Source: Hymenobacter siberiensis
GTDB lineage: Bacteria; Bacteroidota; Bacteroidia; Cytophagales; Hymenobacteraceae
Reading direction: 5' to 3'
NCBI RefSeq assembly: GCF_018967865.2
Contig: NZ_JAHLZY020000001.1
Location: 992,001-1,056,000, forward strand
DNA: 64,000 nucleotides
Part shown: piece by piece, positions 1 to 64,000 of the stretch
How the letters are laid out: every line of letters starts with the position of its first letter
Numbering within the stretch: the stretch's first letter is position 1
Notes under the pieces: generated by a model
What the model was told of the DNA's origin: nothing
What the model saw: only the letters and a program-made list of their open reading frames with translations
Database searches by the model: none
Position numbers and translations under genes: made by a program

Positions 1-2341
1 GATGGTGCCGCGCCTGTTCCACACCGAGCTGGAGGCCGTGTACGAGGAGAAAAACCGGGGTTTGGATTCCGATTTCAATAAGGAGTTTGAGGCGCTGAAT
101 GCCTCGCTCTACCCCACGCACCCCTACGGCACCCAAACGACCATCGGTACGATTGAGCACCTGCAAAACCCGTCGATTACGGAAATTAAGAAGTATTTCG
201 GTGAGTACTATGTGCCGAATAACGTGGCGCTATGCTTGAGCGGGGATTTAGATTACGACCAGACTATTCGCCTGATTGATAAGTATTTCGGCGCGATTCC
301 GAGCAAGCCGGTGCCGGTTTTCAACGCGCCGGTAGAGCAGCCGATTACGGCCCCGATTACCAAGGAAATTCTCGGGCCGCAGTCGGAAAACGTGATGATT
401 GGTTACCGCCTGCCGGGCAAAGCGTCGAAAGATGCAGTGCGCCTGCGCATGCTGGATAAAGTTCTGACCAACGGCCAGGCCGGCCTCATCGACCTCGACC
501 TGAACCAGCAGCAGCAGGTACTGGAAGCGTCGTCGTTTACGGACATGAACGACGACTATTCTACGCACGTCATCTACGGCACGCCGCGCGAGGGGCAGAA
601 GCTGGAGGACGTGAAACGTCTGCTGCTGGGCGAACTGGCCAAGGTGAAAGCTGGCAACTTCCCCGATTGGCTGATTCCGGCCATCATCAACAACGAGAAG
701 CTGACGCGCACCAAGAGCTACGAAAGCAACGAGGCCCGCGCCAGCGCCATGTACGAGGCCTTCATTGAGCGCATCGACTGGAAAGACTACCTCAAACAGC
801 AGGACGATTTCGGCACCATTACCAAGGCCGAAATCGTGAAATTCGCCAACGATAATTACGGCCAGAACTTCGTGACGGTGTTCAAGCGCACTGGCACCGA
901 CCCCAACAAGGTGAAGGTGGTGAAGCCCGCCATCACGCCTGTGCCGGCCAACCGCGACGTGGCCTCGGCCTACTACAAGCAGCTCACCGCGATGCCGAGC
1001 ACGGACCTGCAGCCTGTGTTTGTCGATTACAAAAAGGACATTCAGGAGACGGAAATCAAGCCCGGCCTGCCGCTGTACTACACGCACAACACCGAAAACG
1101 GCCTGTTCAACCTGTACTACGTCTTCGATCTGGGCAACAACCAGGACCCGCGCTGGGGCCTGGCCGCCGACTACCTGCAATACCTCGGCGCGGGCCAGTA
1201 CAGTGCCGCGCAGCTGCAGCAGGAGTTCTACAAGCTGGGCTGCTCGTTCAGCGTGAGCAGCGGGCCGGACCGCACCTTCGTCACCCTCAACGGCCTCGAC
1301 GCCAATCTGGAACCCGCGCTGAAACTGTTTGAGCAGCTGCTGCACGCGCCCAAGCCCGATGCCGCCGCCCTGAAAAACATGGTGGCCGGCATCCTCAAGC
1401 AGCGCCAGGATGCCAAGCTCGAAAAGCGCGTGATTCTGAATGCGGCGATGGTGAGCTACGTGAAATACGGCCCCAAAAACCCCTTCACGAACATCCTCAG
1501 CGAGAAAGAGCTGAAGGCGCTGAAGCCGGCGCAGCTCACGGCGCTGATTCAAAAGCTGCCGACGTATCAGCATCGGGTGCTGTACTATGGGCCGCGTCCG
1601 GGCAAGGGTGATACCATGACGATTGGAGATGTGCTCAAAGCAGAGCATAAAACGCCCGCCAAGCTCACGCCCGCCCCGGCGGCTAAGGACTTCGCCGAGC
1701 AGCCCCTGAAAGACAAAAAGGTCTATTGGGTCGACTATAACATGGTGCAGGCCGAAATCCTGTTTCTGACCAAGGGCGACCTGTATAGCAAGGAGCTGGC
1801 CCCCACGCTGGCGCTCTACAACGAGTATTTCGGCGGTGGCATGGGCAGCATCGTGTTTCAGGATTTGCGCGAGAGCAAGGCGCTGGCTTACTCCGCGTAT
1901 TCCGGCTACAACAGCGCCGACAAGCTGGGGCGTTCTAACTACAACCTGAGCTACATCGGCACCCAGAGCGACAAGCTGCCCGAGGCCATGGCCGGCATGG
2001 AAGCGTTGCTAACCGACATGCCCGTGGCCGAAGCCAACCTGGAAATCGCCAAAAATGCTATCCGTAACAGCATCAGCACCGAGCGCATCACCAAGGGCAA
2101 CATCCTGATGAGCTACGAGCGCGCCAAGCGCCTCGGCCTCGACTACGACCTGCGCCGCGATGTGTACGCGAGCACCCAGAAAATGACGTTTGATGAATTG
2201 AAGAAGTTTCAGCTGGCCAAGATTAGCGGACAAAACCAGGTTATTCTGGTTATTGGTTCGAAAGACCGGCTCAACTTCAAGGAGCTGGCCAAGTACGGCC
2301 AGGTGCAGCAGCTCACGCTGAAAGAAATTTTCGGGTACTAG
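1..2341 (+). CDS. M16 family zinc peptidase (insulinase/pitrilysin type), 5' end outside the window
   Basis: This is the C-terminal 780 or so residues of an M16 metallopeptidase. The first in-window Met is probably not the start, because the HxxEH zinc motif that should precede this point is missing. The segment AVYEEKNRG near residue 15 fits the stretch carrying the third zinc ligand (Glu). Two M16_C-type regions follow (about residues 35-240 and 560-740), with an intervening M16-like half, as in two-lobed periplasmic M16 proteases of Bacteroidota. Such proteins are exported and degrade peptides. The frame runs uninterrupted to a TAG stop. Family assignment is secure; substrate is unknown. 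Confidence 0.9.
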   Translation, partial: MVPRLFHTELEAVYEEKNRGLDSDFNKEFEALNASLYPTHPYGTQTTIGTIEHLQNPSITEIKKYFGEYYVPNNVALCLSGDLDYDQTIRLIDKYFGAIPSKPVPVFNAPVEQPITAPITKEILGPQSENVMIGYRLPGKASKDAVRLRMLDKVLTNGQAGLIDLDLNQQQQVLEASSFTDMNDDYSTHVIYGTPREGQKLEDVKRLLLGELAKVKAGNFPDWLIPAIINNEKLTRTKSYESNEARASAMYEAFIERIDWKDYLKQQDDFGTITKAEIVKFANDNYGQNFVTVFKRTGTDPNKVKVVKPAITPVPANRDVASAYYKQLTAMPSTDLQPVFVDYKKDIQETEIKPGLPLYYTHNTENGLFNLYYVFDLGNNQDPRWGLAADYLQYLGAGQYSAAQLQQEFYKLGCSFSVSSGPDRTFVTLNGLDANLEPALKLFEQLLHAPKPDAAALKNMVAGILKQRQDAKLEKRVILNAAMVSYVKYGPKNPFTNILSEKELKALKPAQLTALIQKLPTYQHRVLYYGPRPGKGDTMTIGDVLKAEHKTPAKLTPAPAAKDFAEQPLKDKKVYWVDYNMVQAEILFLTKGDLYSKELAPTLALYNEYFGGGMGSIVFQDLRESKALAYSAYSGYNSADKLGRSNYNLSYIGTQSDKLPEAMAGMEALLTDMPVAEANLEIAKNAIRNSISTERITKGNILMSYERAKRLGLDYDLRRDVYASTQKMTFDELKKFQLAKISGQNQVILVIGSKDRLNFKELAKYGQVQQLTLKEIFGY

Positions 2342-2362
2342 GAACGGTACCGTCCCAGGGGG

Positions 2363-2506
2363 CACCTCACCCCCCTAGCCCCCCTCTCCCAAAGGAGAGG
2401 GGGGGACTAGTTTCTAGCCCAGGCTGGAACAGTTCTAAGGCTAGAAATTAAAAGACTAAAAGCTAGTCCCCCTCTCCGCAAGGAGAGGGGCTAGGGGGGA
2501 GGTGAC
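2363..2506. repeat. Long imperfect inverted repeat between the M16 gene and icd
   Basis: The left arm (2363-2410) and right arm (2461-2506) are near-complementary. Each arm also contains a small self-complementary core, cctctcccaaaggagagg on the left and cctctccgcaaggagagg on the right. The centre is AT-richer and pairs partly (tttctagcc / ggctagaaa). The whole folds into a cruciform-like structure and fills nearly all of the intergenic space. It has no coding potential and looks like a non-autonomous palindromic element; it could also serve as a transcription end for the M16 gene. Confidence 0.6.
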
Positions 2507-2543
2507 CCGCCTGAACATTAACTAAAAACATTACTTTACCCAC

Positions 2544-3809
2544 ATGGCAGAGCAAAAAATCACCATTAAAAACGGCAAGCTGACCGTTCCGGACAAACCC
2601 ACTATTCCCTTCATTGAGGGCGACGGTATCGGGCCGGATATCTGGCGCGCCTCCAAACTGGTGTTCGACGCCGCAGTGGAGAAAGCCTACGGTGGCAAAA
2701 AGCAGCTGATGTGGAAGGAAGTGCTGGCCGGCGAAAAAGCCTATAAAGCCACCACCAACTGGCTGCCCACCGAAACCCTCGACGCATTCCGCGAATACCT
2801 CGTGGGCATCAAAGGCCCCCTGACTACGCCCGTGGGCGGCGGTATCCGCTCGCTGAACGTGGCCCTGCGCCAGGAGCTGGACCTGTACGCCTGCGTGCGC
2901 CCCGTGCGCTACTACGACGGCGTGCCCTCGCCGGTGAAGCACCCGGAGCTGACCGACATGGTCATCTTCCGTGAGAACACGGAGGACATCTACGCCGGCA
3001 TCGAGTACATGAACGGTACGCCCCAGGCCCAGAAAATGCTCGAATTCCTACAGGACGAGATGGGTGTGAAGAAAATCCGCTTCCCCGAGTCGTCCTCGTT
3101 CGGCATTAAGCCCGTGAGCAAGGAAGGCACCGAGCGCCTCGTGCGCGCCGCCATCAAGTACGCGCTGGAGCACAAGAAACCCTCGGTGACCATCGTGCAC
3201 AAGGGCAACATCATGAAGTTCACCGAAGGCGCGTTCAAAACCTGGGGCTACGAGCTGGCCGAGAAGGAGTTTGGCGCGAAGGTGTTCACCTGGGCCCAGT
3301 ACGATAAAATCGTGGCCAAGCAGGGCGTGGCCGTGGCCGACGCGCTGCAAAAGCAGGCCGTGGACCAGGGCAAGCTCATCATCAAGGACAGCATCGCCGA
3401 TGCTTTCCTGCAACAGATTCTGCTGCGCCCCTCGGAGTACTCGGTGGTGGCCACCCTGAACCTGAACGGCGATTACATCTCCGATGCGCTGGCGGCCATC
3501 GTGGGCGGCATCGGCATCGCGCCGGGCGCCAACATCAACTACAGCACCGGCCACGCCATCTTTGAAGCCACCCACGGCACGGCCCCCAAATACGCCAACC
3601 TCGACAAGGTGAACCCCGGCTCGGTTATCCTATCCGGCGTGATGATGTTGGAATACATGGGCTGGAAAGAGGCCGCTGCCCTCATCAACAAAGGCCTCGA
3701 AGCCGCCATCGCCAGCAAGCGCGTAACCTACGACTTCGAACGTCAGATGGAAGGTGCCACCCTCCTCAAAACGAGCGAATTCGGCCAGGAGATTATCAAG
3801 AATATGTAG
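2544..3809 (+). CDS. icd: Isocitrate dehydrogenase, NADP-type (bacterial type I)
   Basis: Oxidative decarboxylation of isocitrate to 2-oxoglutarate in the TCA cycle, in the cytoplasm. The 421-residue protein matches the Escherichia coli Icd type along its whole length: [12 protein letters not shown] near the N-terminus, [17 protein letters not shown] with the substrate-binding and regulatory serine, [29 protein letters not shown], and the cofactor region [20 protein letters not shown]. The ATG at 2544 gives the normal N-terminus. It stands alone; a strong terminator follows at once. Cofactor preference is inferred from overall similarity to NADP-type enzymes, not tested. Confidence 0.96.
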
Positions 3810-3838
3810 TAGCTTGGCTGCTGCCTAAGCACCCACAG

Positions 3839-3875
3839 AAACCCCCGCGTTGGCTTTGGCTGGCGCGGGGGTTTT
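3839..3875 (+). terminator. Rho-independent terminator of icd
   Basis: Stem acccccgcg / cgcgggggt with a 14-nt loop and a T-run, starting about 30 nt after the icd stop codon. Confidence 0.85.
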
Positions 3876-4260
3876 AGTTGTAATAGACAACTCAATATTG
3901 AATAGAATAATAAACTAAATGCTGAATTTCTCAGATTCGCGTAAGCCTAATGTAATAATTGCCTCTACTGGCTCATTTCTGCTATTTATAGGCTCTATTA
4001 TAGCTGGTGCGTTTTTTATGGATAGTAAATGGAGCGCAAACGCTGCACTTTTAATTACTGCAAAATCAATATTTATTGCGGTTAATATTCTTTCCATAAT
4101 TATGAGTTTGTATGCGTTATTCACGTCGTACGCAAATGGTTGGCTGTTGACAGACCGACTATCTAGGCCTGTTTTAGGCTCTGCGCCATGGGTATTATGT
4201 TTTTGGACATGGAGATTGGTTGTACTACTCCCCAAAAACTGGACAGTTTAGCGGGGTTTG

Positions 4261-5292
4261 TTAAGTAATATTGTTATGATTGAATGTTGTGTTGGTTTGG
4301 TAGACGTGGGCGGGCGTTTGGCCCCCGAGACTTTGATGGGGTCGGCGATGATTGTAGTAGGCAAAGTACGCGGTTAATTGCTGGTGCAGGTGCTGGCCGT
4401 CATCGGCCGGGATAAGATAGATATGTTCCCATTTGACCGTGCGCCAGAGGCGTTTGATGAAGGCATTGTCGGTGGCGCGGCCGCGGCCGTCGCGGCTGAT
4501 GCGGCAGCCGGCGTCCAGCAAAGCTTGTTCGTAGGCGAGGCTGGTGAACCGGCTGCCCTGGTCGGAGTTGAAGATGTAGGGAGCCGGAGCATGGCGCAAC
4601 GCATCGGCCAGGGCTTGCAGGCAAAAGCCCACGTCGAGCGAGTTGGAGAGCTGCCAGCTGAGCACGTAGCGCGAGTGCCAGTCGAGCACGGCGGCCAGAT
4701 AGAGAAAGCCCTTGGCCATGGGCACGTACGTGATGTCGGTACTCCATACCTCCTTCGGGGCGGTGGCCGGGCGGTCCCGCAGTAGAGTTGTTGCGAAGCA
4801 AAAAGCCTTGATAATCAATTAATTATGTCAAAAATAAAAACCGACAAAAATTGAAAAGAGAACGTCTAAGCCACATTGCCAATAAAATTAGCGCGATTTC
4901 ATGCCTGTAATAGGCTGATTTTGAGCACAAACATTACGCAACAAGTCTAGTAGGTACTGGTAGGGCGTAACACCTTGACCAGGAATGGACAAGCGCGGTT
5001 TGGGATAAATCGGCTCGTGGCCCATCAGGCGCACGAGGCGGCGCACGCGCTTGGCATTGACGGCGTGGCCGGCCAGGCGCAGGTGGTCGCGCAGGCCGAG
5101 CACTCCTTTGAAGTTGTGGTCGGTAAACTCCTCATCGAGCAGGCGCATGAGCTCCAGGTTGTAGGCACTTTCTCCGCAGGGCTGGTAGTAGAAGCTGCTG
5201 CGGGCCAGGCCTAGGGCCTGGCAGCGAGCGGCGACCGAGCTACCGGCCGGGTCCGAGGCCTGAACCAGGACCCGTTGTTGGGCCGAGCTCAT
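4261..5292 (-). pseudogene. IS3 transposase OrfB (DDE integrase), split by a nested insertion
   Basis: The N-terminal part (5292 down to about 4948) carries the HTH_21-like region, including ARSSFYYQP and KRVRRLVRLMGHEPIYPKPR. The C-terminal part (about 4784 down to 4261) carries the rve integrase core: VWSTDITYVPM with the first Asp, FNSDQGSRFTS with the second, and the Glu region near WRTVKWEHIYL, then RPHQSLGGQTPA. A 163-bp AT-rich insert at 4785-4947 separates them and introduces stops. The two parts are in register if the insert plus a 2-nt duplication (165 nt) is removed. Expression would normally need a -1 frameshift from orfA at the A-run near 5303-5310. Confidence 0.85.
4785..4947. 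mobile_element. 163-bp non-coding insertion (MITE-like) inside the IS3 orfB
   Basis: The ends are inverted repeats of 11 bp with one mismatch: gagttgttgcg at 4785-4795 and, reversed, gacttgttgcg at 4937-4947. Both flanks read TA. The interior is strikingly AT-rich against a GC-rich background and encodes nothing recognisable. The ends resemble those of small IS5/IS630-type elements, but the family is uncertain. Confidence 0.65.
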
Positions 5293-5573
5293 CGGGGTAG
5301 CGTTTTTTTTAGCAGCGCGTTTTCCATTTGCAACCGACCGATGGCCGCGTAGAGGGGCTCGACGTCGGGTAAGGGCGTGCCGGCCGCAGGCGCTTCGGTG
5401 AAAACCTGGGTGGCCTGCTCACGCAGTTGCAGCTTCCAACGGGTGATTTGAGCGGTAGCCAATTGGGAGTGAGCGGCCAGCTCGGCCAATGGCTGGCGCT
5501 CGGTGAGGGCGGCTAGCGCCACCTCCGCTTTGAACTCGGCCGTATAGCGACGGCGGGTGCGTTTTGGGGTCAT
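5289..5573 (-). CDS. IS3-family transposase OrfA
   Basis: A 94-residue HTH_Tnp_1 protein: RRRYTAEFKAEVALAAL, then a helix-turn-helix and a leucine-rich C-terminal helix (IGRLQMENALLKK) typical of IS3 OrfA. It binds the IS ends. The last codons overlap the start of orfB by 4 nt. A run of eight A residues on the coding strand just before the stop is the expected slippery site for the OrfAB fusion. Intact, although its partner is not. Confidence 0.9.
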   Translation of the reverse strand: MTPKRTRRRYTAEFKAEVALAALTERQPLAELAAHSQLATAQITRWKLQLREQATQVFTEAPAAGTPLPDVEPLYAAIGRLQMENALLKKTLPR

Positions 5574-5730
5574 AATCGAGCTAAGCTAGCCCGCTTAACC
5601 TGTCCAGCTTTTGGGGAGTACTACAGGTTTTGCTGATAAAACAAGCGCTTTAAAGAACGCATTAATTATAAATGATGGTCATCATCAAGCTACAGCCGCT
5701 GCTGGAGTTTCTCAAAGCATACCCCCCAAA

Positions 5731-5876
5731 CTGGCGCGAGTTTAGCGCAGCGTAACTCGTGACCAACCATGCCGGGAGGCTGAGCCTCCCCCGGCCGCGC
5801 CGATAGAAGCCGGTAGCACCGTTCTACCGGGCGAGTTGAAAACTCGCATCATAACCGGCACGATAAACTCGCGCCA
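5731..5876. repeat. Palindromic element overlapping the 3' end of the disulfide oxidoreductase gene
   Basis: The outer arms ctggcgcgagttta (5731-5744) and taaactcgcgccag (5863-5876) are perfect complements. Internal pieces such as gcgagttgaaaactcgc and gggaggctgagcctccc are also palindromic. The layout echoes the elements at 21117-21311 and 49336-49504: a gagtttagcgc...gcgtaactc module with compensated base changes. The last 40 or so codons of the neighbouring minus-strand gene lie in this repeat. Confidence 0.6.
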
Positions 5877-7288
5877 GCGCCGCCAGCTACTCCCCAGTTT
5901 CAGCCGCTGAAAAGCATTATTCAGCACCTCACCCCACACGGGGTGGGCAATAATCATATTCTCTAATTCCTGGTAGCGCAGCCCGCCCGCCATGGCCAGC
6001 TGGAACATGGTCATGATTTCGCCGCCCTGTTCGCAGAACACGGCCGCACCCAGCAGCCGGTCGTCGTCGCCCACCAGCACCTCCACGAAGCCCTCGGTTT
6101 CGCCCGTCTGCACGGCCCTTCCGATAGTGCTGGCCGGTAGCCGACTCACGCGGTAGGGGATGCCTTTCTCCTTCGCTTGGTTCTTCGAGATGCCGATGCG
6201 GCCCAGCTGCGGCTCCGTAAATACCACATAGGGCATGGGCCGGTCGGCAGTGGTGCGCTGGCTGTTGTGCAGCAGGGCGTCGCGCACAATGCGGTAGTCG
6301 TCGTAGCTGATGTGGGTGAATTGCGGGCCGCCCTTCACGTCGCCCAGCGCGTACACGCCGCGCGTGCCGGTTTGCAGGTGCTCGTTCACTTCAATGTAGC
6401 CGTCTGCGTCGAGGGTGATGCCGGTGTGCTCCAGGCCGAGGTTGCGGGTGTTGGGCGTGCGGCCCACGGCCACCAACAGGTGGCTGCCGCGCAGGCGACG
6501 CTCCCCATCGGGCGTGTCCATCGTCACGGTGAGGGTGCCGTTGGCCCCGCGCGATACGCGGCGGGTGTTAGCATTCAGCACCAGTTCTACACCGGCTTCG
6601 GTCAGCAATTCCTCGAGCGGGTGGCTCACGTCGGGGTCTTCGCGCGACATCAGGCGCGGCTCCTTGTCGATGATGGTGACGCGGGTGCCCAGCCGGCAAA
6701 ATATCTGGCTGAACTCGACCCCGATGTAGCTACCGCCCAGAATGATTAGGTGCTCGGGCTGCTCCGTCATGTTCAGCAAAAGGGAGTCGCTGGTGAGGTA
6801 GCCGCTGTCGGCCAGGCCCTCAATGTCGGGCACGGCAGCGCAGGTGCCAGTGTTGATGAAGATGAGCGGGGCCGTGAGGTGTTGCTCGCCGCCGCCTACC
6901 AGGGCCACTTGCAGCGAGTGCGGAGCCGTGAACTGCGCCCGCCCCCGAATGAGCGTGATACCGTCGTGAACCTCCGTAATCTTGCGGTGCAGGCTGTCGC
7001 GGGACTTTTGGCGTAGTGTGTGCATCCGCTCAATCACGGCCCCGAAGTTCACCACCGGCTCGGGGGCTTCAATGCCCAGCGCGCCCGCCGTGCGCACGAG
7101 GTGCGCCCGTTGCGCCGAGGCCAGCAGTGCCTTGGTGGGCGCGCAGCCGTAGTTGATGCAGGAGAGCCCCCCAGAAAGTCACTCTCGATGAAGGCCACGC
7201 GGCGGCCGGCGGCGGCCAGCGCGTAGGAAAGGGGCGTACCGGCTTGGCCGGCCCCAATAATGATGGCATCAAACGAATCAGCAGGCAT
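5742..7288 (-). pseudogene. FAD-dependent pyridine nucleotide-disulfide oxidoreductase (mercuric reductase-like), frameshifted at the active site
   Basis: The N-terminal frame starts at 7288 with the FAD-binding GxGxxG region (IIIGAGQAGTPLSYALA). It leaves frame near 7160-7173, directly before the redox-active disulfide. The correct frame resumes with CINYGCAPTK and continues through the NAD-binding (LGGSYIGVEFSQIFCRLG), central FAD (GVYALGDVKG) and dimerisation (MIIAHPVWGE) regions. Eight bases stand where six are expected between GGG and TGC, so a 2-nt duplication (TC) or an equivalent error is likely. The C-terminal tail after about FQRLK is repeat-derived. The family transfers electrons from NAD(P)H to a disulfide or metal; the substrate cannot be told. 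It may be a true pseudogene or an assembly error. Confidence 0.8.
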
Positions 7289-7363
7289 AACGGGCGTGGC
7301 GAAGGAGATTAATTATGCCCTTACATACGGCCCGGTTTACGCGCGCGACTGAGCTCAACCCGG

Positions 7364-7505
7364 CAGGTTGAACGCATATAAATGGAGTCATGGGCCTCCA
7401 TTGTCTCACAGGGTATTTTAGGTTTTAAAAAAGCGTCAGGTCCAAAATAAAAAAGTACCCTGGTAGACTGGATTCAGTCCTCAAAATTTATATGCGTTCA
7501 ACCTG
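7364..7505. mobile_element. 142-bp MITE with 20-bp terminal inverted repeats and 9-bp target duplication
   Basis: The left end caggttgaacgcatataaat (7364-7383) is the exact reverse complement of 7486-7505. The 9-mer tcaacccgg flanks both sides (7355-7363 and 7506-7514). The interior is non-coding and partly self-complementary (cagggta / taccctg). The rest of the gap between the oxidoreductase and the lipoprotein gene (7289-7596) holds no other gene. Confidence 0.85.
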
Positions 7506-7596
7506 TCAACCCGGGAAATGCGGGAGAATGTCGGGCGGAAACACGAAATTGCCGTATCAGGCGTTGCCTGTCCTCATTCCTGCCTCGCCCCGCTGT

Positions 7597-8331
7597 ATGA
7601 AGCATTTGTTGCGTCTGATTTTCTTAGCTGTTTCCTCGGGCCTCACGGGCTGCGCATCTTTGTATTTTCCACCCCCGCCCCATGCGCCCATGCTCACGCA
7701 CCAGGGCGAGTTCTACGGCACTGTAAGCACCAATCAACACACCAACTATGCCCTGCAAGGAGCCTACGGCCTCACCAACCACTTGGCCGTGGCCGGCACG
7801 TTCTCGTCCCTGCACCGCAAAAAATCCGATAGAACGGAAAATATCGACTTCGCCGAAGCCAGCCTCGGCTACTTCACCCGCCTGCCCGACAAGCGCGTGC
7901 TGGAAGTGTACGTGGGCGGCGGTGGCGGGGCCACCGAGCGCATCGAACGCAACGAAGCCCAAATCGTCAACAAAACCCTTGACGGCAGCCTGTCCAAGGT
8001 CTTCGCCCAGGTGAACTACGCCAAGAAGAAGCAAAACAGCCTGCACCTATTCAACCGCGACTTCCCGCTCACCTACGGCGCGGCCCTGCGCCTGAGCTAC
8101 ATGCAGCTCAATAACTTCAAAATTGACGGCCTGGCCGCCCCTGGCGAAAGCAACGTGTTTTTCGAGCCCATCACCTTCACCCGCACTCAGATTGCCGGGC
8201 CCGTGCAGCTACAGCTCATCAGCGGCCAGATTTTCGGCTTCCGCAGCAATAAGTACTTGAAAGCGGCCAATTCGGTGTTTCAGGTGGGTATTGTGATTAA
8301 TCTGGATAAGAACACCACGCTGAGCGAGTAG
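7597..8331 (+). CDS. Predicted outer-membrane lipoprotein, beta-rich
   Basis: The start at ATG 7597 is chosen because it opens a type II signal peptide (MKHLLRLIFLAVSSGLTGC) with the lipobox cysteine at residue 19. The open frame extends further upstream, but only into the MITE. The mature part, about 225 residues, is rich in alternating beta-strand sequence and Gly-rich turns (VYVGGGGGATERIER) and ends in a strand-like tail, suggesting a small barrel or a surface-exposed beta protein. No named family recognised. A convergent terminator and a repeat lie downstream. Confidence 0.75.
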   Translation: MKHLLRLIFLAVSSGLTGCASLYFPPPPHAPMLTHQGEFYGTVSTNQHTNYALQGAYGLTNHLAVAGTFSSLHRKKSDRTENIDFAEASLGYFTRLPDKRVLEVYVGGGGGATERIERNEAQIVNKTLDGSLSKVFAQVNYAKKKQNSLHLFNRDFPLTYGAALRLSYMQLNNFKIDGLAAPGESNVFFEPITFTRTQIAGPVQLQLISGQIFGFRSNKYLKAANSVFQVGIVINLDKNTTLSE

Positions 8332-8424
8332 GGTGCGTGCCCGTACCCCGCTTTTGAAGGCGATGAGCAATTCGTCCTAACGGCGTAGAGGCGCATCCTT
8401 ACGTCTCATCGTTGAACGATAAAG

Positions 8425-8598
8425 GCGGATTTCGTTTAAGTGCTGGCGCAGAAGTAACCGTATTCGAGTCGGGCCTGCTGGTCCGACCGCCCTAGGCGGT
8501 CCGACCGGTTGAAGCACCAGCGATTTCGGTTTAACGACAACCGGTCGGACCGGAGTATACGCCTACTTCTGCAATAGTACAGTACTTGCCGATAAGAC
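8425..8598. repeat. Dispersed palindromic repeat, copy A (partner at 43651-43765)
   Basis: Read on the minus strand, it shares long blocks with the copy near 43.7 kb: ctccggtccgaccggttgtc, gttaaaccgaaatcg and gaatacggttacttctgcgc. This copy carries an extra palindrome, ggtccgaccgccctaggcgg and onward, of about 40 nt that the other lacks. Non-coding. It occupies most of the gap between the lipoprotein gene and the sucD terminator. Confidence 0.75.
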
Positions 8599-8632
8599 AC
8601 AAGGATGCGTCTCAACACCAATAGTCAGGCCA

Positions 8633-8680
8633 TTTGACACAAAAAAGCTCCGGCCGAAGCGGGAGCTTTTTTGTGTCAAA
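8633..8680. terminator. Bidirectional terminator between the lipoprotein gene and sucD
   Basis: A 19-bp perfect stem, tttgacacaaaaaagctcc and its complement, with A-run and T-run on opposite arms. It serves the convergent genes on both sides. Confidence 0.85.
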
Positions 8681-8707
8681 TACTTTCGGCGCTAAGACGC
8701 CAAAAAA

Positions 8708-9589
8708 TTACTTGCCGCCCAGTACGCGCAGCATGGTATCGCCAATCTCAGCGGGCGAATCCACTACGTGGATGCCGCACTCGCGCATGATGGCCATTTT
8801 AGCAGCGGCCGTATCGTCGGCGCCGCCTACGATGGCACCGGCGTGGCCCATGCGGCGGCCGGGAGGGGCCGTTTGGCCGGCGATGAAGCCCACGACGGGC
8901 TTCTTGTTGCCGGTTGCTTTAATCCAACGAGCGGCTTCGGCTTCCATGCCGCCGCCGATTTCGCCAATCATCACGATGCCTTCGGTTTCGGGGTCGTTCA
9001 TCAGCATTTCTACCGCCTGCTTGGTGGTGGTGCCGATGATGGGGTCGCCGCCGATGCCAATGGCCGTGGTCTGGCCCAGGCCGGCTTTGGTGAGCTGGTC
9101 AACAGCTTCGTAGGTCAGCGTGCCCGACTTCGAAACGATACCGATTTTGCCTTTGGTGAAGATAAAACCGGGCATGATGCCCACTTTGCACTCGCCGGCG
9201 GTCATCACACCGGGGCAGTTTGGCCCAATCATCGTCACTGTGGGGCGCTCCGAGAGGTACTGCTTCACGGCAATCATGTCCTTGGTCGGGATGCCTTCGG
9301 TGATGGTGATAATCACCTTGATGCCGGCATCGGCGGCTTCCATAATGGCGTCGGCGGCGAAAGCCGGGGGCACGAAAATGATGGTGGTGTCGGCACCGGC
9401 CTTTTCCACGGCCTCGGCTACGGTGTTGAACACGGGACGGCCCAGGTGCTCGGAGCCACCTTTGCCGGGCGTCACGCCGCCCACCACGTTGGTGCCGTAG
9501 TCCATCATCTGCTGGGCGTGGAACGAGCCCTCGGAGCCGGTGAAGCCCTGTACGATAACCTTGGAATCTTTATTGACCAGAACGCTCAT
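8708..9589 (-). CDS. sucD: Succinyl-CoA synthetase (ADP-forming), alpha subunit
   Basis: Forms succinyl-CoA or ATP in the TCA cycle with the beta subunit SucC, which is not in this window. The 293-residue protein starts [22 protein letters not shown] and includes the CoA-binding region, [20 protein letters not shown] with the conserved surroundings of the active site, and [15 protein letters not shown]. The phosphohistidine loop [19 protein letters not shown] is clearly present. ATG 9589 is preferred over an upstream in-frame codon because it gives the family N-terminus and lies just downstream of a promoter match. It is monocistronic here. Confidence 0.97.
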
Positions 9590-9652
9590 TCGGAGGTGTT
9601 TTTGGGATATTGATGGAGTGGAGGAGGGAAGCCCGGACGGGCAACGGTGGTG

Positions 9653-9682
9653 CAAAAGTAGGGGGTTTTGGGGCTAGGGCAA
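9653..9682 (-). promoter_or_regulatory. Predicted promoter of sucD
   Basis: On the minus strand, TTG at 9680-9682 is followed after 19 nt by TACTTTTG at 9653-9660. This matches the Bacteroidota sigma-ABfr pattern (-33 TTG, -7 TAnnTTTG). The sucD start codon lies about 60 nt downstream. Confidence 0.65.
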
Positions 9683-9705
9683 GGCAGAAGTTATGCAATC
9701 GGTTG

Positions 9706-9852
9706 AAGGTCATGCGGAGCACTGCCGGAACGTTATGCAGAACACCCTTGGACCGTTATGTCGAGCGCAGCCAAGACATCTCGCGTGCAGCAGTAAATCA
9801 ATCGTGTGAACGACCCGGGCGAAATGTTTCGGCTGCGCTCGACATGACCTTC
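9706..9852. repeat. Hairpin-type repeat of the gtcatgc family, long-loop copy
   Basis: The arms aaggtcatgc...gag (from 9706) and ctcgacatgacctt (to 9852) face each other around about 120 nt. Inside, gcagccaagacatctcgcg and its neighbours repeat the theme tcgagcgcagccgaaacat. Six related copies occur in the window (see findings). It fills the gap between the divergent sucD and cysteine synthase promoters. Confidence 0.7.
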
Positions 9853-9899
9853 TATTCAGCCACTACCAGCAACTGCCTCTGCCCCGCCGCCGAAATCCG

Positions 9900-9907
9900 T
9901 ACCTTTG
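9900..9907 (+). promoter_or_regulatory. Predicted -7 box of the cysteine synthase gene
   Basis: TACCTTTG fits the Bacteroidota -7 element TAnnTTTG and lies 38 nt before the start codon. No clear -33 TTG is seen. Confidence 0.5.
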
Positions 9908-9945
9908 CCCCCTGACTCCCCCATCTCCCCACCCATCATTTTTCG

Positions 9946-10923
9946 ATGTATTTCAACCACGTTATCGAGGCTGTTGGCAACACGCCTCTCGTTAAGCTCA
10001 ATAAAGTAACCGACGGCATTAAAGGCACCGTGCTGGCCAAGGTTGAGTATTTCAACCCCGGCAACTCGGTGAAGGACCGCATGGCCATCCGCATGCTGGA
10101 AGACGCCGAGAAGGCCGGCCTTATCCAGCCCGGCGGCACCATCATTGAGGGCACTAGCGGCAATACGGGCATGGGCCTGGCCCTGGCCGCCATCGCCAAA
10201 GGCTACAACACCATCTTCGTGATGAGTGACAAGCAGAGCAAGGAAAAGCAGGACATTCTGCGCGCCGTGGGCGCCCAGGTGGTGGTGTGCCCCGTAGACG
10301 TGGCCCCCGAAGACCCGCGCAGCTACTACTCCGTAGCCAAGCGCCTGAGCGAGGAAACGCCCAATTCCTTCTACCCCAACCAGTACGACAACCTCTCGAA
10401 CGCCGCTGCGCACTACGATGCCACCGGCCCCGAAATCTGGGCGCAGACGGAGGGCAAAATCACGCACTGGGCGGCCGGTGTGGGTACGGGCGGCACCATT
10501 TCCGGCGTCAGCAAGTACCTCAAGGAACAGAACCCGGCCATCGTGACCATCGGCCTCGATACCTATGGCTCGGTGTTCAAGAAATACAAGGAAACGGGCA
10601 TCTTCGACGAAAACGAAATCTACCCCTATAAAACGGAGGGCATCGGCGAAGATATTCTGCCGAAGAACGTGGACTTCGATGTTATCGATTTGTTCATTAA
10701 AGTAACCGACGAGGACGCCGCCGTGATGACGCGCCGCCTGGCCAAAGAAGAAGGCTTGTTTGTGGGCTGGAGCTGCGGCTCGGCCGTTTTCGGGGCCTTG
10801 GAGTACGCCCGCGAGCACCTGAAAGAGGACGACACGATGGTGATTATCCTGCCCGACCACGGCACCCGCTACCTCGGAAAAATCTATAACGACGACTGGA
10901 TGCGCGCCCAGGGATGGCTCTAA
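9946..10923 (+). CDS. Cysteine synthase / cystathionine beta-synthase family PLP enzyme
   Basis: A 325-residue fold-type II PLP enzyme. Key sites: Lys43 in NPGNSVKDR forms the Schiff base, TSGNTG (70-75) binds substrate, and GVGTGGTISG cradles the phosphate. It makes cysteine from O-acetylserine and sulfide, or cystathionine from serine and homocysteine. The length and the C-terminal GTRYLGKIYNDDWMRAQGW resemble the catalytic core of CBS-type enzymes without the regulatory CBS domains, so the exact reaction is left open. Monocistronic; a receiver gene follows after 70 nt. Confidence 0.88.
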   Translation: MYFNHVIEAVGNTPLVKLNKVTDGIKGTVLAKVEYFNPGNSVKDRMAIRMLEDAEKAGLIQPGGTIIEGTSGNTGMGLALAAIAKGYNTIFVMSDKQSKEKQDILRAVGAQVVVCPVDVAPEDPRSYYSVAKRLSEETPNSFYPNQYDNLSNAAAHYDATGPEIWAQTEGKITHWAAGVGTGGTISGVSKYLKEQNPAIVTIGLDTYGSVFKKYKETGIFDENEIYPYKTEGIGEDILPKNVDFDVIDLFIKVTDEDAAVMTRRLAKEEGLFVGWSCGSAVFGALEYAREHLKEDDTMVIILPDHGTRYLGKIYNDDWMRAQGWL

Positions 10924-10994
10924 GTGAGCTAGGCCATTGCGGAAGCGCGGTCAGGATGTTATCTTCGTAAAAGCTTGTTTTTTAGCCCTACAAT

Positions 10995-11405
10995 ATGTCT
11001 GCTAATTTGAATCACATTGTACTCGTTGACGACAACGAAACCACGAGCTTTCTCAACAACCGGCTGCTGGGGCGGCTCGCGGTGGCCGACCACGTCAGCA
11101 CGTTTTCGCGGGCCGATGAAGCCTTCGAGCAGCTCTGGGGTGACAACACTACCGAGTGCAGCGTGCCCGCGCCCGACCTCGTGTTTGTAGACCTGAAAAT
11201 GCCCGGCGTGTCCGGCTTCGAGTTCCTGGAGCTCTACAATGCTCTGCCCCAACCCGTGCAGGACCAGACCGTAATGGCCGTGCTCACCACCTCCATGCAC
11301 GGGGCCGATACCGCCCGCGTGGCCCAGTACCCCAACGTAGAGTACCTGACCAAGCCCCTCACCGAGGAAAAAATGCGCAAGCTGCTGGAAAAGCGCTTTC
11401 AATAA
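10995..11405 (+). CDS. Single-domain response regulator (receiver only)
   Basis: A 136-residue CheY-like receiver with acidic pair D12-D13, phosphoacceptor D66 in VFVDLKMPG, the Thr pair at 98-99 and Lys120 in YLTKPL. There is no output domain, so it probably acts by protein interaction or as a phosphorelay shuttle. It is a clear paralogue of the receiver at 28896-29300; both share the FLNxRLLxRLAV signature and the VLTTSM block. No kinase gene lies next to it. TATCTTCG at about 10960 is a weak promoter match. Confidence 0.9.
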   Translation: MSANLNHIVLVDDNETTSFLNNRLLGRLAVADHVSTFSRADEAFEQLWGDNTTECSVPAPDLVFVDLKMPGVSGFEFLELYNALPQPVQDQTVMAVLTTSMHGADTARVAQYPNVEYLTKPLTEEKMRKLLEKRFQ

Positions 11406-11444
11406 CCCCTGCTTTCTGCCGGTCCGCCCGGTGGAAACGCGCAT

Positions 11445-11481
11445 AAAAAACCGCTGCTGGTTCGCCGGCAGCGGTTTTTTT
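11445..11481. terminator. Bidirectional terminator between convergent genes
   Basis: Stem ccgctgctgg / ccggcagcgg with a ttcg loop, flanked by an A-run and a T-run. It lies between the receiver gene and the minus-strand outer-membrane gene. Confidence 0.9.
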
Positions 11482-11489
11482 ATGTGCGC

Positions 11490-11972
11490 TCAACGCTTGT
11501 CGAAAATGCGAAAAATGCCGGTTTTTTTCTGTTTGATGAAGATGTAGCGGATGGAAAACGCCGTGGGAAATCGGTTCCAGTCGGCCGAGCCGTACTCGAT
11601 GGTGGGCTTGAAATCGAGGGAGATGACGAGGGGGATGAAGGCGATTTTATACTCCGCGCCAATCATGCCATCGAAGCCCCAGAAAGTGCCATCGTCCTTG
11701 TGGTTGCCCACGTGCGCCCCGGCCCCGAAATAGTAGTTCAGGCTGGGGCCGAGAATGCCGAAATGGCGCTCGGCCAGCACCGTGGCGCTACGCTCGCGCA
11801 CCCCAAACATGCCCAGGCCTTCCAGCGTGGTTTTGGGCAGAATAAGCTGCTGAATGGTGAGTCCGTAGTTGTTGCCGTCGCTGCGAAGGCCGGCGGCGGT
11901 GCGGTATTTTTGTGCGGCCGTGGGCTGGGTGGCCAGCAGCAGGCATGGTACAAGAAGCAGTAGCAGTTTCAT
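11490..11972 (-). CDS. Small outer-membrane beta-barrel-like protein, paralogue of the one at 35968
   Basis: 160 residues from ATG 11972, with signal peptide (MKLLLLLVPCLLLATQPTAAQ). An upstream TTG would only add three residues. The mature part alternates polar and apolar residues, with NYYFGAGAHVGNH, MIGAEYKIAFIPLVISLDFKP and a C-terminal strand SIRYIFI. The same plan is seen in the 199-residue protein at 35968-36567 (FYYGAGFHAGAY, LILGLEYKLPDLPFVVGVDYKP). A small barrel in the outer membrane is likely. Function unknown. Confidence 0.75.
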   Translation of the reverse strand: MKLLLLLVPCLLLATQPTAAQKYRTAAGLRSDGNNYGLTIQQLILPKTTLEGLGMFGVRERSATVLAERHFGILGPSLNYYFGAGAHVGNHKDDGTFWGFDGMIGAEYKIAFIPLVISLDFKPTIEYGSADWNRFPTAFSIRYIFIKQKKTGIFRIFDKR

Positions 11973-12022
11973 AAAGAACAATAGGGTGCGGGGTCGGACC
12001 CTACGCAGAAATCGCGCTAAAT

Positions 12023-13678
12023 TTATTCCACCGCATCAACGAACGTGAATTGCTGGCCGTCGAACAGCCCCTTGTCGCTCAGTTTCAGGCTTGGGATAAC
12101 GAGCAGCGCCATGAACGAGAGCGTCATAAATGGCGCGCCCAGCGGCGAGCCCATTTGCTTGGACAAGGCATCAACAGCGGCATAAGCCTCCGCCACGGCC
12201 GTGCCGCTTTGGTCCGACATGAGGCCGGCTACCGGCAGCGGCACCAGAATTTCCTGGCCATCGGCGCCTACGGCGGCCAGGCCGCCTTTGGCCTGAATCA
12301 CCAGGTTCACGGCGCGGGCCAGGCTTTCGTCGTCGCAGCCCACGGCCGTGATGTTGTGCGAGTCGTGGCCCACGCTGCTGGCCAGCGCGCCGTGCTTCAG
12401 CCCAAAGCCCCGAATGAAGGCCACGGCCGGCGCTACGTGCGGCTGGTAGCGGTTGATGACGGCCAGCTTGAGTATGTCGGCAGCCACATCGGGCACCACG
12501 AGGCCCTTCTCGATGGTGGCCGGCAAATCGACGCGGGCCGTGATGAGCTGGCCATCGAAGCACTCGATGACGCGGAGCGTGGCCGATTCCTTGGTGGTGG
12601 GCAGCTGGAAATCGGCCGCCGTCACGGGCTGGGCGTGGAAGTTATTGACCACGGCAATGGGCGCGGCGGGTAGCAGCGACTGGCCATTTTCGGCCACCAG
12701 CTGTCCATCCAGGTAGGTTTGCAGCACTTCGAAATCGCGCAGGTCTTTCACCACGATGAAGTCGGCCGGGTCGCCTTCGCCCAGCAGGCCCACGGGCAGG
12801 TGGTAGTGCTTCACGGGGTTGATGCAGGCCACGCGTAGCACATTGAACACGTCGTTGCCGAGGGCCACGGCGCGCTGCACCAGCTGGTTGATGTGTCCCA
12901 GCACCAGCGTATCGGGGTGCTTGTCGTCGGAGCAGAACATGAGGTGGTGGTAGTGCTCAGGCATGAGCTCGATGAGGGCATCGAAGTTGCGGGCCGCTGA
13001 CCCCTCGCGGATGAGGATTTTCATGCCCACGGCCAGCTTGTCGAGCGCCTCGGCGGCGGTGAAGCACTCGTGGTCGGTGCTGATGCCGGCGCTGGCGTAG
13101 TGGGCGGCATCATCGCCGCGCAGGCCGGGGGCGTGGCCGTCCACGGGGCGGCCGGCGGCGTGGGCCAGGGCAATTTTGGCCATCACGTCGGCGTCGCGGT
13201 GCAGCACGCCGGGCCAGTTCATCATCTCGGCCAGATAGCCGATTTTGGGGTTTTCGAACAGCTTTTTGATGTCGGCCACCGTGATTTCGGCCCCGGCCGT
13301 CTCAAACGGCGTGGCTGGCACGCAGCTGGGCGCACCGAAGCAGAATTTAAAGGGCGAGTGCGCCGCGTTTTCGAGCATGAACTCCACCCCAGCCACGCCC
13401 AGCACGTTGCCGATTTCGTGCGGGTCGCTCACGGTGGCTACCGTGCCGTGCGCCACGGCCAAGCGGGCAAACTCGGTAGGCACCAGCAGCGAGCTTTCGA
13501 CGTGCACATGGGCATCGACAAAACCGGGCAGCACGTAGGGCAGGGTAGGGTCGGCCTCAGCCTCGGCAATGGGCGCGATGGCGGCGATGCGGCCGCCTTC
13601 AATCTGAATAATGGCGGGCTGGATGGAACGGGCGAAAATGTCGACGACGTTGGCCGTGAGCGAGAAATCTACAGTCAT
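12023..13678 (-). CDS. ade: Adenine deaminase
   Basis: Converts adenine to hypoxanthine and ammonia in purine salvage, in the cytoplasm. The 551-residue protein starts at ATG 13678 (MTVDFSLTANVVDIFARS); the longer upstream frame only reads through non-coding DNA. Amidohydrolase features: the metal-binding GFVDAHVHVESS, TVSDPHEIGNV, the HAPGL loop, STDHECFT and the FCSDDKHPD metal site. The C-terminal domain, with HGALASSVGHDSHNITAVG, is specific to Ade-type enzymes. It diverges from a tiny lipoprotein gene. Confidence 0.95.
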   Translation of the reverse strand: MTVDFSLTANVVDIFARSIQPAIIQIEGGRIAAIAPIAEAEADPTLPYVLPGFVDAHVHVESSLLVPTEFARLAVAHGTVATVSDPHEIGNVLGVAGVEFMLENAAHSPFKFCFGAPSCVPATPFETAGAEITVADIKKLFENPKIGYLAEMMNWPGVLHRDADVMAKIALAHAAGRPVDGHAPGLRGDDAAHYASAGISTDHECFTAAEALDKLAVGMKILIREGSAARNFDALIELMPEHYHHLMFCSDDKHPDTLVLGHINQLVQRAVALGNDVFNVLRVACINPVKHYHLPVGLLGEGDPADFIVVKDLRDFEVLQTYLDGQLVAENGQSLLPAAPIAVVNNFHAQPVTAADFQLPTTKESATLRVIECFDGQLITARVDLPATIEKGLVVPDVAADILKLAVINRYQPHVAPAVAFIRGFGLKHGALASSVGHDSHNITAVGCDDESLARAVNLVIQAKGGLAAVGADGQEILVPLPVAGLMSDQSGTAVAEAYAAVDALSKQMGSPLGAPFMTLSFMALLVIPSLKLSDKGLFDGQQFTFVDAVE

Positions 13679-13720
13679 AAGGTGGGGCTGGAGCGAATGG
13701 CAAACCGACCTGTTGCCGGT

Positions 13721-13748
13721 TTTGCGTCGGCAAAGAACCTTATATTTG
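13721..13748 (+). promoter_or_regulatory. Predicted promoter of the 49-residue lipoprotein
   Basis: TTTG at 13721-13724, 16 nt, then TATATTTG at 13741-13748: a good match to the Bacteroidota -33/-7 pattern, ending 17 nt before the GTG start. Confidence 0.6.
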
Positions 13749-13765
13749 ACAAAAAACCGCTTCCG

Positions 13766-13915
13766 GTGAAAAAGAATCTTGCCCTTTTGCTGCTCGTGCT
13801 GCCGCTGCTGCTGGCCCAGGGCGGCTGTGCCCGCCGCACGGCCCAACAGAAAAAAACCTCCTGGTACAAGCACCACAGCGGTGGTAAATCGGTGCCGTGC
13901 CCGTGTGGGCACTAA
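13766..13915 (+). CDS. Very small predicted lipoprotein
   Basis: A GTG at 13766 opens a 49-residue frame: VKKNLALLLLVLPLLLAQGGC is a lipoprotein signal with the modified cysteine about residue 21. Next come a basic stretch (RRTAQQKK) and a C-terminal CPCGH. It was picked because a good promoter match lies just upstream. The open frame upstream of the GTG is antisense to ade and not real. Function unknown; tiny lipoproteins of this form are common in the phylum and easily missed by gene callers. Confidence 0.6.
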   Translation: MKKNLALLLLVLPLLLAQGGCARRTAQQKKTSWYKHHSGGKSVPCPCGH

Positions 13916-13979
13916 GAGGCTATCCGAATAGGGCGTCATGCAGAGCGGAGCGAAGCATGACGCCCTATTCGGATAGGCT
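13916..13979. repeat. gtcatgc-family hairpin, near-perfect 22-bp stem
   Basis: The arms gcctatccgaatagggcgtc-like and its complement pair from about 13918 to 13978 around the core catgcagagcggagcgaagcatg. It sits immediately after the small lipoprotein stop and may end its transcript. Confidence 0.75.
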
Positions 13980-14017
13980 TTAAGCAACCTTTTACAACTC
14001 GCTTGGCTCTACCCATT

Positions 14018-14854
14018 ATGCGAAATACCTTCCTTTCCGGCGGGCTGCTGCTGATTCTTTTACTGTTGAGCTTCATCAGCCCTGCCCAGATACCGTTGCG
14101 CAACCCGCGCCCGGCGGCTACTATCGGGCCCACCACACCCTCGGCCACCCGCCCGGCCGACTACCCCCTCGCGTCTGCACCACGCTACGCTGCCAGTGGC
14201 TATCCCGGCACCTACCGCCTGCCCGATGGTAGTTGGCATCCGGCCGAAATATTCGGTCCTGACCTGCCCGACCGTGTGCGCCTGCGCCCCGATAACCTGA
14301 CCGATTATGCCGTATTCTGGCCCGGCGAGGTGAGCGCCTATGTGGTGCGCGGCGACACGTTTGTGACCGTACCGGCCTTCGTACAGCGCAAAGGCCACCG
14401 GCTGGTGCCGGCCAGCTTTGCCCAGCGCCAGTACCGCGACGACCGGTACGAGGTGCTGAAGTATCAGGCCTTCACGCCAGAGGACCAGCGCCCGTACCGT
14501 CAGCCTGCCCCGTTGAATGGCCCGGCCGTGCCCACGCCCGGGGCCACACCGCCCATCGACTACCTAGCCAGGCAGGATGAGGCCGTTAAGAATTCTTTCT
14601 TCGGGATTATAATGGACCTGTTTGTGTATCCGCGCACCAGCCAGACCATCTTGCTGCGCCAGGCCGCCCGGACGTTTGAATTGCCCGCCAAAGCCGGTGC
14701 CTACCGCCGCCTGATGCTCGGGCTGCTGGCCGACGACCCCATCCTCTGCGCCCGCCTGCGCGCCGGCGAAATGGATTCACGCTTTGAGGCCCCGCAACTG
14801 CTGGCCACTTACGCCGCGAACCGCCGCGAGGCCCTGCTACAGGCCCGCAAATAA
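14018..14854 (+). CDS. Exported protein of unknown function, related to the gene at 17160
   Basis: 278 residues from ATG 14018. An in-frame ATG 15 nt upstream would spoil the signal peptide MRNTFLSGGLLLILLLLSFISPAQ. A Pro-rich linker (about 30-60) precedes a beta-rich domain (PDGSWHPAEIFGPDLPDRVR, WPGEVSAYVVRGDTFVTVPAF). The C-terminal helical part ILCARLRAGEMDSRFEAPQLL matches in pattern the end of the 17160 protein (ELLSALNAGQLHYRDMVKIV). Probably periplasmic. No known family recognised. Confidence 0.7.
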   Translation: MRNTFLSGGLLLILLLLSFISPAQIPLRNPRPAATIGPTTPSATRPADYPLASAPRYAASGYPGTYRLPDGSWHPAEIFGPDLPDRVRLRPDNLTDYAVFWPGEVSAYVVRGDTFVTVPAFVQRKGHRLVPASFAQRQYRDDRYEVLKYQAFTPEDQRPYRQPAPLNGPAVPTPGATPPIDYLARQDEAVKNSFFGIIMDLFVYPRTSQTILLRQAARTFELPAKAGAYRRLMLGLLADDPILCARLRAGEMDSRFEAPQLLATYAANRREALLQARK

Positions 14855-14886
14855 CCCGGGCGGTGGTTTCTAGTTTACTTTGTTTT

Positions 14887-15291
14887 ATGTCTAAGCCCAC
14901 GCCAACTCCCCTCGATTCCATAACGGCCGCCGCCGAGCAGGTGCGGCAGCAATTGAAGTTAAAGGCCTTCGATGCCGAAGGCGTGGCCCACCTGGATAAT
15001 TTTATCCGGGCGCAGCGGGGCATTTTGGGGCCGGCCGAGCGGCCGGGCGTGGTAATGGCGCTGGGCTGCTTCCTGGGGCAGTGCCTGGTAGAGGTCTATC
15101 GGGGCGAATGGGGCACCGGCAAGGACCGCACGACCGGCGTGGGGCTGGGCGGTCGATTTTTTTTTAATCCCTTTTATTTAGTCGATGCGCAACTGAATGA
15201 GGGAGAAAGCGCCTCCGTAGCGGCCTTTTTTGCCTCCATTCCACAGCGGTTGAAGAGCCCACCTGCTGCTCGTAAGGCTTGGATTTCGTAA
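14887..15291 (+). CDS. Conserved cytoplasmic protein of unknown function
   Basis: 134 residues from ATG 14887 (MSKPTPTPLDSITAAAEQV). No signal peptide. It contains NFIRAQRGILGPAERPG, ALGCFLGQCLVEVYRGEW and GVGLGGRFFFNPFYLVDAQL, a pattern seen in small proteins that test for a folded alpha/beta core. It lies 32 nt after the preceding gene and 31 nt before cmk, so co-transcription with either is possible. Function not assignable. Confidence 0.65.
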   Translation: MSKPTPTPLDSITAAAEQVRQQLKLKAFDAEGVAHLDNFIRAQRGILGPAERPGVVMALGCFLGQCLVEVYRGEWGTGKDRTTGVGLGGRFFFNPFYLVDAQLNEGESASVAAFFASIPQRLKSPPAARKAWIS

Positions 15292-15322
15292 TCTTGCGGG
15301 GCCAATGGCCGCCCGCGTCGTT

Positions 15323-16015
15323 ATGAAACAACTCGTTATCGCCATTGATGGTTACTCCTCCTGTGGCAAAAGTACCACAGCCAAAGCCGTAGCGTCGCTG
15401 CTACACTACGCCTACGTCGATACGGGGGCGATGTATCGCGCCGTTACGCTGCACCTGCTGGAGCAGGGCATCAGCTTCGACGACATGGCCCGCATCGAGC
15501 AGGTTTTGCGCGAAATCAGCATCACCTTCCGCCGCCACCGCCACACGGGCCGCAACGAGCTGTTCCTAAACGGCGTGAATTGCGAGGACGACATTCGCCA
15601 GATGCGGATTTCCAACTCTGTGAGCGAAGTGTCGGTCATCCCGATGGTGCGGCACGCCATGGTGGCCCAGCAGCAGCAAATGGGCCGCAAGCGCGGCGTC
15701 GTGATGGACGGCCGCGACATCGGCACTACCGTATTTCCCGATGCGGAAGTGAAAATCTTCATGACTGCCGACGTGGAGCTGCGCGCCCGCCGCCGCCAGG
15801 ACGAGCTAGCCGCAACAGGCGAACAGGTGCCCCTGGAAGACATCATCGAGAACCTGCGCAAGCGCGACTACCTCGACTCGACCCGCGCCGAAAGCCCGCT
15901 GCGCCGCGCCGCCGATGCTGTGCTGCTCGATACCACGCACATCACCATTGCGGAGCAGGTTGATTTTGTGCTCGATAGGGTGTCATCGGCTCTGTTCATG
16001 GCGGGCTGGGACTAG
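15323..16015 (+). CDS. cmk: Cytidylate kinase
   Basis: Phosphorylates CMP and dCMP for nucleotide synthesis. The 230-residue protein from ATG 15323 has the P-loop IDGYSSCGKSTTAK (about 9-22), the CMP-binding YVDTGAMYRAVTLH, VVMDGRDIGTTVFPDAEVK and the lid region RARRRQDEL with RAESPLRRAADAV. An alternative ATG 18 nt upstream is less likely, since the family starts just before the first strand. TAATCTTG (15289-15296) is a plausible -7 box. Confidence 0.95.
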   Translation: MKQLVIAIDGYSSCGKSTTAKAVASLLHYAYVDTGAMYRAVTLHLLEQGISFDDMARIEQVLREISITFRRHRHTGRNELFLNGVNCEDDIRQMRISNSVSEVSVIPMVRHAMVAQQQQMGRKRGVVMDGRDIGTTVFPDAEVKIFMTADVELRARRRQDELAATGEQVPLEDIIENLRKRDYLDSTRAESPLRRAADAVLLDTTHITIAEQVDFVLDRVSSALFMAGWD

Positions 16016-16046
16016 GGGAGGCTTAGAGGGAAAGACGGAAAAGGTG

Positions 16047-16131
16047 GTCATGCAGAGCGCGGCATCTTGCCCGCAATAGTAAATGATATGCTTATCTGCG
16101 GGCAAGATGCTGCGCCGCGCTCTGCATGACG
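16047..16131. repeat. gtcatgc-family hairpin between cmk and ispH
   Basis: The arms gtcatgcagagcgcggcat / atgctgcgccgcgctctgca and cttgcccgca / tgcgggcaag pair around an AT-rich loop, giving an almost complete stem over 85 nt. It probably ends the cmk transcript. Confidence 0.75.
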
Positions 16132-16170
16132 GGCCGACTGCTCCCAATGCCATACCCCGCCGCCTTGCCG

Positions 16171-16178
16171 TACCTTTG
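16171..16178 (+). promoter_or_regulatory. Predicted -7 box of ispH
   Basis: TACCTTTG matches TAnnTTTG, 45 nt before the ispH start codon. No clear -33 element. Confidence 0.5.
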
Positions 16179-16223
16179 TCCCCGGTGAACTCCTCGCCGC
16201 CGCAGTGATGTTAAAGGCACAGC

Positions 16224-17105
16224 ATGAAGGTTACGATTGATAAAAATTCCGGCTATTGCTTTGGCGTTGAATTCGCCATTCAGATGGCTGAAGATGAGCT
16301 GGCACACGAAAAAACGCTTTATTGCCTCGGCGATATCGTACACAACCGTATGGAAGTGGAGCGCCTGCACCAGCATGGCCTGCGCATCATCGACCGCGAG
16401 CAGCTGGCCCAGCTGCACGACTGCAAGGTGCTCATCCGGGCCCACGGCGAGCCGCCCGAAACCTACCAGTTGGCCCTGCAAAACAACCTGGAGCTGATTG
16501 ACGCCAGCTGCCCGGTGGTGCTCAAGCTGCAAAACCGCGTGAAGCACGCCTTCGACCTGAGCCAGCGCCAGGACGGCCAGATTGTGATATATGGCCAGCC
16601 CGGCCACGCCGAAGTGGCCGGCCTCACGGGCCAGACCGGCAACCGCGCTATCATCGTGATGAACGAGGCCGACCTCGACCAGATTGACTTTGCCCGCCCC
16701 GTTACCCTCTTCAGCCAGACCACCAAAAGTACGGCCGGCTTCTATAAGATGAAGGCCCTGATGGAAGCCCGCATTCAGGCCGTCGGCGGCACGCTCGATA
16801 GCTTCGATGCCAACGACAGCATCTGCCGGCAGGTGAGCAACCGCGAGCCCGCCCTGGCCAAATTTGCGGCCGAATACGACGTGGTGCTTTTCGTGAGCGG
16901 CCGCAAAAGCTCCAATGGCAAGGCCCTGTTCTCGGTGGTGAATGTGGTGAACCCGCGCAGCTATTTCATCGAGAACGAAACCGAAATAGACGAGGAATGG
17001 CTGGCCGGCGCGCAGTCCGTGGGCATTTGCGGGGCCACCAGCACCCCGCTGTGGCTGATGAAGCAGGTGGCCGAGCGCGTGGAAGGCGTGGGCGAGCCAG
17101 CGTAG
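16224..17105 (+). CDS. ispH: 4-hydroxy-3-methylbut-2-enyl diphosphate reductase
   Basis: Last step of the MEP isoprenoid pathway, giving IPP and DMAPP; a cytoplasmic iron-sulfur enzyme. The 293-residue protein has the three cluster cysteines at C12 (NSGYCFGV), C96 (DASCPVV) and C201 (NDSICRQ), plus RAHGEPP and the TTKST loop. The C-terminal VGICGATSTPLWLM is typical of the family. Its position right after cmk is common in Bacteroidota. Confidence 0.96.
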   Translation: MKVTIDKNSGYCFGVEFAIQMAEDELAHEKTLYCLGDIVHNRMEVERLHQHGLRIIDREQLAQLHDCKVLIRAHGEPPETYQLALQNNLELIDASCPVVLKLQNRVKHAFDLSQRQDGQIVIYGQPGHAEVAGLTGQTGNRAIIVMNEADLDQIDFARPVTLFSQTTKSTAGFYKMKALMEARIQAVGGTLDSFDANDSICRQVSNREPALAKFAAEYDVVLFVSGRKSSNGKALFSVVNVVNPRSYFIENETEIDEEWLAGAQSVGICGATSTPLWLMKQVAERVEGVGEPA

Positions 17106-17159
17106 CTCCCTGAGCGCGCCCGGGCGCTTAACTTCGGTAAAAACCCTTTCCTTTTACCA

Positions 17160-17927
17160 ATGAAAGCATCTTTATTGCGAATTACTATGCTGGGACTGGT
17201 CGCTACCGGCCGTGTCTGCTGCGCTCAGCAAGCCCCGCCTGCTATTGCCGTTTCCACTGCCTCGGCCGCGCCAATGGTGACTGCCCCGCTGGTGGCCGAC
17301 GATTCGCTGGCGGCAGCTGTGGGCACCAGCTACCTCGACAAAACCATTCGGGGCTTTGGCAGGGCCGAAATTCTGGGTCCCGATGGCAAGACGCACTTCG
17401 TCTGGATTCCGGTGAACCTGATGGGTTTCAGTAAATACCTGCCCTTTCATCGGCATGAAGAGGACCTGAAACGGTTTGGCCGCGAACCGTTCAGCATTGA
17501 CGTTGACAAGGTGCAGTCCATTAAAGTCAACGGGCTGTATCAGGAGCACATGGTGTTGAATGGTAAGCGCAAGCACCTCATCGCCAAGTGCTTGGTGAAT
17601 GGTCCGGTTGAGCTCTTCAATTACACTGAAATGCCGCAGCCCCTCTTGGCCCCGGTGGCTGGCGTGGCTGGGGCCACGGTCATGGGCACCGCGGGCTTAA
17701 GTGCCCCAGGCTTGAGTGGCTTTCCCGACCGCCAGTGGTTTTTGCGCCGCCCCGGCGAGGAGCTGGTGAAGGTGGGCCGGGGCGATTTCGTAGCCCAGAT
17801 GACGGCCTATTTTCACGATGACCCTGAGCTGCTATCGGCCCTCAATGCCGGCCAGCTGCACTACCGCGACATGGTGAAAATAGTGCAGGGCTACAACGAA
17901 TATCGCACCCGACCAGCGGCTAGATAG
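17160..17927 (+). CDS. Exported protein of unknown function, related to the gene at 14018
   Basis: 255 residues with a signal peptide ending near CCAQQA. After a low-complexity Ala/Val stretch comes a domain beginning GFGRAEILGPDGKTHFVWIPV, with basic and aromatic patches and an internal Gly/Ala-rich hydrophobic segment (VAGVAGATVMGTAGLSAPG). The C-terminus DPELLSALNAGQLHYRDM parallels the 14018 protein, so the two are probably paralogues. It begins 54 nt after ispH and could share its transcript. Function unknown. Confidence 0.65.
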   Translation: MKASLLRITMLGLVATGRVCCAQQAPPAIAVSTASAAPMVTAPLVADDSLAAAVGTSYLDKTIRGFGRAEILGPDGKTHFVWIPVNLMGFSKYLPFHRHEEDLKRFGREPFSIDVDKVQSIKVNGLYQEHMVLNGKRKHLIAKCLVNGPVELFNYTEMPQPLLAPVAGVAGATVMGTAGLSAPGLSGFPDRQWFLRRPGEELVKVGRGDFVAQMTAYFHDDPELLSALNAGQLHYRDMVKIVQGYNEYRTRPAAR

Positions 17928-18224
17928 CGCCCCCCCGCCACCGGCTGGCAGGTAATGCTGCCCTGCACGAGCTGCAGGCGGGCGGAAAGGGGAGAAGCGG
18001 GCCTAAAGGGAGTGGGGTGTAATGAAACCCGCACGGCTGCGATAGATACTTTACGCAGCAGCAGCAGCATTTGGTACTGATGCGGGCATCATGGCGCGCG
18101 GCCCAACCCTCGCTTTCGACGCTTGGGAAGCCTTTTCCGACCGTTCGGCAACTGCCGCTTGCGGGTGGGAAAGCCAACCGGCTATATTTAATCATCAATT
18201 CCAACCAACCTCATCCCCAAGCTC
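17928..18224. other. Intergenic region with a predicted promoter near its end
   Basis: No convincing gene. A CAG-rich patch (18056-18067) and a G/C-rich stretch are visible. TATATTTA at 18183-18190 is one base off the TAnnTTTG box and precedes the tiny gene at 18225 by 34 nt, so it probably drives the RimK module. Confidence 0.4.
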
Positions 18225-18389
18225 ATGGAAACCCTGCAACGCGACCCCTACCTGTGGCAAAAGGCCAAAGTCCGCGCCAAATTCCAATCGCACCTGCTGT
18301 CGTTTTTGTTCGTGAACGCGATACTGTGGGTTATCTGGGCCAGCACGAGGCCGACTCACCCATTCCGCCTGCCCCTTTTCACCGCATGA
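18225..18389 (+). CDS. 54-residue single-TM protein, 2TM-domain-like, coupled to the protease gene
   Basis: The ORF starts at ATG 18225: METLQRDPYLWQKAKVRAKF, then an aromatic-basic segment and one hydrophobic helix (LLSFLFVNAILWVIWA), ending PFRLPLFTA. The N-terminal pattern recalls the Bacteroidota 2TM domain, but the second helix is missing, so it may be a shortened member. Its TGA overlaps the next ATG (atga at 18386-18389), the usual sign of translational coupling. A small membrane anchor or regulator of the protease is possible but unproven. Confidence 0.55.
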   Translation: METLQRDPYLWQKAKVRAKFQSHLLSFLFVNAILWVIWASTRPTHPFRLPLFTA

Positions 18390-18862
18390 ATCGTCCCGTC
18401 AAGCGCACCCTCGGCCGCCGCGAGCTGGTTGATTTTCCGGCCTTCGCCCTCGTGGGCGTGGAGGCCAAGGTGGACACCGGCGCGTACACCAGCGCCATTC
18501 ACTGTACCAATATTCACATTGAAACTCCGGCCGGGCAGCCGCCCGTGCTGGTGGTGAACCTCCTCGACCCCGGCCATGTGGGGGCCGATGGCTGCCCGCT
18601 CACCTTCACCGAGTTTGCCCTGCGCGACATTCGCTCCAGTAATGGCGAGGTGCAGGAGCGCTACGTAATTCGGGCGGTGGTGCAGCTCTACGGCAAAGCG
18701 TTTGAAGCCGATTTTTCGCTTTCCGACCGCTCCGACATGAAATACCCCGTATTGCTGGGGCGCAGCCTGTTGCGGCAGGGCCGGTTTGTGGTTGACGTAG
18801 CCCGGCGCAACCTTTCCTGCAAGTTCCTGGCCCGTGCCACTGCCCGGCGCACCCGCCCCTGA
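18386..18862 (+). CDS. Retropepsin-like aspartic protease, RimB / 'ATP-dependent zinc protease' family
   Basis: 158 residues. The single-domain fold is marked by VDTGAYTSAIH, with Asp30 in the Asp-Thr-Gly-Ala motif of retroviral-type aspartic proteases, and a C-terminal DMKYPVLLGRSLLRQGRFVVDV. The family (Pfam PF05618) was named as zinc proteases but carries the retropepsin motif, and members in Pseudomonas (RimB) sit beside rimK. ATG 18386 is chosen over much longer upstream readings since it starts the conserved RRELVDFPAF region. It probably works as a homodimer with RimK; substrate unproven. Confidence 0.85.
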   Translation: MNRPVKRTLGRRELVDFPAFALVGVEAKVDTGAYTSAIHCTNIHIETPAGQPPVLVVNLLDPGHVGADGCPLTFTEFALRDIRSSNGEVQERYVIRAVVQLYGKAFEADFSLSDRSDMKYPVLLGRSLLRQGRFVVDVARRNLSCKFLARATARRTRP

Positions 18863-18931
18863 CTAGTTTTGTGGCGCGGTACTCCACCCCATTCCATTGC
18901 CCCGCTTCTCCACCTCCTTTACAACTCCACG

Positions 18932-19885
18932 ATGAAACTGGCCATTCTCTCGCGTGAGCCCAAATCCTACTCCACCCAGCGGCTGGTGGAGGCTGCCCTT
19001 GCGCAGGGCCACGAAGCCGTGGTCATCGACCACCTGCAGTGCAACATTGTGCTGGAAAAGGGGAAGCCCGGCATCCTGTACCAGGGCGTGCTGCTGGAGG
19101 GCTTCGATGCCATTATTCCGCGCATTGGGGCCTCGGTCACGTTCTACGGCACGGCCGTAGTGCGGCAGTTTGAGATGATGAAGGTGCGTACGGCCATTGA
19201 CAGCCAAGCCATTGTGCGCTCGCGCGACAAGCTGCGCTCGATGCAAATCCTGAGCCGCGCCGGCGTGGGCATGCCCAAAACCGCCTTCACCAACTTCTCG
19301 GCCGACGTGCCGGCCATGATTGAGCAGGTGGGTGGCGCGCCGGTCATCATCAAGCTCCTCGAAGGCACCCAGGGCCTGGGCGTGGTGCTGGCCGAGTCGG
19401 CCAAAGCCGCGCAGTCGGTAATTGAGGCGTTTCACAACCTCAAGGCCCGCATCATCGTGCAGGAGTTTATTGCGGAAAGCAAGGGGGCCGACCTGCGCGC
19501 CTTCGTGGTGGATGGCGAAGTGGTGGGAGCCATGAAGCGCCAGGGCAAGGAGGGTGAGTTCCGCTCGAACCTGCACCGTGGTGGCTCGGGTATCCTTGTC
19601 AAGCTCACCCGCGCCGAAAAAGCCGCCGCCCTGCTGGCTACCAAAGCCCTCGGCCTGGGCATTGCCGGCGTCGATATGCTGCAAAGCAAGCGCGGCCCGC
19701 TGGTACTCGAAGTGAACTCTTCGCCGGGCCTGGAGGGCATTGAAAAAGCCACCGGGCAGGATATCGCCGGCCGCATCATCGAATACACGGCCGACCTCGC
19801 CGCCAGAAAAAGAGAGAAGCCCAAACCCAAAAAAGACTCCGTTCGGGCCGTAGATGCGCAGTCGGACGTGCCGGCGGGCAAGTAG
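18932..19885 (+). CDS. rimK: RimK-type ATP-grasp ligase (ribosomal protein S6 L-glutamate ligase family)
   Basis: 317 residues from ATG 18932 ([20 protein letters not shown]). It has an N-terminal preATP-grasp domain, then the ATP-grasp core with [39 protein letters not shown] and the metal-binding [15 protein letters not shown]. RimK adds glutamates to the C-terminus of ribosomal protein S6 in other bacteria. The Lys-rich C-terminal tail after residue 290 is variable. TAGTTTTG at 18864-18871 is a promoter match of its own. It follows the protease gene by 69 nt on the same strand. Confidence 0.92.
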
Positions 19886-19904
19886 GAGCGGGGAGGTTTT
19901 ATTG

Positions 19905-20127
19905 CTCTCCTTACCAAGGAGGGGACAATTTCGCGTAGCGAAAATTGGGATGGTGCCACCAGAGGGTGGCCGTTGAACAACTCGCGGCTGGCGGGCGCTG
20001 CCTCGGAAATGGGGCGTTCTGGCATCGTTCTGGCTTTGCGGCCAACCCGTTCAACGCCCACCCTCCCGTGGCACCATCCCCGTTTGCGCTGAAGCGCGAA
20101 CATCCCCTCCTTGGTAAGGAGGGGCGT
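19905..20127. repeat. Large palindromic element between rimK and the AstE-like gene
   Basis: The outer arms ctccttaccaaggagggg (from 19906) and cccctccttggtaaggaggg (20104-20124) pair. So do the next segments: aatttcgcgtagcgaaaatt is itself palindromic, and gggatggtgccacc meets ggtggcaccatcccc-like sequence at 20070-20084. A further inner match is gttgaac / gttcaac. It is a nested palindrome of over 200 nt without coding content, probably a mobile non-autonomous element. Confidence 0.7.
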
Positions 20128-20146
20128 TTATCGTTCAACCAAGCCT

Positions 20147-21106
20147 ATGCCTGCTACCTCCGCTGCCATTCACCTCAACGGTCTCACCATTCAGCCCGGC
20201 GAGCGGGTGCTCACGCGGCTGGTTATTTCGAAGCTGCCCTCGGGCACGGTGATTGACGTGCCGGTGCATGTGCTGCGCGCCCAGGAACCCGGCCCCACGC
20301 TGCTGCTCATGGGCGGCATGCACGGCGATGAGGTGAACGGCATTGAGACCATCCGGCGGCTGGTGCGGCGCGAGCTGCTGGCGCCGCTGCGGGGTACGGT
20401 CATCGCCATTCCCATTCTCAATATTTACGGCTTTCTTAATTTCAGCCGCGACGTACCCGATGGCAAGGACGTGAACCGCTCGTTTCCCGGGTTTCCGCGG
20501 GGGTCGCTGGCCGGGCGGGTGGCCCACCGCTTCATGCGCGAAATCATGCCGCTGATTGACTACGGCATCGATTTTCACACGGGCGGGGCGGCGCGGTCCA
20601 ACTTTCCGCAGGTGCGCGCCCTGCTGGGTATCGACCCCGAGGTGGATGCCATGGCGGCCGCGTTTGGCGCGCCCTTCACGCTGCATGCGGGGCTGCGGGG
20701 CGGGTCATTGCGCGAGGCGGCGCAGGAGCTGGGCAAGCGCATTATCGTGTACGAAACCGGCGAGAGCCTGCGGCTCGATGAGCCCGGCATTGAGGAGGCC
20801 GTGGCGGGCACGCTGCGGGTGCTGCACCACCTGGGTATGGGGCCAGAAGCGCCTGCGCCAGCCCGGCCGGGCATTATTTGCCGGCGGCATACGTGGCTGC
20901 GGGCCCGGTTTGCGGGCCTATTCCGGGCGCACGTCGAGAACGGGCAGTTTATTGAGAAGGGCCAGATTTATGGCTCCGTGGCCGACCCCTATGGTGCGCA
21001 GTCGGTGCGGCTGGAGTCGCCCCTGAGCGGCTACGTGATTGGCCTGAACTACATGCCCGTGGTGAACCAGGGCGATGCCCTGCTGCACCTGGCCGTACCG
21101 GCGTAG
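20147..21106 (+). CDS. Succinylglutamate desuccinylase / aspartoacylase family hydrolase (AstE/AspA-like)
   Basis: 319 residues from ATG 20147. The M14-like zinc site is visible: H59 and E62 in MGGMHGDEVNGIE, and H144 in GIDFHTGG. RDVPDGKDVNRSFPG carries the substrate-carboxylate arginine region. The C-terminal beta domain ends SPLSGYVIGLNYMPVVNQGD. Family members remove acyl groups from amino acids such as N-succinylglutamate or N-acetylaspartate. Its place after rimK, as in many RimK neighbourhoods, suggests it acts on glutamyl or acyl products, but the substrate is unknown. Confidence 0.88.
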   Translation: MPATSAAIHLNGLTIQPGERVLTRLVISKLPSGTVIDVPVHVLRAQEPGPTLLLMGGMHGDEVNGIETIRRLVRRELLAPLRGTVIAIPILNIYGFLNFSRDVPDGKDVNRSFPGFPRGSLAGRVAHRFMREIMPLIDYGIDFHTGGAARSNFPQVRALLGIDPEVDAMAAAFGAPFTLHAGLRGGSLREAAQELGKRIIVYETGESLRLDEPGIEEAVAGTLRVLHHLGMGPEAPAPARPGIICRRHTWLRARFAGLFRAHVENGQFIEKGQIYGSVADPYGAQSVRLESPLSGYVIGLNYMPVVNQGDALLHLAVPA

Positions 21107-21116
21107 TGGGGCGGGT

Positions 21117-21311
21117 GCTGGCCGCAGTTTAGCGCGCAGCGCGTAACTGCAGGCCGATGGTAAGGTGAGTCTGTGACTCACAGCCGCAGAATGGCCATTG
21201 TAATTGGGCATTGATGATGGCCGTTGGATTGCCTCTTCGCGGCAGCGAGTTGCAAACTCGCATTACGAAGAGGCCAGTAGTTACGCGCTGCGCACCAAAC
21301 TGCGGCCAGCA
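21117..21311. repeat. MITE-like palindromic element, 'gcagtttagcgcg' family, copy 2
   Basis: Inverted ends of about 34 bp: gctggccgcagtttagcgcg from 21117, and its mirrored counterpart to 21311. Internal palindromes include gcgagttgcaaactcgc (21246-21262) and gtctgtgactcacag. A close relative lies at 49336-49504 and a diverged one at 5731-5876. Non-coding; it fills most of the gap before the OmpH gene. Confidence 0.8.
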
Positions 21312-21380
21312 TACGGGTGATGCTGCGCGGCGCGCGGCATCACGTTCTGCCTTGCTCTCCACCTTCTCGCGGTCTACCCT

Positions 21381-21388
21381 TACTTTTG
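21381..21388 (+). promoter_or_regulatory. Predicted -7 box of the OmpH-family gene
   Basis: TACTTTTG, identical to the boxes of sucD and the 35968 gene, 24 nt before the start codon. TTG at 21352-21354 is a possible but distant -33 partner. Confidence 0.55.
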
Positions 21389-21412
21389 TTCATTCCTCAT
21401 CATTCGTTTTCA

Positions 21413-22105
21413 ATGAAAAACCCTCTTCAGCTTACCATTAACATTATGCTGGCGCTGGCCGTGGCCGGTTTGTACTTCCTGCATTTCAACCACACGCCCG
21501 TTGCACCCGCTCTCGCTACCGACAGCAGCATGGCCGTGATGGCCACCCCCGAGCCCGCCGCCGATACCGCCACCGCCACTTCGCCCGCCGATGCTGCCGC
21601 GCCCGCCGTGGCCGCCGCCCCCGTGCAGGACAACACCGGCGATTTCTCGGGCAAGCTGGCCTACGTGGAGTCGGGTAAAATGCTGGACGGCTACCAGGGC
21701 ATGAAGGATGCGCGCAAAGCCTTCGAGGGCAAGGCCCGTGGCTGGGAAAAGCAGAACCAGACCATGCTGGCCGGCTTCAAAGCCAACGTGGAAGCCTACC
21801 AGAAGCAGGCGGCCAGCCTCACCGCCGAGCAGCGCGCCGCTACCGAGCAGAAGCTGCAGGAGCAGCAGCAGCAGGTGGGTCAGCAGCAGCAGATGCTGCA
21901 GCAGCAGGCGCAGCAGGAAGAAGCCAAGCTCACCCAAACCGTGCTCGAAAGCGTGAATAAGAAGGTGGAAGCCTACGGCAAAGCCCACGGCTACAAGCTG
22001 ATTCTCATTGCCGCGCCCAGCGGCACCATCGCCTACGGCGAGAAAAACCTCGACATCACCACGCCCGTGCTGGCTTACCTAAATGCCGGCTATCGGAAAA
22101 AGTAA
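21413..22105 (+). CDS. OmpH/Skp-family periplasmic chaperone-like protein
   Basis: 230 residues from ATG 21413, close after a promoter match; longer upstream readings run into the repeat. It has an N-terminal signal or anchor helix (TINIMLALAVAGLYFLHF), then an Ala/Pro-rich linker (about 35-75). The Skp core follows: KLAYVESGKMLDGYQGMKDA, a long Gln-rich coiled coil (about 105-185), and the closing GYKLILIAAPSGTIAYGEKNLDIT. Skp-like proteins hold outer-membrane proteins unfolded in the periplasm. The anchor-plus-linker start is unusual compared with short secreted Skp. Confidence 0.88.
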   Translation: MKNPLQLTINIMLALAVAGLYFLHFNHTPVAPALATDSSMAVMATPEPAADTATATSPADAAAPAVAAAPVQDNTGDFSGKLAYVESGKMLDGYQGMKDARKAFEGKARGWEKQNQTMLAGFKANVEAYQKQAASLTAEQRAATEQKLQEQQQQVGQQQQMLQQQAQQEEAKLTQTVLESVNKKVEAYGKAHGYKLILIAAPSGTIAYGEKNLDITTPVLAYLNAGYRKK

Positions 22106-22127
22106 GAGCGCAGTCCTTTGGAATATG

Positions 22128-22172
22128 AAGACCGTCATGCCGAGCGTATTCGAGGCATGACGGTCTTTTTTG
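22128..22172 (+). terminator. Terminator hairpin made from a gtcatgc-family repeat
   Basis: The arms aagaccgtcatgcc / ggcatgacggtctt are followed by a T-run, a short distance after the OmpH stop. Sequence relatedness to the repeats at 61801 and 25355 suggests the repeat family doubles as a terminator. Confidence 0.8.
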
Positions 22173-22437
22173 CTCCTGATTTTTTGTAAATACCCGCAGT
22201 ACCAAAGCAGCTCCTGGCATTGCCGGGAAGTGCACTTCCATTCACGCGCAACAAAATAATCGGTTCATCATCAGCGGTTACGTGCGCCCCGGCTACGGCC
22301 TGTTCGGTGGCGCGGTCGATGCTACCTACCGCATCCAACTGCCCTAGCCAACGCATTAAACCTTGTGGCGGCATTTGCGTCTAAAGTCCAATTGTCGTCC
22401 TTCCATCATTAATCAGCGCGCTTCGGTGCGAATTCTT
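22173..22437. other. Gene-free stretch with a possible coding remnant
   Basis: On the plus strand the frame ending at TAG 22345-22347 reads ...NNRFIISGYVRPGYGLFGG and on to YRIQLP, which looks like the C-terminal strands of a secreted or barrel protein, but no start or upstream body exists. The minus strand is open over part of the same stretch. Probably a relic; neither reading is supported enough to call a gene. Confidence 0.3.
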
Positions 22438-22710
22438 ATGCGGACTAAATCAGTAGTTTTTGCTTTGGGCCTGTTCCTGCTGCTGCTTGGTAGCCAGGTG
22501 GCCAGTGCCCAGGTTTCGGTGCGTATCGGGGGCGGCTATTATGGCCCGCCCCGGGCTTATTATGGTCCCCGGTACTATCCGCCCCGCCCACCCGTAGTAT
22601 ATGCGCCGGCTCCGGTTATCATCGCCCCCGCGCCTTATTACGCGCCGCGCCCGGTGTACTATGCTCCCCGGCCGAACTATGGCTACCGGGGTCGGGGTCG
22701 TCGCTGGTAA
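22438..22710 (+). CDS. Small exported Tyr/Pro/Gly-rich protein
   Basis: 90 residues from ATG 22438 with signal peptide (MRTKSVVFALGLFLLLLGSQ to ASAQ). The mature part is low-complexity: repeated YYGPPRAYYGPRYYPPRPP-type and YAPAPVIIAPAPYYAPRP-type units, then a basic GYRGRGRRW tail. Such proteins are frequent in Hymenobacter-like genomes and are probably surface-associated; the function is unknown. A strong terminator follows. Confidence 0.75.
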   Translation: MRTKSVVFALGLFLLLLGSQVASAQVSVRIGGGYYGPPRAYYGPRYYPPRPPVVYAPAPVIIAPAPYYAPRPVYYAPRPNYGYRGRGRRW

Positions 22711-22740
22711 GCGGCATTTTGGTCATAAAATCAATTCCTG

Positions 22741-22776
22741 AAAAGCCCGGCTGCGGAAACGCGGCCGGGCTTTTTG
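22741..22776 (+). terminator. Terminator after the Tyr/Pro-rich gene
   Basis: Stem aaaagcccggc / gccgggcttttt closing on a small loop with a T-run. Confidence 0.85.
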
Positions 22777-22894
22777 TTTGTCCTTATCAAAATCTGGAGC
22801 CGTTGCCCCGTTAAACTGCGCCGAGCGCTGAAAAAGTCGGGGTTCAGCAATTATGCTTAATCTTACAGCCCGAACTGATGTCATCCCGTTACCC

Positions 22895-23503
22895 ATGAAA
22901 TCCTCGATTCTGACCCTGAGCGCGGCCCTGCTGCTGGCCGGCTGCAACCAGACGGCCCCCGTCACTTCCGCGCCCATGGTCCCGCCCCCCGAAGCCGCCG
23001 CCACGCCTGCCGCCGCCGGCAAAGCCGACTCCATCACGGCGGTTGCCGCTGCTCCCGCCGCCGATGGCACGGCCGCCGCGCCCGAAACCGTCATACCCGC
23101 CCTCAAGGAAGTTGAAACGCTGAAAGCGTCATTCCGCTTTCAGCCCGCCCCCGATGCCGACGACCCCGCCCACCCGCGCACCAGCGCCCACCTCGTGGTG
23201 CAGGGCAGCGCGCCCATGGATATCGACCTGGGCAAATTTGTGGGCAAGCCCGATGTAGTGGACGCCGCCAAGGCCAAAGCCGCCAACTTCCCGCCCGGCA
23301 TGCTCATGGGTTTCCGCAGCTACTCGGCGGCCACCGGCACCAGCTCCGATTTGGCCGTGCTGCACGTTGATGGCCGCCGCCTGCGCGTGGTGCAGCGCCG
23401 CGTGGAGGAAACTGCCCCCGAAGGCGGCAAATTTGAAACTTCCCGCGAAGTACCGCTGCCGGCCAACACCAAAATAGTAGCTGCCGCCATGACGAAAAAA
23501 TAA
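22895..23503 (+). CDS. Predicted lipoprotein of unknown function
   Basis: 202 residues from ATG 22895, with the lipobox LLLAGC (Cys about 18). A long Ala/Pro-rich linker (20-75) suits a tethered periplasmic or surface protein. The globular part starts near VETLKASFRFQPAPDADD and includes IDLGKFVGKPDVVDAAKAKA, SYSAATGTSSDLAVLHVDGR and LRVVQRRVEE. No family recognised. It is followed after 22 nt by the cupin gene, so an operon is likely. Confidence 0.75.
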   Translation: MKSSILTLSAALLLAGCNQTAPVTSAPMVPPPEAAATPAAAGKADSITAVAAAPAADGTAAAPETVIPALKEVETLKASFRFQPAPDADDPAHPRTSAHLVVQGSAPMDIDLGKFVGKPDVVDAAKAKAANFPPGMLMGFRSYSAATGTSSDLAVLHVDGRRLRVVQRRVEETAPEGGKFETSREVPLPANTKIVAAAMTKK

Positions 23504-23525
23504 CTGAAAATGCGTAGGTTAGGGT

Positions 23526-23903
23526 ATGGAAACGTCCTCTCTCCTCGGCCCGATGAAGGGCGCTACGCACCGCGAAGTCGGCGGTGTGCACATTGATGTA
23601 GTGCCCACCGGCAATGCCCGCGTCAAGCGCATTGTGTACCCGGTGGGCTTCCGGTGGTCAAAAAACCTGAAGGGCATCGTGGGCACACCGCTGTGCATGC
23701 ATGCGCACGTTGGCTTTTTGGCCAGCGGCCAGATAAATATTCAGTATGCCGACGGCGCGATGGAAGTGTTTGTGGCCCCGCAGGCGGTGGCCATTGCGCC
23801 GGGCCACGACGGCTGGGTGGTGGGCGACGAGCCGGCCATTCTGATTGAGTTCGACTTCGAAGGCGAAACCGTGGAGCGCATGGGCCTGGCCAGCCGGCAC
23901 TAG
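23526..23903 (+). CDS. Small single-domain cupin protein
   Basis: 125 residues with a beta-rich cupin plan: PLCMHAHVGFLASGQINIQY (first motif, with His ligands), then APQAVAIAPGHDGWVVGDEP and AILIEFDFEG (second motif). Family members bind a metal or small ligand, and many are sugar or signal binding proteins. It has no signal peptide and is thus cytoplasmic. Reaction unknown. Confidence 0.8.
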   Translation: METSSLLGPMKGATHREVGGVHIDVVPTGNARVKRIVYPVGFRWSKNLKGIVGTPLCMHAHVGFLASGQINIQYADGAMEVFVAPQAVAIAPGHDGWVVGDEPAILIEFDFEGETVERMGLASRH

Positions 23904-23988
23904 CGGCCCCGCCGCAGTGGGAAGGCGCAAAGAGCAGCCGGCGTAGCTTTGACGGGCGTTTGCACCCACCCTTTATTGCCCCGCCCAC

Positions 23989-25341
23989 ATGCCCACCGGC
24001 ACCATTTTGCTCATCGACGACGAAGCCATGCTGCGCCAGGCCGTGGCCCGCACCCTGGAGCTGGAAGGCTATACCGTGCGCCAGGCCCCCGATGCCATGC
24101 GCGGCCTCGAAGCCCTGCGAGAGCTGGCCAATGAGGTACTGGTAGTGCTCAGCGACGTGAAGCTGCCCGACGGCCGCGGCCTCGACCTGCTGCCCCGCTA
24201 CAAGGCCCTCGCCCCGCTGGCCGAAGTGGTGCTGATGACGGCCTACGGCACCATTCCCGACGGCGTGCGGGCCATGAAGGAAGGCGCGTTCGACTACCTC
24301 ACCAAGGGCGATTCCGACGACCAGCTCCTCGTGGTAGTCGACCGCGCCGCCGAAAAAGCGCGTCTCCAGCGCCGCGTGGCCGATTTGGAGAAGCAGGTCG
24401 GCACTCAGTATAGTTTCGAGTCGATGATTGGGCACTCGGCCGCGCTGGAGCAGGCCAAGCGCTTGGCCCAGCGTGCCGCGCCCACCGACAGCACCGTGCT
24501 GCTGGAAGGCCCCACCGGCGCGGGCAAGGAGCTGTTTGCCCAAGCCCTGCACCAGGCCAGCCCGCGCCGCAACAAGCCGTTTGTGGCCGTGAACTGCTCG
24601 GCCTTTCCGCGCGATTTGCTCGAATCGGAGCTTTTTGGCTACAAGAAAGGGGCCTTTACGGGGGCGCTGGCCGATAAAAAGGGTTTGCTGGAAGAAGCCA
24701 GCGGCGGCACTATTTTTCTGGATGAGATAGGGGAGCTGGAGCTGAATGTGCAGGCCAAGTTTCTGCGGGTGCTGGAAACGCGGCAGTTTACCAAGCTGGG
24801 CGACACCCGGCCCACCAGCGTGGACGTGCGCATTGTGGCCGCCACCAACCGCAACCTGCGCGCCGAAGCTGAAGCCGGCCACTTCCGCCCCGACCTCTAC
24901 TACCGCCTGGCCGTGTTCACGGTGCCTGTGCCCGGCCTGAATGAGCGGCGTGACGACGTGCCCGAGCTGGCCAACTACTTCCTGCAGTTTTTCGCCGCCA
25001 AGCTGCGTCGCCGCCTGCGCGGCCTCGAGCCGGAGGTGCTGGCCCAGCTGCGTGCCCACGACTGGCGCGGCAATGTGCGCGAGCTGAAAAACGTGCTCGA
25101 ACGCGCTGCCATCCTCGCCGATGGCGACACCCTGACCGTGGACGACCTGCCGCCCGAGTTTCACCACTTGCCGCCCGCCCCCGGCCTCGACGAGGCCACC
25201 GACCGCACCCTGCGCACCCAGGAAAAACGCCAGATTCGGCAGGTGCTGCTCGACACCGGTGGCAACAAGATGGAAGCCGCCCGCCAACTCGGCATCGGCA
25301 CCAAAACGCTGTACCGCAAGATTCAGGAGTACGGGTTGTAG
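23989..25341 (+). CDS. Sigma-54-dependent response regulator, NtrC family
   Basis: 450 residues. Receiver domain 1-120 with phosphoacceptor D56 (VLSDVKLPDGRG); an AAA+ domain about 145-375 with Walker A GPTGAGKE, the sigma-54 contact loop GAFTGA at 221-226 and Walker B-like GGTIFLDEIGEL; and a C-terminal Fis-type HTH (NKMEAARQLGIGTKTLYRKI). It activates transcription by RNA polymerase with sigma-54 after phosphorylation. No kinase gene is adjacent. TAGCTTTG at 23944-23951 is a -7 box match. In several Bacteroidota, such a regulator neighbours kdp genes, and a kdp relic lies 1.7 kb downstream. Confidence 0.95.
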   Translation: MPTGTILLIDDEAMLRQAVARTLELEGYTVRQAPDAMRGLEALRELANEVLVVLSDVKLPDGRGLDLLPRYKALAPLAEVVLMTAYGTIPDGVRAMKEGAFDYLTKGDSDDQLLVVVDRAAEKARLQRRVADLEKQVGTQYSFESMIGHSAALEQAKRLAQRAAPTDSTVLLEGPTGAGKELFAQALHQASPRRNKPFVAVNCSAFPRDLLESELFGYKKGAFTGALADKKGLLEEASGGTIFLDEIGELELNVQAKFLRVLETRQFTKLGDTRPTSVDVRIVAATNRNLRAEAEAGHFRPDLYYRLAVFTVPVPGLNERRDDVPELANYFLQFFAAKLRRRLRGLEPEVLAQLRAHDWRGNVRELKNVLERAAILADGDTLTVDDLPPEFHHLPPAPGLDEATDRTLRTQEKRQIRQVLLDTGGNKMEAARQLGIGTKTLYRKIQEYGL

Positions 25342-25354
25342 GCAAGGATATGGA

Positions 25355-25394
25355 GACAGTCATGCTGAGCCCTGCCCGCAGCATGACTGTTCTG
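25355..25394. repeat. gtcatgc-family hairpin after the NtrC-type gene
   Basis: The arms agacagtcatgctg / cagcatgactgttct enclose agccctgccc. A short T-containing stretch follows, so it may end the regulator transcript. Confidence 0.7.
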
Positions 25395-25543
25395 GGTTTT
25401 ACTGCTGTTGGCGCGCTCGGAATTTTGCGCCCTTTGCACATACTTTTTGCCGGCAGTCCAACGTTGTGAAAGGCACCGCAGGACTGGTTATATTGGGCCG
25501 GTTAAGTTCCTGTAAATCTTTCCACAACCAACTTCCCACTCGT

Positions 25544-26674
25544 ATGCAAAAGTACCTACTCGCCTTGCTGCTGGCCCTGCCGTGCCTGGCCCAGGCCCAA
25601 ACGCCGTTTGCTTATACCGTCAAAGGCAAGCTCGGCAACCTGAGTGCCCCGGCCAAGCTTTACCTGGTGCGCGGCATGAGCATTGCCGACTCGGCGACGC
25701 TGAAAAATGGCGTTTTTGAGTTGAAAGGTACCGCCGATGCACCCACCACGGCCGACCTGGTATTTCGACGCGAAGGGCGGTTGGTCAGTCTGTTTGGGCC
25801 AATGGGTGACCGCACGCGCATATTCCTGGAGCCCGGCACCGTAACCGTGACCAGCCCCGACTCGCTGGCCCACGCTACCATTACAGGTGGGCCGGCTATG
25901 GCCGATTATCTGCGCCTGGATGCTTCTATGAAACCGATTATCGCCCGTATGCAAGTTGTTGGAGCCGAGGCGCAGAAGGCAACCGAGTCTCAGCGTCAGG
26001 CTCCCGGTTTCCAGGAGCAGGTGCAGGCCCGCTTTCAGGCACTGAATAAGGAGATGGTGAAGGTCAACTACGCATTCATCAAAGCCAACCCCAGCTCCTA
26101 TGCGAGCCTGGATGCATTACTTGGAATGCGTATGTGGGATACGCCCCGGTATGCCATCGTGGGCCCCCTGTATGAGCCGTTCAGCCCGGCGCTGAAAAAT
26201 ACGCCGCAAGGCCGCGATTACGGCGCCATGGTGCAGCGTCTGAAAGATATTGGGGTAGGCCAGCCGGCCCCGGCCATCAGCCAGCCTACGCCCGATGGCA
26301 AAACGGTGAGCCTGGCCGACTACCGGGGCAAGTACGTACTGGTCGATTTCTGGGCCAGTTGGTGCAAGCCCTGCCGGGCCGAAAACCCCGCCGTAACCAA
26401 GGTCTACAACGCCTATAAAGACCGTAATTTCGACATCCTGGGCGTGTCGCTCGATGACGAGGAAGGCAGGGCCAAATGGCTCAAGGCTATTCAGGACGAC
26501 CACCTGGCCTGGACCCAAGTATCAGACCTGAAAGGCTTGCAGAATGCCGCCGCCCAGCGCTACGCCGTGCAGGCCATCCCACAAAACTTTCTGGTGGGCC
26601 CCGACGGCAAAATCGTGGCCGTAAACCTGCACGGCGATGAACTAGGCGCTACCCTGGCAAAATTGATAAAGTAG
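25544..26674 (+). CDS. TlpA-type thioredoxin fold protein with N-terminal DUF4369 domain
   Basis: 376 residues from ATG 25544, with signal peptide MQKYLLALLLALPCLAQAQ. The DUF4369 domain covers about 25-130 (YTVKGKLGNLSAPAKLYLVR). A helical middle region follows, then a thioredoxin domain from about 245 with WASWCKPC (redox Cys 274 and 277) and the cis-proline loop QAIPQNFLV. Acts in the periplasm as a thiol-disulfide reductase or peroxiredoxin-like protein. The earlier in-frame start at 25259 lies in the previous gene and is not used. Confidence 0.9.
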   Translation: MQKYLLALLLALPCLAQAQTPFAYTVKGKLGNLSAPAKLYLVRGMSIADSATLKNGVFELKGTADAPTTADLVFRREGRLVSLFGPMGDRTRIFLEPGTVTVTSPDSLAHATITGGPAMADYLRLDASMKPIIARMQVVGAEAQKATESQRQAPGFQEQVQARFQALNKEMVKVNYAFIKANPSSYASLDALLGMRMWDTPRYAIVGPLYEPFSPALKNTPQGRDYGAMVQRLKDIGVGQPAPAISQPTPDGKTVSLADYRGKYVLVDFWASWCKPCRAENPAVTKVYNAYKDRNFDILGVSLDDEEGRAKWLKAIQDDHLAWTQVSDLKGLQNAAAQRYAVQAIPQNFLVGPDGKIVAVNLHGDELGATLAKLIK

Positions 26675-26715
26675 CACTACCTGCGGCAGATACTTAGGCC
26701 GCTGCTGAAATGTAG

Positions 26716-26765
26716 AAACCGGGTTATTCTGACCGCCGCACCGGGTCAGAATGACCCGGTTTTTG
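26716..26765 (+). terminator. Terminator after the TlpA-type gene
   Basis: The arms aaaccgggttattctgacc / gggtcagaatgacccggtttt have a T-run; about 40 nt after the stop. Confidence 0.8.
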
Positions 26766-27082
26766 GCGTTTGAGAAAATCAATAAATTGCATTGATGGAA
26801 GTTTGTTATCTGTATTTCAGATTGTTGCATCAGAATAACCAGCTATAAGGAAATTCGGACCCGGTTTGGTAAAGACTCGGACAGCCCCATCAATCACACC
26901 CAGTATAGCTCGCCTTTTCTTCATCGCGATTCTGTACGTCGCCGGCTTCGGCGGCTGCTGGCGCTGTTGCGGCGGAAGCAGCGAGTTTATGGGCCAGGTG
27001 GGGTGATGGTACCCTGTATCGGGGGTGGTTGGTGGCACGCGCCGCAGACGCGCGCCACCAACCACCATTTAGCTCCTCAATC
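26766..27082. other. Gene-free stretch before kdpC with a hairpin and a possible kdpF relic
   Basis: Near 26905-26955 one plus-strand frame reads IARLFFIAILYVAGFGG, the size and character of the single helix of KdpF, but with no start codon. After a frame slip, LLALLRRKQR follows. The stem ggtggttggtggc / gccaccaaccacc (about 27023-27065) sits directly upstream of kdpC and covers the expected 5' leader. Nothing else convincing was seen. Confidence 0.3.
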
Positions 27083-27646
27083 ATGAAAACCCAGCTCAAT
27101 TCCGCCTTCCGCCTTCCCATCGCTCTGCTGGTACTGTGCTGCATCCTATGCCCGGCCTTTGTAGCGGCCGTGGCGCAGGCTGCGCCCGGCGCCGGCGTCC
27201 AAATCAGCCGCAATAGCCCCGTGGCGGGCTTTGCCAACGGGGGCCAGAAGTTTGATGCGCCCGGGTATTTCAACTCGCGGCCCTCGGCAGCCGACTACCA
27301 GGTCGATGCCTCCAGCGGCTCTAATAAAGGCTCTTCGAATCCGGCATGCCTGAAAACGGTGCACAGTCGCCTCACCGCTTTCGCGCAGCAGCGCCCCACG
27401 GCGCTCACCGGCCAGGTACCTGCCGCGCTGCTCACAACCAGCGGCGCGGGGCGCGGCCCGCACCTCTTGCCAGCCGGGGCGCTGGTGCAGGTGGCGCGGG
27501 TGGCGCGGGTACGCGGGCTGCCCGAGGCCCAGGTGAGGGCGCTGGTGGCGCGCCACGTCGAAAAACCGCTGCTGGCGTTCTTCGGTCCGGCCAAAGTGAA
27601 CGTATGGCAACTAAATCTGGCGCTGGACTCGCTGGCCGCCCGGTAA
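27083..27646 (+). CDS. kdpC: Potassium-transporting ATPase C chain, orphan and diverged
   Basis: KdpC is the periplasmic-facing, one-TM subunit that helps assemble the KdpFABC potassium pump. The 187-residue protein has the N-terminal helix (LPIALLVLCCILCPAFVAAV) and the family blocks FDAPGYFNSRPSAADY, GSNKGSSNP, LLTTSGAGRGPHLLPAGAL and VARVRGLPEAQVRALV, ending KVNVWQLNLALDSL. The region around 35-55, normally holding the LIGQxF motif, is weakened (VAGFANGGQKF). kdpA and kdpB are missing upstream, so it cannot serve a local pump. The porin gene follows at once, as in kdp operons of related bacteria. Confidence 0.85.
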   Translation: MKTQLNSAFRLPIALLVLCCILCPAFVAAVAQAAPGAGVQISRNSPVAGFANGGQKFDAPGYFNSRPSAADYQVDASSGSNKGSSNPACLKTVHSRLTAFAQQRPTALTGQVPAALLTTSGAGRGPHLLPAGALVQVARVARVRGLPEAQVRALVARHVEKPLLAFFGPAKVNVWQLNLALDSLAAR

Positions 27647-27669
27647 TTTATTTCTTGTAAAATTTGTTG

Positions 27670-28779
27670 ATGAAGCTTTCTATCTCTCTGTTGCTGGCTG
27701 CGCTACCGCTGGCTGCCACCGCCCAAACTACTCCCGAAACGACACCGCCGCCTGCTGTCGCCACTGCCACACCCTCGCCGCTCAGCTACTATGGCTTCGT
27801 GGATGGCTACTACGGCTATGATTTTGACTATGCCAATGGCAATAGCCGGCCCTCCTTTATTTTCTCGCACAACCGCCAGAACGAGTTCACGGTGAACCAG
27901 GCGTTGGTTGGGGTTCGCTACAACGATGGCACGGTGCGCGGCACGGTGGGCCTGCACACGGGTTCGTATCCGGCGGCCAACTACTCGAAGGAAGACCTGG
28001 TGTTCCAGCATATCTACGAGGCGTACGCGGGTTTCCGGCCGTTTGCCAAGGCGTGGCTGGACTTCGGAATTTTCAACTCACACCTGGGTTTCGAATCGGC
28101 CCTGTCGAAGGACAATTGGACGCTCACCCGCTCGCTGAACGCCGAAAACTCGCCTTATTTCGAAACCGGTGCCCGCTTCACCTACGAAGTCGGCCCCAAG
28201 CTCACCCTCACCGGGCTGGTGCTGAACGGCTGGCAGAACATCCGCGAAACCAACCAGGCCAAGGCCCTCGGCACCCAGCTGCAGTGGAAGCCGTCGGACA
28301 AGGTGCTCATCAACAGCAGCACGTTCTACGGCAACGAGCAGCCCACCGGCCTGGGCATCCGCCGCCGCTATTTCCACGATTTTTACATCACCTACGCCGC
28401 CACCGAGCGCGTGAACCTGGCGCTGGTGTTCGACGTGGGCAAGCAGCAGAGCGCCAGCCAGGAGAAGTACGATACCTGGCACACAGCCTCGGCTTTCGTG
28501 AAGTATAAGCTGGCCGAAAAGTTTTCCACCACGCTGCGCGGCGAGTACTACTACGCCGAGCGCGGCGTCATCATCAACAGCATTTCGCCCACCGCTTTCG
28601 ATGCCGATTTCCGGGTGGTCGGCGGCTCGCTCAACCTCGACTACGCGCCCGCCAGCAACGTGCTATGCCGCGTCGAAGGCCGATATTTGAACGGGGCGAG
28701 CGGCGTATTTTCTCGCGTGGATAACCCCGATAACCGCAGCTATGGCAACGTGACGACGAGCATCGCGCTGTCGTTTTAA
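27670..28779 (+). CDS. Outer-membrane porin (OmpL-like, bbp2-type beta-barrel)
   Basis: 369 residues from ATG 27670, with signal peptide MKLSISLLLAALPLAATAQ. The barrel is rich in aromatic girdles and has the family opening YYGFVDGYYGYDFDYANGN, then KAWLDFGIFNSHLGFESAL, and a C-terminal strand SYGNVTTSIALSF ending in Phe. Members of this porin group often follow kdpC in Bacteroidota kdp operons and are presumed to let ions through the outer membrane. Gap to kdpC is 23 nt, so the two are probably co-transcribed. Confidence 0.88.
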   Translation: MKLSISLLLAALPLAATAQTTPETTPPPAVATATPSPLSYYGFVDGYYGYDFDYANGNSRPSFIFSHNRQNEFTVNQALVGVRYNDGTVRGTVGLHTGSYPAANYSKEDLVFQHIYEAYAGFRPFAKAWLDFGIFNSHLGFESALSKDNWTLTRSLNAENSPYFETGARFTYEVGPKLTLTGLVLNGWQNIRETNQAKALGTQLQWKPSDKVLINSSTFYGNEQPTGLGIRRRYFHDFYITYAATERVNLALVFDVGKQQSASQEKYDTWHTASAFVKYKLAEKFSTTLRGEYYYAERGVIINSISPTAFDADFRVVGGSLNLDYAPASNVLCRVEGRYLNGASGVFSRVDNPDNRSYGNVTTSIALSF

Positions 28780-28895
28780 GCGGTGATAGGCCAACGGCCA
28801 GCCACTCGAACGTGGATGCCATGACGGGATTGGACAGGATTGCCGGTGGCGGCTTATCAGGGCTGCCTCAAACAGCTTTCTGGGGGGCTGATTGG

Positions 28896-29300
28896 CTATT
28901 GAAAGTGCTGCTGGAGCACGGCATCGAGTTTCTCCAGGGTGAGGGGCTTGGTGATGTGGCCGGCGGCGGGCAGAGCTTCAAGGCAGGTGAGGTCGCGCAG
29001 GTCCATGGAAGTGGTGAGGACCACCACGGTGGTGTCGCGCCGCTGGGGCAGCGGCAATTGCTGGTAGGCCTGCAAAAACTCAATGCCATTCATAACGGGC
29101 ATCTGAATATCGAGCAGAATAAGGGCCGGGTAGCTAGGCTGGGACGCGGTGCTGGCCTGCTGGATTACAGCCAGGGCTTCCCGCCCGTTTTCGGCCACTA
29201 AAATGTGTTCCGTCACAGCCAGCCGCTTGAGCAGCCGTTCATTCAGAAAATTATTGGTCGGGTCGTCATCGACCAACAGCACACTGCTTAGCTTAGGCAT
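28896..29300 (-). CDS. Single-domain response regulator, partner of the adjacent kinase
   Basis: 134 residues, receiver only: acidic cluster D11-D13, phosphoacceptor D64 (LILLDIQMPVMNG), Thr97-Ser98, Lys118 (HITKPL). It starts 32 nt after the histidine kinase stop on the same strand and is probably co-transcribed. Paralogue of the receiver at 10995. Lacking an output domain, it likely passes phosphate on or controls a protein target. Confidence 0.92.
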   Translation of the reverse strand: MPKLSSVLLVDDDPTNNFLNERLLKRLAVTEHILVAENGREALAVIQQASTASQPSYPALILLDIQMPVMNGIEFLQAYQQLPLPQRRDTTVVVLTTSMDLRDLTCLEALPAAGHITKPLTLEKLDAVLQQHFQ

Positions 29301-29332
29301 AGCCACCCCTACGTAGCGGCCGGGGGTTAGGT

Positions 29333-31942
29333 TCAGGCGCGGTCGGGCAGCACTACGGTGAAGGTGGAGCCTACGCCCGGCTCGCTCTGCACCCGGATGC
29401 TGCCACCCGCGTTTTCTACCATGCGCTTGACCATGTACAGGCCCACGCCGGTGCCCTCGACGTGGGTGTGCAGGCGCCGGAACATCACAAACAGCTTGGT
29501 CTGCTCGGCTTCGGTCAGGCCCAGGCCGTTGTCGTGCACTTCCAGCTGCACCTGGCCCTGGCGGCGCGTGGCGCACAGCAGCACCTGCGGGGCCCGGCCC
29601 GGCACCTGGTACTTAATGGCGTTGCTGAGCAGGTTATACAGGATGCTGCGCAGGTTTTTGGGCGAAAAGCGCACGGTGGGGCAGTCGGCCACATCCAGGT
29701 TGAGGTGGCCGCCGGCGGCGGCCAGGGCCGGTTCCAGGTCGAGGCGCACGGTTTCGGCCAGGGCGGCCAGGTCCACGGCTTCGGCGGGCTCGGCGTGGGC
29801 CTGCTGCAGCTTGCTCACATCGGTGAGGTGGCCGAGGGTGCGCTGAAAACGGGTGACCGAGCCACTCATCATGTCCAGCAGGTGGGTCACGTCGGGGGCG
29901 TGGCGCACGGTGGCGGGCAGCTGCTCGGCCAGGGCCAGCAGCAGGCCTTCGATGTTGGCAATGGGGGCTTTGAGGTCGTGCGAGGCGGTGTAAACGAACG
30001 TGTCCAGGTCCACGTTGGTGTGGTTGAGCCGGTCGTTGGTGTCGCGCAGCTCCTCGTTGGCGGCCAGCATTTCTTCGTTGATGGCGGCCAGCTCCTCATT
30101 CAGCTCCTGCACGTGCTGGCGGGCGTCCACCTGCTCAGTAATGTCGGTGACGAGGGCATAAAAGCCACGTACTTCGCCGTGGTGCACATCGGGAATGTAG
30201 TCGGTGCGGGTGTGCCGCACAAAGCCCTCGCGGTGGGGCATGCGGGCCTCGAACTCCAGGTGCTCGCCGGCCAGCGCCCGCGCAATGTAGTCCTGCACGG
30301 GGGCGTAGGCCGCGGGGCCGATTATCTCCAGCACCGACTTGCCCATCATGGTTTCGGGGTCGCGGCCGAACCAGCGGCGATACGACTGATTCACGAACTG
30401 ATAAAGCTCGTCGCGGTCAACATAGGAGATGAGCACGGGTAGGGCATCGGTGAGCAGGCGCGGGCGCTGGGTGGCGGCTTCGGTGGTCTGGCGGGCCAGC
30501 ACCTGTTCGGTTACCTCGGTGGCGATGCAGGTAATGCCGGTGGGCTGGCCCTGCTCGTTGTGCAGCGGCTGGTACACAAAATTGAAGTATCCCACCTCGT
30601 CGGCTTTGTGGTGGGCCAGGCGAATGGGCTGCTCCTGCGCCACAAAGGCTACGCCCGTGCGGCGCACCTCGTCGAGTAGGACCCGCAGGCCCTGTGCCTG
30701 CATTTCCGGCACCGCCTCAAAAAATGGCAGGCCCACCAGTTGGCTCTGTGCTCGGCCCAGCATGCGGGCCATGGGTGGGTTCACGATTTCCAGCACATAG
30801 TCGGGCCCGTGAAACACGCAGATGGCAACCGGTGCCTGCTCGAACACGCGCTGGAACCGAATGCGCTGGCGCTCGGCCTCGTCCCGGCCCGTCTGGCTTT
30901 CTTGGGTGCGGGCCACCACGCGGCTTTCCAGCTCCTGGTTGAGGCTGCAAAGGGCCTGCTCCGAGTGGGCCAGGGCCGTATTGGTCGCTATAAACTCGTC
31001 GTTGCTGGCCCGCAGCTCCTCGTTGGTAGTGGCCATTTCCTCGTTGATGGCCGCCAGCTCTTCGTTCAGGTTCTGCACTTCCTGGCGGGCCAGCACCTGC
31101 GGCGTCACGTCGTAGGCAAACACAAAAATGCCGGTGATGGCCCCCCGCTGGTCGTGCCGGGCCTGGTAGATGAAGTTGTAGTAGCATTTTTCCAGCTCCC
31201 GGCGGCCTTCGTTGTCGTGGTCGAGCTGCACCAGCATCTCCGAGGCCCGGAAGGTTTCGCCGGTCTGGTACACACTATCCAGCAGGTCGAAAATGGGCTG
31301 GTCCTCCAGCTCGGGCATGGCCACGGCAACGGACAGCCCTACGAGGGGCCGGTTGCCCACCAGCGCCTGGTAGGCCTGGTTCACGAACTGAAAGGTGTGC
31401 TGCGGCCCGTCGAACACGCAAATCATGGCCGGGGCGTCGTGCAGCATCTGCTCCAGCTGCTGGCGCTGCTGCTCGGTTTCGGCGCGGGCCTCCAGCTCGC
31501 GGGCCTGGCTGATGCGTAGCTCCTCTACGATGGCCGAGCGGGTCTGGTCGTTGGTGTCGGTGAAGTTCACCACCAATACCTCGCCCTGGCGCTGGGCCAC
31601 CAGCAGGTAGTAGCCATTGAGGCCGTCGTGCTGGTAGTTGTTCTGGCGGCGCGCCTCCTGGCCGCTCAAAAATGCGTCGCGGTAGAAGCCGAATACACCG
31701 GCCGCCACCGCCGTCGGAAACAGCGAGAGGAAGGACTCGGTGGGATGCTCGGGCAGGCTCAGCATTTGCCGGGCGGCGGGGTTGAGGTACGCCCAGGCCA
31801 GGTCCACAATGGTGGTGCCGGTGGCATCATATACGGGCCGCAGCAGCATAATGCCGTTTTGGGAAGTGTTGAGCACCACCTGCAACAGGTCCTGCGAAGA
31901 GAGAAGGTCGGCCGGTAGTGGAGGGTGGGGAGAATCAGGCAT
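29333..31942 (-). CDS. PAS-rich sensor histidine kinase without transmembrane segments
   Basis: 869 residues. Four PAS-type domains are recognisable: about 15-135, 165-290 (ending FVFAYDVTPQ), 360-495 (CIATEVTEQ) and 500-625 (LVTDITEQ). Coiled-coil linkers of the form NEELAAINEEM separate them twice. The HisKA core has H655 in TASHDLKAPI, and the HATPase domain has NLLSNAIKYQ, DNGLGLTEAEQ and GTGVGLYMVKRMV. No membrane helix was seen, so it senses a cytoplasmic or membrane-permeant signal. A heme or light ligand cannot be judged from sequence. Confidence 0.93.
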   Translation of the reverse strand: MPDSPHPPLPADLLSSQDLLQVVLNTSQNGIMLLRPVYDATGTTIVDLAWAYLNPAARQMLSLPEHPTESFLSLFPTAVAAGVFGFYRDAFLSGQEARRQNNYQHDGLNGYYLLVAQRQGEVLVVNFTDTNDQTRSAIVEELRISQARELEARAETEQQRQQLEQMLHDAPAMICVFDGPQHTFQFVNQAYQALVGNRPLVGLSVAVAMPELEDQPIFDLLDSVYQTGETFRASEMLVQLDHDNEGRRELEKCYYNFIYQARHDQRGAITGIFVFAYDVTPQVLARQEVQNLNEELAAINEEMATTNEELRASNDEFIATNTALAHSEQALCSLNQELESRVVARTQESQTGRDEAERQRIRFQRVFEQAPVAICVFHGPDYVLEIVNPPMARMLGRAQSQLVGLPFFEAVPEMQAQGLRVLLDEVRRTGVAFVAQEQPIRLAHHKADEVGYFNFVYQPLHNEQGQPTGITCIATEVTEQVLARQTTEAATQRPRLLTDALPVLISYVDRDELYQFVNQSYRRWFGRDPETMMGKSVLEIIGPAAYAPVQDYIARALAGEHLEFEARMPHREGFVRHTRTDYIPDVHHGEVRGFYALVTDITEQVDARQHVQELNEELAAINEEMLAANEELRDTNDRLNHTNVDLDTFVYTASHDLKAPIANIEGLLLALAEQLPATVRHAPDVTHLLDMMSGSVTRFQRTLGHLTDVSKLQQAHAEPAEAVDLAALAETVRLDLEPALAAAGGHLNLDVADCPTVRFSPKNLRSILYNLLSNAIKYQVPGRAPQVLLCATRRQGQVQLEVHDNGLGLTEAEQTKLFVMFRRLHTHVEGTGVGLYMVKRMVENAGGSIRVQSEPGVGSTFTVVLPDRA

Positions 31943-32115
31943 GAAAAACCATACGTAGCTAATGCCCGAACAAGGTACTGCGATTGGGGCCGAATGGCCC
32001 GCCCGGCTCCATTTTACCAGTGCGAGGCGGTTGCGGCCGGGGAGTGGGCGACCGTGATGCTCCGCTGGTGCGCCCGCGCCGCCGAAGCCGTTTTGCCGCT
32101 TCGTTCATTCCGGCG

Positions 32116-32255
32116 GTGGTCTAAAGTCGGGCGGTACGACGACTTTTTGGTCGTCGTACCACTAAACGCTTTCCGGCCGCTGCCATGTGCAATACCAATT
32201 AGTGATACGACGAAGCCCGCTGGCCAATTCATCGCACCACCCGGCTTCTGACCAC
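32116..32255. mobile_element. 140-bp MITE-like element, copy 1 (partial partner at 36648-36750)
   Basis: The ends gtggtctaaagtcgggcggt (left) and gtggtcagaagccgggtggt (right end reversed) match with a few substitutions. The centre has a perfect hairpin (ggtacgacgac / gtcgtcgtacc). The remaining DNA between the histidine kinase and the ABC genes (31943-32282) contains no gene. Confidence 0.75.
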
Positions 32256-32282
32256 TGCCCTCTATCCGGGGGCGGCTGGTAG

Positions 32283-33395
32283 TCAACGGTAGCTGAATAG
32301 CAATATCCCGGCCGCCAGGGCACTGCCGATGGCCAGCAAACCGGTCAACGCAAATAAGTTGGCCAGGAGCAGGAAAAGAAACAGGCCAACTACGATGCGC
32401 AGGTAAAAGGTCATGTGCTGGCCCGTCCGGTAGAGCAAGGCGCGTAGCAGCAGGGTTACGCTCAGCAGCAAAGCGGCCGCTGTTAGGCCGGCGCGGAACC
32501 CGTTTGCCGTCAGCAGCCACGCGAGCTCGGGGAGCAGCAGCACGCCGTACAACAGCACCTGTCGGCCATAGGCTCGTCCCCGGCCGTACGGCAGGTTGCG
32601 CACGAAGGGAAGGTAAAACAATTCGAATTCACCGGCTTGAAAGACCAGGATGACGTGCCCGAACGCACAGCACAGTGCTATCATACCCGCGAGCCGAACA
32701 TCGGCGCGGGCGTCTGAAAAAGCTAGAAGCAGCAACGCAATACTCGCTGCTGATGCCAGCTTGGTCAGCAGATAAGTTATCCGCTTGGTGGCGATGATTT
32801 CGTACAAGAACAGGCTGAATAACGGTTTGGGCTAGTGGTGCGCCTACGTCAGGCCCGCTCGTTTGTCCGGCTTCCCCACCGTGCTGCTGAGCAGGCGCGT
32901 GTAGTAGTACGCGCCGGCCAGGGCGAGCAGCAGCAGTTACGCGGGCAGAAGCGCGGGTACCTGCCAGTGGTGAAAAAAGAACCCGATAACCATGGCGTAG
33001 AGGTACAAAACCACCACCGGCAACAGGATAACTCCTTGCACTACGGCCCACGACATGACCTGTTCTCGCCCCGGCAAGGCGTTGCTGCTGTAGGCCATAA
33101 ATTGCACATCGGGGCTTTTCAAGCGGCCCGCCACGTAATGCCAGCTCTTGAGACTGTAGAGAAAGCCGCCGCCGAGCAGCGCGGCCACGCCAATGGGCTC
33201 GCTCACCGAGAGGATGACCAGCCGAAAGCCGTTCGCAAGAATCTGCGCCTCCGTGAGGTGGTTCTGGTTGGGCACCTGGGTCCAGAAAAAGTTAACGAAC
33301 ACCCCCAGGAACAGCACAATCAGCCAGCCCGTATGCTCCTGATAAAAGCTACGGGCCACGACGTTGAGCAAGACGCGCGTCAGGGGCCTGTTCAT
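32283..33395 (-). pseudogene. ABC transporter permease gene with three in-frame stop codons
   Basis: From ATG 33395 to the TAG at 32283 there is one frame of 371 codons, without any frameshift. It contains TAA at 32937-32939, TAG at 32844-32846 and TAG at 32832-32834. It encodes a multi-helix membrane protein (FLGVFVNFFWTQVP, VVVLYLYAMVIGFFF, LLLLALAGAYYYTRLL, VVGLFLFLLLANLFAL), in the style of ABC-2 permeases. The start overlaps the ATP-binding gene by 4 nt (atga), a normal operon coupling. Inactivation by substitutions alone, while the frame survives, suggests recent decay. The sequence QSSNALPGREQVMS-like region is well kept. Confidence 0.8.
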
Positions 33396-34027
33396 CTGGC
33401 GTGACGCAGGGTGGTGTGTTCGATGAGCAGCTGCTGCATGTCTGGCAGCGCCCCCGCCGCAAAGGCTTGGTGGTAGGAGAGCAGGAAGCTGGTGCCCTGC
33501 TGGGCGTGCTGGTGGGCCATCCACGCGCACAGCACCGGAATAGCCGCCGCGTCCAGGGTGGTCAGCGGCTCGTCGAGCACGATGCAGGTGGGCTGGCCAA
33601 GAAAAGCGAGTACCAGCGACAGCTTCTTGAGCATGCCACTCGAATAGGAGCCTACCGGTTCGTGCACGTAGGCCGTCATGTGCAGGCCTTCTAGGTAGAA
33701 GTCCTCCTGGTGGGGTGGGCCGTTCTTGGCCGTTCGGAACAGGTCAATCAGCTTGCGGCCGGTCAGGAATTCGGGAAATACGGGCTCGGCTTCGGCAAAA
33801 TTGACGAGGCGGCGGTAGGCCACCGCTTGTTTTTTAACGCTCAATTTCCCCGCCAGCAAAATATCGCCCTCAAACGGCGTGATGCCGGCAATGGCGCTGA
33901 GCAGGGTACTCTTGCCCGAGCCATTGGCCCCCTGAACCCAGGAGGTGCCGGAGGCGAAGGCAAACGAATTGATGCGCAGTACCGCCCGCCCGCGGTAGGA
34001 CTTGCTAAAATTCGTGAGTTGCAGCAT
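33392..34027 (-). CDS. ABC transporter ATP-binding protein
   Basis: 211 residues: Walker A QGANGSGKST (about 33-42), signature YSSGMLKKLS, Walker B CIVLDEPLTTLD, H-loop LLSYH. It powers the permease encoded directly downstream, which is broken by nonsense codons, so this subunit may now be without a partner. The substrate of the pair is unknown; compact one-domain ABC-2 systems of this form often handle peptides, lipids or lantibiotic-like compounds. Confidence 0.9.
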   Translation of the reverse strand: MLQLTNFSKSYRGRAVLRINSFAFASGTSWVQGANGSGKSTLLSAIAGITPFEGDILLAGKLSVKKQAVAYRRLVNFAEAEPVFPEFLTGRKLIDLFRTAKNGPPHQEDFYLEGLHMTAYVHEPVGSYSSGMLKKLSLVLAFLGQPTCIVLDEPLTTLDAAAIPVLCAWMAHQHAQQGTSFLLSYHQAFAAGALPDMQQLLIEHTTLRHAR

Positions 34028-34084
34028 GCATCAGCGGAAAAAAAAGATAACGGCCGCAAGGCCGCCAGCTACGCCCGCCGCAAA

Positions 34085-34130
34085 CCAGCAGCCAGCCAGC
34101 CAGCCAGCCAGCAGCCAGCCAGCCAGCTGG
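34085..34130. repeat. CCAG tandem repeat
   Basis: About ten copies of ccag/cagc in the non-coding strip between the ABC gene and the zinc-ribbon gene. A simple repeat prone to slippage. Confidence 0.85.
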
Positions 34131-34250
34131 CAAGCTCCGGGACCAGCCTTCTGCCCAACGCCAATCATCGTCGATTATTGGCGCGATAGAGGCGCTTCGG
34201 CGGCGCACACGCTGGCTAAGCCTGACGTGGTTTTGGCTTACCGCTCCGCA

Positions 34251-34925
34251 CTACCCCACCTTGGTGCCGCAGCCGGGGCAGAATTTCTGTGCCGGTTTCA
34301 GCGCCTCGCCGCAGCTGGTGCAGTGGCGGGGCTGGGTTTGGGCGGTGGCCGGAGTGCCGCAACTGGGGCAGAACTTCTGGCCTGGGGCCAGCTTGGTCTG
34401 GTAGCTCTGGTAGCTCTGGTAGCTCTGGCAGCTCTGGCATTGCAGCAGCGGGTCGCGGTTTAGGAAATCGAGGTTTTTGGTGTAATCCTGCTCGCGCGTT
34501 TTGGTCCGAATTTGCTCGCTCGTGGCTTGGGCCTGCTGGGCGCGAAGCTCCTCCTGCTCGTCGGGGGCGCAGCTTTCGCAGAGGCCGGCGCTGTGGTTCC
34601 AGCAGGCATCGGGGCACACCCAGTGGCCGCAGCGGGTGCACTGCTTGAACTGCTGCGTGCCCTCGGCCACGGCGGTTTGCAGGGCGTCGTCGTGCGCCTT
34701 GCCGCCCACGGCCCGCTGAATGTGGTAGGCCGCGTTTTCGGCCCTGCCCAGCCCGCCAAACAGGCTGCTGGCCGCCTGCAGCAAGCTGCCCGCAATGCCA
34801 ATGGCGTTGGGCTGAAACCGCTACATGTAGCCGTTGCGGCACTTATCGCAATGAAACTTGAACTGGAAGCCCTTATCGGTGGAAAGGTCGTCGTAGTTGG
34901 CAACGAATTGTATCAGGGAGCTCAT
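34251..34925 (-). pseudogene. Zinc-ribbon protein gene with an in-frame amber stop
   Basis: From ATG 34925 the frame reads MSSLIQFVANYDDLSTDKGF, then a CDKC half-knuckle, and meets TAG at 34821-34823 after 34 codons. The same frame then runs on for another 190 codons with CTRCGHWVCPDACW, CESC, FCPSCG, CTSCGEALKPAQKFCPGCG. So four to five Cys-pair modules are spread through one protein, as expected of a double zinc-ribbon protein. One nonsense change interrupts it. An internal start near 34784 could yield a shortened form. A 9-bp tandem repeat lies inside. Confidence 0.75.
34391..34440 (-). repeat. 9-bp tandem repeat encoding SYQ units
   Basis: Five near-identical copies of ctggtagct translate to SCQSYQSYQSYQ in the zinc-ribbon frame. 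The unit is a multiple of three, so copy number can change without losing frame. Confidence 0.85.
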
Positions 34926-34994
34926 GGGGCGATGGAGAGAAGTGACGGGTAAAAGTAGCGTCAAATACCAATATGATGATACTGAAGGCCCCTA

Positions 34995-35832
34995 GAGCGT
35001 GAGGACAATTACCTTTGCTTTGGCAATCGTTTATAACGAAGAAATTATTTATGAGAAGACATGAGATTAGCGATGCTCAATGGCTGGCGGTGAGTCCCCT
35101 TTTGTCGGGTAAAGCCACGGATTGCGGGGTAACGGGCAAAGACAACCGCTTGTTTTTCAACGCGGTCGTGTGGATAATGCGCACCGGTTGCCCGTGGGCC
35201 GACCTGCCCGAACGCTTCGGCAAATTCAACACCGTGTGCAAGCGCTTCCGGCGCATGGCGACCAAAGGGGTTTGGGAGCGGGCCTTCCAGGCCCTGCAAG
35301 CCCCCGAACTGGACTGGGTCATGCTCGATTCGACCGTCGTGCGGGCGCACCAGCATTCAGCGGGCCAAAAAAAAGTAACGCCGCCACCGAGTGCCTCGGA
35401 CGCAGCCGCGGGGGCATCGGCACCAAAATTCACGCCTGCGTGGAGTCGCTGGGCAACGCCGTGCGGCTGATTGCGACCGAAGGCCAGGCGGGCGACAGCC
35501 CGCAGGCGCTGCCCTTGCTGGCGGACCTGCAGCCGGGCAAAGTGCTGGCCGACACGGCTTACGACAGCGACGCAACCCGCGCCTATTGCACCGAAAGGGG
35601 CATCGAAGCCGTCATTCCCAGCCATCCCAACCGGGTAGAACCCTTGGCAATGGACGAAGAAACCTACCGCGACCGCAACAAAGTCGAGCGCTTTTTTGGC
35701 CGCCTCAAGCAATACCGCCGCCTGGCCACCCGCTACGAAAAAACCGCCGTTTCCTTCCTCGCCTTTTGGTATATTGGTGCTACGCTAGATTGGCTTAGAT
35801 AAATAAATAAATCTTTTATTGTCCTCACGCTC
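34995..35832 (+). mobile_element. IS5-family element (IS427-like group), 838 bp
   Basis: Perfect inverted ends gagcgtgaggacaat (34995-35009 and 35818-35832), flanked by TA, or CTAG counted differently, on both sides. It holds one transposase in two overlapping frames. It lies in non-coding DNA, so no host gene is visibly cut. Confidence 0.9.
35051..35802 (+). CDS. IS5-family DDE transposase made by programmed frameshifting
   Basis: The first frame (35051-35470) begins MRRHEISDAQWLAVSPLL and carries GCPWADLPERFGKF and the first Asp in WVMLDSTVVRAHQHSAG. At the A-run near 35367-35374 (ccaaaaaaaagt) the conserved sequence moves to another frame: RSRGGIGTKIHA, VLADTAYDSD (second Asp) and YRDRNKVERFFGRLKQYRR (Glu), ending at 35802. 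This two-frame layout is normal for the IS427 group, so the element may be active. Confidence 0.88.
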
Positions 35833-35967
35833 TAGCATGGTGCGGCGGTCCTGGCAGCCGCAGCATAGCCCCACTGCCGGCCGTTGTGCCTGTTCAGAAA
35901 TGCAAAAAGCCTGTCGGCCAGAGCATCGCTCCGGCCGACAGGCTTTTTGCTTCGGAAAAAAATCGGG

Positions 35968-36567
35968 CTAGAACGTGAAGCGCAGGCTCACGGCCGCATC
36001 GTTGTAGAAGCCGGTGTAGCCGTGGAATACCTCGAAGAAGGGCTTGTAGTCGACGCCTACCACGAAGGGCAGGTCGGGCAGCTTGTATTCGAGGCCCAGA
36101 ATCAGGTCGGCTCCGATGGCGAGGTACGTGGTTTCGTCGTAGTAATAACCGTCTTTGTTGCCTTTGAGGAAGTACCCGTCGCCGTTGCGGCCGTTGTAGT
36201 AAAACCGGTCGTCGGCAAAGTAGTAGCGGCCCTGGTAGGCCCCGGCGTGGAAGCCCGCGCCGTAGTAGAACTGCAGGCCCTTGGCGTCGGGCACACCAAT
36301 GTGCTTTTCGCCCAGAATGGTGAGGCGGCCACCGCGTGCTTTGTACTCCGTCGTGAGCAGAGCCTCGATGGCCACGCCCTTGCCGCTGCCCAAAAAGTGC
36401 TTCAGCGTGAGTCCCGACGACCAGCCGCCACCGCGCAGGCCAATGCCCGTGCTATAGCCCGAACCGCTGCCACTGCCGCCGCCGCTACTTTTTTTCTTCG
36501 ATTGGGCGTTAGCGGCCAGGCCGGGTAACAGGAGAAGCAGGAACCCGGTAAGACGTAAATAATTCAT
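35968..36567 (-). CDS. Outer-membrane beta-barrel-like protein, paralogue of the 11490 gene
   Basis: 199 residues from ATG 36567, with signal peptide (MNYLRLTGFLLLLLPGLAANA). A Lys/Ser/Gly-rich linker (KKKSSGGGSGSGSG) follows. The body has tyrosine-rich strands and turns (RYYFADDRFYYNGRNGDGYF), LILGLEYKLPDLPFVVGVDYKP, and a C-terminal strand AAVSLRFTF ending in Phe, typical of outer-membrane barrels. Function unknown. Confidence 0.8.
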   Translation of the reverse strand: MNYLRLTGFLLLLLPGLAANAQSKKKSSGGGSGSGSGYSTGIGLRGGGWSSGLTLKHFLGSGKGVAIEALLTTEYKARGGRLTILGEKHIGVPDAKGLQFYYGAGFHAGAYQGRYYFADDRFYYNGRNGDGYFLKGNKDGYYYDETTYLAIGADLILGLEYKLPDLPFVVGVDYKPFFEVFHGYTGFYNDAAVSLRFTF

Positions 36568-36601
36568 GAAAAAACACTGTTTGGTAATGTTAAAAGTTGG
36601 A

Positions 36602-36609
36602 CAAAAGTA
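36602..36609 (-). promoter_or_regulatory. Predicted -7 box of the 35968 gene
   Basis: TACTTTTG on the minus strand, 34 nt before the start codon; identical to the boxes of sucD and the OmpH gene. Confidence 0.55.
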
Positions 36610-36647
36610 AGCGGTAAGGCGCGAAGTACGCCATAACCCGCAGGTAG

Positions 36648-36750
36648 CAGTCCAAAGTCGGGTGGTGCGATGAACTGCCCAGCGGGCTTGTTCGGCCTGA
36701 CACGGAGCGGTGCGACGACCAACAAGTCGTTGCACCGCTCCGTGTCAGGC
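36648..36750. repeat. Partial relative of the 32116 MITE-like element
   Basis: It shares aaagtcgggtggtgcgatga and ccagcgggctt with that element and has an internal hairpin of the same kind (ggtgcgacgac / gtcgttgcacc). That hairpin is extended by arms ggcctgacacggagc / gctccgtgtcaggcc. The far terminal repeat is missing. Confidence 0.7.
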
Positions 36751-36789
36751 CTCCGCCAGGCTGCTGCCGGCACTCCGGTTGGCTTTGGG

Positions 36790-37476
36790 TTATTTGATGC
36801 GCTCCAGGAGCCAGGTGCCCAGCGGCGGGCCGTCGGGCGCGGGGCCGGTGGCGGGCGGCAGCCGTAGCGGGGCTACCACGCCGGCCGGCAGGGTGGCCTG
36901 GTCGGGGGCGGTAAAGCTGGGGCCGCTGTCGGTGCCGGCGTCGTAGGCACGGGCGGGCACCCGGCGCTGGGCCACCCATTGGCCGTTGGCATCGAGCAGG
37001 TTTTCGTCTTCCAGCACCGCAAACCAGTCCGGGCTCGGCGCAATCATCGTCACCAGGCTCAGGCGGGGGTGGGCGGCGTCGAGGCGAATGGTGTCGGCCA
37101 CCATCCCCGGCGAGTTGATAACGCGCCCCTCCAACATTCGGAAAGCCGCGCCACTGCTTGCCAAGGTCGTTATTTCGGTCCGCAACGCGGTATTGTTGCC
37201 GCGCTCCGCCATGTCCCTGATGCCGGTACTGGCCAGCTGGCCGGGCCGAAACAGCAGCCCATCGGCCCGGTGTGAAGCCCCGATAACTGCCGAAAAATGC
37301 GCCCCGGCCGGGAAGTTGGCGTGCGTGTCGGCGCTCCAGGTGGCTTCGAACGTGACGCGGTACAGGGCCGGCCCAATAGTTGGGGCGGGGGGCTGCCCGG
37401 CCGGGCTGGTGTTGGTGCAGGCTGCCAGCCCAAGCATGGCGGGCCACAGGCCCAGGCGATGGAGTGAACAAGGCAT
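36790..37476 (-). CDS. Spondin-domain lipoprotein
   Basis: 228 residues from ATG 37476. The N-terminus MPCSLHRLGLWPAMLGLAAC is a lipoprotein signal with Cys about 20. The Spondin_N domain is recognised by YRVTFEATWSADTHANFPAG, HFSAVIGASHRADGLLF and ASTGIRDMAERGN. In the eukaryotic family this domain binds matrix components; in bacteria its role is unknown, and lipid anchoring points to the cell surface or periplasm. It begins 31 nt after the peroxiredoxin stop on the same strand and may share its transcript. Confidence 0.8.
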   Translation of the reverse strand: MPCSLHRLGLWPAMLGLAACTNTSPAGQPPAPTIGPALYRVTFEATWSADTHANFPAGAHFSAVIGASHRADGLLFRPGQLASTGIRDMAERGNNTALRTEITTLASSGAAFRMLEGRVINSPGMVADTIRLDAAHPRLSLVTMIAPSPDWFAVLEDENLLDANGQWVAQRRVPARAYDAGTDSGPSFTAPDQATLPAGVVAPLRLPPATGPAPDGPPLGTWLLERIK

Positions 37477-37507
37477 GGCGCGAAAAAACGGGATTAGACG
37501 AGCGGGA

Positions 37508-38113
37508 TTACAGCGCCTGGGCCACCTGCCGCACGCTGGTGCGGTGGCGGTAGTCGGTGTTGAAGTAGGCAAACTTGATTTTGCCATCCTGACCGATGAC
37601 GTAGGTGGCGGGCACGGGCAGAATGTTCTGGTCGAGCCCATTGGCCTTTTTCAGGTCGACGCCGAAGCCCATGTACTTTTTCGCCGTGGCATCGTCCACC
37701 ACAAAAGCCGTTTTGTAGGCCTTCATAATGGTCAGGTTCTGGTCATGTACGATGGGGAACGACGCCTTGGTTTTGGCCACCGTCTGGTCGATGTTGGCCG
37801 GCGTTTCGGGAGTTATCACCACCACTTGCGCGCCCTTGGCCGTGAGCACCTGCAGCGAATCCTGCAGCTGGCTCAGCTCCTTGTTGCAATACGGGCACCA
37901 CTGTCCACGGTAGAAATACAGCACTACGGGGCCCTTTTTCAAGAGCTGGCGCAACTCTACTGGCCGGCCGGCGGCATCCTGGCCTTTAAAAGCCGGAGCC
38001 ATGCTACCCACCGCCAGGGCCGAGGCCGTGAGTGATGGAGCGGGGGCTTGCTGGGCCAGCGCCGGAGCGGCCAGCAGTGCCAGTGCGCCGGTAAGATTCA
38101 AAAAGGACTTCAT
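37508..38113 (-). CDS. Exported peroxiredoxin-like protein (AhpC/TSA family)
   Basis: 201 residues with signal peptide MKSFLNLTGALALLAAPALA. A thioredoxin-fold core starts near 36, with FYRGQWCPYCNKELSQLQ (Cys73 and Cys76), PETPANIDQTVAKTKASFPI and the cis-proline region PVPATYVIGQDGKIKF. The CxxC at the peroxidatic position, as in Prx-like or PrxQ-type relatives, suits reduction of peroxides or disulfides in the periplasm. Start is ATG 38113. Confidence 0.9.
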   Translation of the reverse strand: MKSFLNLTGALALLAAPALAQQAPAPSLTASALAVGSMAPAFKGQDAAGRPVELRQLLKKGPVVLYFYRGQWCPYCNKELSQLQDSLQVLTAKGAQVVVITPETPANIDQTVAKTKASFPIVHDQNLTIMKAYKTAFVVDDATAKKYMGFGVDLKKANGLDQNILPVPATYVIGQDGKIKFAYFNTDYRHRTSVRQVAQAL

Positions 38114-38230
38114 GAGCTTGGGGAAATAACGAACAGTTGCGGGGCCAGACGGCCACCCGCTACCACCCTTACACCCGGGTTTACTTTTTGTTCAGAGCCC
38201 TCTCCACTGTATCGGTCAGGAAAAAACCAG

Positions 38231-38269
38231 CGGCCACTTCGGCCAGAGCAGCCCGCGCCGAAGTGGCCG
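38231..38269. repeat. Isolated hairpin upstream of the peroxiredoxin gene
   Basis: The arms cggccacttcgg / ccgaagtggccg are perfect complements with a 15-nt loop. It lies in the otherwise featureless gap 38114-38369, between the two minus-strand genes, and could end the transcript of the gene at 38370. Confidence 0.5.
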
Positions 38270-38369
38270 CCAATGCAGCGGATAGCAACAGCGCCCCCCG
38301 CTGGTAGCTGGCAGTGCGCGGTTGCGGCAGGTAGTAGCCTACGCCAGTTCCTTGGGGCTGTCCCAGTTG

Positions 38370-39020
38370 TTAGTCCCGGGCCAGTTCGTCGGAAAGATGC
38401 ACGCGCACACCCCCGCCGTCATCCTCGGCGGCGTGGAGCATGGCGGCGGCTACTGTGGCCCCGGCCACGGGGCGGTACTTCAGCAGCGGGCCGCGCAGCA
38501 GCGGGCTCACCAGCCGTAGCACTATGGCCCCCAGGCGTTCGCCCAGGCGGGGCTGCGCCCGCTCGCCCAGCAGCAGCGAGGGCCGGAAAATATGAATGGC
38601 CCGGAAAGGCGTCTGGCGCACGGCGGCTTCCATTTCGCCCTTCACCCGGCTGTAGTAGATGGAGCTTTCGGCATCGGCCCCCATGCTGGATACCACCATG
38701 AACTGCGCGGCAAAGTTGCTGGCCGCCAGCGCTGCCAGCTGCACTACGTACAGGAAATCGACTTTGAAAAATGCCTCCTTCGAGCCCGCCTGCTTCATGG
38801 TGGTGCCCAGGCAGCAGTACACGTCGTCGGCGATGAGCTTTAGGCGCGCCTCATCCAGCTTGTCCAGCTCCGTGACCACCTGCACCAGCTTGGGATGGAT
38901 AGTGGGCACAGCCTTGCGGCCCACCACAATCACCTTGGTGTAGCGGTCCGAAGCCAGCAGCAGCGGCAGTAGTTGTGAACCAATGAGGCCGGTAGCACCG
39001 GCGAGGAGGGCGGTTTTCAT
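38370..39020 (-). CDS. NAD(P)-binding Rossmann-fold protein (NmrA/HTATIP2-like)
   Basis: 216 residues from ATG 39020. The Rossmann glycine motif GATGLIGSQLL stands at 8-18, followed by VIVVGRKAVP. YCCLGTTMKQAGS, MVVSSMGADAESSIYYSRVK with the YxxxK-like pair, and IFRPSLLLGER mark the atypical SDR group of oxidoreductase HTATIP2 relatives. Substrate unknown. A REP repeat begins only 3 nt upstream of its start codon, so its promoter may lie within or beyond the repeat. Confidence 0.85.
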   Translation of the reverse strand: MKTALLAGATGLIGSQLLPLLLASDRYTKVIVVGRKAVPTIHPKLVQVVTELDKLDEARLKLIADDVYCCLGTTMKQAGSKEAFFKVDFLYVVQLAALAASNFAAQFMVVSSMGADAESSIYYSRVKGEMEAAVRQTPFRAIHIFRPSLLLGERAQPRLGERLGAIVLRLVSPLLRGPLLKYRPVAGATVAAAMLHAAEDDGGGVRVHLSDELARD

Positions 39021-39022
39021 AA

Positions 39023-39118
39023 GTAGGGTGCGGGGCTTGCCCCCGCCCGTCGTTGAGCAGAGTCTACGCCATCCTGAAAATTCTGTTCGACGACAGGCAG
39101 GGGCAAGCCCCGTACTAC
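39023..39118. repeat. REP repeats on the 3' side of the RAYT gene
   Basis: The first unit (39023-39055) is the exact reverse complement of the unit at 40880-40912 (core gggggcaagccccgcaccc). A second, diverged unit runs 39088-39117 in the opposite sense (gacgacaggcaggggcaagc). The RAYT stop codon, TAG at 39115-39117, lies inside it. Confidence 0.85.
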
Positions 39119-39397
39119 CACCGATTAGGGTTGTCTATAATATAGCGTCGGTAGCTTTCCAGCTCGCTGGCGTCGCGAATAATCCGCTCGTAGTAATCAC
39201 GCTGCCAGCACGAAGCCGGTGCCGGCTGATTTGCGGCTAATAATTGCTTACGCCATTGGGTAAAGCAACGTGACTTGAAACTGCCCACGACCGCATTTAT
39301 GGCTACTACCTGATTGCGTGTCAGCACCAAAATGCAATGCAGATGATTTGGCATTAATATCCAGGCATCTAGTTTTACTGTGGGGAAATGTTCTGGT

Positions 39398-40602
39398 ACT
39401 CTACCCTACTAAAAGTCAGGCAAGGCAAAAAAACGGGGCGGCCCGACCTTTGAGGCTCCTACACGCTCAACTCGTTCCGCCCCATGAAGCAACGCCTCAT
39501 CGCCAAAATTACGACCGTTTTACAACACCTGCCGGTGGTGCGCAACCTGGCTCGCCAAAAGTTTGTGAGCCAGTTCATTATCGCGCTGATAAAAAGCCGC
39601 AACGTCCAATTCTGCGAGGTGGCCCAGCACTTGAACGATGCCGTCAAGTTGGCCTCGAACGAAACCCGGATTCAGGATTTTTTCCGCGAAACGGACCTGA
39701 ACTATCTGGTGCTGGCGCAGTTAGTACTGGGCCTGCTGCCGGCCCAGGGCAAGCTGCGCCTGTGCCTGGACCGCACGGAGTGGGATTTCGGCCAGTGCCA
39801 GGTCAATATCCTACTCGTGACCGTGGGTCAGGGCGCGTTTCACGTGCCCCTCTACTGGGAACTGCTCGACAACCGCAGCGGCAATTCCAACGCGGCTGAC
39901 CGCATCGCCCTGCTCCGGGTCTGCGTCCAGGTGCTGGGCAAAGACCGGATTGGCCTGGTGCTGGGCGACCGCGAATTCGTGGGCCATGCCTGGTTCAAAT
40001 GGCTCAAGGACAACGGACTGCCTTTTGTTATGCGTCTACCCCGGCACCACCTGCTCACTCACCCGAGTGGCCGCCGGCAAGCCATTACGGACCTGGGCCT
40101 GGCCGTCGGACAGACCCGGCGCTTCGCCCAGTGCCAGGTCGACGGGGTCTGGGGACAGGTCTGGGTCAAGGCCTTGACGGACGGGGATTTCCTCTTTCTT
40201 TTTGGCAACGTGGGCCTGCCGTACATGGGGCAGCTCTACGCCAAGCGCTGGACCATCGAGCAGTGCTTTCAGAACCTCAAAGGTCGGAGCTTCAACCTGG
40301 AGGCCAGTCACTTGCGCTGCCACCTGAAGTTGCGCAAGCTCGTGGCCCTGGTCAGTCTGGCGTACGCCTTTTGCCTGGGCGTGGGCACGGTAGCCGACCG
40401 GAAAAGCCAGCCCATCGGCCGCAAAAACCACGGCTACCGAGCCATGAGCCTTAGCCGACACGGCTTAAATATCCTGCGCCAGCTCAGCCGCCCCGGTACC
40501 GGGGCGGCTGAGAAGCTCGCCCGAATGGTGGAAACAGTATTGCGCTGGTTTTGCTGGCAAATTACTCGATATCAATTCACTAGAAAAATAGTAGGGTAGA
40601 GT
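39398..40602 (+). mobile_element. IS4-family insertion sequence, 1205 bp, inside the RAYT gene
   Basis: Perfect inverted ends actctaccctacta (39398-39411 and 40589-40602) and an 11-bp direct repeat aatgttctggt (39387-39397 and 40603-40613) frame it. The repeat length is right for the IS4 family. It carries one intact transposase, so the copy is potentially active and probably recent. Confidence 0.95.
39484..40599 (+). CDS. IS4-family DDE transposase
   Basis: 371 residues. An N-terminal helical region (about 1-95) is followed by the DDE core: LRLCLDRTEWDFGQ with the first Asp, GLVLGDREFVGHAWF with the second, and YAKRWTIEQCFQNLKGRSFNLE with the YxxxW..E..F motif and catalytic Glu. The insert between the Asp residues includes HVPLYWELLDNRSGNSN, typical for the family. 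Intact from ATG to stop, and the stop lies inside the right terminal repeat. Confidence 0.93.
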   Translation: MKQRLIAKITTVLQHLPVVRNLARQKFVSQFIIALIKSRNVQFCEVAQHLNDAVKLASNETRIQDFFRETDLNYLVLAQLVLGLLPAQGKLRLCLDRTEWDFGQCQVNILLVTVGQGAFHVPLYWELLDNRSGNSNAADRIALLRVCVQVLGKDRIGLVLGDREFVGHAWFKWLKDNGLPFVMRLPRHHLLTHPSGRRQAITDLGLAVGQTRRFAQCQVDGVWGQVWVKALTDGDFLFLFGNVGLPYMGQLYAKRWTIEQCFQNLKGRSFNLEASHLRCHLKLRKLVALVSLAYAFCLGVGTVADRKSQPIGRKNHGYRAMSLSRHGLNILRQLSRPGTGAAEKLARMVETVLRWFCWQITRYQFTRKIVG

Positions 40603-40822
40603 AATGTTCTGGTACAGCAGCTAATTCAAGTAGTGTGACTTCACCCAAGGAAGAATGTTGTAATGATTCTCCCGTTGCCAAACTGCCGAAAATATGGGCT
40701 TTGTTGTGTGCACAGATAGTCAGAGCATAATAGCCAGCCATGCTATAGTCATACCCATTGTATCGAATGCTACGGCGTTGCGGAGGTAATTCCATGAAGT
40801 GGTTTGCGGAGCTTGCTTTACT

Positions 40823-40912
40823 GTCGTTGAACGGTAGTAGTTGGCTCTAATTTAGAGCCGTATTTAAGGTTACCGTTCAACGACGGGCGGGGGCAAGCCC
40901 CGCACCCTACTT
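40823..40912. repeat. REP and hairpin on the 5' side of the RAYT gene
   Basis: The arms gtcgttgaacggta / taccgttcaacgac (40823-40836, 40871-40884) enclose a small palindrome ggctctaatttagagcc. A REP unit (40880-40912, core gggggcaagccccgcaccc) follows directly, and the stop codon of the next gene lies in its end. Confidence 0.8.
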
Positions 40913-41743
40913 CAACTGGGTTGCTTCCGGCTCCAGTAGCACTAGTCCCTGCCGGAATAGTGCCCCCAGGGCCTTCTTAAATACTTTTTTGCTCATGCCC
41001 ACGCGGCGGTACACGTCCTCGGCTAGGCTCTTGTCGCCCAGCGGCAGGCGGCCGCCCGGCGCGGCCTGAATGGCTTTGAGCAGCGTATCCGTCGCCGATT
41101 CCACCTCGCCGTAGCCTTCTTTTTGCAGGCGCACGTCGAGCTTGCCATCGGCTCGCACTTGGCGCAGGAAGCCGGATAGCTGCTCGCCCAGGCGCAGGGG
41201 GCGGAATACTTCGTTGTGGAACAGCAGCCCCTGGTGCGTGCCGTTCACAATGATGGGGTAGCCCAGCTCGGTTTCGTCGGCCACCATGATGCGCACCGCG
41301 TCGCCGGGCTCGCCCTGGAAAGGCTCGTTGCTGATGAACTGCTTCCACTTGGTGGAAGCCACGAGGCGGTCGCTTTCCTCGTCGAGGTACACGTACACAA
41401 ACACCCGCTCGCCGGTGCGCAGGTCGCGCCGCTGGTTGCGGAAGGGCAGGAGCAGGTCTTTTTCCAGGCCCCACTCCAGGAAGGCGCCGGCCGGGCCGTG
41501 GTCCTTCACCGTGAGGCCGGCGTAGGAGTTCACCAGCGCCAGGGGCCGCAGGTTGGTGGCAATGAGGCGGTCTTCCGAGTCGCGGTACACGAACACGCGC
41601 ACGATGTCGCCCACGCGGGTGCCGGCCTCCACGTACTTTTCGGGCAGCAGCAGGTCGCCGTCGTCGGAGGTGAGGTAGAGGCCGATGCTGGTTTCGCGGG
41701 CTACTTCGAGGTCGTTGTAATCGCCGAGGAGGAGGCTGGCCAT
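40907..41743 (-). CDS. cvfB: S1-domain RNA-binding protein, CvfB family
   Basis: 278 residues from ATG 41743 (MASLLLGDYNDLEVARETSI). Three tandem S1-like OB folds are visible: GLYLTSDDGDLLLPEKY, AGAFLEWGLEKDLLLPF and the segment around YPIIVNGTHQGLLFHNEVF. A C-terminal winged helix (YRRVGMSKKVFKKALGAL) completes the CvfB layout known from Staphylococcus and Streptococcus, where it binds RNA and affects virulence gene expression. The longer upstream frame is not used. Its TAG stop lies within a REP. Confidence 0.9.
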   Translation of the reverse strand: MASLLLGDYNDLEVARETSIGLYLTSDDGDLLLPEKYVEAGTRVGDIVRVFVYRDSEDRLIATNLRPLALVNSYAGLTVKDHGPAGAFLEWGLEKDLLLPFRNQRRDLRTGERVFVYVYLDEESDRLVASTKWKQFISNEPFQGEPGDAVRIMVADETELGYPIIVNGTHQGLLFHNEVFRPLRLGEQLSGFLRQVRADGKLDVRLQKEGYGEVESATDTLLKAIQAAPGGRLPLGDKSLAEDVYRRVGMSKKVFKKALGALFRQGLVLLEPEATQLK

Positions 41744-42040
41744 AGGGGGGAGTCTTAAGAAGTGAAGGGGCAAAGGTCGGGAGGAAATGAATTTGAGGCG
41801 GCTGTAGCCATTGTTGCGCTGCTGATTACGCCCCCCGCGCCCCCAGCCGCCCGCCGCAACTTCAAAAAAACGCTGATAATACCGTTTCATTCTCAGGCGG
41901 GTGGGCCAATTTGAGCCGCTGGAGGCAATTAATTTATAGCCTTATAGAATTTGTAGGGTATAGCAGGAAGCTGCGCGTGTGGCCCGGCGTGCTGCTTTTT
42001 CGCTCTCTCGGTGCCTTTCTCTATCCTAAAACCCTCCCAT

Positions 42041-43510
42041 ATGAGAGACCTTTTAACAACTCTTCAAGCCGTTGCCATTGTGGGGCTGGTCGCTTCGCAC
42101 GGCCACGCCCAAACGGCCGACCGCAAAACGGCCGTCAGCCTGTTCGGCAGCGCCTACCAGTACAAAGGCAGCCTGGGCGAAGACTTCTGGAAGTGGGACC
42201 GCAACGCCTATGGCCCCGGCATCGGCATCAACCGCTACCTCACCCCGGGCCTCGACCTGAGCCTGCAGGGCAGCTACGTGGTGCTGAAAGGTGCCCAGAG
42301 TGCCGCCACCTACTTCAGCAACAATGTGTTGAATGCCAATCTGGTCCTCAAGCTGAAGCTGAATAACGGCTGGGCCCTGAAGGAAGACGCCCGCGTGCAG
42401 CCCTACCTGCTGGCCGCCCCCGGCTACGTGTACATGAGCCGCGAAGGCAAGGTGCGCGGCCTGAACGTGAACGAAAACAAGTCGTACTTCGACCTGTTTG
42501 GTGCCGCTGGTATCAACTTCCGGCTTTCTGATGCGGTGGGTGTGTTCGTCCAGACCGGCCAGCACATTCCCCTCAATGCCAACATTGACGGCGAGCCCAT
42601 CCGCGACAGCGACAAGTTCGATGACCGGTACCTGCAGTACACCGTGGGCCTCACCATCGCCTTCGGCAAAGCCAAGGATACCGACAACGACGGCGTGCCC
42701 GACCGCAAGGACAAGTGCCCCGAAACGCCCGCCGGCGTGGCCGTGGACCCCAACGGCTGCCCCCTCGACCGCGACGCCGATGGCGTGCCCGACTACCAGG
42801 ACAAGTGCCCCGATGAGAAAGGCCTCGCCACCCTCGAAGGCTGCCCCGACCGCGACGGCGATGGCGTGCGCGACAGCGAAGATGCCTGCCCCGATACCCC
42901 TGGCAAGGCCGAGCTGAAAGGCTGCCCCGACGCCGACAACGACGGCGTGAGCGACCCCAACGATAAGTGCCCCGACACCCCCGCCGGCACCCGGGTAGAT
43001 GCCAACGGCTGCCCGCTGGTGCTCGACCAGGACCGCGACGGTGTGCTCGACAACGTGGACAAATGCCCCGACACCCCCGCCGGTGCCCGCGTCGACTCAG
43101 TGGGCTGCCCGCTGGCCATCGACCCCAGCTTGCTGAAACTGCAGGTGCCCATCCGGTTCCGCACCAACAGCACGGTTATCGAGCGCAGCTCGTATCCCAC
43201 GGCCAACCGCATTTCGCAAGCCATGAAGACCCACGCGGACTACCAGTTGCGCATCATTGGCCACGCCGACAGCCGCGGTACCGATGAGTACAACCAGGGC
43301 CTTTCCGTGCGCCGTGCCGAAGCTGTGAAACGCTACTTCACCAACAAGGGGGTCGAGTCCAGCCGCATCATCACCGAAGGCCAGGGTGAGAGCGAGCCAG
43401 CGGCACCCAACACCACACCCGCCGGCATGACGAAAAACCGCCGGGTCGAATTCCGATTTGAGTTCATTCCCGTTCCCGTTCCCGTTCCCGTTCCCACGCC
43501 CGTGCTCTAA
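42041..43510 (+). CDS. OmpA-family protein with an N-terminal barrel and thrombospondin type-3 repeats
   Basis: 489 residues from ATG 42041, with signal peptide ending HGHAQ. The barrel covers about 25-215 (GPGIGINRYLTPGLDLSLQG). Five calcium-binding type-3 repeats, DTDNDGVPDRKDKCPETPAG and similar, span 215-365. The OmpA peptidoglycan-binding domain (about 370-475) has RIIGHADSRGTDEYNQGLSVRRAE-type sequence. The tail is a PV repeat (IPVPVPVPVPTPVL) coded by the hexamer cccgtt in tandem. It anchors the outer membrane to the wall. The upstream gap 41744-42040 shows no other gene. Confidence 0.93.
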   Translation: MRDLLTTLQAVAIVGLVASHGHAQTADRKTAVSLFGSAYQYKGSLGEDFWKWDRNAYGPGIGINRYLTPGLDLSLQGSYVVLKGAQSAATYFSNNVLNANLVLKLKLNNGWALKEDARVQPYLLAAPGYVYMSREGKVRGLNVNENKSYFDLFGAAGINFRLSDAVGVFVQTGQHIPLNANIDGEPIRDSDKFDDRYLQYTVGLTIAFGKAKDTDNDGVPDRKDKCPETPAGVAVDPNGCPLDRDADGVPDYQDKCPDEKGLATLEGCPDRDGDGVRDSEDACPDTPGKAELKGCPDADNDGVSDPNDKCPDTPAGTRVDANGCPLVLDQDRDGVLDNVDKCPDTPAGARVDSVGCPLAIDPSLLKLQVPIRFRTNSTVIERSSYPTANRISQAMKTHADYQLRIIGHADSRGTDEYNQGLSVRRAEAVKRYFTNKGVESSRIITEGQGESEPAAPNTTPAGMTKNRRVEFRFEFIPVPVPVPVPTPVL

Positions 43511-43530
43511 GCATTGGCCCGGAAACGACA

Positions 43531-43566
43531 AAAAGAGCCCCATCGCATTGGTGGGGCTCTCTTTTG
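43531..43566 (+). terminator. Terminator of the OmpA-family gene
   Basis: Stem aaaagagccccatc / ggtggggctctctttt with a T-run, 21 nt after the stop. Confidence 0.85.
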
Positions 43567-43650
43567 TGTTATCGGAATGGCGTTTCAGGGGCTTTTTTGC
43601 AAGTAGCCAGCACGGCGTAGCGACGCAGCTTTGCGATTTCTATTATTCAG

Positions 43651-43765
43651 GGCAGAGGTAAACGTATGCTCCGGTCCGACCGGTTGTCGTTAAACCGAAA
43701 TCGTTGGTGCCTCAACCGGTCCGACCCGAATACGGTTACTTCTGCGCCAGTACTTACAACGGCTT
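43651..43765. repeat. Dispersed palindromic repeat, copy B (partner at 8425-8598)
   Basis: It matches copy A, in inverted orientation, over gtccgaccggttgtcgttaa, accgaaatcg and ccgaatacggttacttctgc. It lies between the OmpA terminator and the end of the ars operon. The gap 43511-43808 holds nothing else. Confidence 0.75.
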
Positions 43766-43808
43766 CATTCTGTGGCCGTGCTGAAGGAAGTGTGTTGAAT
43801 TTAAAACG

Positions 43809-44519
43809 TCACGCCTCGCCTTCAGCCACCGCTGCTACTGCAGAAGTGCTCAGGGCTGAAACAGCGGGGCGCAGCTGCAGCCTGGCATCTACGGCCACGG
43901 CCAGTAGTGCGCCGGCCACCGGCCCTACCACATACACCCACCAGTCCGTCCAGATACCGCTGAGCAGGGCCGGGGCCAGCGAGCGGGCCGGGTTCATGCT
44001 CGCGCCCGTGAGGGGCCCGGCCACCAGCGCCTCCAGCGCCACCGTAACGCTGATGGCCAGCCCCGCCAGCATACCCACTTCCTTGGAGCCCGAGGTAACC
44101 CGGAAAATCACCAGCATGAGCCAGAAGGTGAGGAAGGTTTCGATGCCCAGCGCCTGCAGGGTGTCGTGGGCCGGCAGCGTTGCGCCCAGGTCCGAGCCCG
44201 GGGTGGCAATCAGCTTCACCAGCCCGCTGCCAATGGCCGCGCCGGCCAGCTGCGCCAGCACGTAGGGCAGCACCCGCCGCCCCTCAAACCGGCCCATGGC
44301 CCAGAAGGCCACCGTCACGGCCGGGTTCACGTGCGCGCCGCTGGTTTCGCCCAGGCTCTGGATGATGATGAACACCACCAGCCCAAAGGCCGCCGCCACG
44401 CCGCCGTGCCCCAGCGCGTGGGTCTGGGCATCGACTACGGCCGCGCCGGTCCCAAAAATCAGTAGAATGGCCGTGCCCAGCATTTCGGCCAGCAGGCAGG
44501 TTCGTAGGGTTGGCTGCAT
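43809..44519 (-). CDS. Aquaporin-type (MIP family) channel at the end of the ars operon
   Basis: 236 residues, six predicted helices and two NPA boxes: N65 in GAHVNPAVTV and N176 in GASMNPARS. Its start codon overlaps the stop of the GNAT gene (taatg). No ArsB or Acr3 pump is encoded here. In Sinorhizobium an aquaporin (AqpS) in place of a pump lets arsenite leave the cell after arsenate reduction, and the same job is likely here. The C-terminus is an Ala/Val/Glu-rich tail. Water or glycerol transport is the alternative. Confidence 0.9.
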   Translation of the reverse strand: MQPTLRTCLLAEMLGTAILLIFGTGAAVVDAQTHALGHGGVAAAFGLVVFIIIQSLGETSGAHVNPAVTVAFWAMGRFEGRRVLPYVLAQLAGAAIGSGLVKLIATPGSDLGATLPAHDTLQALGIETFLTFWLMLVIFRVTSGSKEVGMLAGLAISVTVALEALVAGPLTGASMNPARSLAPALLSGIWTDWWVYVVGPVAGALLAVAVDARLQLRPAVSALSTSAVAAVAEGEA

Positions 44520-45052
44520 TAGTTTTCCGTTGGGTTCGTAGTGTCCACCACGGCGCTGCGGCGCTCCAGTAGCAGGGTGTCGTGCCACATACCGCGCAAC
44601 TGGCCGATGCGCTCGCGCCGCCCCACCTGCCGGAAACCCACGGCCTCGTGCAGTCGCACGCTGGCCGTGTTTTCGGGAAAAATGCCGGCCTGCAAAGTCC
44701 ACAGGCCGTTTTGTTTCGATTCGGCCACCAGTGCTTTCATCAGGGCCGGCCCCATGCCACGTCCCCGGGCCGCAGCGGCCACATATACGCTCACCTCGGC
44801 CACGCCCGCATACACGCAGCGCCCCGAAACCGGCGAAAGGGCCACCCAGCCCAGCACGGTGCCCGTTTCATCGGTAGCTACGAGGCGGCAGGTGGGCAAG
44901 TGGCCGGTATCCCAGGCCTGCCAGGTGGGCAGTTCGGTGGTGAAAGTGGCCATGCCGGTGGCCATGCCGGTGGCCATGCCGGTGGCCATGCCCTCGGCGT
45001 AGATGGTGCGCACCGCCGGCCAGTGCTCAGCCATGAGGGGAAGAATGGTCAT
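44519..45052 (-). CDS. GNAT acetyltransferase of the ars operon (ArsN-like, phosphinothricin acetyltransferase group)
   Basis: 177 residues. GNAT hallmarks: VAEVSVYVAAAARGRGMGPALMKALV, containing the acetyl-CoA-binding RGRGMG, and ENTASVRLHEAVGFRQVG. The N-terminus has IYAEGMATGMATGMATGMAT, a fourfold GMAT run where relatives have one; it is coded by a 12-bp tandem repeat at about 44945-44992. Such enzymes in ars operons acetylate organoarsenical antibiotics such as arsinothricin. It overlaps the aquaporin start by 1 nt and starts 48 nt after arsC. Confidence 0.85.
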   Translation of the reverse strand: MTILPLMAEHWPAVRTIYAEGMATGMATGMATGMATFTTELPTWQAWDTGHLPTCRLVATDETGTVLGWVALSPVSGRCVYAGVAEVSVYVAAAARGRGMGPALMKALVAESKQNGLWTLQAGIFPENTASVRLHEAVGFRQVGRRERIGQLRGMWHDTLLLERRSAVVDTTNPTEN

Positions 45053-45100
45053 GGAGAGGAAGAGGAGAGGTGATAAGGATTGCGATGTTAAGCAAGAACG

Positions 45101-45529
45101 TCACCCCGAAAATTCGGCCTGCACAAAATCCCGGGCATAGGCCTTCACCTGGTCGCGCACGCTCCGGAACTGGCCCATTATTTCCGCCTCGCTGCCGGTG
45201 GCTTTGGCCGGGTCGGGGAAATTGTGGTGCAGCTTTTTGGCCGTTGAGGGAAACACCGGGCATACCCCGTTGGCATGGTCGCACACGGTGATGACGTAGT
45301 CGAAGGGCACGGCGGCGTACTCGTCCACATGGTTGCTGGTGTGGGCCGAAATGTCCACGCCGTCCTCGGCCATCACGCGCACGGCGCGGGGATTGAGGCC
45401 GTGCACTTCCACGCCCGCGCTGTACACGGCTGCCCGCTCGCCCAGCTCCTGCGCCAGGTAGCCGTGCAGCAGCTGGCTGCGGCAGGAGTTGCCGGTGCAC
45501 AGCACCAGAATGTTCTTTTTGTCAGGCAT
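45101..45529 (-). CDS. arsC: Arsenate reductase, thioredoxin-coupled (low-molecular-weight phosphatase fold)
   Basis: Reduces arsenate to arsenite. 142 residues from ATG 45529. The P-loop is LCTGNSCRSQLLHG with Cys11 as nucleophile, and the relay cysteines are Cys83 and Cys90 (VCDHANGVCPVFP); this is the arrangement of the Staphylococcus aureus pI258 ArsC class. It lies third in the ars operon. The longer frame upstream is not needed. Cytoplasmic. Confidence 0.94.
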   Translation of the reverse strand: MPDKKNILVLCTGNSCRSQLLHGYLAQELGERAAVYSAGVEVHGLNPRAVRVMAEDGVDISAHTSNHVDEYAAVPFDYVITVCDHANGVCPVFPSTAKKLHHNFPDPAKATGSEAEIMGQFRSVRDQVKAYARDFVQAEFSG

Positions 45530-45572
45530 AAGCTTGCTAAAAATCAATGCGAATGAAAGAGTTTAGCGGTTT

Positions 45573-46034
45573 CTAGCAGCACCCGCCGCCCGGCGTGCAG
45601 GCCGCCACCTGCAACTGGGGCAGGGCAAATTGCTGGTCGGCCGGAATGCCGCAGGCATCCTGCGCCAGGCAAGCCGTTTGCTTGGCCGTGAGCCGGAAAT
45701 CAGTCCCATCAAACACGAGCCCGAACTTACCGATGGTGGCCTGCTGGTATTCTACTTCGATATCCAAGTCCTCGCGGCCCAGGATTTTTTCCGACAGCTT
45801 CAGGATGTTCAGGAGTTTCTGCGGGGCCAGCCGGTGGTCGTAGTCGCCGGCCTCCCAGAGCTGGAAGTTGGCCATCGTTTCGCGCCGCTCCACACCGCCG
45901 CAGTCGATAAAATGCTTGCTCACCAGCCCCACCTCCGTCACGTGGAAATGGGCGGGCAGGGAAGTGCCGTCCGGCAGCCGGAAGCTCACGGCACTCAGGC
46001 CGTTCAGGGCCTCTTTCATCTCAGATATTTTCAT
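45573..46034 (-). CDS. DUF6428 family protein of the ars operon
   Basis: 153 residues from ATG 46034 (MKISEMKEALNGLSAVSFRL). Conserved blocks: LPAHFHVTEVGLVSKHFIDC, GGVERRETMANFQLWE, LDIEVEYQQATIGKFGL. The C-terminus is cysteine-rich (AACTPGGGCC), with other cysteines at TACLAQDAC. The family regularly follows arsR in Bacteroidota ars operons. The Cys cluster suggests it binds arsenite or another soft metal, as a chaperone or sensor, but this is inference. Confidence 0.85.
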   Translation of the reverse strand: MKISEMKEALNGLSAVSFRLPDGTSLPAHFHVTEVGLVSKHFIDCGGVERRETMANFQLWEAGDYDHRLAPQKLLNILKLSEKILGREDLDIEVEYQQATIGKFGLVFDGTDFRLTAKQTACLAQDACGIPADQQFALPQLQVAACTPGGGCC

Positions 46035-46095
46035 GATAGTATGATTGATTGGGTGAAAAACGGATATTGAAAAAAGACGCGGGGCATCCGGTTGC

Positions 46096-46446
46096 TCAGC
46101 AGCAGCTGGGAGTGGTAGTGGGAGCGGGGGCCACAACCGGCATCTCCGCCAGCAAATCGCCGAGCAGCTGCCGGGCCACGGCCCAGCCGGCCGCATCCAG
46201 GCAGTAGCACACGCGCGGCCCGTCTACCTCGCCCTGCACCAGCCCGGCCGCTTTCAACTCCTTCAGGTGTTGCGATACGGTGCTTTGCGACAGGGGCAGC
46301 TCCAGCACCAGCTCGCCGCACACGCAGGCTTGGCGCTGGGCCAGCAGCCGCACAATGGCCACCCGCGCCGGGTGCCCCAGGGCCTTGGCAATGGCCGCCA
46401 GCCGCTGCTCGGCCGCCGTGAACTCGGCTCGCTTATGTATGGCCAT
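46096..46446 (-). CDS. arsR: ArsR-type arsenite-responsive repressor
   Basis: 116 residues of winged-helix ArsR/SmtB type: KALGHPARVAIVRLL, the cysteine pair C41-C43 in ACVCGELV as candidate As(III) ligands, and the recognition helix LSQSTVSQHLKELKAAG. A terminal CC ends the protein (SCC) and could supply a third thiolate. First gene of the five-gene ars operon; a palindromic operator lies just upstream. Confidence 0.95.
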   Translation of the reverse strand: MAIHKRAEFTAAEQRLAAIAKALGHPARVAIVRLLAQRQACVCGELVLELPLSQSTVSQHLKELKAAGLVQGEVDGPRVCYCLDAAGWAVARQLLGDLLAEMPVVAPAPTTTPSCC

Positions 46447-46462
46447 GAGGGAAGTAATTTGC

Positions 46463-46490
46463 TTATCGTCGATTTACGATTATAAAGGTA
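46463..46490 (-). promoter_or_regulatory. Predicted ArsR operator and promoter of the ars operon
   Basis: Inverted repeat ATCGT-cgattt-ACGAT at 46465-46480, 19 nt before the arsR start. TACCTTTA on the minus strand (46483-46490) is one base off the TAnnTTTG box and directly upstream. A bound repressor would cover the transcription start. Confidence 0.7.
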
Positions 46491-46813
46491 CGAGGTTTGC
46501 TTTGTTCTGTTTTCATCGTCCCGGTATTTCTTGAAATAATTAAATTAATTAATTGCTAACAATAATCAGCTTGTTATTTTTAAAATGCAAGTGAGTGATA
46601 ATTTTGTGGCGCAGTAATTGCCTCTTGGTGATTCTCAGGCGTATTTTCTGCTTGTGAGCTTTGCCGGGAATGCCTTTTTTTAAGTTTTTAATTATGCCTG
46701 CCAGTGCATTTATTTTATTTACAAAAGCCAATTCCGGTAAAACTTTCGTAGATTAGTTTGTTGCTAGCCTTTCTGGCCTGGCGTTTATCCTCTACTCTTT
46801 ATTCCCTCGCAAC
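46491..46813. other. AT-rich intergenic region between arsR and the TonB-like gene
   Basis: Visibly AT-richer than its surroundings (aattaaattaattaattgct and similar). A 60-codon minus-strand frame (46549-46731) encodes a basic peptide but lacks family features and a promoter. I do not call it a gene. Confidence 0.4.
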
Positions 46814-47266
46814 ATGCTGAATTCTTTACGCTTTCTATCGGGTGTTGGCCTGCTGGGCTTGCTGGCCACCGGCCAGAGCCTGGCGCAAACCGGCCCCAAC
46901 CCGGCTGCCAATACCAGCCCCTTGGCCCCGGCGGCCATCAAGCCCGATTCGGTGTTCATCAACCCGGAGGTGCGTCCGCAGTTTGTGGGCGGTGATAAGG
47001 CCTTTGGGGCCTACCTCAGCAAAAATATTCACTACCCGCAGCAGGCGTTGCAACGGCGGGTATCGGGACGCGTAATGGTCAACTTCATCCTCAGTGCCCA
47101 GGGCCGGGTGCAGGATGCCCACGTGGTGAGTGGCCCCGGCAGCGGCCTCAACGACGAAGCTCTGCGCCTGGTGTGGCTGATGCCGGCCTGGGAGCCCGCC
47201 CGCTCCAACGGCCAGCCCGTGCGCGTGGCCTGCACCGTGCCCATCTCCTTCAACACAGAGCGATAG
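46814..47266 (+). CDS. TonB C-terminal domain protein
   Basis: 150 residues with a signal-like N-terminus (LRFLSGVGLLGLLATGQSLAQ). The TonB C-terminal domain covers about 55-148: YLSKNIHYPQQALQRRVSGR, VMVNFILSAQGRVQDAHVVS, LRLVWLMPAWEPARSNGQPV. No long Pro-rich periplasm-spanning segment is present, so it is a short exported TonB-domain protein and not a full TonB. Stand-alone gene. Confidence 0.88.
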   Translation: MLNSLRFLSGVGLLGLLATGQSLAQTGPNPAANTSPLAPAAIKPDSVFINPEVRPQFVGGDKAFGAYLSKNIHYPQQALQRRVSGRVMVNFILSAQGRVQDAHVVSGPGSGLNDEALRLVWLMPAWEPARSNGQPVRVACTVPISFNTER

Positions 47267-47319
47267 GTAATTGGTAAATGAGTAACTGAGTAAATTTTTA
47301 AACTTACTTGTTTATCAAT

Positions 47320-49251
47320 TTACTGATAGGGTGCCGTGCCGGGCGGCCCGAGGCCGAAATCGTTGAACGTAACCGTTTCGCGGGTCGACTCAAACATTTT
47401 GATGCCGTTGGGCGTGGCCAGGCCGCGCGGGTAATAGCCGATGAGCAGCTGAAACGTGCGCAGGGCCGTGAACTCGTTGCGAAAGCGCAGGCCCAGGCCA
47501 AAGGCCGTGTAGGGCGAATTGTTGAAGGGCGTGCCGCCCCGGGGCTGGTCGCCCACCCAGGCCGCGTCGGCGAAGGCAATGCCGGCCAGCCGAAAGCCCA
47601 GGAGCGAAAGCGGCGTGAAAAGCGTGGTTTCGTAGTTCACCACGAAGCGGCTGGTGGCAATGATGGGCTGCCCCGGCGAAAACCCGCGCAGGCCCCGGTC
47701 GTTGGTGATGCCCTTAAGCAGGTCGCCGGGGTTGCGGTTCAGCCCGATGGTGCCCCGGCTGCTGAGGAAGTGCCGGTACTGCCAGTTGCCTATGTGGTAG
47801 AGCCTGGTGAAGGCCGTGAGTTCGGTGCCCAGCAGGCCCTGCTGCCACACGCGGGGCTGGTTCACGGTCTGAAACGACCCAAAGTCGACGGCTCCATAGA
47901 GGTAGCTGCCGCTGGCGCTGAAGCTGGCGGCCGCAATGCGCGCGTTGAAGTAGCGGCGCGGCAGCACACTGTTCACATCGTAGCCCGCCGTGAAGCTTAG
48001 CAGCGTGCCCGTGGGCACGTCCTCGGTGCGGCCAAAGCCAAACAGATACCGGGCCTTGTAATAGCGCCGCACCGAGTAGCCCACCGTGCCCAGCAGCAGC
48101 GTACCGTTGTGGTAGTCCGGCGGCGGAGCGTCGGTGGGTTGGGGGGTAACGGTGAAGTTGGTGTTGATGACGCGGGCCGCCACGATGATGCGCCCCGGGT
48201 TTTCGTAGCCCAGGTCGTAGGAGCGCAGGCGTAGGGCGCGGCCTATCCAGGCATCCTGCACATAATTACGTAGGGGGTATAGTACGTATTGCTGCCCAGC
48301 GGGCGGGGCCTGCAGGCCCACGTTCTGGTCGTAGGCATTGAAGCTGAGCGCTCCGGCGTAGCGCGTGCCGAGCGAATAAAAGTCGCGGGTGAGCGACACC
48401 CCGCCCGAGCGGTAGTTGTTTTCGTTGCGGTAGCGGGCCTGCGCGAAGAAAAAGTGCCGGAACGGGGCCGTGTAGCTGCCTTGGTAGGCCCAGGTCTGGG
48501 GGAGGTTGCGGCCGTAGCTATAGGAGTTGGCCAGCTGGTGGCCCTGGCCCAGGAAGTTGTCGTCGCCAGCCGTGATGACGCCCGACGTGGCCGTGCCCAC
48601 CTCCACGCCGGCCGTGATGCTGAACACGTCCTTGGTAAATACCTCAATATCAACACTATCCTGGGTAGTGGTGCGCTCGTTTACCAGCACGCGGGCATCC
48701 AGGATTTCGGGCGTCTGGCGCAGCAGGCGCTCCGATTCGGCCAGGGCCTGGGGCTCCAGCGCCTGGCCCGACCGAAACAGCAGCACCTGCCGGATGCGCG
48801 AACGGGACGTTTTGATGTGCAGCGCATTGCCGGCCTTCTCAACCACGGTGCGCGGCACCCGGGCCGAGTCCGAAAGGTTGTAGCCAAAGGCATCGAGCGT
48901 GCGGATGTTGATGCGCCGCACGATTTTGAAGTTGTGGCGGTCGAACTGCCGGTCCAGCAGCACGGCATCGAGGCCGGCCTGCTCCTCCTGGCGCCGCGTG
49001 AAGTTGAACAGGGCCGACGCCGCCCGGCCCGCAATGGTTTTGCGGCGCGAATAGGCCTGCAAGCGGTTCAGCAGCCGCTGCTCGTCGAAGCGCTGGCGCA
49101 GGGAGTCGGGCCGTTGGGGCAGGATTTCCAGCTTCGCCTTCAATGAGTCGGGTGGCACGGCCGAGCGCGGGTCAAACGTCTGCGCGCGCGCCGGCCCGGC
49201 CAGTAGGCCCAGCAGTAAAAACACAAGCAGGACAGGACTGCGGAAATTCAT
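47320..49251 (-). CDS. BamA/TamA-like outer-membrane protein
   Basis: 643 residues from ATG 49251, with signal peptide (MNFRSPVLLVFLLLGLLAGP to ARAQ). A helical/linker start (about 30-125) and one or two POTRA-like units (IRQVLLFRSGQALEPQALAES, DARVLVNERTT) lead into a barrel from about 205: VEVGTATSGVITAGDDNFLGQGHQL and many aromatic strands. It ends in VTFNDFGLGPPGTAPYQ, which is unusual for a barrel C-terminus. Probably inserts or translocates outer-membrane substrates, or is a surface antigen. Not the housekeeping BamA by size. Confidence 0.85.
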   Translation of the reverse strand: MNFRSPVLLVFLLLGLLAGPARAQTFDPRSAVPPDSLKAKLEILPQRPDSLRQRFDEQRLLNRLQAYSRRKTIAGRAASALFNFTRRQEEQAGLDAVLLDRQFDRHNFKIVRRINIRTLDAFGYNLSDSARVPRTVVEKAGNALHIKTSRSRIRQVLLFRSGQALEPQALAESERLLRQTPEILDARVLVNERTTTQDSVDIEVFTKDVFSITAGVEVGTATSGVITAGDDNFLGQGHQLANSYSYGRNLPQTWAYQGSYTAPFRHFFFAQARYRNENNYRSGGVSLTRDFYSLGTRYAGALSFNAYDQNVGLQAPPAGQQYVLYPLRNYVQDAWIGRALRLRSYDLGYENPGRIIVAARVINTNFTVTPQPTDAPPPDYHNGTLLLGTVGYSVRRYYKARYLFGFGRTEDVPTGTLLSFTAGYDVNSVLPRRYFNARIAAASFSASGSYLYGAVDFGSFQTVNQPRVWQQGLLGTELTAFTRLYHIGNWQYRHFLSSRGTIGLNRNPGDLLKGITNDRGLRGFSPGQPIIATSRFVVNYETTLFTPLSLLGFRLAGIAFADAAWVGDQPRGGTPFNNSPYTAFGLGLRFRNEFTALRTFQLLIGYYPRGLATPNGIKMFESTRETVTFNDFGLGPPGTAPYQ

Positions 49252-49335
49252 GTAGGAACGCAACGCCGCAAATTACGAAAAGGAGACGGGCGCGGCCGTC
49301 TACGGGATTGGCCGGTGGTTGGGTGCTAAATCCGG

Positions 49336-49504
49336 CTGGCCGCAGTTTAGCGCGTAGCGCGTAACTGCTGGCCGATGGGTAATGCGAGTTTGCAACTCGC
49401 CATTAAAGCCGACGAAGGATTTGCCGCTTCGCGGCAGCGAGTTGCAAACTCGCTTCACGGTGTGGCACGCAGTTACGCGCTGCGCGCTAAACTGCGGCCA
49501 GCGC
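49336..49504. repeat. MITE-like palindromic element, 'gcagtttagcgcg' family, copy 3
   Basis: The ends ggctggccgcagtttagcgc (from 49336) and, mirrored, to 49504 pair over about 34 bp. Internal inverted repeats are gcgagtttgcaactcgc and gcgagttgcaaactcgc. Closest relative is at 21117-21311. The gap 49252-49692 has no gene; its last 110 nt are AT-rich leader sequence of the next gene, with TAATTTTA as a weak -7 box. Confidence 0.8.
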
Positions 49505-49692
49505 GCACGGCCAAAATGCGGCCAGCGTATGCGCCACGCCAAACGGCGGTTGAGGTTTACTAAAAATCACGACTCAGCGACCACGTATATTTTACCAGGA
49601 AAAGAAAATATTTCCAATAAAATTAGCTTAAATTGTAGTGTCTATTTGGGCGCTGATTCGTAATTTTAAGGCCGAAAGCAATATCCCGCCGC

Positions 49693-50961
49693 ATGAACGA
49701 GCGCATTCAGGAGAAACTAAGCATATTAGCCGACGCGGCCAAGTACGATGCCTCGTGCAGCAGCAGCGGCGGCAAGCGTAAAAACGAGGGCAAAGGCCTC
49801 GGTAATGCCGAGGGCATGGGCATCTGCCACAGCTACACCGAGGACGGCCGTTGCGTGAGCCTGCTCAAGATTCTGCTCACCAATCACTGCATTTTCGATT
49901 GCGCCTACTGCGTGTCGCGCCGCTCGAACGACGTGAAGCGCGCGGCCTTCACCGTGGATGAAGTGGTGGACCTCACCATTAACTTCTACCGCCGCAACTA
50001 CATCGAGGGCCTGTTCTTGAGCTCCGGCATTTTCTCCAGCCCCGACTACACCATGGAGCGCCTCGTGCGCATCGTGAAAAAGCTGCGTACTGAGCATAAG
50101 TTCAACGGCTACATTCACGTCAAAACCATTCCCGGCGCCTCGCCTGAGCTCATTGCCGAAGCCGGCCTCTACGCCGACCGCCTCAGCGTGAACATCGAGC
50201 TGCCCTCGGAGTTGGCGCTGACCACGCTGGCCCCGGAAAAGAATTATGCCGAAATCCTGACCCCGATGGGCCAGATTCGGGACGGCATCATCCAGAACAA
50301 GGAGGAAAAAGCGCTGTTCAGGAAAGTGCCCGCCTTCGCCACTGCCGGCCAAAGCACGCAGCTCATTGTGGGGGCCAGTCCCGAGACGGACTTGCAGATT
50401 ATCAAGCTGACCGACAGCCTGTATAAGGGCTACGGCTTGAAGCGGGTGTACTATTCCGGCTATATCCCGGTCACGGACGATGCCCGCCTGCCGCAGGTCA
50501 CGCAGCCGCCCGTTATCCGGGAGCACCGCCTGTACCAGACCGACTGGTTGATGCGCTTCTACGGCTTCCAGGCCGATGAAATTCTCGACCCCGCCCACCC
50601 GCACCTCGACCTCGAAATTGATCCCAAGCTGGCCTGGGCCCTGCGCAACCGCCACGTATTTCCCGTCGATGTGAACGTGGCCGACTATGAGATGATACTG
50701 CGCATTCCCGGCGTGGGCGCGCGCTCGGCCAAGCGCATCATCGCGGCCCGCCGCTTCGCCACGCTCGATATGGAAACCCTGCGCCAGCTGGGCGTGGTGC
50801 TGAAGCGCGCCAAGTATTTCCTCACCTGCCGGGGCGAGCACCAGCCCGTCATCGGCGAGCTGACCGAGCAGCAGGTGCGCCGCCAGATTCTGTTCGGGGC
50901 CGGCTCGGTGCGCTCGGCCCTCGTGACGCAGCAGCTCGACTTATTTGCGCAAGCCTCCTGA
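49693..50961 (+). CDS. Radical SAM protein, putative DNA modification/repair family
   Basis: 422 residues. Radical SAM motif C66-x3-C70-x2-C73 (CIFDCAYC), plus a preceding CHSYTEDGRC segment and a Cys-rich SCSSSGG start. The C-terminal HhH region (ILRIPGVGARSAKRIIAARR) suggests DNA contact. The family is named as putative DNA modification/repair proteins and usually has the TIGR03915 (DUF4130) gene next door; here that gene is 2.3 kb away, beyond two others. Reaction unknown. Confidence 0.92.
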   Translation: MNERIQEKLSILADAAKYDASCSSSGGKRKNEGKGLGNAEGMGICHSYTEDGRCVSLLKILLTNHCIFDCAYCVSRRSNDVKRAAFTVDEVVDLTINFYRRNYIEGLFLSSGIFSSPDYTMERLVRIVKKLRTEHKFNGYIHVKTIPGASPELIAEAGLYADRLSVNIELPSELALTTLAPEKNYAEILTPMGQIRDGIIQNKEEKALFRKVPAFATAGQSTQLIVGASPETDLQIIKLTDSLYKGYGLKRVYYSGYIPVTDDARLPQVTQPPVIREHRLYQTDWLMRFYGFQADEILDPAHPHLDLEIDPKLAWALRNRHVFPVDVNVADYEMILRIPGVGARSAKRIIAARRFATLDMETLRQLGVVLKRAKYFLTCRGEHQPVIGELTEQQVRRQILFGAGSVRSALVTQQLDLFAQAS

Positions 50962-50968
50962 TTCCGTC

Positions 50969-51244
50969 ATGCAAGCTGACTTCAACGCTGAATCTTCCAC
51001 CGCGCTGCTGCACCCCGGCCACCTGGGCGGCGTGCAGCACGACATTCTCTTTTCTGTCATGAAAGTCATTCATCGTCAAGCCCAGCCGCGGCCCGCCGTG
51101 CTGCCGCAATCCGACAAAGTAGACCGCCTCTCGTGCTGCTGCCGCCTCAGCGAGCTGATGCCGCTGGTGCGCCAGCTGCACGATGAGGCCCGCGCCCGCC
51201 ACGAAGCCCGCCGTCAGGGCGAGCAGCGCCAGCAGGCGGCGTAA
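50969..51244 (+). CDS. Small protein of unknown function after the radical SAM gene
   Basis: 91 residues from ATG 50969, 7 nt after the radical SAM stop. It has DILFSVMKVIHRQAQPRP, a CCC cluster (RLSCCCRLSELM) and a basic, Gln/Arg-rich helical tail. No family recognised. The tight spacing favours a real gene, but the compositional bias leaves doubt. Confidence 0.45.
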   Translation: MQADFNAESSTALLHPGHLGGVQHDILFSVMKVIHRQAQPRPAVLPQSDKVDRLSCCCRLSELMPLVRQLHDEARARHEARRQGEQRQQAA

Positions 51245-51837
51245 GGCCGGCGCACCCAGGGGGGGGGGGGCGCTTGCTGCGTGGCCTTGTGGTTGCGCCG
51301 GGCGTTTGGGCGCTGCTGGACTTTTGTAGTTTGGCGACGGCCCAGCGGCCGCAGCTTGTATGCAGAATTGAAGGGAGCCGGGGCGTCCGGCAGTGGTTTG
51401 CTCATCCGGTAGCAAGTCGTTGCCGGGCGGCCCGGCTTTGTGGTGATGGGGTAGCAAATCGAGCGAGTCCACCCAGGTTGCCTTGGGCAAAAGGGCGCTG
51501 GGTTCGGCAGCATAAGAGACTTTTGCCTACCTTAATACAGCAGTTGATAGGGCAAAAACGCAGTTTTCGACTGTGCCTATACGCTTATTGCACACGGGCG
51601 GCGCTTGCCATTAATGCGGTTGAGTGCGGCAGGGAGCAACTATACGCAGCCGCTAAAGGCGGCTGCTCGCAGGCAGTTGCTTACGCCGCACGCACAAGAT
51701 TATCTGCAGGACTGATACCCGATGCAGGCGGCTGAAACCCCCACCTGACCTGCTCCATTGCCCTAACGCATGCCCGGGGCCGTCCTTTTTTTTGGCTTCC
51801 AACAATTATTTCTCTTACCACTTTTCCCAAAATCCCC
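51245..51837. other. Gene-poor region before the type IX cargo gene
   Basis: A G-run (about 51258-51270) lies near the start. A hairpin gcagccgctaaaggcggctgc stands near 51646-51666. Open frames on both strands lack family features and are not called. Part of 51540-51735 is less GC-rich than the rest and might be a decayed element. Confidence 0.4.
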
Positions 51838-53184
51838 ATGAAAAAAGACAACTACTCTATCTTGGATTTGCCGATTTGCCGCCTGCTTTTGCTGCTGTGG
51901 CTGGCGCTGTTGAGCACACTGGGAGGAACGGCTTCGGCTCTGGCCCGGCCCGCAGACGTGCTGGTTGATTACTGCTTCACCACGCCCGACTACGCTGTGC
52001 TGGCCGAAACGGTGGGGCCGAATGTGAACTTTACGTTTCACCCCTTGGGAGCCACGGCGGGTGGCAATCTGGCCATTATCTACCTCCGCGAGGGCTCTGT
52101 GGGGGCTTACCCGGGCTACACGATGACGAAAAATGCGGCCGGCGACTTCACCTTCAGCAAAGCCGTTGCGGGGGGCGTGGTTACGAGCCTGTACTTCACC
52201 TACGAGGTGGGGCCCGGCGGCCCACAGCGCAATACTGCCGCCACGCCGCACAGTTACACCGTAGGCACGGTGTGCGCCGTATCGTCGAGCAACGTGCCGC
52301 CCACGGTTAGCCTCACCGCACCCGCGGCTTCGGCGGTTTTTGCCGCACCGGCCACCATCACCCTCACCGCCAATGCCACCGATTCGGATGGCACCATTGC
52401 GAAAGTAGAATTCTATCAGGGCACTACGCTGCTGGGGCAGGCCCTGACGGCTCCCTATACCTACACCTGGACGGGCGTGCCCGGCGATGCCTACTCACTT
52501 ACGGCCAAAGCCACCGATAACGGCAATGCCAGCACGACTTCGGCCCCGGTAGCCATTCTGGTGCAAAGCCCGGACGGCTACTGCTCCACCCGGCCCGATT
52601 ATTCCTACTCAGCCGTGACGACCGGCGGCAACGTGACTTTCACGTTCCATCCGCGCGGAGCCACGGCGGGCGGCAACCTGGCCATTGTGTTCATCCGCGA
52701 AGGCTCGATAGGGGCATACCCTGGCTATACCATGGTTAAGAACGCAGCCGGCGACTTCACCTTTAGCAAAGCCATTGCCAGCGGCACTGTTACGAGCGTG
52801 TATTTCACTTACGAAATCGGCCCGGGGGGCGCCCAGCAAACCTCCCTTGCCGACCCGCATATCTACACCGTAGGCACCAGCTGCCGTACGGCCACGGCCA
52901 CCGCCACTCAGCCCGCGTCCCTCACAACGGCTCTGAGCATCTCGCCTAATCCGGCTTCGGGCCGCGCCGTGCTCACCTTTGCGCCGGGGCCGGCCTCCGC
53001 CTTCGTGGCAACGCTTTACGACCTGCGCGGGGCACGGGTGAAAACCATCGGAGTGGGTACTGCCGAGGCTGGCAAGGCGTTAGCGCTGCCGCTCAGCACC
53101 GAAGACCTGGCTGATGGCATTTACCTGGTGAAGCTGCAAACCAGCTACGGCGTTGCCACGGCGCGCCTGGTGGTGAGCCGCTAA
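51838..53184 (+). CDS. Type IX-secreted protein: duplicated unnamed domain flanking an Ig-like domain
   Basis: 448 residues. Signal peptide about 1-37. A domain at 44-146 is repeated at 247-349; the copies share FTFHPxGATAGGNLAI, REGSxGAYPGYTM and KNAAGDFTFSKA, and both end in YTVGTxC with paired cysteines (C46...C146 and C249...C349). Between them is a bacterial Ig-like domain (PPTVSLTAPA...DGTIAKVEFYQG). The C-terminal ~75 residues are a type IX sorting domain (SISPNPASGRAVLTF, LYDLRGARVKT, DGIYLVKLQTSYGVATARLVV). Surface-attached or released; the repeats may bind carbohydrate. Confidence 0.88.
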   Translation: MKKDNYSILDLPICRLLLLLWLALLSTLGGTASALARPADVLVDYCFTTPDYAVLAETVGPNVNFTFHPLGATAGGNLAIIYLREGSVGAYPGYTMTKNAAGDFTFSKAVAGGVVTSLYFTYEVGPGGPQRNTAATPHSYTVGTVCAVSSSNVPPTVSLTAPAASAVFAAPATITLTANATDSDGTIAKVEFYQGTTLLGQALTAPYTYTWTGVPGDAYSLTAKATDNGNASTTSAPVAILVQSPDGYCSTRPDYSYSAVTTGGNVTFTFHPRGATAGGNLAIVFIREGSIGAYPGYTMVKNAAGDFTFSKAIASGTVTSVYFTYEIGPGGAQQTSLADPHIYTVGTSCRTATATATQPASLTTALSISPNPASGRAVLTFAPGPASAFVATLYDLRGARVKTIGVGTAEAGKALALPLSTEDLADGIYLVKLQTSYGVATARLVVSR

Positions 53185-53190
53185 GGTTGG

Positions 53191-53235
53191 TCGGGGTGCT
53201 GACCATGGCGCTAGCCGTCCCGGTCAGCACCCCGA
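53191..53235 (+). terminator. Hairpin after the type IX cargo gene
   Basis: The arms tcggggtgctgacc / ggtcagcaccccga are perfect complements with a 17-nt loop, 7 nt after the stop. No T-run, so termination is likely but not certain. Confidence 0.6.
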
Positions 53236-53290
53236 ACCAGCGGGGCTGGCGTGCGTAACCGGTACTTATTCGCCACGTTGATTTGCTTGT

Positions 53291-54223
53291 ATGAAACCGA
53301 TTCGTCGCCCGGCGTCGTTGGTGGGAGCCGCCGCCCGCCGCCGCTCGGCCCCCACGCTCACCACCCCGCCGCTGGACTACACCTACGACGGCACCTTCGA
53401 GGGCCTGCTCACGGTGCTGTTCAGCATCTACGAAAGCAAGTCGCCGCCCAACAGCATTCAGCCCGAAGCCACGGCCCAGAGTGGCCTGTTTGCGCAGCCC
53501 GCCCACCGCGAAACCGACGAAACCCGCGCCGCCCGCGTGTGGGAAGGATTGCTGAAAACGATGAGTGCCGAGGCCCGCGCCCGCCTCTACCACGTTTTTC
53601 TGAGCGAAGATGCCGACCGGGAGCTGCTGATTTTCAGGTATGTGGATTTGGCCCTGAGCTCGCCGGTTGATGTGGCCGAGAACTACGCCAACGCCGACGT
53701 GCGCCGCGTGCAGCGCCTGGCCCAGATGATGTTTCGCGAGAAGCATCGCATGGAGGCCTTCGTGCGCTTCGAGAAAACCAGCGACGAGCTGTTCCACGCC
53801 ACCATTGAGCCCGATATGGACGTGCTGCCGCTCATCGCCGCGCACTTCACCAAGCGCTACGCCGACCAGCGCTGGCTGATTTATGACCGCCGCCGCCACT
53901 ACGGGCTGTACTATGACCTCACGCGCACCGACATTGTGCAGTTTGAAAATCCCACGGGGCAGAAATCAACCGACATCTCCGCTACTGTGCTTGATGAGCG
54001 AGAGCCGTTATTCAAGCACCTTTGGCAGACGTATTTCGACCACGTTAATATCCCCGAACGTAAAAACCTGAAGCTGCACCGCCGCCACATGCCGCTGCGC
54101 TACTGGAAATACCTCAGCGAAAAGCAGCCCCGTGAGCAGCGCTTCGAGCCCATTAAAAACAAGCAGGTGATTGTGGGCAAGGAGGTGTCGGCGGGTCAGA
54201 AGCTACTGCCGCCAGCGGGGTAA
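53291..54223 (+). CDS. TIGR03915 family putative DNA repair protein (DUF4130)
   Basis: 310 residues from ATG 53291. The family opening TYDGTFEGLLTVLFSIYESK is near residue 30. RVQRLAQMMFREKHRMEAFV, YADQRWLIYDRRRHYGLYYD and LKLHRRHMPLRYWKYLSEKQ are strong family blocks. Members pair with the radical SAM protein encoded here at 49693 and are predicted to act on DNA or nucleotides; the reaction is unknown. No signal peptide; cytoplasmic. Confidence 0.9.
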   Translation: MKPIRRPASLVGAAARRRSAPTLTTPPLDYTYDGTFEGLLTVLFSIYESKSPPNSIQPEATAQSGLFAQPAHRETDETRAARVWEGLLKTMSAEARARLYHVFLSEDADRELLIFRYVDLALSSPVDVAENYANADVRRVQRLAQMMFREKHRMEAFVRFEKTSDELFHATIEPDMDVLPLIAAHFTKRYADQRWLIYDRRRHYGLYYDLTRTDIVQFENPTGQKSTDISATVLDEREPLFKHLWQTYFDHVNIPERKNLKLHRRHMPLRYWKYLSEKQPREQRFEPIKNKQVIVGKEVSAGQKLLPPAG

Positions 54224-54227
54224 GGTC

Positions 54228-54304
54228 TTGTAGCACATGCGTTAGCTTATGCATCGTGCCGAATATCGTTCAGCGCCGCATAAGCCAAAGTATGTGCTAC
54301 AAGG
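54228..54304. repeat. Hairpin repeat between the TIGR03915 gene and rfbD
   Basis: The arms cttgtagcacatgcgttagc and its near-complement ending gtatgtgctacaag pair over about 26 bp, with a 24-nt middle. Probably a terminator-type repeat. Confidence 0.65.
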
Positions 54305-54343
54305 TGGCTGGGCCTAACTTGCGGGCTAATCCGAGTATTAGCC

Positions 54344-55210
54344 ATGAGTACGACACTGGTTTTTGGAGCCTCCGGGCAATTGGGGCAGTGCCTGGCGCAC
54401 GTAGCCCGCGAGCGTGGCACAACGGGCCTGCTGTTTTTGGCCGAGGCGCAGGCCAACATCCTCAACCCCGAGGGCCTGGCCACGCTATTTGCCGAGCAAC
54501 GCCCGGCCTACGTCATCAACTGCGCCGCCTACACGGCCGTGGACAAGGCCGAGGATGAGGTAGACCTGGCCCGCCGCATCAACCGCGACGGCGTGGAAAA
54601 CCTGGCTCGTCTCTGCGCGGAGCACGGCACCGTGCTCATTCAGATTTCCACCGATTTCGTGTTTGCCGGCGCGGGCAACGAGCCCCTGCTCGAAACCGAC
54701 GCTACCGAGCCAATTAGCGTGTACGGCCTCACCAAGCTCGAGGGCGAGCAGGTGATTCCGACCCTCACCGAGCAATACTTCACGCTGCGCACCAGCTGGC
54801 TGTACTCGGAATTTGCCGGCAATTTCGTGAAAACCATGCAGAAGCTGGGCCGCGAGCGCGACGAGCTACGCGTGATTTGGGACCAGGTGGGCACGCCCAC
54901 CTACGCCATCGACCTGGCCGGTGTCATCCTCGGCCTCATCGAGAGCCGCAGCACGGCCTACGGACTCTACCACTACAGCAACGAGGGCCTGACTTCGTGG
55001 TACGATTTCGCCACGGCCATTTTTGAGCTCAGTGCAATTGAGGTGAAAACTACGCCCATCCGCACCGCCGAATACCCTACCAAGGCCACCCGTCCGCCGT
55101 TTTCGGTGATGGACAAGACTAAGATTAAGACCCAACTGGGCGTAGCCATCCCGCACTGGCGCGAGAGCCTGAAAACCTGCGTGGAGCGGCTTGCGGCAGC
55201 GGGGTTTTAA
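54344..55210 (+). CDS. rfbD: dTDP-4-dehydrorhamnose reductase
   Basis: Last step of dTDP-L-rhamnose synthesis. 288 residues: Rossmann motif VFGASGQLGQCL (about 6-17), NCAAYTAVDKAEDE, STDFVFAG, the catalytic YGLTKLEGE (Tyr and Lys), RTSWLYSEFAGNF, DQVGTPTYAIDLA. rfbA, rfbB and rfbC are not in the window. It converges on the MFS gene with a 4-nt overlap of stop regions. Confidence 0.95.
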   Translation: MSTTLVFGASGQLGQCLAHVARERGTTGLLFLAEAQANILNPEGLATLFAEQRPAYVINCAAYTAVDKAEDEVDLARRINRDGVENLARLCAEHGTVLIQISTDFVFAGAGNEPLLETDATEPISVYGLTKLEGEQVIPTLTEQYFTLRTSWLYSEFAGNFVKTMQKLGRERDELRVIWDQVGTPTYAIDLAGVILGLIESRSTAYGLYHYSNEGLTSWYDFATAIFELSAIEVKTTPIRTAEYPTKATRPPFSVMDKTKIKTQLGVAIPHWRESLKTCVERLAAAGF

Positions 55211-56460
55211 GCTATAGTTTGCTGAGCGTCAGTTACCGAAGTAGCGGCTGAGTCGCGCCCGTAGTAGCGGCTGGCCAAATAGGCTGCGCAGGTAAATGCC
55301 CCACCCAGCACACACACGCCGGCCCAGCCGCCGTGCATCCAGGCCAGCCCGCCGGCCACCGAGCCGAGCGAGCCGCCCGTGAAGTAGCCGGTCATGTACA
55401 CCGTGTTGAGGCGGCTGCGTGCCTCGGGCACCAGGGAGAATACCTTGGTCTGGTTGGAGATGTGGACCGATTGCACGCCCACATCCAGCAGAATGACGCC
55501 GAGCACCAGCCCGGCCAGGTGAAAGCCGGTGAGGCCCATCAGCACGTAGGCGGCCAGTGCCAGCAGAATACCCACGCCGATGGTGAAGTCCGGCCCGCGC
55601 GTGTCGGCTACTTTGCCGGCCAGCGGCGCGGCTAAGGCCCCCATTGCCCCAATCAGCCCAAAAAAGCCGACTACATCGCTGCCGTACTGGTAGGCCGGGC
55701 CTTCCAGAAAAAACGTGAGTGTGGTCCAGAATACGCTGAAGGCCGCAAACAGCAGCCCGCCCACCAGCGCCGAGCGGCGCAGGGCCGGCAGGGTGCTCGT
55801 CAGGGTCAGCAGCGACTTCATCAGCGAGCCGTAGGAGCCCGCGAAATTTGGCTGGTCGCGGGGCAGCCGCCAGGCCAGCAGGCCCAGCAGGGCCAGCATC
55901 AGCCCGGCCGCTATCTCAAACATGGCCCGCCAGCCCAGGTGCGCGCCCACGTAGCCACTGAGCGTGCGCGAGGCCAGAATGCCAATCAGCAGCCCGCTCA
56001 TGATGCGGCCCACGATGCGGCCCCGGTCGGCCTCGGGGGCCAGGTGGGCGGCCATGGGCAGCAGCAGCTGCGGCACCGCCGAGCAGATGCCCAACAGGAT
56101 GCTGGCCCCCGCCAGCAGCGCAAAGCTGGGCGCAAACGCTGCCAGTCCCAGGCAGGCTGCCGCGCCCAGCAGCATAATCATTATCAGACGCTTGCGCTCC
56201 AGCATGTCGCCCAGCGGCACCACAAACAGCATGCCCAGCGTGTAGCCCACCTGCGTGGCCGTGGCCACCAGGCTGGCGCTGCTGTCGGAGAGGTGAAAGG
56301 TGCGGCCGATGGCGGCCAGTAGCGGTTGGTTGTAGTAAATATTGGCCACCACCAGCCCGCAGGTGATGGCCATGAGCCAGACGAGGGCCCCGTCGAGCCG
56401 GCGGAGGGGTAGGGGAGGCGAAACTGCCGCAGGGGCGGGTTCGATAAGCAATTCTGACAT
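55207..56460 (-). CDS. MFS exporter (12 TM)
   Basis: 417 residues and twelve hydrophobic helices. Between helices 2 and 3 lies the MFS A motif (PLGDMLERKRLI), and helices 1-2 show the NIYYNQPLLAAIG signature of the YnfM/drug-efflux-type subgroup. The middle loop is short. It probably exports a drug or metabolite. Its start lies 121 nt from the divergent GreA/GreB-type gene; the gap has no evident regulator site. Confidence 0.92.
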   Translation of the reverse strand: MSELLIEPAPAAVSPPLPLRRLDGALVWLMAITCGLVVANIYYNQPLLAAIGRTFHLSDSSASLVATATQVGYTLGMLFVVPLGDMLERKRLIMIMLLGAAACLGLAAFAPSFALLAGASILLGICSAVPQLLLPMAAHLAPEADRGRIVGRIMSGLLIGILASRTLSGYVGAHLGWRAMFEIAAGLMLALLGLLAWRLPRDQPNFAGSYGSLMKSLLTLTSTLPALRRSALVGGLLFAAFSVFWTTLTFFLEGPAYQYGSDVVGFFGLIGAMGALAAPLAGKVADTRGPDFTIGVGILLALAAYVLMGLTGFHLAGLVLGVILLDVGVQSVHISNQTKVFSLVPEARSRLNTVYMTGYFTGGSLGSVAGGLAWMHGGWAGVCVLGGAFTCAAYLASRYYGRDSAATSVTDAQQTIA

Positions 56461-56581
56461 TTAAATAGCGCGAACGAATCGGGATAGGATGGCGGCGAAA
56501 TAGCGTTGGGTAACTGCCAACCGGCCCCGATAGTTGCACCGCACCCGCGCAACCTGCCCGCCGCTCCTGCGTTTGCCCAGC

Positions 56582-57097
56582 ATGAGCCGAGGATTTACCA
56601 AGGAAGACGACGCGCAGACGCCGCCCATTATTCCGCCCCGGGCGGCCCTGCCGCCGGGCACGCCCAACTACGTTACGCCCGCCGGCTTGGCGCTGCTCCG
56701 CAGTGAGCTGGCTATCCTGGAAGCCGAGCGCACCCAGGCCGAAGCCAACCACGACAACGATACCGACCGCACCCATCGCCTCTCCCTCTACAACGGCCGG
56801 CTGGCCCTGCTGCTGGAGCGCATCGGCAGCGCCCGGGTGGTGGAGCCCGCCGGCCAGCCGCCCAAAGAGGTGCGCTTCGGAGCCACGGTCACGCTGCGCA
56901 CCAGCGGAACCGGAGCGGAGCGCACGCTGGCCATCGTGGGGGTGGACGAAGCCGAGATTGCCAGCGGCAAAGTGGCGTTTGTGGCTCCTATTGCCCGGGC
57001 CTTGCAGGGCGCAAGGCTGGGCCAGACTGTGTCCTTTAAGCTGGGACCCAAGGAGGAATTGGTGGAGGTGGCGGACATCCGCTATGCTGATTCGTAA
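56582..57097 (+). CDS. GreA/GreB-family transcription elongation factor
   Basis: 171 residues from ATG 56582 (MSRGFTKEDDAQTPPIIPPR). The N-terminal coiled coil (YVTPAGLALLRSELAILEAE, about 30-95) carries acidic residues at its tip, and the C-terminal FKBP-like domain covers 95-170 (VRFGATVTLRTSGTG, YRGV-like VGVDEAEIASGKVAF). It rescues backtracked RNA polymerase. The SRGFxKEDD start marks the GreB-like Bacteroidota subgroup. Confidence 0.9.
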   Translation: MSRGFTKEDDAQTPPIIPPRAALPPGTPNYVTPAGLALLRSELAILEAERTQAEANHDNDTDRTHRLSLYNGRLALLLERIGSARVVEPAGQPPKEVRFGATVTLRTSGTGAERTLAIVGVDEAEIASGKVAFVAPIARALQGARLGQTVSFKLGPKEELVEVADIRYADS

Positions 57098-57138
57098 TTT
57101 TAACTCGTCCGGCCATGTGGCCGGTCTCTAACAGCCTT

Positions 57139-58065
57139 ATGATTATATATAAATCGACCGACTGGTTGGATGCGCTGCGGCATCTGAGCGCTTCTGATGT
57201 AATTCGCCAACTGCTGAAACGGGTGTTCTTCGTGGGTATCTATGCCACCGTAATAACGGCTGGTGCCGCCGAATTTGAGCGCCTGAATACGGTTATCGAC
57301 AAAGAGTTTTTTACTTTCCTGGGCATCATGCTCAGCTTGCTGATGGTCTTCCGGACCAACACGGCGTACGACCGATTTTATGAGGGCCGCCGCGTGTGGG
57401 GCGAGCTCGTGAATAACTGCCGCAACTTGGCCGTGCTCGTCAATGCCCGCCTGCCGGCCGATGACATGGCTACCCGTACCTACTTTGCCCGCTTGCTCTC
57501 CAATTTCCCCATTGCCCTCGATGGTCACCTGCGCAGAGGCGTGCGCTTCGAGAAGCTGGAAGATGCAACCCCGGGCCACGTCGACCAGCTGCGTGCCATC
57601 GACCATGTCCCCAGTCGCATTGCCGCCCTTATTCAGGAGTTTTTCGAGCACCTGCTGCGCCAGGGCGTCATCCTGCCCGAGCACCTTATCACCTTCCAGC
57701 GCCACCACGAAACCCTGCTCGACGTGGCCGGCGTCTGCGAGCGCATCAAGGGCACGCCCATTCCGTTCTCCTACAGCTTCTTTATCAAGGGCTTCATTAC
57801 GGTATTCATCCTGATAATGCCCTTCAACCTGCTGGATACCTACCAGTGGCTCACGGTGCCTATCACCATGTTCGGAGCTTACGCGCTGCTAGGTGTAGAG
57901 ATGATTGGCGACGAGATTGAAGACCCCTTCGGCAAGGACAGCAACGACTTGCCGCTCACCCAGATTTCCAACCTTATCCGGGCCAACGTGCACGAAATCA
58001 TGCGGGTAGAGCTGGATAAAGAAGTGCGCGAGCTAGCCGACCTGCCATATAGCGTGGTGTTTTAA
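57139..58065 (+). CDS. Bestrophin-family anion channel (UPF0187/YneE)
   Basis: 308 residues from ATG 57139 (MIIYKSTDWLDALRHLSASD). Bestrophin features: four predicted helices, LMVFRTNTAYDRFYEGRRVWGELVNNCRNL, the cytoplasmic loop and GVEMIGDEIEDPFGKDSNDLPL near the C-terminus, which corresponds to the calcium-clasp acidic stretch in eukaryotic family members. It probably forms a pentameric inner-membrane channel; ion selectivity is unknown. A reading from 57115 is possible but gives a less typical start. Confidence 0.9.
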   Translation: MIIYKSTDWLDALRHLSASDVIRQLLKRVFFVGIYATVITAGAAEFERLNTVIDKEFFTFLGIMLSLLMVFRTNTAYDRFYEGRRVWGELVNNCRNLAVLVNARLPADDMATRTYFARLLSNFPIALDGHLRRGVRFEKLEDATPGHVDQLRAIDHVPSRIAALIQEFFEHLLRQGVILPEHLITFQRHHETLLDVAGVCERIKGTPIPFSYSFFIKGFITVFILIMPFNLLDTYQWLTVPITMFGAYALLGVEMIGDEIEDPFGKDSNDLPLTQISNLIRANVHEIMRVELDKEVRELADLPYSVVF

Positions 58066-58068
58066 CTG

Positions 58069-58145
58069 TACCGTGGACTCTGCGAGTCCGCGCGTGTGGG
58101 AGGCGATAGGCCGTTCAACCGCGCGGACTCGCAGAGTCCACGGTA
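58069..58145. repeat. Perfect inverted repeat between the bestrophin and AraC genes
   Basis: The arms taccgtggactctgcgagtc and ccgcgcg are mirrored exactly at 58119-58145, around a 25-nt loop. It lies between two convergent genes and may end both transcripts; the length and perfection suggest recent origin as a mobile repeat. Confidence 0.75.
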
Positions 58146-58152
58146 CGTTCAG

Positions 58153-59082
58153 CTATGCTACCAGCTGCTTCTTATACGCCCCCGGCGTCATGCCCTCGTA
58201 CTTCTTAAACAGCGACTGGAAGTACGACAGGTTATTGAAACCCGCCCGCAGGCACACCTCCGCCACGCTGGCCAGTGGGTGGCGCAGCAGCCGCTTGGCT
58301 TCGCCCAGCCGCTCCCGAATAATGTACTCAACCGGCGTAATGCCGAACTCGCGCTTGAAGACCCGGAAGAAGGTGGCCTTGCTCATGCAGGCCAGTGCGC
58401 TGAGCTTATCGATGGTCAGGCTCTCCGAAAGATGGTCTTTAATATAGCCCACCACGGCGGCAAAGCGGTGCGTATTAAGGTGCCGGGCATAGTCGTGGAA
58501 AATGAGCTGGCGGGCCTGCGTCTGCATCAGGCGCACCAGCAATTCCTGGAGCGTGAAGCCGGCTAGCACGTCCTTATTTACATCAGAAGTGCGCGACACG
58601 GCTACCAGGCGGCCCAGCGTGTCGGTCAGTTCGGGGGTGTTGGTGAGGTGGGCGTACTCGGGGCCTTCGATGGCCCAGGGCTGGTGAGATTCGGCCTTGG
58701 GATATCGCTCGTTCAGCAAATCGACGGTGTGGCGGATGGTATCGGGCGCGATGGCCACGGCCAGGCATTGGGTGGGCTTGCACAGGCAGGCATCGGGGAA
58801 GTCGATTTCCATCAGCTCGTCTTTGTCCACTACCACCGACTCGCCGGGCAGGTAGTCGAAGGCAGCGCGGCCGGGCAGGTGCATTACTTTCCGGCCGCGC
58901 AGCATGGTGGTCAGGGCTAGGCCATCGAGGCGCAGGGGCACGCGGTAGGCGGCACGGTGCGTTTCGAACACATTGAGCTCGAACCCTTCCAGGCTATATA
59001 CTGTCCGGTTTTCGACTAAGTAATGCAGCTGCTCCAGCGCGAGCGGGGCAACGGCGGCAGGCAAATGAACGCGGGCTGGCAT
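58153..59082 (-). CDS. AraC-family transcriptional regulator of the aldehyde dehydrogenase locus
   Basis: 309 residues from ATG 59082 (MPARVHLPAAVAPLALEQLH). An N-terminal AraC_N-type sensing domain (about 20-200) has FETHRAAYRVPLRLDGL and a CLCKPTQC cysteine patch. The HTH_18 domain fills the last 100 residues (LTIDKLSALACMSKATFFRVFKREFG, FNNLSYFQSLFKKYEGMTPG). Transcribed away from the aldehyde dehydrogenase gene across a 164-nt gap, a common arrangement for its regulator. Confidence 0.9.
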   Translation of the reverse strand: MPARVHLPAAVAPLALEQLHYLVENRTVYSLEGFELNVFETHRAAYRVPLRLDGLALTTMLRGRKVMHLPGRAAFDYLPGESVVVDKDELMEIDFPDACLCKPTQCLAVAIAPDTIRHTVDLLNERYPKAESHQPWAIEGPEYAHLTNTPELTDTLGRLVAVSRTSDVNKDVLAGFTLQELLVRLMQTQARQLIFHDYARHLNTHRFAAVVGYIKDHLSESLTIDKLSALACMSKATFFRVFKREFGITPVEYIIRERLGEAKRLLRHPLASVAEVCLRAGFNNLSYFQSLFKKYEGMTPGAYKKQLVA

Positions 59083-59246
59083 AGCGGAAATGGCTGTGGT
59101 GAGGGAGTACACACTCCTAATACGGAGATGGCAGAGCAAGTTGCGACAATTTCGGCACTCTTTGCGATAATACCACAACCCGGCCGCTGGTTAAAAGCAG
59201 ACCTTTACAACATCTCCCGTTCAACTCATTCCCATCCAACAACGTC

Positions 59247-60776
59247 ATGGCTGAAACCTTAGAAGAAACCACCACCTTGGTGGAACGCCCCAAGTTCAAA
59301 TCGCACTACGACAACTTCATCGGTGGCAAATGGGTGGCTCCGGTGAAAGGCCAGTACTTCGAAAATTCCTCGCCCATCGACGGCAAAGTCTTCACCAAAG
59401 TGGCCCGCAGTACCAAGGAAGACATTGACTTAGCCCTCGATGCCGCGCACGAAGCCTTCAAAACCTGGGGCAAAACCTCGGCTACTGAGCGCAGCAACAT
59501 CCTCAACAAAATTGCCAACCGCATCGAGGAGAACCTGGCCATGCTCGCCGCCGTGGAATGCGTCGAGAATGGCAAGGCCATTCGCGAAACCACCTATGCC
59601 GACATGCCGCTGGTCATTGACCACTTCCGGTACTTCGCCAGTGTGATTCGGGCGGAGGAAGGTAGCGCCACCGAGCTGAACAGCACCACGCTGTCGCTCA
59701 ATATTCAAGAGCCGCTGGGCGTTATTGGTCAGATTATTCCCTGGAACTTCCCGCTGCTGATGGCTACCTGGAAGCTGGCCCCCGCCATTGCCGCCGGCTG
59801 CACCGTGGTGATGAAGCCCGCCGAGCAAACCCCCGCCAGCATCATGGTGCTCATGGAACTGATTCAGGACCTGGTGCCTCCGGGCGTGATTAACGTGGTG
59901 AACGGTTTCGGCTTGGAAGCCGGCAAGCCGCTGGCCTCGTCGCCGCGCATCAACAAGGCCAGCTTCACGGGCGAGACGACCACCGGCCGCCTCATCATGC
60001 AGTATGCCGCCGAAAACCTCATTCCGGTGACGATGGAGCTGGGCGGCAAGTCGCCCAACGTATTCTTCAAGAGCGTGATGGACCACGACGACGACTTCCT
60101 CGATAAAGCCATCGAAGGGGCTGTGATGTTTGCCCTGAATCAGGGCGAAATCTGCACCTGCCCATCGCGGATACTTGTGCAGGAGGACATCTACGACGAC
60201 TTTATTGCCCGCGTAATCGAGCGCGTGAAGGCCATCAAGCTGGGCAACCCGATGGACATGACCACGATGATGGGCGCGCAGGCCTCGAACGACCAGTTCG
60301 AGAAAATCCTGAGCTACCTCGAAATCGGCAAGGCCGAAGGTGCCGAAGTGCTGGTGGGCGGCGAGGCCTACTCGCAGGCCGACGGCGCGCTGGGCGAGGG
60401 CTACTACATTCAGCCCACCATGTTTCGGGGCCACAACAAGATGCGCATTTTCCAGGAGGAAATCTTCGGCCCGGTGGTGTCCGTCACCACCTTCAAAACG
60501 GTGGAAGAAGCCATCGAAATTGCCAACGATACGCTCTACGGCCTCGGGGCCGGCGTGTGGACTCGTGATGCGCATGAGCTGTACGAGGTGCCCCGCGCCA
60601 TCCAGGCCGGCCGCGTGTGGGTGAACTGCTACCACGACTACCCCGCCGGTGCGCCCTTCGGCGGCTACAAAGCCTCCGGTTTCGGCCGCGAAAACCACAA
60701 GATGATGCTGGCCCACTACCGCCAGAACAAGAACATGCTCATCAGCTACAGCGAGAAGGCGCTGGGCTTTTTCTAG
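59247..60776 (+). CDS. NAD(P)-dependent aldehyde dehydrogenase (acetaldehyde dehydrogenase-like, ExaC/AldA group)
   Basis: 509 residues, ALDH superfamily: [38 protein letters not shown], the general base Glu264 in MELGGKSPN and nucleophile Cys303 in [11 protein letters not shown]. The C-terminus [18 protein letters not shown] is typical of the group. Oxidises aldehydes to acids, probably detoxifying acetaldehyde and related compounds. It is flanked by an AraC regulator and a downstream DUF779 gene, the usual partner. Confidence 0.95.
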
Positions 60777-60826
60777 CGCAGTGCGGTAAGCGTTAGCTGG
60801 CACCGCAGGGCCGTAAAATGAAAAAC

Positions 60827-60912
60827 AGAACGTCATGCTGAGCTTGCCGAAGCATCTCTACCGCGCCCCCGGGGCCGGTAAAGCTGCGGAAAGAAGCCCG
60901 GCATGACGTTCT
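60827..60912. repeat. gtcatgc-family hairpin after the aldehyde dehydrogenase gene
   Basis: The arms agaacgtcatgc (60827-60838) and gcatgacgttct (60901-60912) are exact, with further pairing inside (gccccc / gggggc-like). Downstream lies the small secreted protein relic. Confidence 0.75.
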
Positions 60913-60992
60913 ATTTTAAGCAGCCACCCGTGTCGCTACGCATCTTTTGCCTTGGAACTGCGTCTTCACTAGCAGTACTAAGCACCACGACC

Positions 60993-61334
60993 ATGAAAAG
61001 CCTTTTGCTAAGTTCTGTCCTGCTGTGCGGTTTCTCATCTCAGGCACAGATACTACCGGTTCCGGGAGCCAAAAATCCGGATTGGAAGCTGTAAAAAACA
61101 GAATCCCGGCCCAACGTTGAGCCATCGGATATCCAACCCGGTATTGACCGCATGCCCAATGCTGCCCAGCGCAGCATTGCCCGCGCCGACAACCGCCACC
61201 AATGGTGGGATGGTACCCGCCAGCTCGCTTACGAGTGGCTGAGCCGCCCCGGCTCCTGCACCATAGCTCCTGATAAGTCAGTCGCGGTGCGTGAGGAGCG
61301 GACCGGCAATACGTACATTTTTCGCCGTCGCTAG
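60993..61334 (+). pseudogene. Small secreted protein gene with an in-frame ochre stop
   Basis: From ATG 60993 the frame gives a signal peptide (MKSLLLSSVLLCGFSSQAQ), then ILPVPGAKNPDWKL and TAA at 61092-61094. The same frame then continues for 80 codons: KTESRPNVEPSDIQPGIDRM, HQWWDGTRQLAYEWLSRPGS, VREERTGNTYIFRRR. The total is about 113 codons with one stop. The second part could also start at ATG 61152. It stands between the aldehyde dehydrogenase and DUF779 genes. Function unknown. Confidence 0.55.
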
Positions 61335-61399
61335 AGCAGTTCCGGCAATCATTTTTGGCTGGCCTGATTATACGGCAAGCTAAAGCTTACCTCACAACT

Positions 61400-61795
61400 A
61401 TGCCCACCCCCCGCGTCCTCGTCACCGCCGCCGCCGAAGCCACCATCGACCTGCTCCGCGACGAGCACGGCCCGCTCATGTTCCACCAGAGCGGCGGGTG
61501 CTGCGACGGCTCCTCGCCCATGTGCTTTGCCAAGGGCGAGTTTCGGGTGGGCGGCAACGATACCTGGCTGGGCCGCATCTACGGCTGCGACTTTTTTATG
61601 AGCGCCAGCCAGTTCGAGTATTGGAAACACACCCAGCTCACGGTGGATGTAGTGAAGGGCCGGGGCGCCAGCTTCTCGCTGGAAATCCCGCTGGGCGTGC
61701 GGTTTCTGATTCGCTCGCGGCTATTTACCGAGGACGAGGAAAAGGATATGGCCCCGGTATTTGCCGGTGATGAATACCCGGAAATGGCGGTGTAA
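61400..61795 (+). CDS. DUF779 family protein, partner of the aldehyde dehydrogenase
   Basis: 131 residues from ATG 61400 (MPTPRVLVTAAAEATIDLLR). Typical blocks: GPLMFHQSGGCCDGSSPMCF with a CC pair and a third Cys, IYGCDFFMSASQFEYWKHTQ, VKGRGASFSLEIPLGVRFLI. The family is regularly coded beside acetaldehyde-type dehydrogenases and may assist them or bind a metal, which is unproven. Cytoplasmic. Confidence 0.9.
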   Translation: MPTPRVLVTAAAEATIDLLRDEHGPLMFHQSGGCCDGSSPMCFAKGEFRVGGNDTWLGRIYGCDFFMSASQFEYWKHTQLTVDVVKGRGASFSLEIPLGVRFLIRSRLFTEDEEKDMAPVFAGDEYPEMAV

Positions 61796-61800
61796 ACGTC

Positions 61801-61842
61801 AGCGGCTGTCATGCTGAACGCAGTGAAGCATGACAGCCGCTA
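61801..61842. repeat. gtcatgc-family hairpin between the convergent DUF779 and S9 peptidase genes
   Basis: The arms agcggctgtcatgct / agcatgacagccgct enclose gaacgcagtga. Probably terminates one or both transcripts. Confidence 0.8.
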
Positions 61843-61848
61843 CTCGTT

Positions 61849-63891
61849 CTACTTCACGTTCGTCTTCGTCACCAACTGCACCGTTTTGGGGTCAACCGTG
61901 ATTTCCTCCAGGCGCTTGGCCACGGCGGGGCTCATACTTTCCTGGTAGCGGCCGTGCAAGTGGCCGGCCAGAAACTTCTCGGAGGCTGCAAACATGGCCA
62001 TGTTGTTCACGGGGCGGGCGAAGCCGTGGCCTTCGTCGGGGGCCAGCAGGTACTGCACGGGGTAGTTGCGGTCGCGCAGGGCTACCACAATCTGGTCGGC
62101 CTCGGCCTTGTTCACGCGGGGGTCGTTGGCGCCCTGCACCACCATGAGCGGGGTTTTGATTTTATTGGCCGAGCCCAGCGGCGACATGCGGTCGAGAGCC
62201 GCCCGGCCTTCGGCAGTGCCGGGGTCGGCCATGCGGGCGTACATCTGCTTGCGGCCGGCCTCCCAGTAGGGCGGAATGGCGTTGAGCAGCGTGGTGAGGT
62301 TGGATGGGGCCACGATGGCCACGGCGGCGCTGTACAAATCGGGGGTGAAGGCCACGCCAGCCAGCGTGGCATAGCCGCCATACGAGCCGCCCATGATGCC
62401 CACGCGCTTGGGGTCGGCAATGCCCTGTGCCACCAGGTACTTCACGCCCCAGGTCAGGTCGTCCTGCATTTTGCGGCCCCACTCGCCATTGCCGGCGTTC
62501 AGAAATTGCTTGCCGTAGCCGGTGCTGGCCCGGAAGTTGGGTGAGAGCACGGCGTAGCCCCGGTTGGCCAGAAACTGGGCCATGGTGTTGAAGCCGTAGA
62601 CATCGCGCCCCCAGGGCCCGCCGTGGGGCAGAATGATGACGGGCAGGTTTTGGGCCGCCACGCCCTTGGGCAGGGTCAGGTAAGCCGGAATTTCGAGGCC
62701 GTCCGACGACTTGTAGCGCACCACTTTCATGTCGGCCAGGTCGGCGGGGTGCAGCTTGGGACGGGTTTCGTACTGCTTGCTGAGCTGCTTGGTCTGGCGG
62801 TCAAATAAGTAGGACACGCTGGGCTGGGTGGCCGAGCTGGCCGCGAGCAGCCACAGCCGCTCGTCGGTGGTGTGCGATATGGGCTGCACATCCAGGCCCG
62901 GCAGCCGCCGGCTTACGGCGGCAAAATCCTGCTCAAAGCTCTTGTCCTTCCATACGCGGCGCATCCGGTCGTCCTCGAAGCTTACGTACACTGGCTCATG
63001 CGTTTTTTCCGAGATAGTGAGGCCGCCCACGTCCACGCGTTTCAGCGGGTCGGTCTGGTAGGGCTGTTCCTGGCCGGTAGCGGGGTCGAGGAGCACGATT
63101 TCGGCCAGGTTGCGCGAGCCTTTATTGGTGGCCAGGTATACGTGCTGGTTGTCTTTGGCGAAGCCTTCCACGGCGCTCTGTTCGTCAATCGTGGTCTTGT
63201 AGAAGGGCGTCATTTGCTCGTCTTCCACGCGCAGCCACTCGGTGCTGCCGTCGGGGTTCGAGCGGGCCGCCAGGCGCAGCTGGTCGTTCCAGTCGAACAC
63301 CCAGTCGCCGATGCGGTCGTTGTTCTGGCGCATCAGGGTTTTCTCGCCGGTGGTCAGGTTCAGCTTGTAGAGGTCGTGCCAGGCCTTGTCGCGGTCATTC
63401 AGGCCGATATACAAGGTATTGGGGTCGGTGAGGGGTGCGTTGACAATCTGCACCCGCACGCCCTTCAGGCCGGTGAGGTCGCGGGCGGTGGGCACGGCCT
63501 GGCCAGCGGGCAGGGCCTCCGCCGGGTTCACAGCGTAGATGTTGAAATTCTCGTCGCCGGCTTTGTCCTGGCTGTAAAGCAGGTACTTGCCGTTGCGGCT
63601 CCAGAAGTAGCTGCGCACCGGGCGAGCCTGGTCGTTGGTCATGGGTCGGGCCTTGTCGAAGGGCTCGTTCAGGCCTTTCACCCAGATGTTGCGGGTGCCG
63701 TTGTAGGGCCGGATGAAGGACAGAAACTTGCCGTCGGGCGAGAGTTGCGCCCCCGAAATTTCGGGGTCACCGAACAGCAGCTCGCGGTCGATGAGCGGGG
63801 GCTGGCTGCCCGTTTTGGCGGTTTGGGCCACGCTGTCTTGCGGAGTGGCCAAAGCCAGCAGCAGGCCCAAACCCAAAAGGAGATGTTTCAT
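61849..63891 (-). CDS. S9 family serine peptidase (prolyl oligopeptidase / acylaminoacyl-peptidase type)
   Basis: 680 residues from ATG 63891, with signal peptide (MKHLLLGLGLLLALATPQ). A beta-propeller covers about 40-400, with repeated WD-like blades (GAQLSPDGKFLSFIRPY, FWSRNGKYLLYSQ). The alpha/beta-hydrolase domain follows: VIILPHGGPWGRD (oxyanion region), the nucleophile serine in GIMGGSYGGYATLAG, the Asp in VVQGANDPRVN and His in PDEGHGFARP. Periplasmic or secreted peptide degradation. The minus-strand terminator upstream belongs to a gene beyond the window. Confidence 0.94.
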   Translation of the reverse strand: MKHLLLGLGLLLALATPQDSVAQTAKTGSQPPLIDRELLFGDPEISGAQLSPDGKFLSFIRPYNGTRNIWVKGLNEPFDKARPMTNDQARPVRSYFWSRNGKYLLYSQDKAGDENFNIYAVNPAEALPAGQAVPTARDLTGLKGVRVQIVNAPLTDPNTLYIGLNDRDKAWHDLYKLNLTTGEKTLMRQNNDRIGDWVFDWNDQLRLAARSNPDGSTEWLRVEDEQMTPFYKTTIDEQSAVEGFAKDNQHVYLATNKGSRNLAEIVLLDPATGQEQPYQTDPLKRVDVGGLTISEKTHEPVYVSFEDDRMRRVWKDKSFEQDFAAVSRRLPGLDVQPISHTTDERLWLLAASSATQPSVSYLFDRQTKQLSKQYETRPKLHPADLADMKVVRYKSSDGLEIPAYLTLPKGVAAQNLPVIILPHGGPWGRDVYGFNTMAQFLANRGYAVLSPNFRASTGYGKQFLNAGNGEWGRKMQDDLTWGVKYLVAQGIADPKRVGIMGGSYGGYATLAGVAFTPDLYSAAVAIVAPSNLTTLLNAIPPYWEAGRKQMYARMADPGTAEGRAALDRMSPLGSANKIKTPLMVVQGANDPRVNKAEADQIVVALRDRNYPVQYLLAPDEGHGFARPVNNMAMFAASEKFLAGHLHGRYQESMSPAVAKRLEEITVDPKTVQLVTKTNVK

Positions 63892-63933
63892 AAGCATTCG
63901 CAGAAAAAGATGAATATTTCGACCAATTTAACC

Positions 63934-63970
63934 AAAAAAATGACCGGACAGCGTGAGCTGCCCGGTCATT
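63934..63970 (-). terminator. Terminator of a minus-strand gene beyond the right edge
   Basis: Stem aatgaccggacagc / gctgcccggtcatt, with the T-run (on the minus strand) at 63934-63940. It faces away from the S9 peptidase, so it ends a transcript entering from beyond 64000. Confidence 0.7.
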
Positions 63971-64000
63971 CCTGCCTGTCGCCTAAATAAGCGCAGGTAT

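Follow-up and report, generated by a model that had tools for sequence, protein, structure and literature searches.

A probable REPtron of Hymenobacter siberiensis with GTAG repeats, apparently inactivated recently by an IS4-type element

We investigated a RAYT transposase gene and its repeats in a stretch of 64,000 nucleotides (hereafter, the window) that covers positions 992,001–1,056,000 of contig C1 of Hymenobacter siberiensis (genome G000, 4.83 Mb). We found that the locus is very probably a REPtron, in which a TnpA-REP (RAYT) gene, assigned most likely to subclass 2.4, is accompanied by cognate GTAG REPs; the gene was recently inactivated by an IS4-type element. An earlier note, made from the window alone, had described a RAYT with REPs split by an IS4-type element, and this observation is confirmed here. 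Its interpretation is partly supported: the RAYT, the REPs, the recent IS4-type break, and the shared stop codons were right, whereas the supposed rarity of such systems in Bacteroidota was wrong.

Results

The RAYT gene, which is on the minus strand and divided in two, lies between a cvfB-like gene (40907–41758; S1 domain and CvfB winged helix) and, downstream of RAYT, an NAD-dependent epimerase/SDR-like gene (38370–39020; PF01370), both also on the minus strand. Its 5′ part (40604–40795, with the start codon ATG at 40793–40795) had no match in Pfam or NCBIfam by itself. The 3′ part (39115–39396), which includes a 79-aa open reading frame (39115–39354), carries the HUH motif NHLH, WQ, and the catalytic tyrosine in YIIDNP, and matched NCBIfam NF047646 (REP_Tyr_transpos) with an E value of 1.2e-13 and 51.2 bits, the cut-off being 80 and the protein partial. 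Against PF01797 (cut-off 23 bits), the 79-aa frame scored 22.9 bits alone and 25.3 bits in the genome search. When both flanks were joined by script with the insertion sequence (IS) removed, a frame of 154 residues was open from the ATG to the stop codon TAG at 39115–39117, which reproduces the frame proposed earlier. Motifs, profile matches, and flanking repeats likewise bear out the reading of the gene as a minus-strand Y1 (HUH) RAYT between REPs.

The gene is cut by an IS of 1,207 bp (39397–40603) with perfect 15-bp terminal inverted repeats, which encodes on the plus strand a 371-aa transposase (39484–40599; Pfam PF01609) scoring 169 bits against NCBIfam NF033591 (transpos_IS4_2; cut-off 152). 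With a DDE transposase above the IS4 cut-off, perfect inverted repeats, and a target-site duplication, the element has the features of the IS4 family, as had been claimed. The duplication (ATGTTCTGG, at 39388–39396 and 40604–40612), delimited by comparing IS copies and by the sister locus described below, is 9 bp and not the 11 bp first given: an 11-bp duplication requires an element 1 bp shorter at each end, with which the duplication vanishes (0 bp) at the three other copies, and the larger figure arose because one additional base per side matches by chance at the RAYT copy. At least four copies of the element are present in the genome, the other three differing from the RAYT copy at six positions each, and the ends TACTC...GAGTA with a 9-bp duplication were common to all four copies compared. 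A relative of the element (76–78% identity, 1.06–1.2 kb) occurs in at least 30 further copies on all three contigs of G000; these copy counts are lower bounds, with 40 of 101 candidates scored.

An uninterrupted gene, which the earlier note had suggested seeking in a close relative, was found in H. siberiensis PAMC 29290 (G072, locus L028). The protein there is identical at every residue to the joined 154-residue frame, and the locus matches both IS flanks exactly over 497 nt per side, the flanks overlapping by the single 9-bp target. The protein P0001, another relative, differs from that of PAMC 29290 at two residues. Because the sister gene is intact with identical flanks, the break, absent from PAMC 29290, is recent. 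The RAYT enzyme was almost certainly lost in the strain carrying the IS, in which the 79-aa remnant retains the HUH motif and the tyrosine without the N-terminal half.

The REP unit, GTAGGGTGCGGGGCTTGCCCCCGCCCGTCGTTGAACG, has, besides its GTAG foot, a GC hairpin with a bulge and an inner box. One unit (39023–39056, plus strand) has its foot (39023–39026) 2 nt away from the initiation codon of the SDR-like gene and forms a REPIN with a diverged unit (39088–39118, minus strand; foot 39115–39118). Another unit (40874–40910, minus strand; foot 40907–40910) stands at the end of the cvfB-like gene, with a remnant of the inner end of its partner REP (GTCGTTGAACGGTA, 40823–40836, plus strand), which is complementary to 40871–40884. 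The matching units that the earlier note had placed around RAYT were recovered as 36-nt arms at 39021–39056 and 40877–40912, which are exact reverse complements (100%), and between its diverged third unit and the first, a stretch of 34 nt (39028–39061 with 39082–39115) pairs at 85%. The note had also put the stop codons of RAYT and cvfB in the REP core; both stops do lie within REPs (39115–39117 and 40907–40909), but in the GTAG foot rather than in the hairpin core. Folded as single-stranded DNA, three REPINs had z-scores of −6.9, −11.0, and −13.1, whereas a lone REP was weak (−1.7). The sequence CGTTGAACG occurs five times in the window (8410, 20048, 40825, 40874, and 47361; 0.73 expected), two occurrences belonging to the RAYT locus and the one at 47361 lying outside any inverted repeat. 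A long palindromic repeat with arms of 42 nt (86%) and 19 nt (100%) spans 19907–20121, and repeats of its type also stand beside cvfB in relatives.

Among 20 aligned relatives of the protein, N78-H79-L80-H81 and Y146 were invariant, which answers the alignment check proposed in the earlier note; WQ and YI-(D/N)-NP were invariant or nearly so, and WQ....E...R was common to nearly all. A profile of the relatives, searched against solved structures, matched E. coli TnpA-REP (PDB 4er8) best (E = 2.7e-05), other transposases following at 0.0078 and worse. The sole NCBIfam match of P0001 was the equivalog NF047646, at 65.5 bits and under the curated cut-off of 80, and three other relatives were also under it (62.1, 54, and 67.2 bits). 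Of 134 relatives in named genomes, 80 were kept; eight of these, all Hymenobacter records, had at least 64% identity, whereas the remaining 72 came from many phyla and had at most 43%. The genome contains one RAYT of this clade, in two pieces, its other Y1 genes being of other types. The HUH motif and tyrosine, the inverted, recurring GTAG REPs on the flanks, and one gene per REP type, in contrast to a multi-copy IS, are all as in RAYTs. Three further Y1 genes (L006, L007, and L005, at C1 1597270, 1695470, and 2305611, respectively) each lie beside palindromic repeats recognized by reading; repeats resembling GTAGCGCGGACTTTTAGTCCGCG flank that of L007 on either side, and that of L005 has an in-frame TAG.

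By the published motif table (PMC6006769, seen in excerpt), the gene most likely belongs to subclass 2.4, the RAYT group 4 of Bertels et al., which is listed there with NH[IFV]H, WQ, YIxNNP, and GTAG REPs. The fit is not to the letter: WQ agrees, whereas NHLH has an L outside the subclass 2.4 set, D replaces the first N of YIxNNP, the protein is 154 aa long, whereas the table row gives 194 (a figure that is probably the median), and the gene has no REP inserted inside it. The HUH, WQ, and YIx-NP motifs, the gene-flanking GTAG REPs, the Bacteroidetes host, and the REP dimers are shared, and both canonical long GTAG REPs and, in the sister strain, the double-foot form listed for the subclass were found. 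Subclasses 2.5, 2.7, and 2.8 likewise have GTAG REPs according to the same excerpt, and the row of subclass 2.6 agrees with NHLH (NH[LIV]H), but its YIH[QN]NP does not fit. The E. coli REPtron is related in sequence, the W, Q, E, and R of WQ....E...R aligning, and the excerpt ties this segment to GTAG contact; it differs in belonging to subclass 2.2 with bulged REPs, and its H101 aligns with an R here.

Further REP copies, which the earlier note had proposed to search for, exist in the genome. A 30-base REP pattern with up to three mismatches gave 19 sites in 4.83 Mb and none when read backwards. The sites make up 13 places, at 11 of which a head-to-head partner (up to nine mismatches) is present, as in REPINs. 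Across 120 genomes of the genus, the pattern was found in 55, and the backwards control gave 0 in 120 of 120; it misses variants such as GTAGGGGCGGGG. RAYTs of the clade (E < 1e-60) occurred in 14 of the 120 genomes; that of G000 is broken by the IS, and that of G069 carries an in-frame TAG. REP sites numbered 2–157 (median 19) in these 14 genomes, whereas the median was 0 among the remaining 106 (Mann–Whitney p = 1e-8, with shared ancestry uncorrected), yet 41 of the 106 had at least one site (G058, 64; G079, 29; G092, 21; G095, 19). For the refuting conditions of the earlier note, no further REP copies or a unit shared with unrelated elements lacking any RAYT, the outcome is mixed: the REP does recur in the genome, but the repeat is present also in genomes without a clade RAYT.

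At all 13 other clade loci, visual inspection and a loose pattern each showed REPs on either side of the gene (a strict pattern did so at 11 of 13), and the flanking REP type varied with the RAYT (GTAGGGTGC, GTAGGGAGC, and GTAGGGGC). These loci occupy several different gene neighborhoods, and therefore the RAYT was relocated or transferred within the genus. In the interval between cvfB and the SDR-like gene, G091 has a REPIN without a RAYT match, and G042 has neither. A degenerate clade RAYT was sought by tblastn, with RAYT relatives as queries, between REPs of the REP-rich G058 (loci L065 and L068), and nothing below E 0.03 was found among the matches listed; a single distant RAYT is present at another position of this genome (34% identity, E = 1.3e-17). 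In the window and in the loci of relatives (L009–L266), the stems that precede the inner box GTTGAACG are of several kinds, such as ...CGCCCGTC, ...GCGTCTCGTC, and ...GGGGTGGTTGAGCC.

We then compared REP feet with gene ends. The sample comprised 52 distinct outer ends with an exact GTAG, drawn from three genomes, with every one of the 19 G000 loci, 10 of the 23 G020 sites, and 10 of the 64 G058 sites covered. At 17 of these ends, the foot TAG is the stop codon of the longest frame (at least 150 codons), although some such frames may be spurious; at another 17, the frame stops up to 150 nt before the repeat, no frame reads into it, and 18 ends lack such a frame. That GTAG ends often provide TAG stop codons has already been published (PMC3733652, excerpt). 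For six genes ending at a REP, orthologues were collected from the best 30 loci among 118 (cvfB), 102 (rtcB), and 77 (ureH) genomes with a match, and from 20 chosen genomes for trpG, argT, and a TPR gene; two rows (L169 and L214) were dropped, and relatives with a REP at the stop were set aside (four for cvfB and one each for rtcB, ureH, and argT). The same last residue as in H. siberiensis was found in 21 of 25 REP-free orthologues of cvfB (eight of the 21 ending G-TAG), 17 of 18 of trpG (four), 18 of 19 of the TPR gene (two), 8 of 17 of argT (one), 5 of 27 of ureH (one), and 0 of 28 of rtcB (zero). One argT relative counted as REP-free (L230, G020) has another GTAG repeat at its stop. This second GTAG family (GTAGAGACGC...GCGTCTC) stands at the argT end in L230 and in L229 (G009), and its foot gives the stop in G020. 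By these counts, the repeat in three of the six genes (cvfB, trpG, and the TPR gene) begins precisely where repeat-free relatives have their stop; some of these relatives already end G-TAG, and the ancestral gene end may likewise have had GTAG beforehand.

The sister strain PAMC 29290 also has 19 REP sites. All 13 REP places of G000 have a counterpart there, 10 by DNA and three inferred from position and pattern only. The REPIN at C1:1570454 of G000, one of the 10, corresponds in the sister strain (L349, C1 about 3923700) to a 44-bp double-foot GTAG...CTAC remnant with a central deletion. A central-deletion route to double-foot REPs was proposed in PMC6006769, and PMC3116915 reports such REPIN deletions as well as REPIN excision in sequencing reads (both seen in excerpt). 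One REP site of the sister strain (C1:900860) falls where G000 has other genes. Strain-specific REPINs were sought as a sign of movement within the species, and no clean empty/filled pair emerged; in the same comparison, which bears on the earlier note's suggestion that the system is frozen by the IS, no clear extra REPIN insertion was seen in the strain with the intact RAYT either. The rtcB gene of the sister strain (L119) has one in-frame TGA.

Discussion

The system is of a known kind, as described in PMC6006769 and PMC3733652. The expectation that a RAYT/REP system would be unusual in Bacteroidota was mistaken, since the excerpt of PMC6006769 already gives subclass 2.4, with GTAG REPs, as abundant in Cyanobacteria and Bacteroidetes and present in other phyla. 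The GTAG REP superfamily and REPtrons of Di Nocera et al. (2013, PMC3733652) share the GTAG foot, the imperfect GC hairpin, the head-to-head dimers, and the foot-supplied TAG stops; in its excerpted text, Bacteroidetes are mentioned once, under CGTC repeats. No paper containing both Hymenobacter and RAYT as whole words was found in our literature search. By analogy with the published model of relatives, the enzyme would bind the single-stranded REP hairpin together with its GTAG foot and would cut and rejoin the REP, spreading REPINs (head-to-head pairs of about 85–126 bp) through the genome; the biochemistry in PMC8266576 (excerpt) suggests that the cut may fall at a nearby CT or CA. In the strain studied here, the IS4-type element has recently inactivated the only clade RAYT. 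Its REPINs now remain as non-autonomous remnants that often provide adjacent genes with a stop codon.

We favor the REPtron because all 14 RAYT-clade genomes have at least two REP sites, with a median of 19 as against 0 in the other 106, and because the motifs are invariant, 4er8 is the best sequence match among solved structures, and REPs flank the 13 other clade loci. This reading is weakened because no REPIN movement was observed between strains, because REPs without a clade RAYT are common (41 of 106 genomes), and because P0001 stays at 65.5 bits under a cut-off of 80 and the RAYT of G069 has an in-frame TAG. The REPINs could instead be MITE-like elements moved by another enzyme, with the RAYT merely sitting among them. 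The 41 of 106 genomes that carry the repeat without a clade RAYT, G058 with its 64 sites among them, and the inner box GTTGAACG common to repeat families with different stems would suit such an arrangement, which we nevertheless regard as very unlikely, given that the 13 other clade loci have REPs on both sides despite several different neighborhoods and that the flanking REP type changes with the RAYT.

Alternatively, the REP may be retained chiefly because it acts in RNA as a hairpin or terminator at the gene ends that it closes, its mobility being long past. The 17 of 52 outer ends at which a foot TAG closes a frame (some maybe spurious) and the stability of REP places between the two strains agree with this. 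Few relatives, however, share the REP at a given gene end: 4 of 29 at cvfB (one of the same species and one degenerate), 1 of 29 at rtcB and 1 of 29 at ureH (both of the same species; one ureH row dropped), 0 of 19 at trpG (one row dropped), 1 of 18 at argT (degenerate), and 0 of 19 at the TPR gene. We therefore consider a role mainly at gene ends unlikely and retain the REPtron as the best explanation.

REPINs of this family may insert at pre-existing chromosomal GTAG sequences and take them as their own foot; we put this forward tentatively, as a somewhat doubtful proposal drawn from gene-end comparisons. The cvfB, trpG, and TPR genes suggest such insertion, and argT and ureH point neither way. 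The rtcB gene speaks against a strict GTAG-target rule: it is shorter here than in 26 of 28 REP-free relatives, most often by three codons, none of the 28 stops at its position, and no GTAG was there in the seven relatives inspected. Because rtcB contradicts it, GTAG targeting is not claimed for all six genes. Part of this stop-codon pattern would also arise if selection retained harmless insertions. The excerpt of PMC3116915 gives no target sequence for REPINs, "target site" in those of PMC2817692, PMC3686654, and PMC6006769 refers to IS200/IS605 elements or stands in reference titles, and we do not assert that GTAG targeting is absent from print.

The RAYT locus is in itself ordinary. What it offers is a natural comparison between two strains of the same species that share nearly the same REPIN set, the RAYT being intact in one and freshly broken in the other. 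In addition, repeat-free orthologous gene ends within the genus would allow the target choice of REPINs to be tested from sequence alone. In IS608, TTAC is the target motif. If REPINs did insert at pre-existing GTAG, an insertion at a gene end with a last codon ...G followed by TAG would keep the stop and leave the protein unchanged, and GTAG would be a target motif, like TTAC of IS608, in addition to the guide role that PMC8266576 (excerpt) proposes for it.
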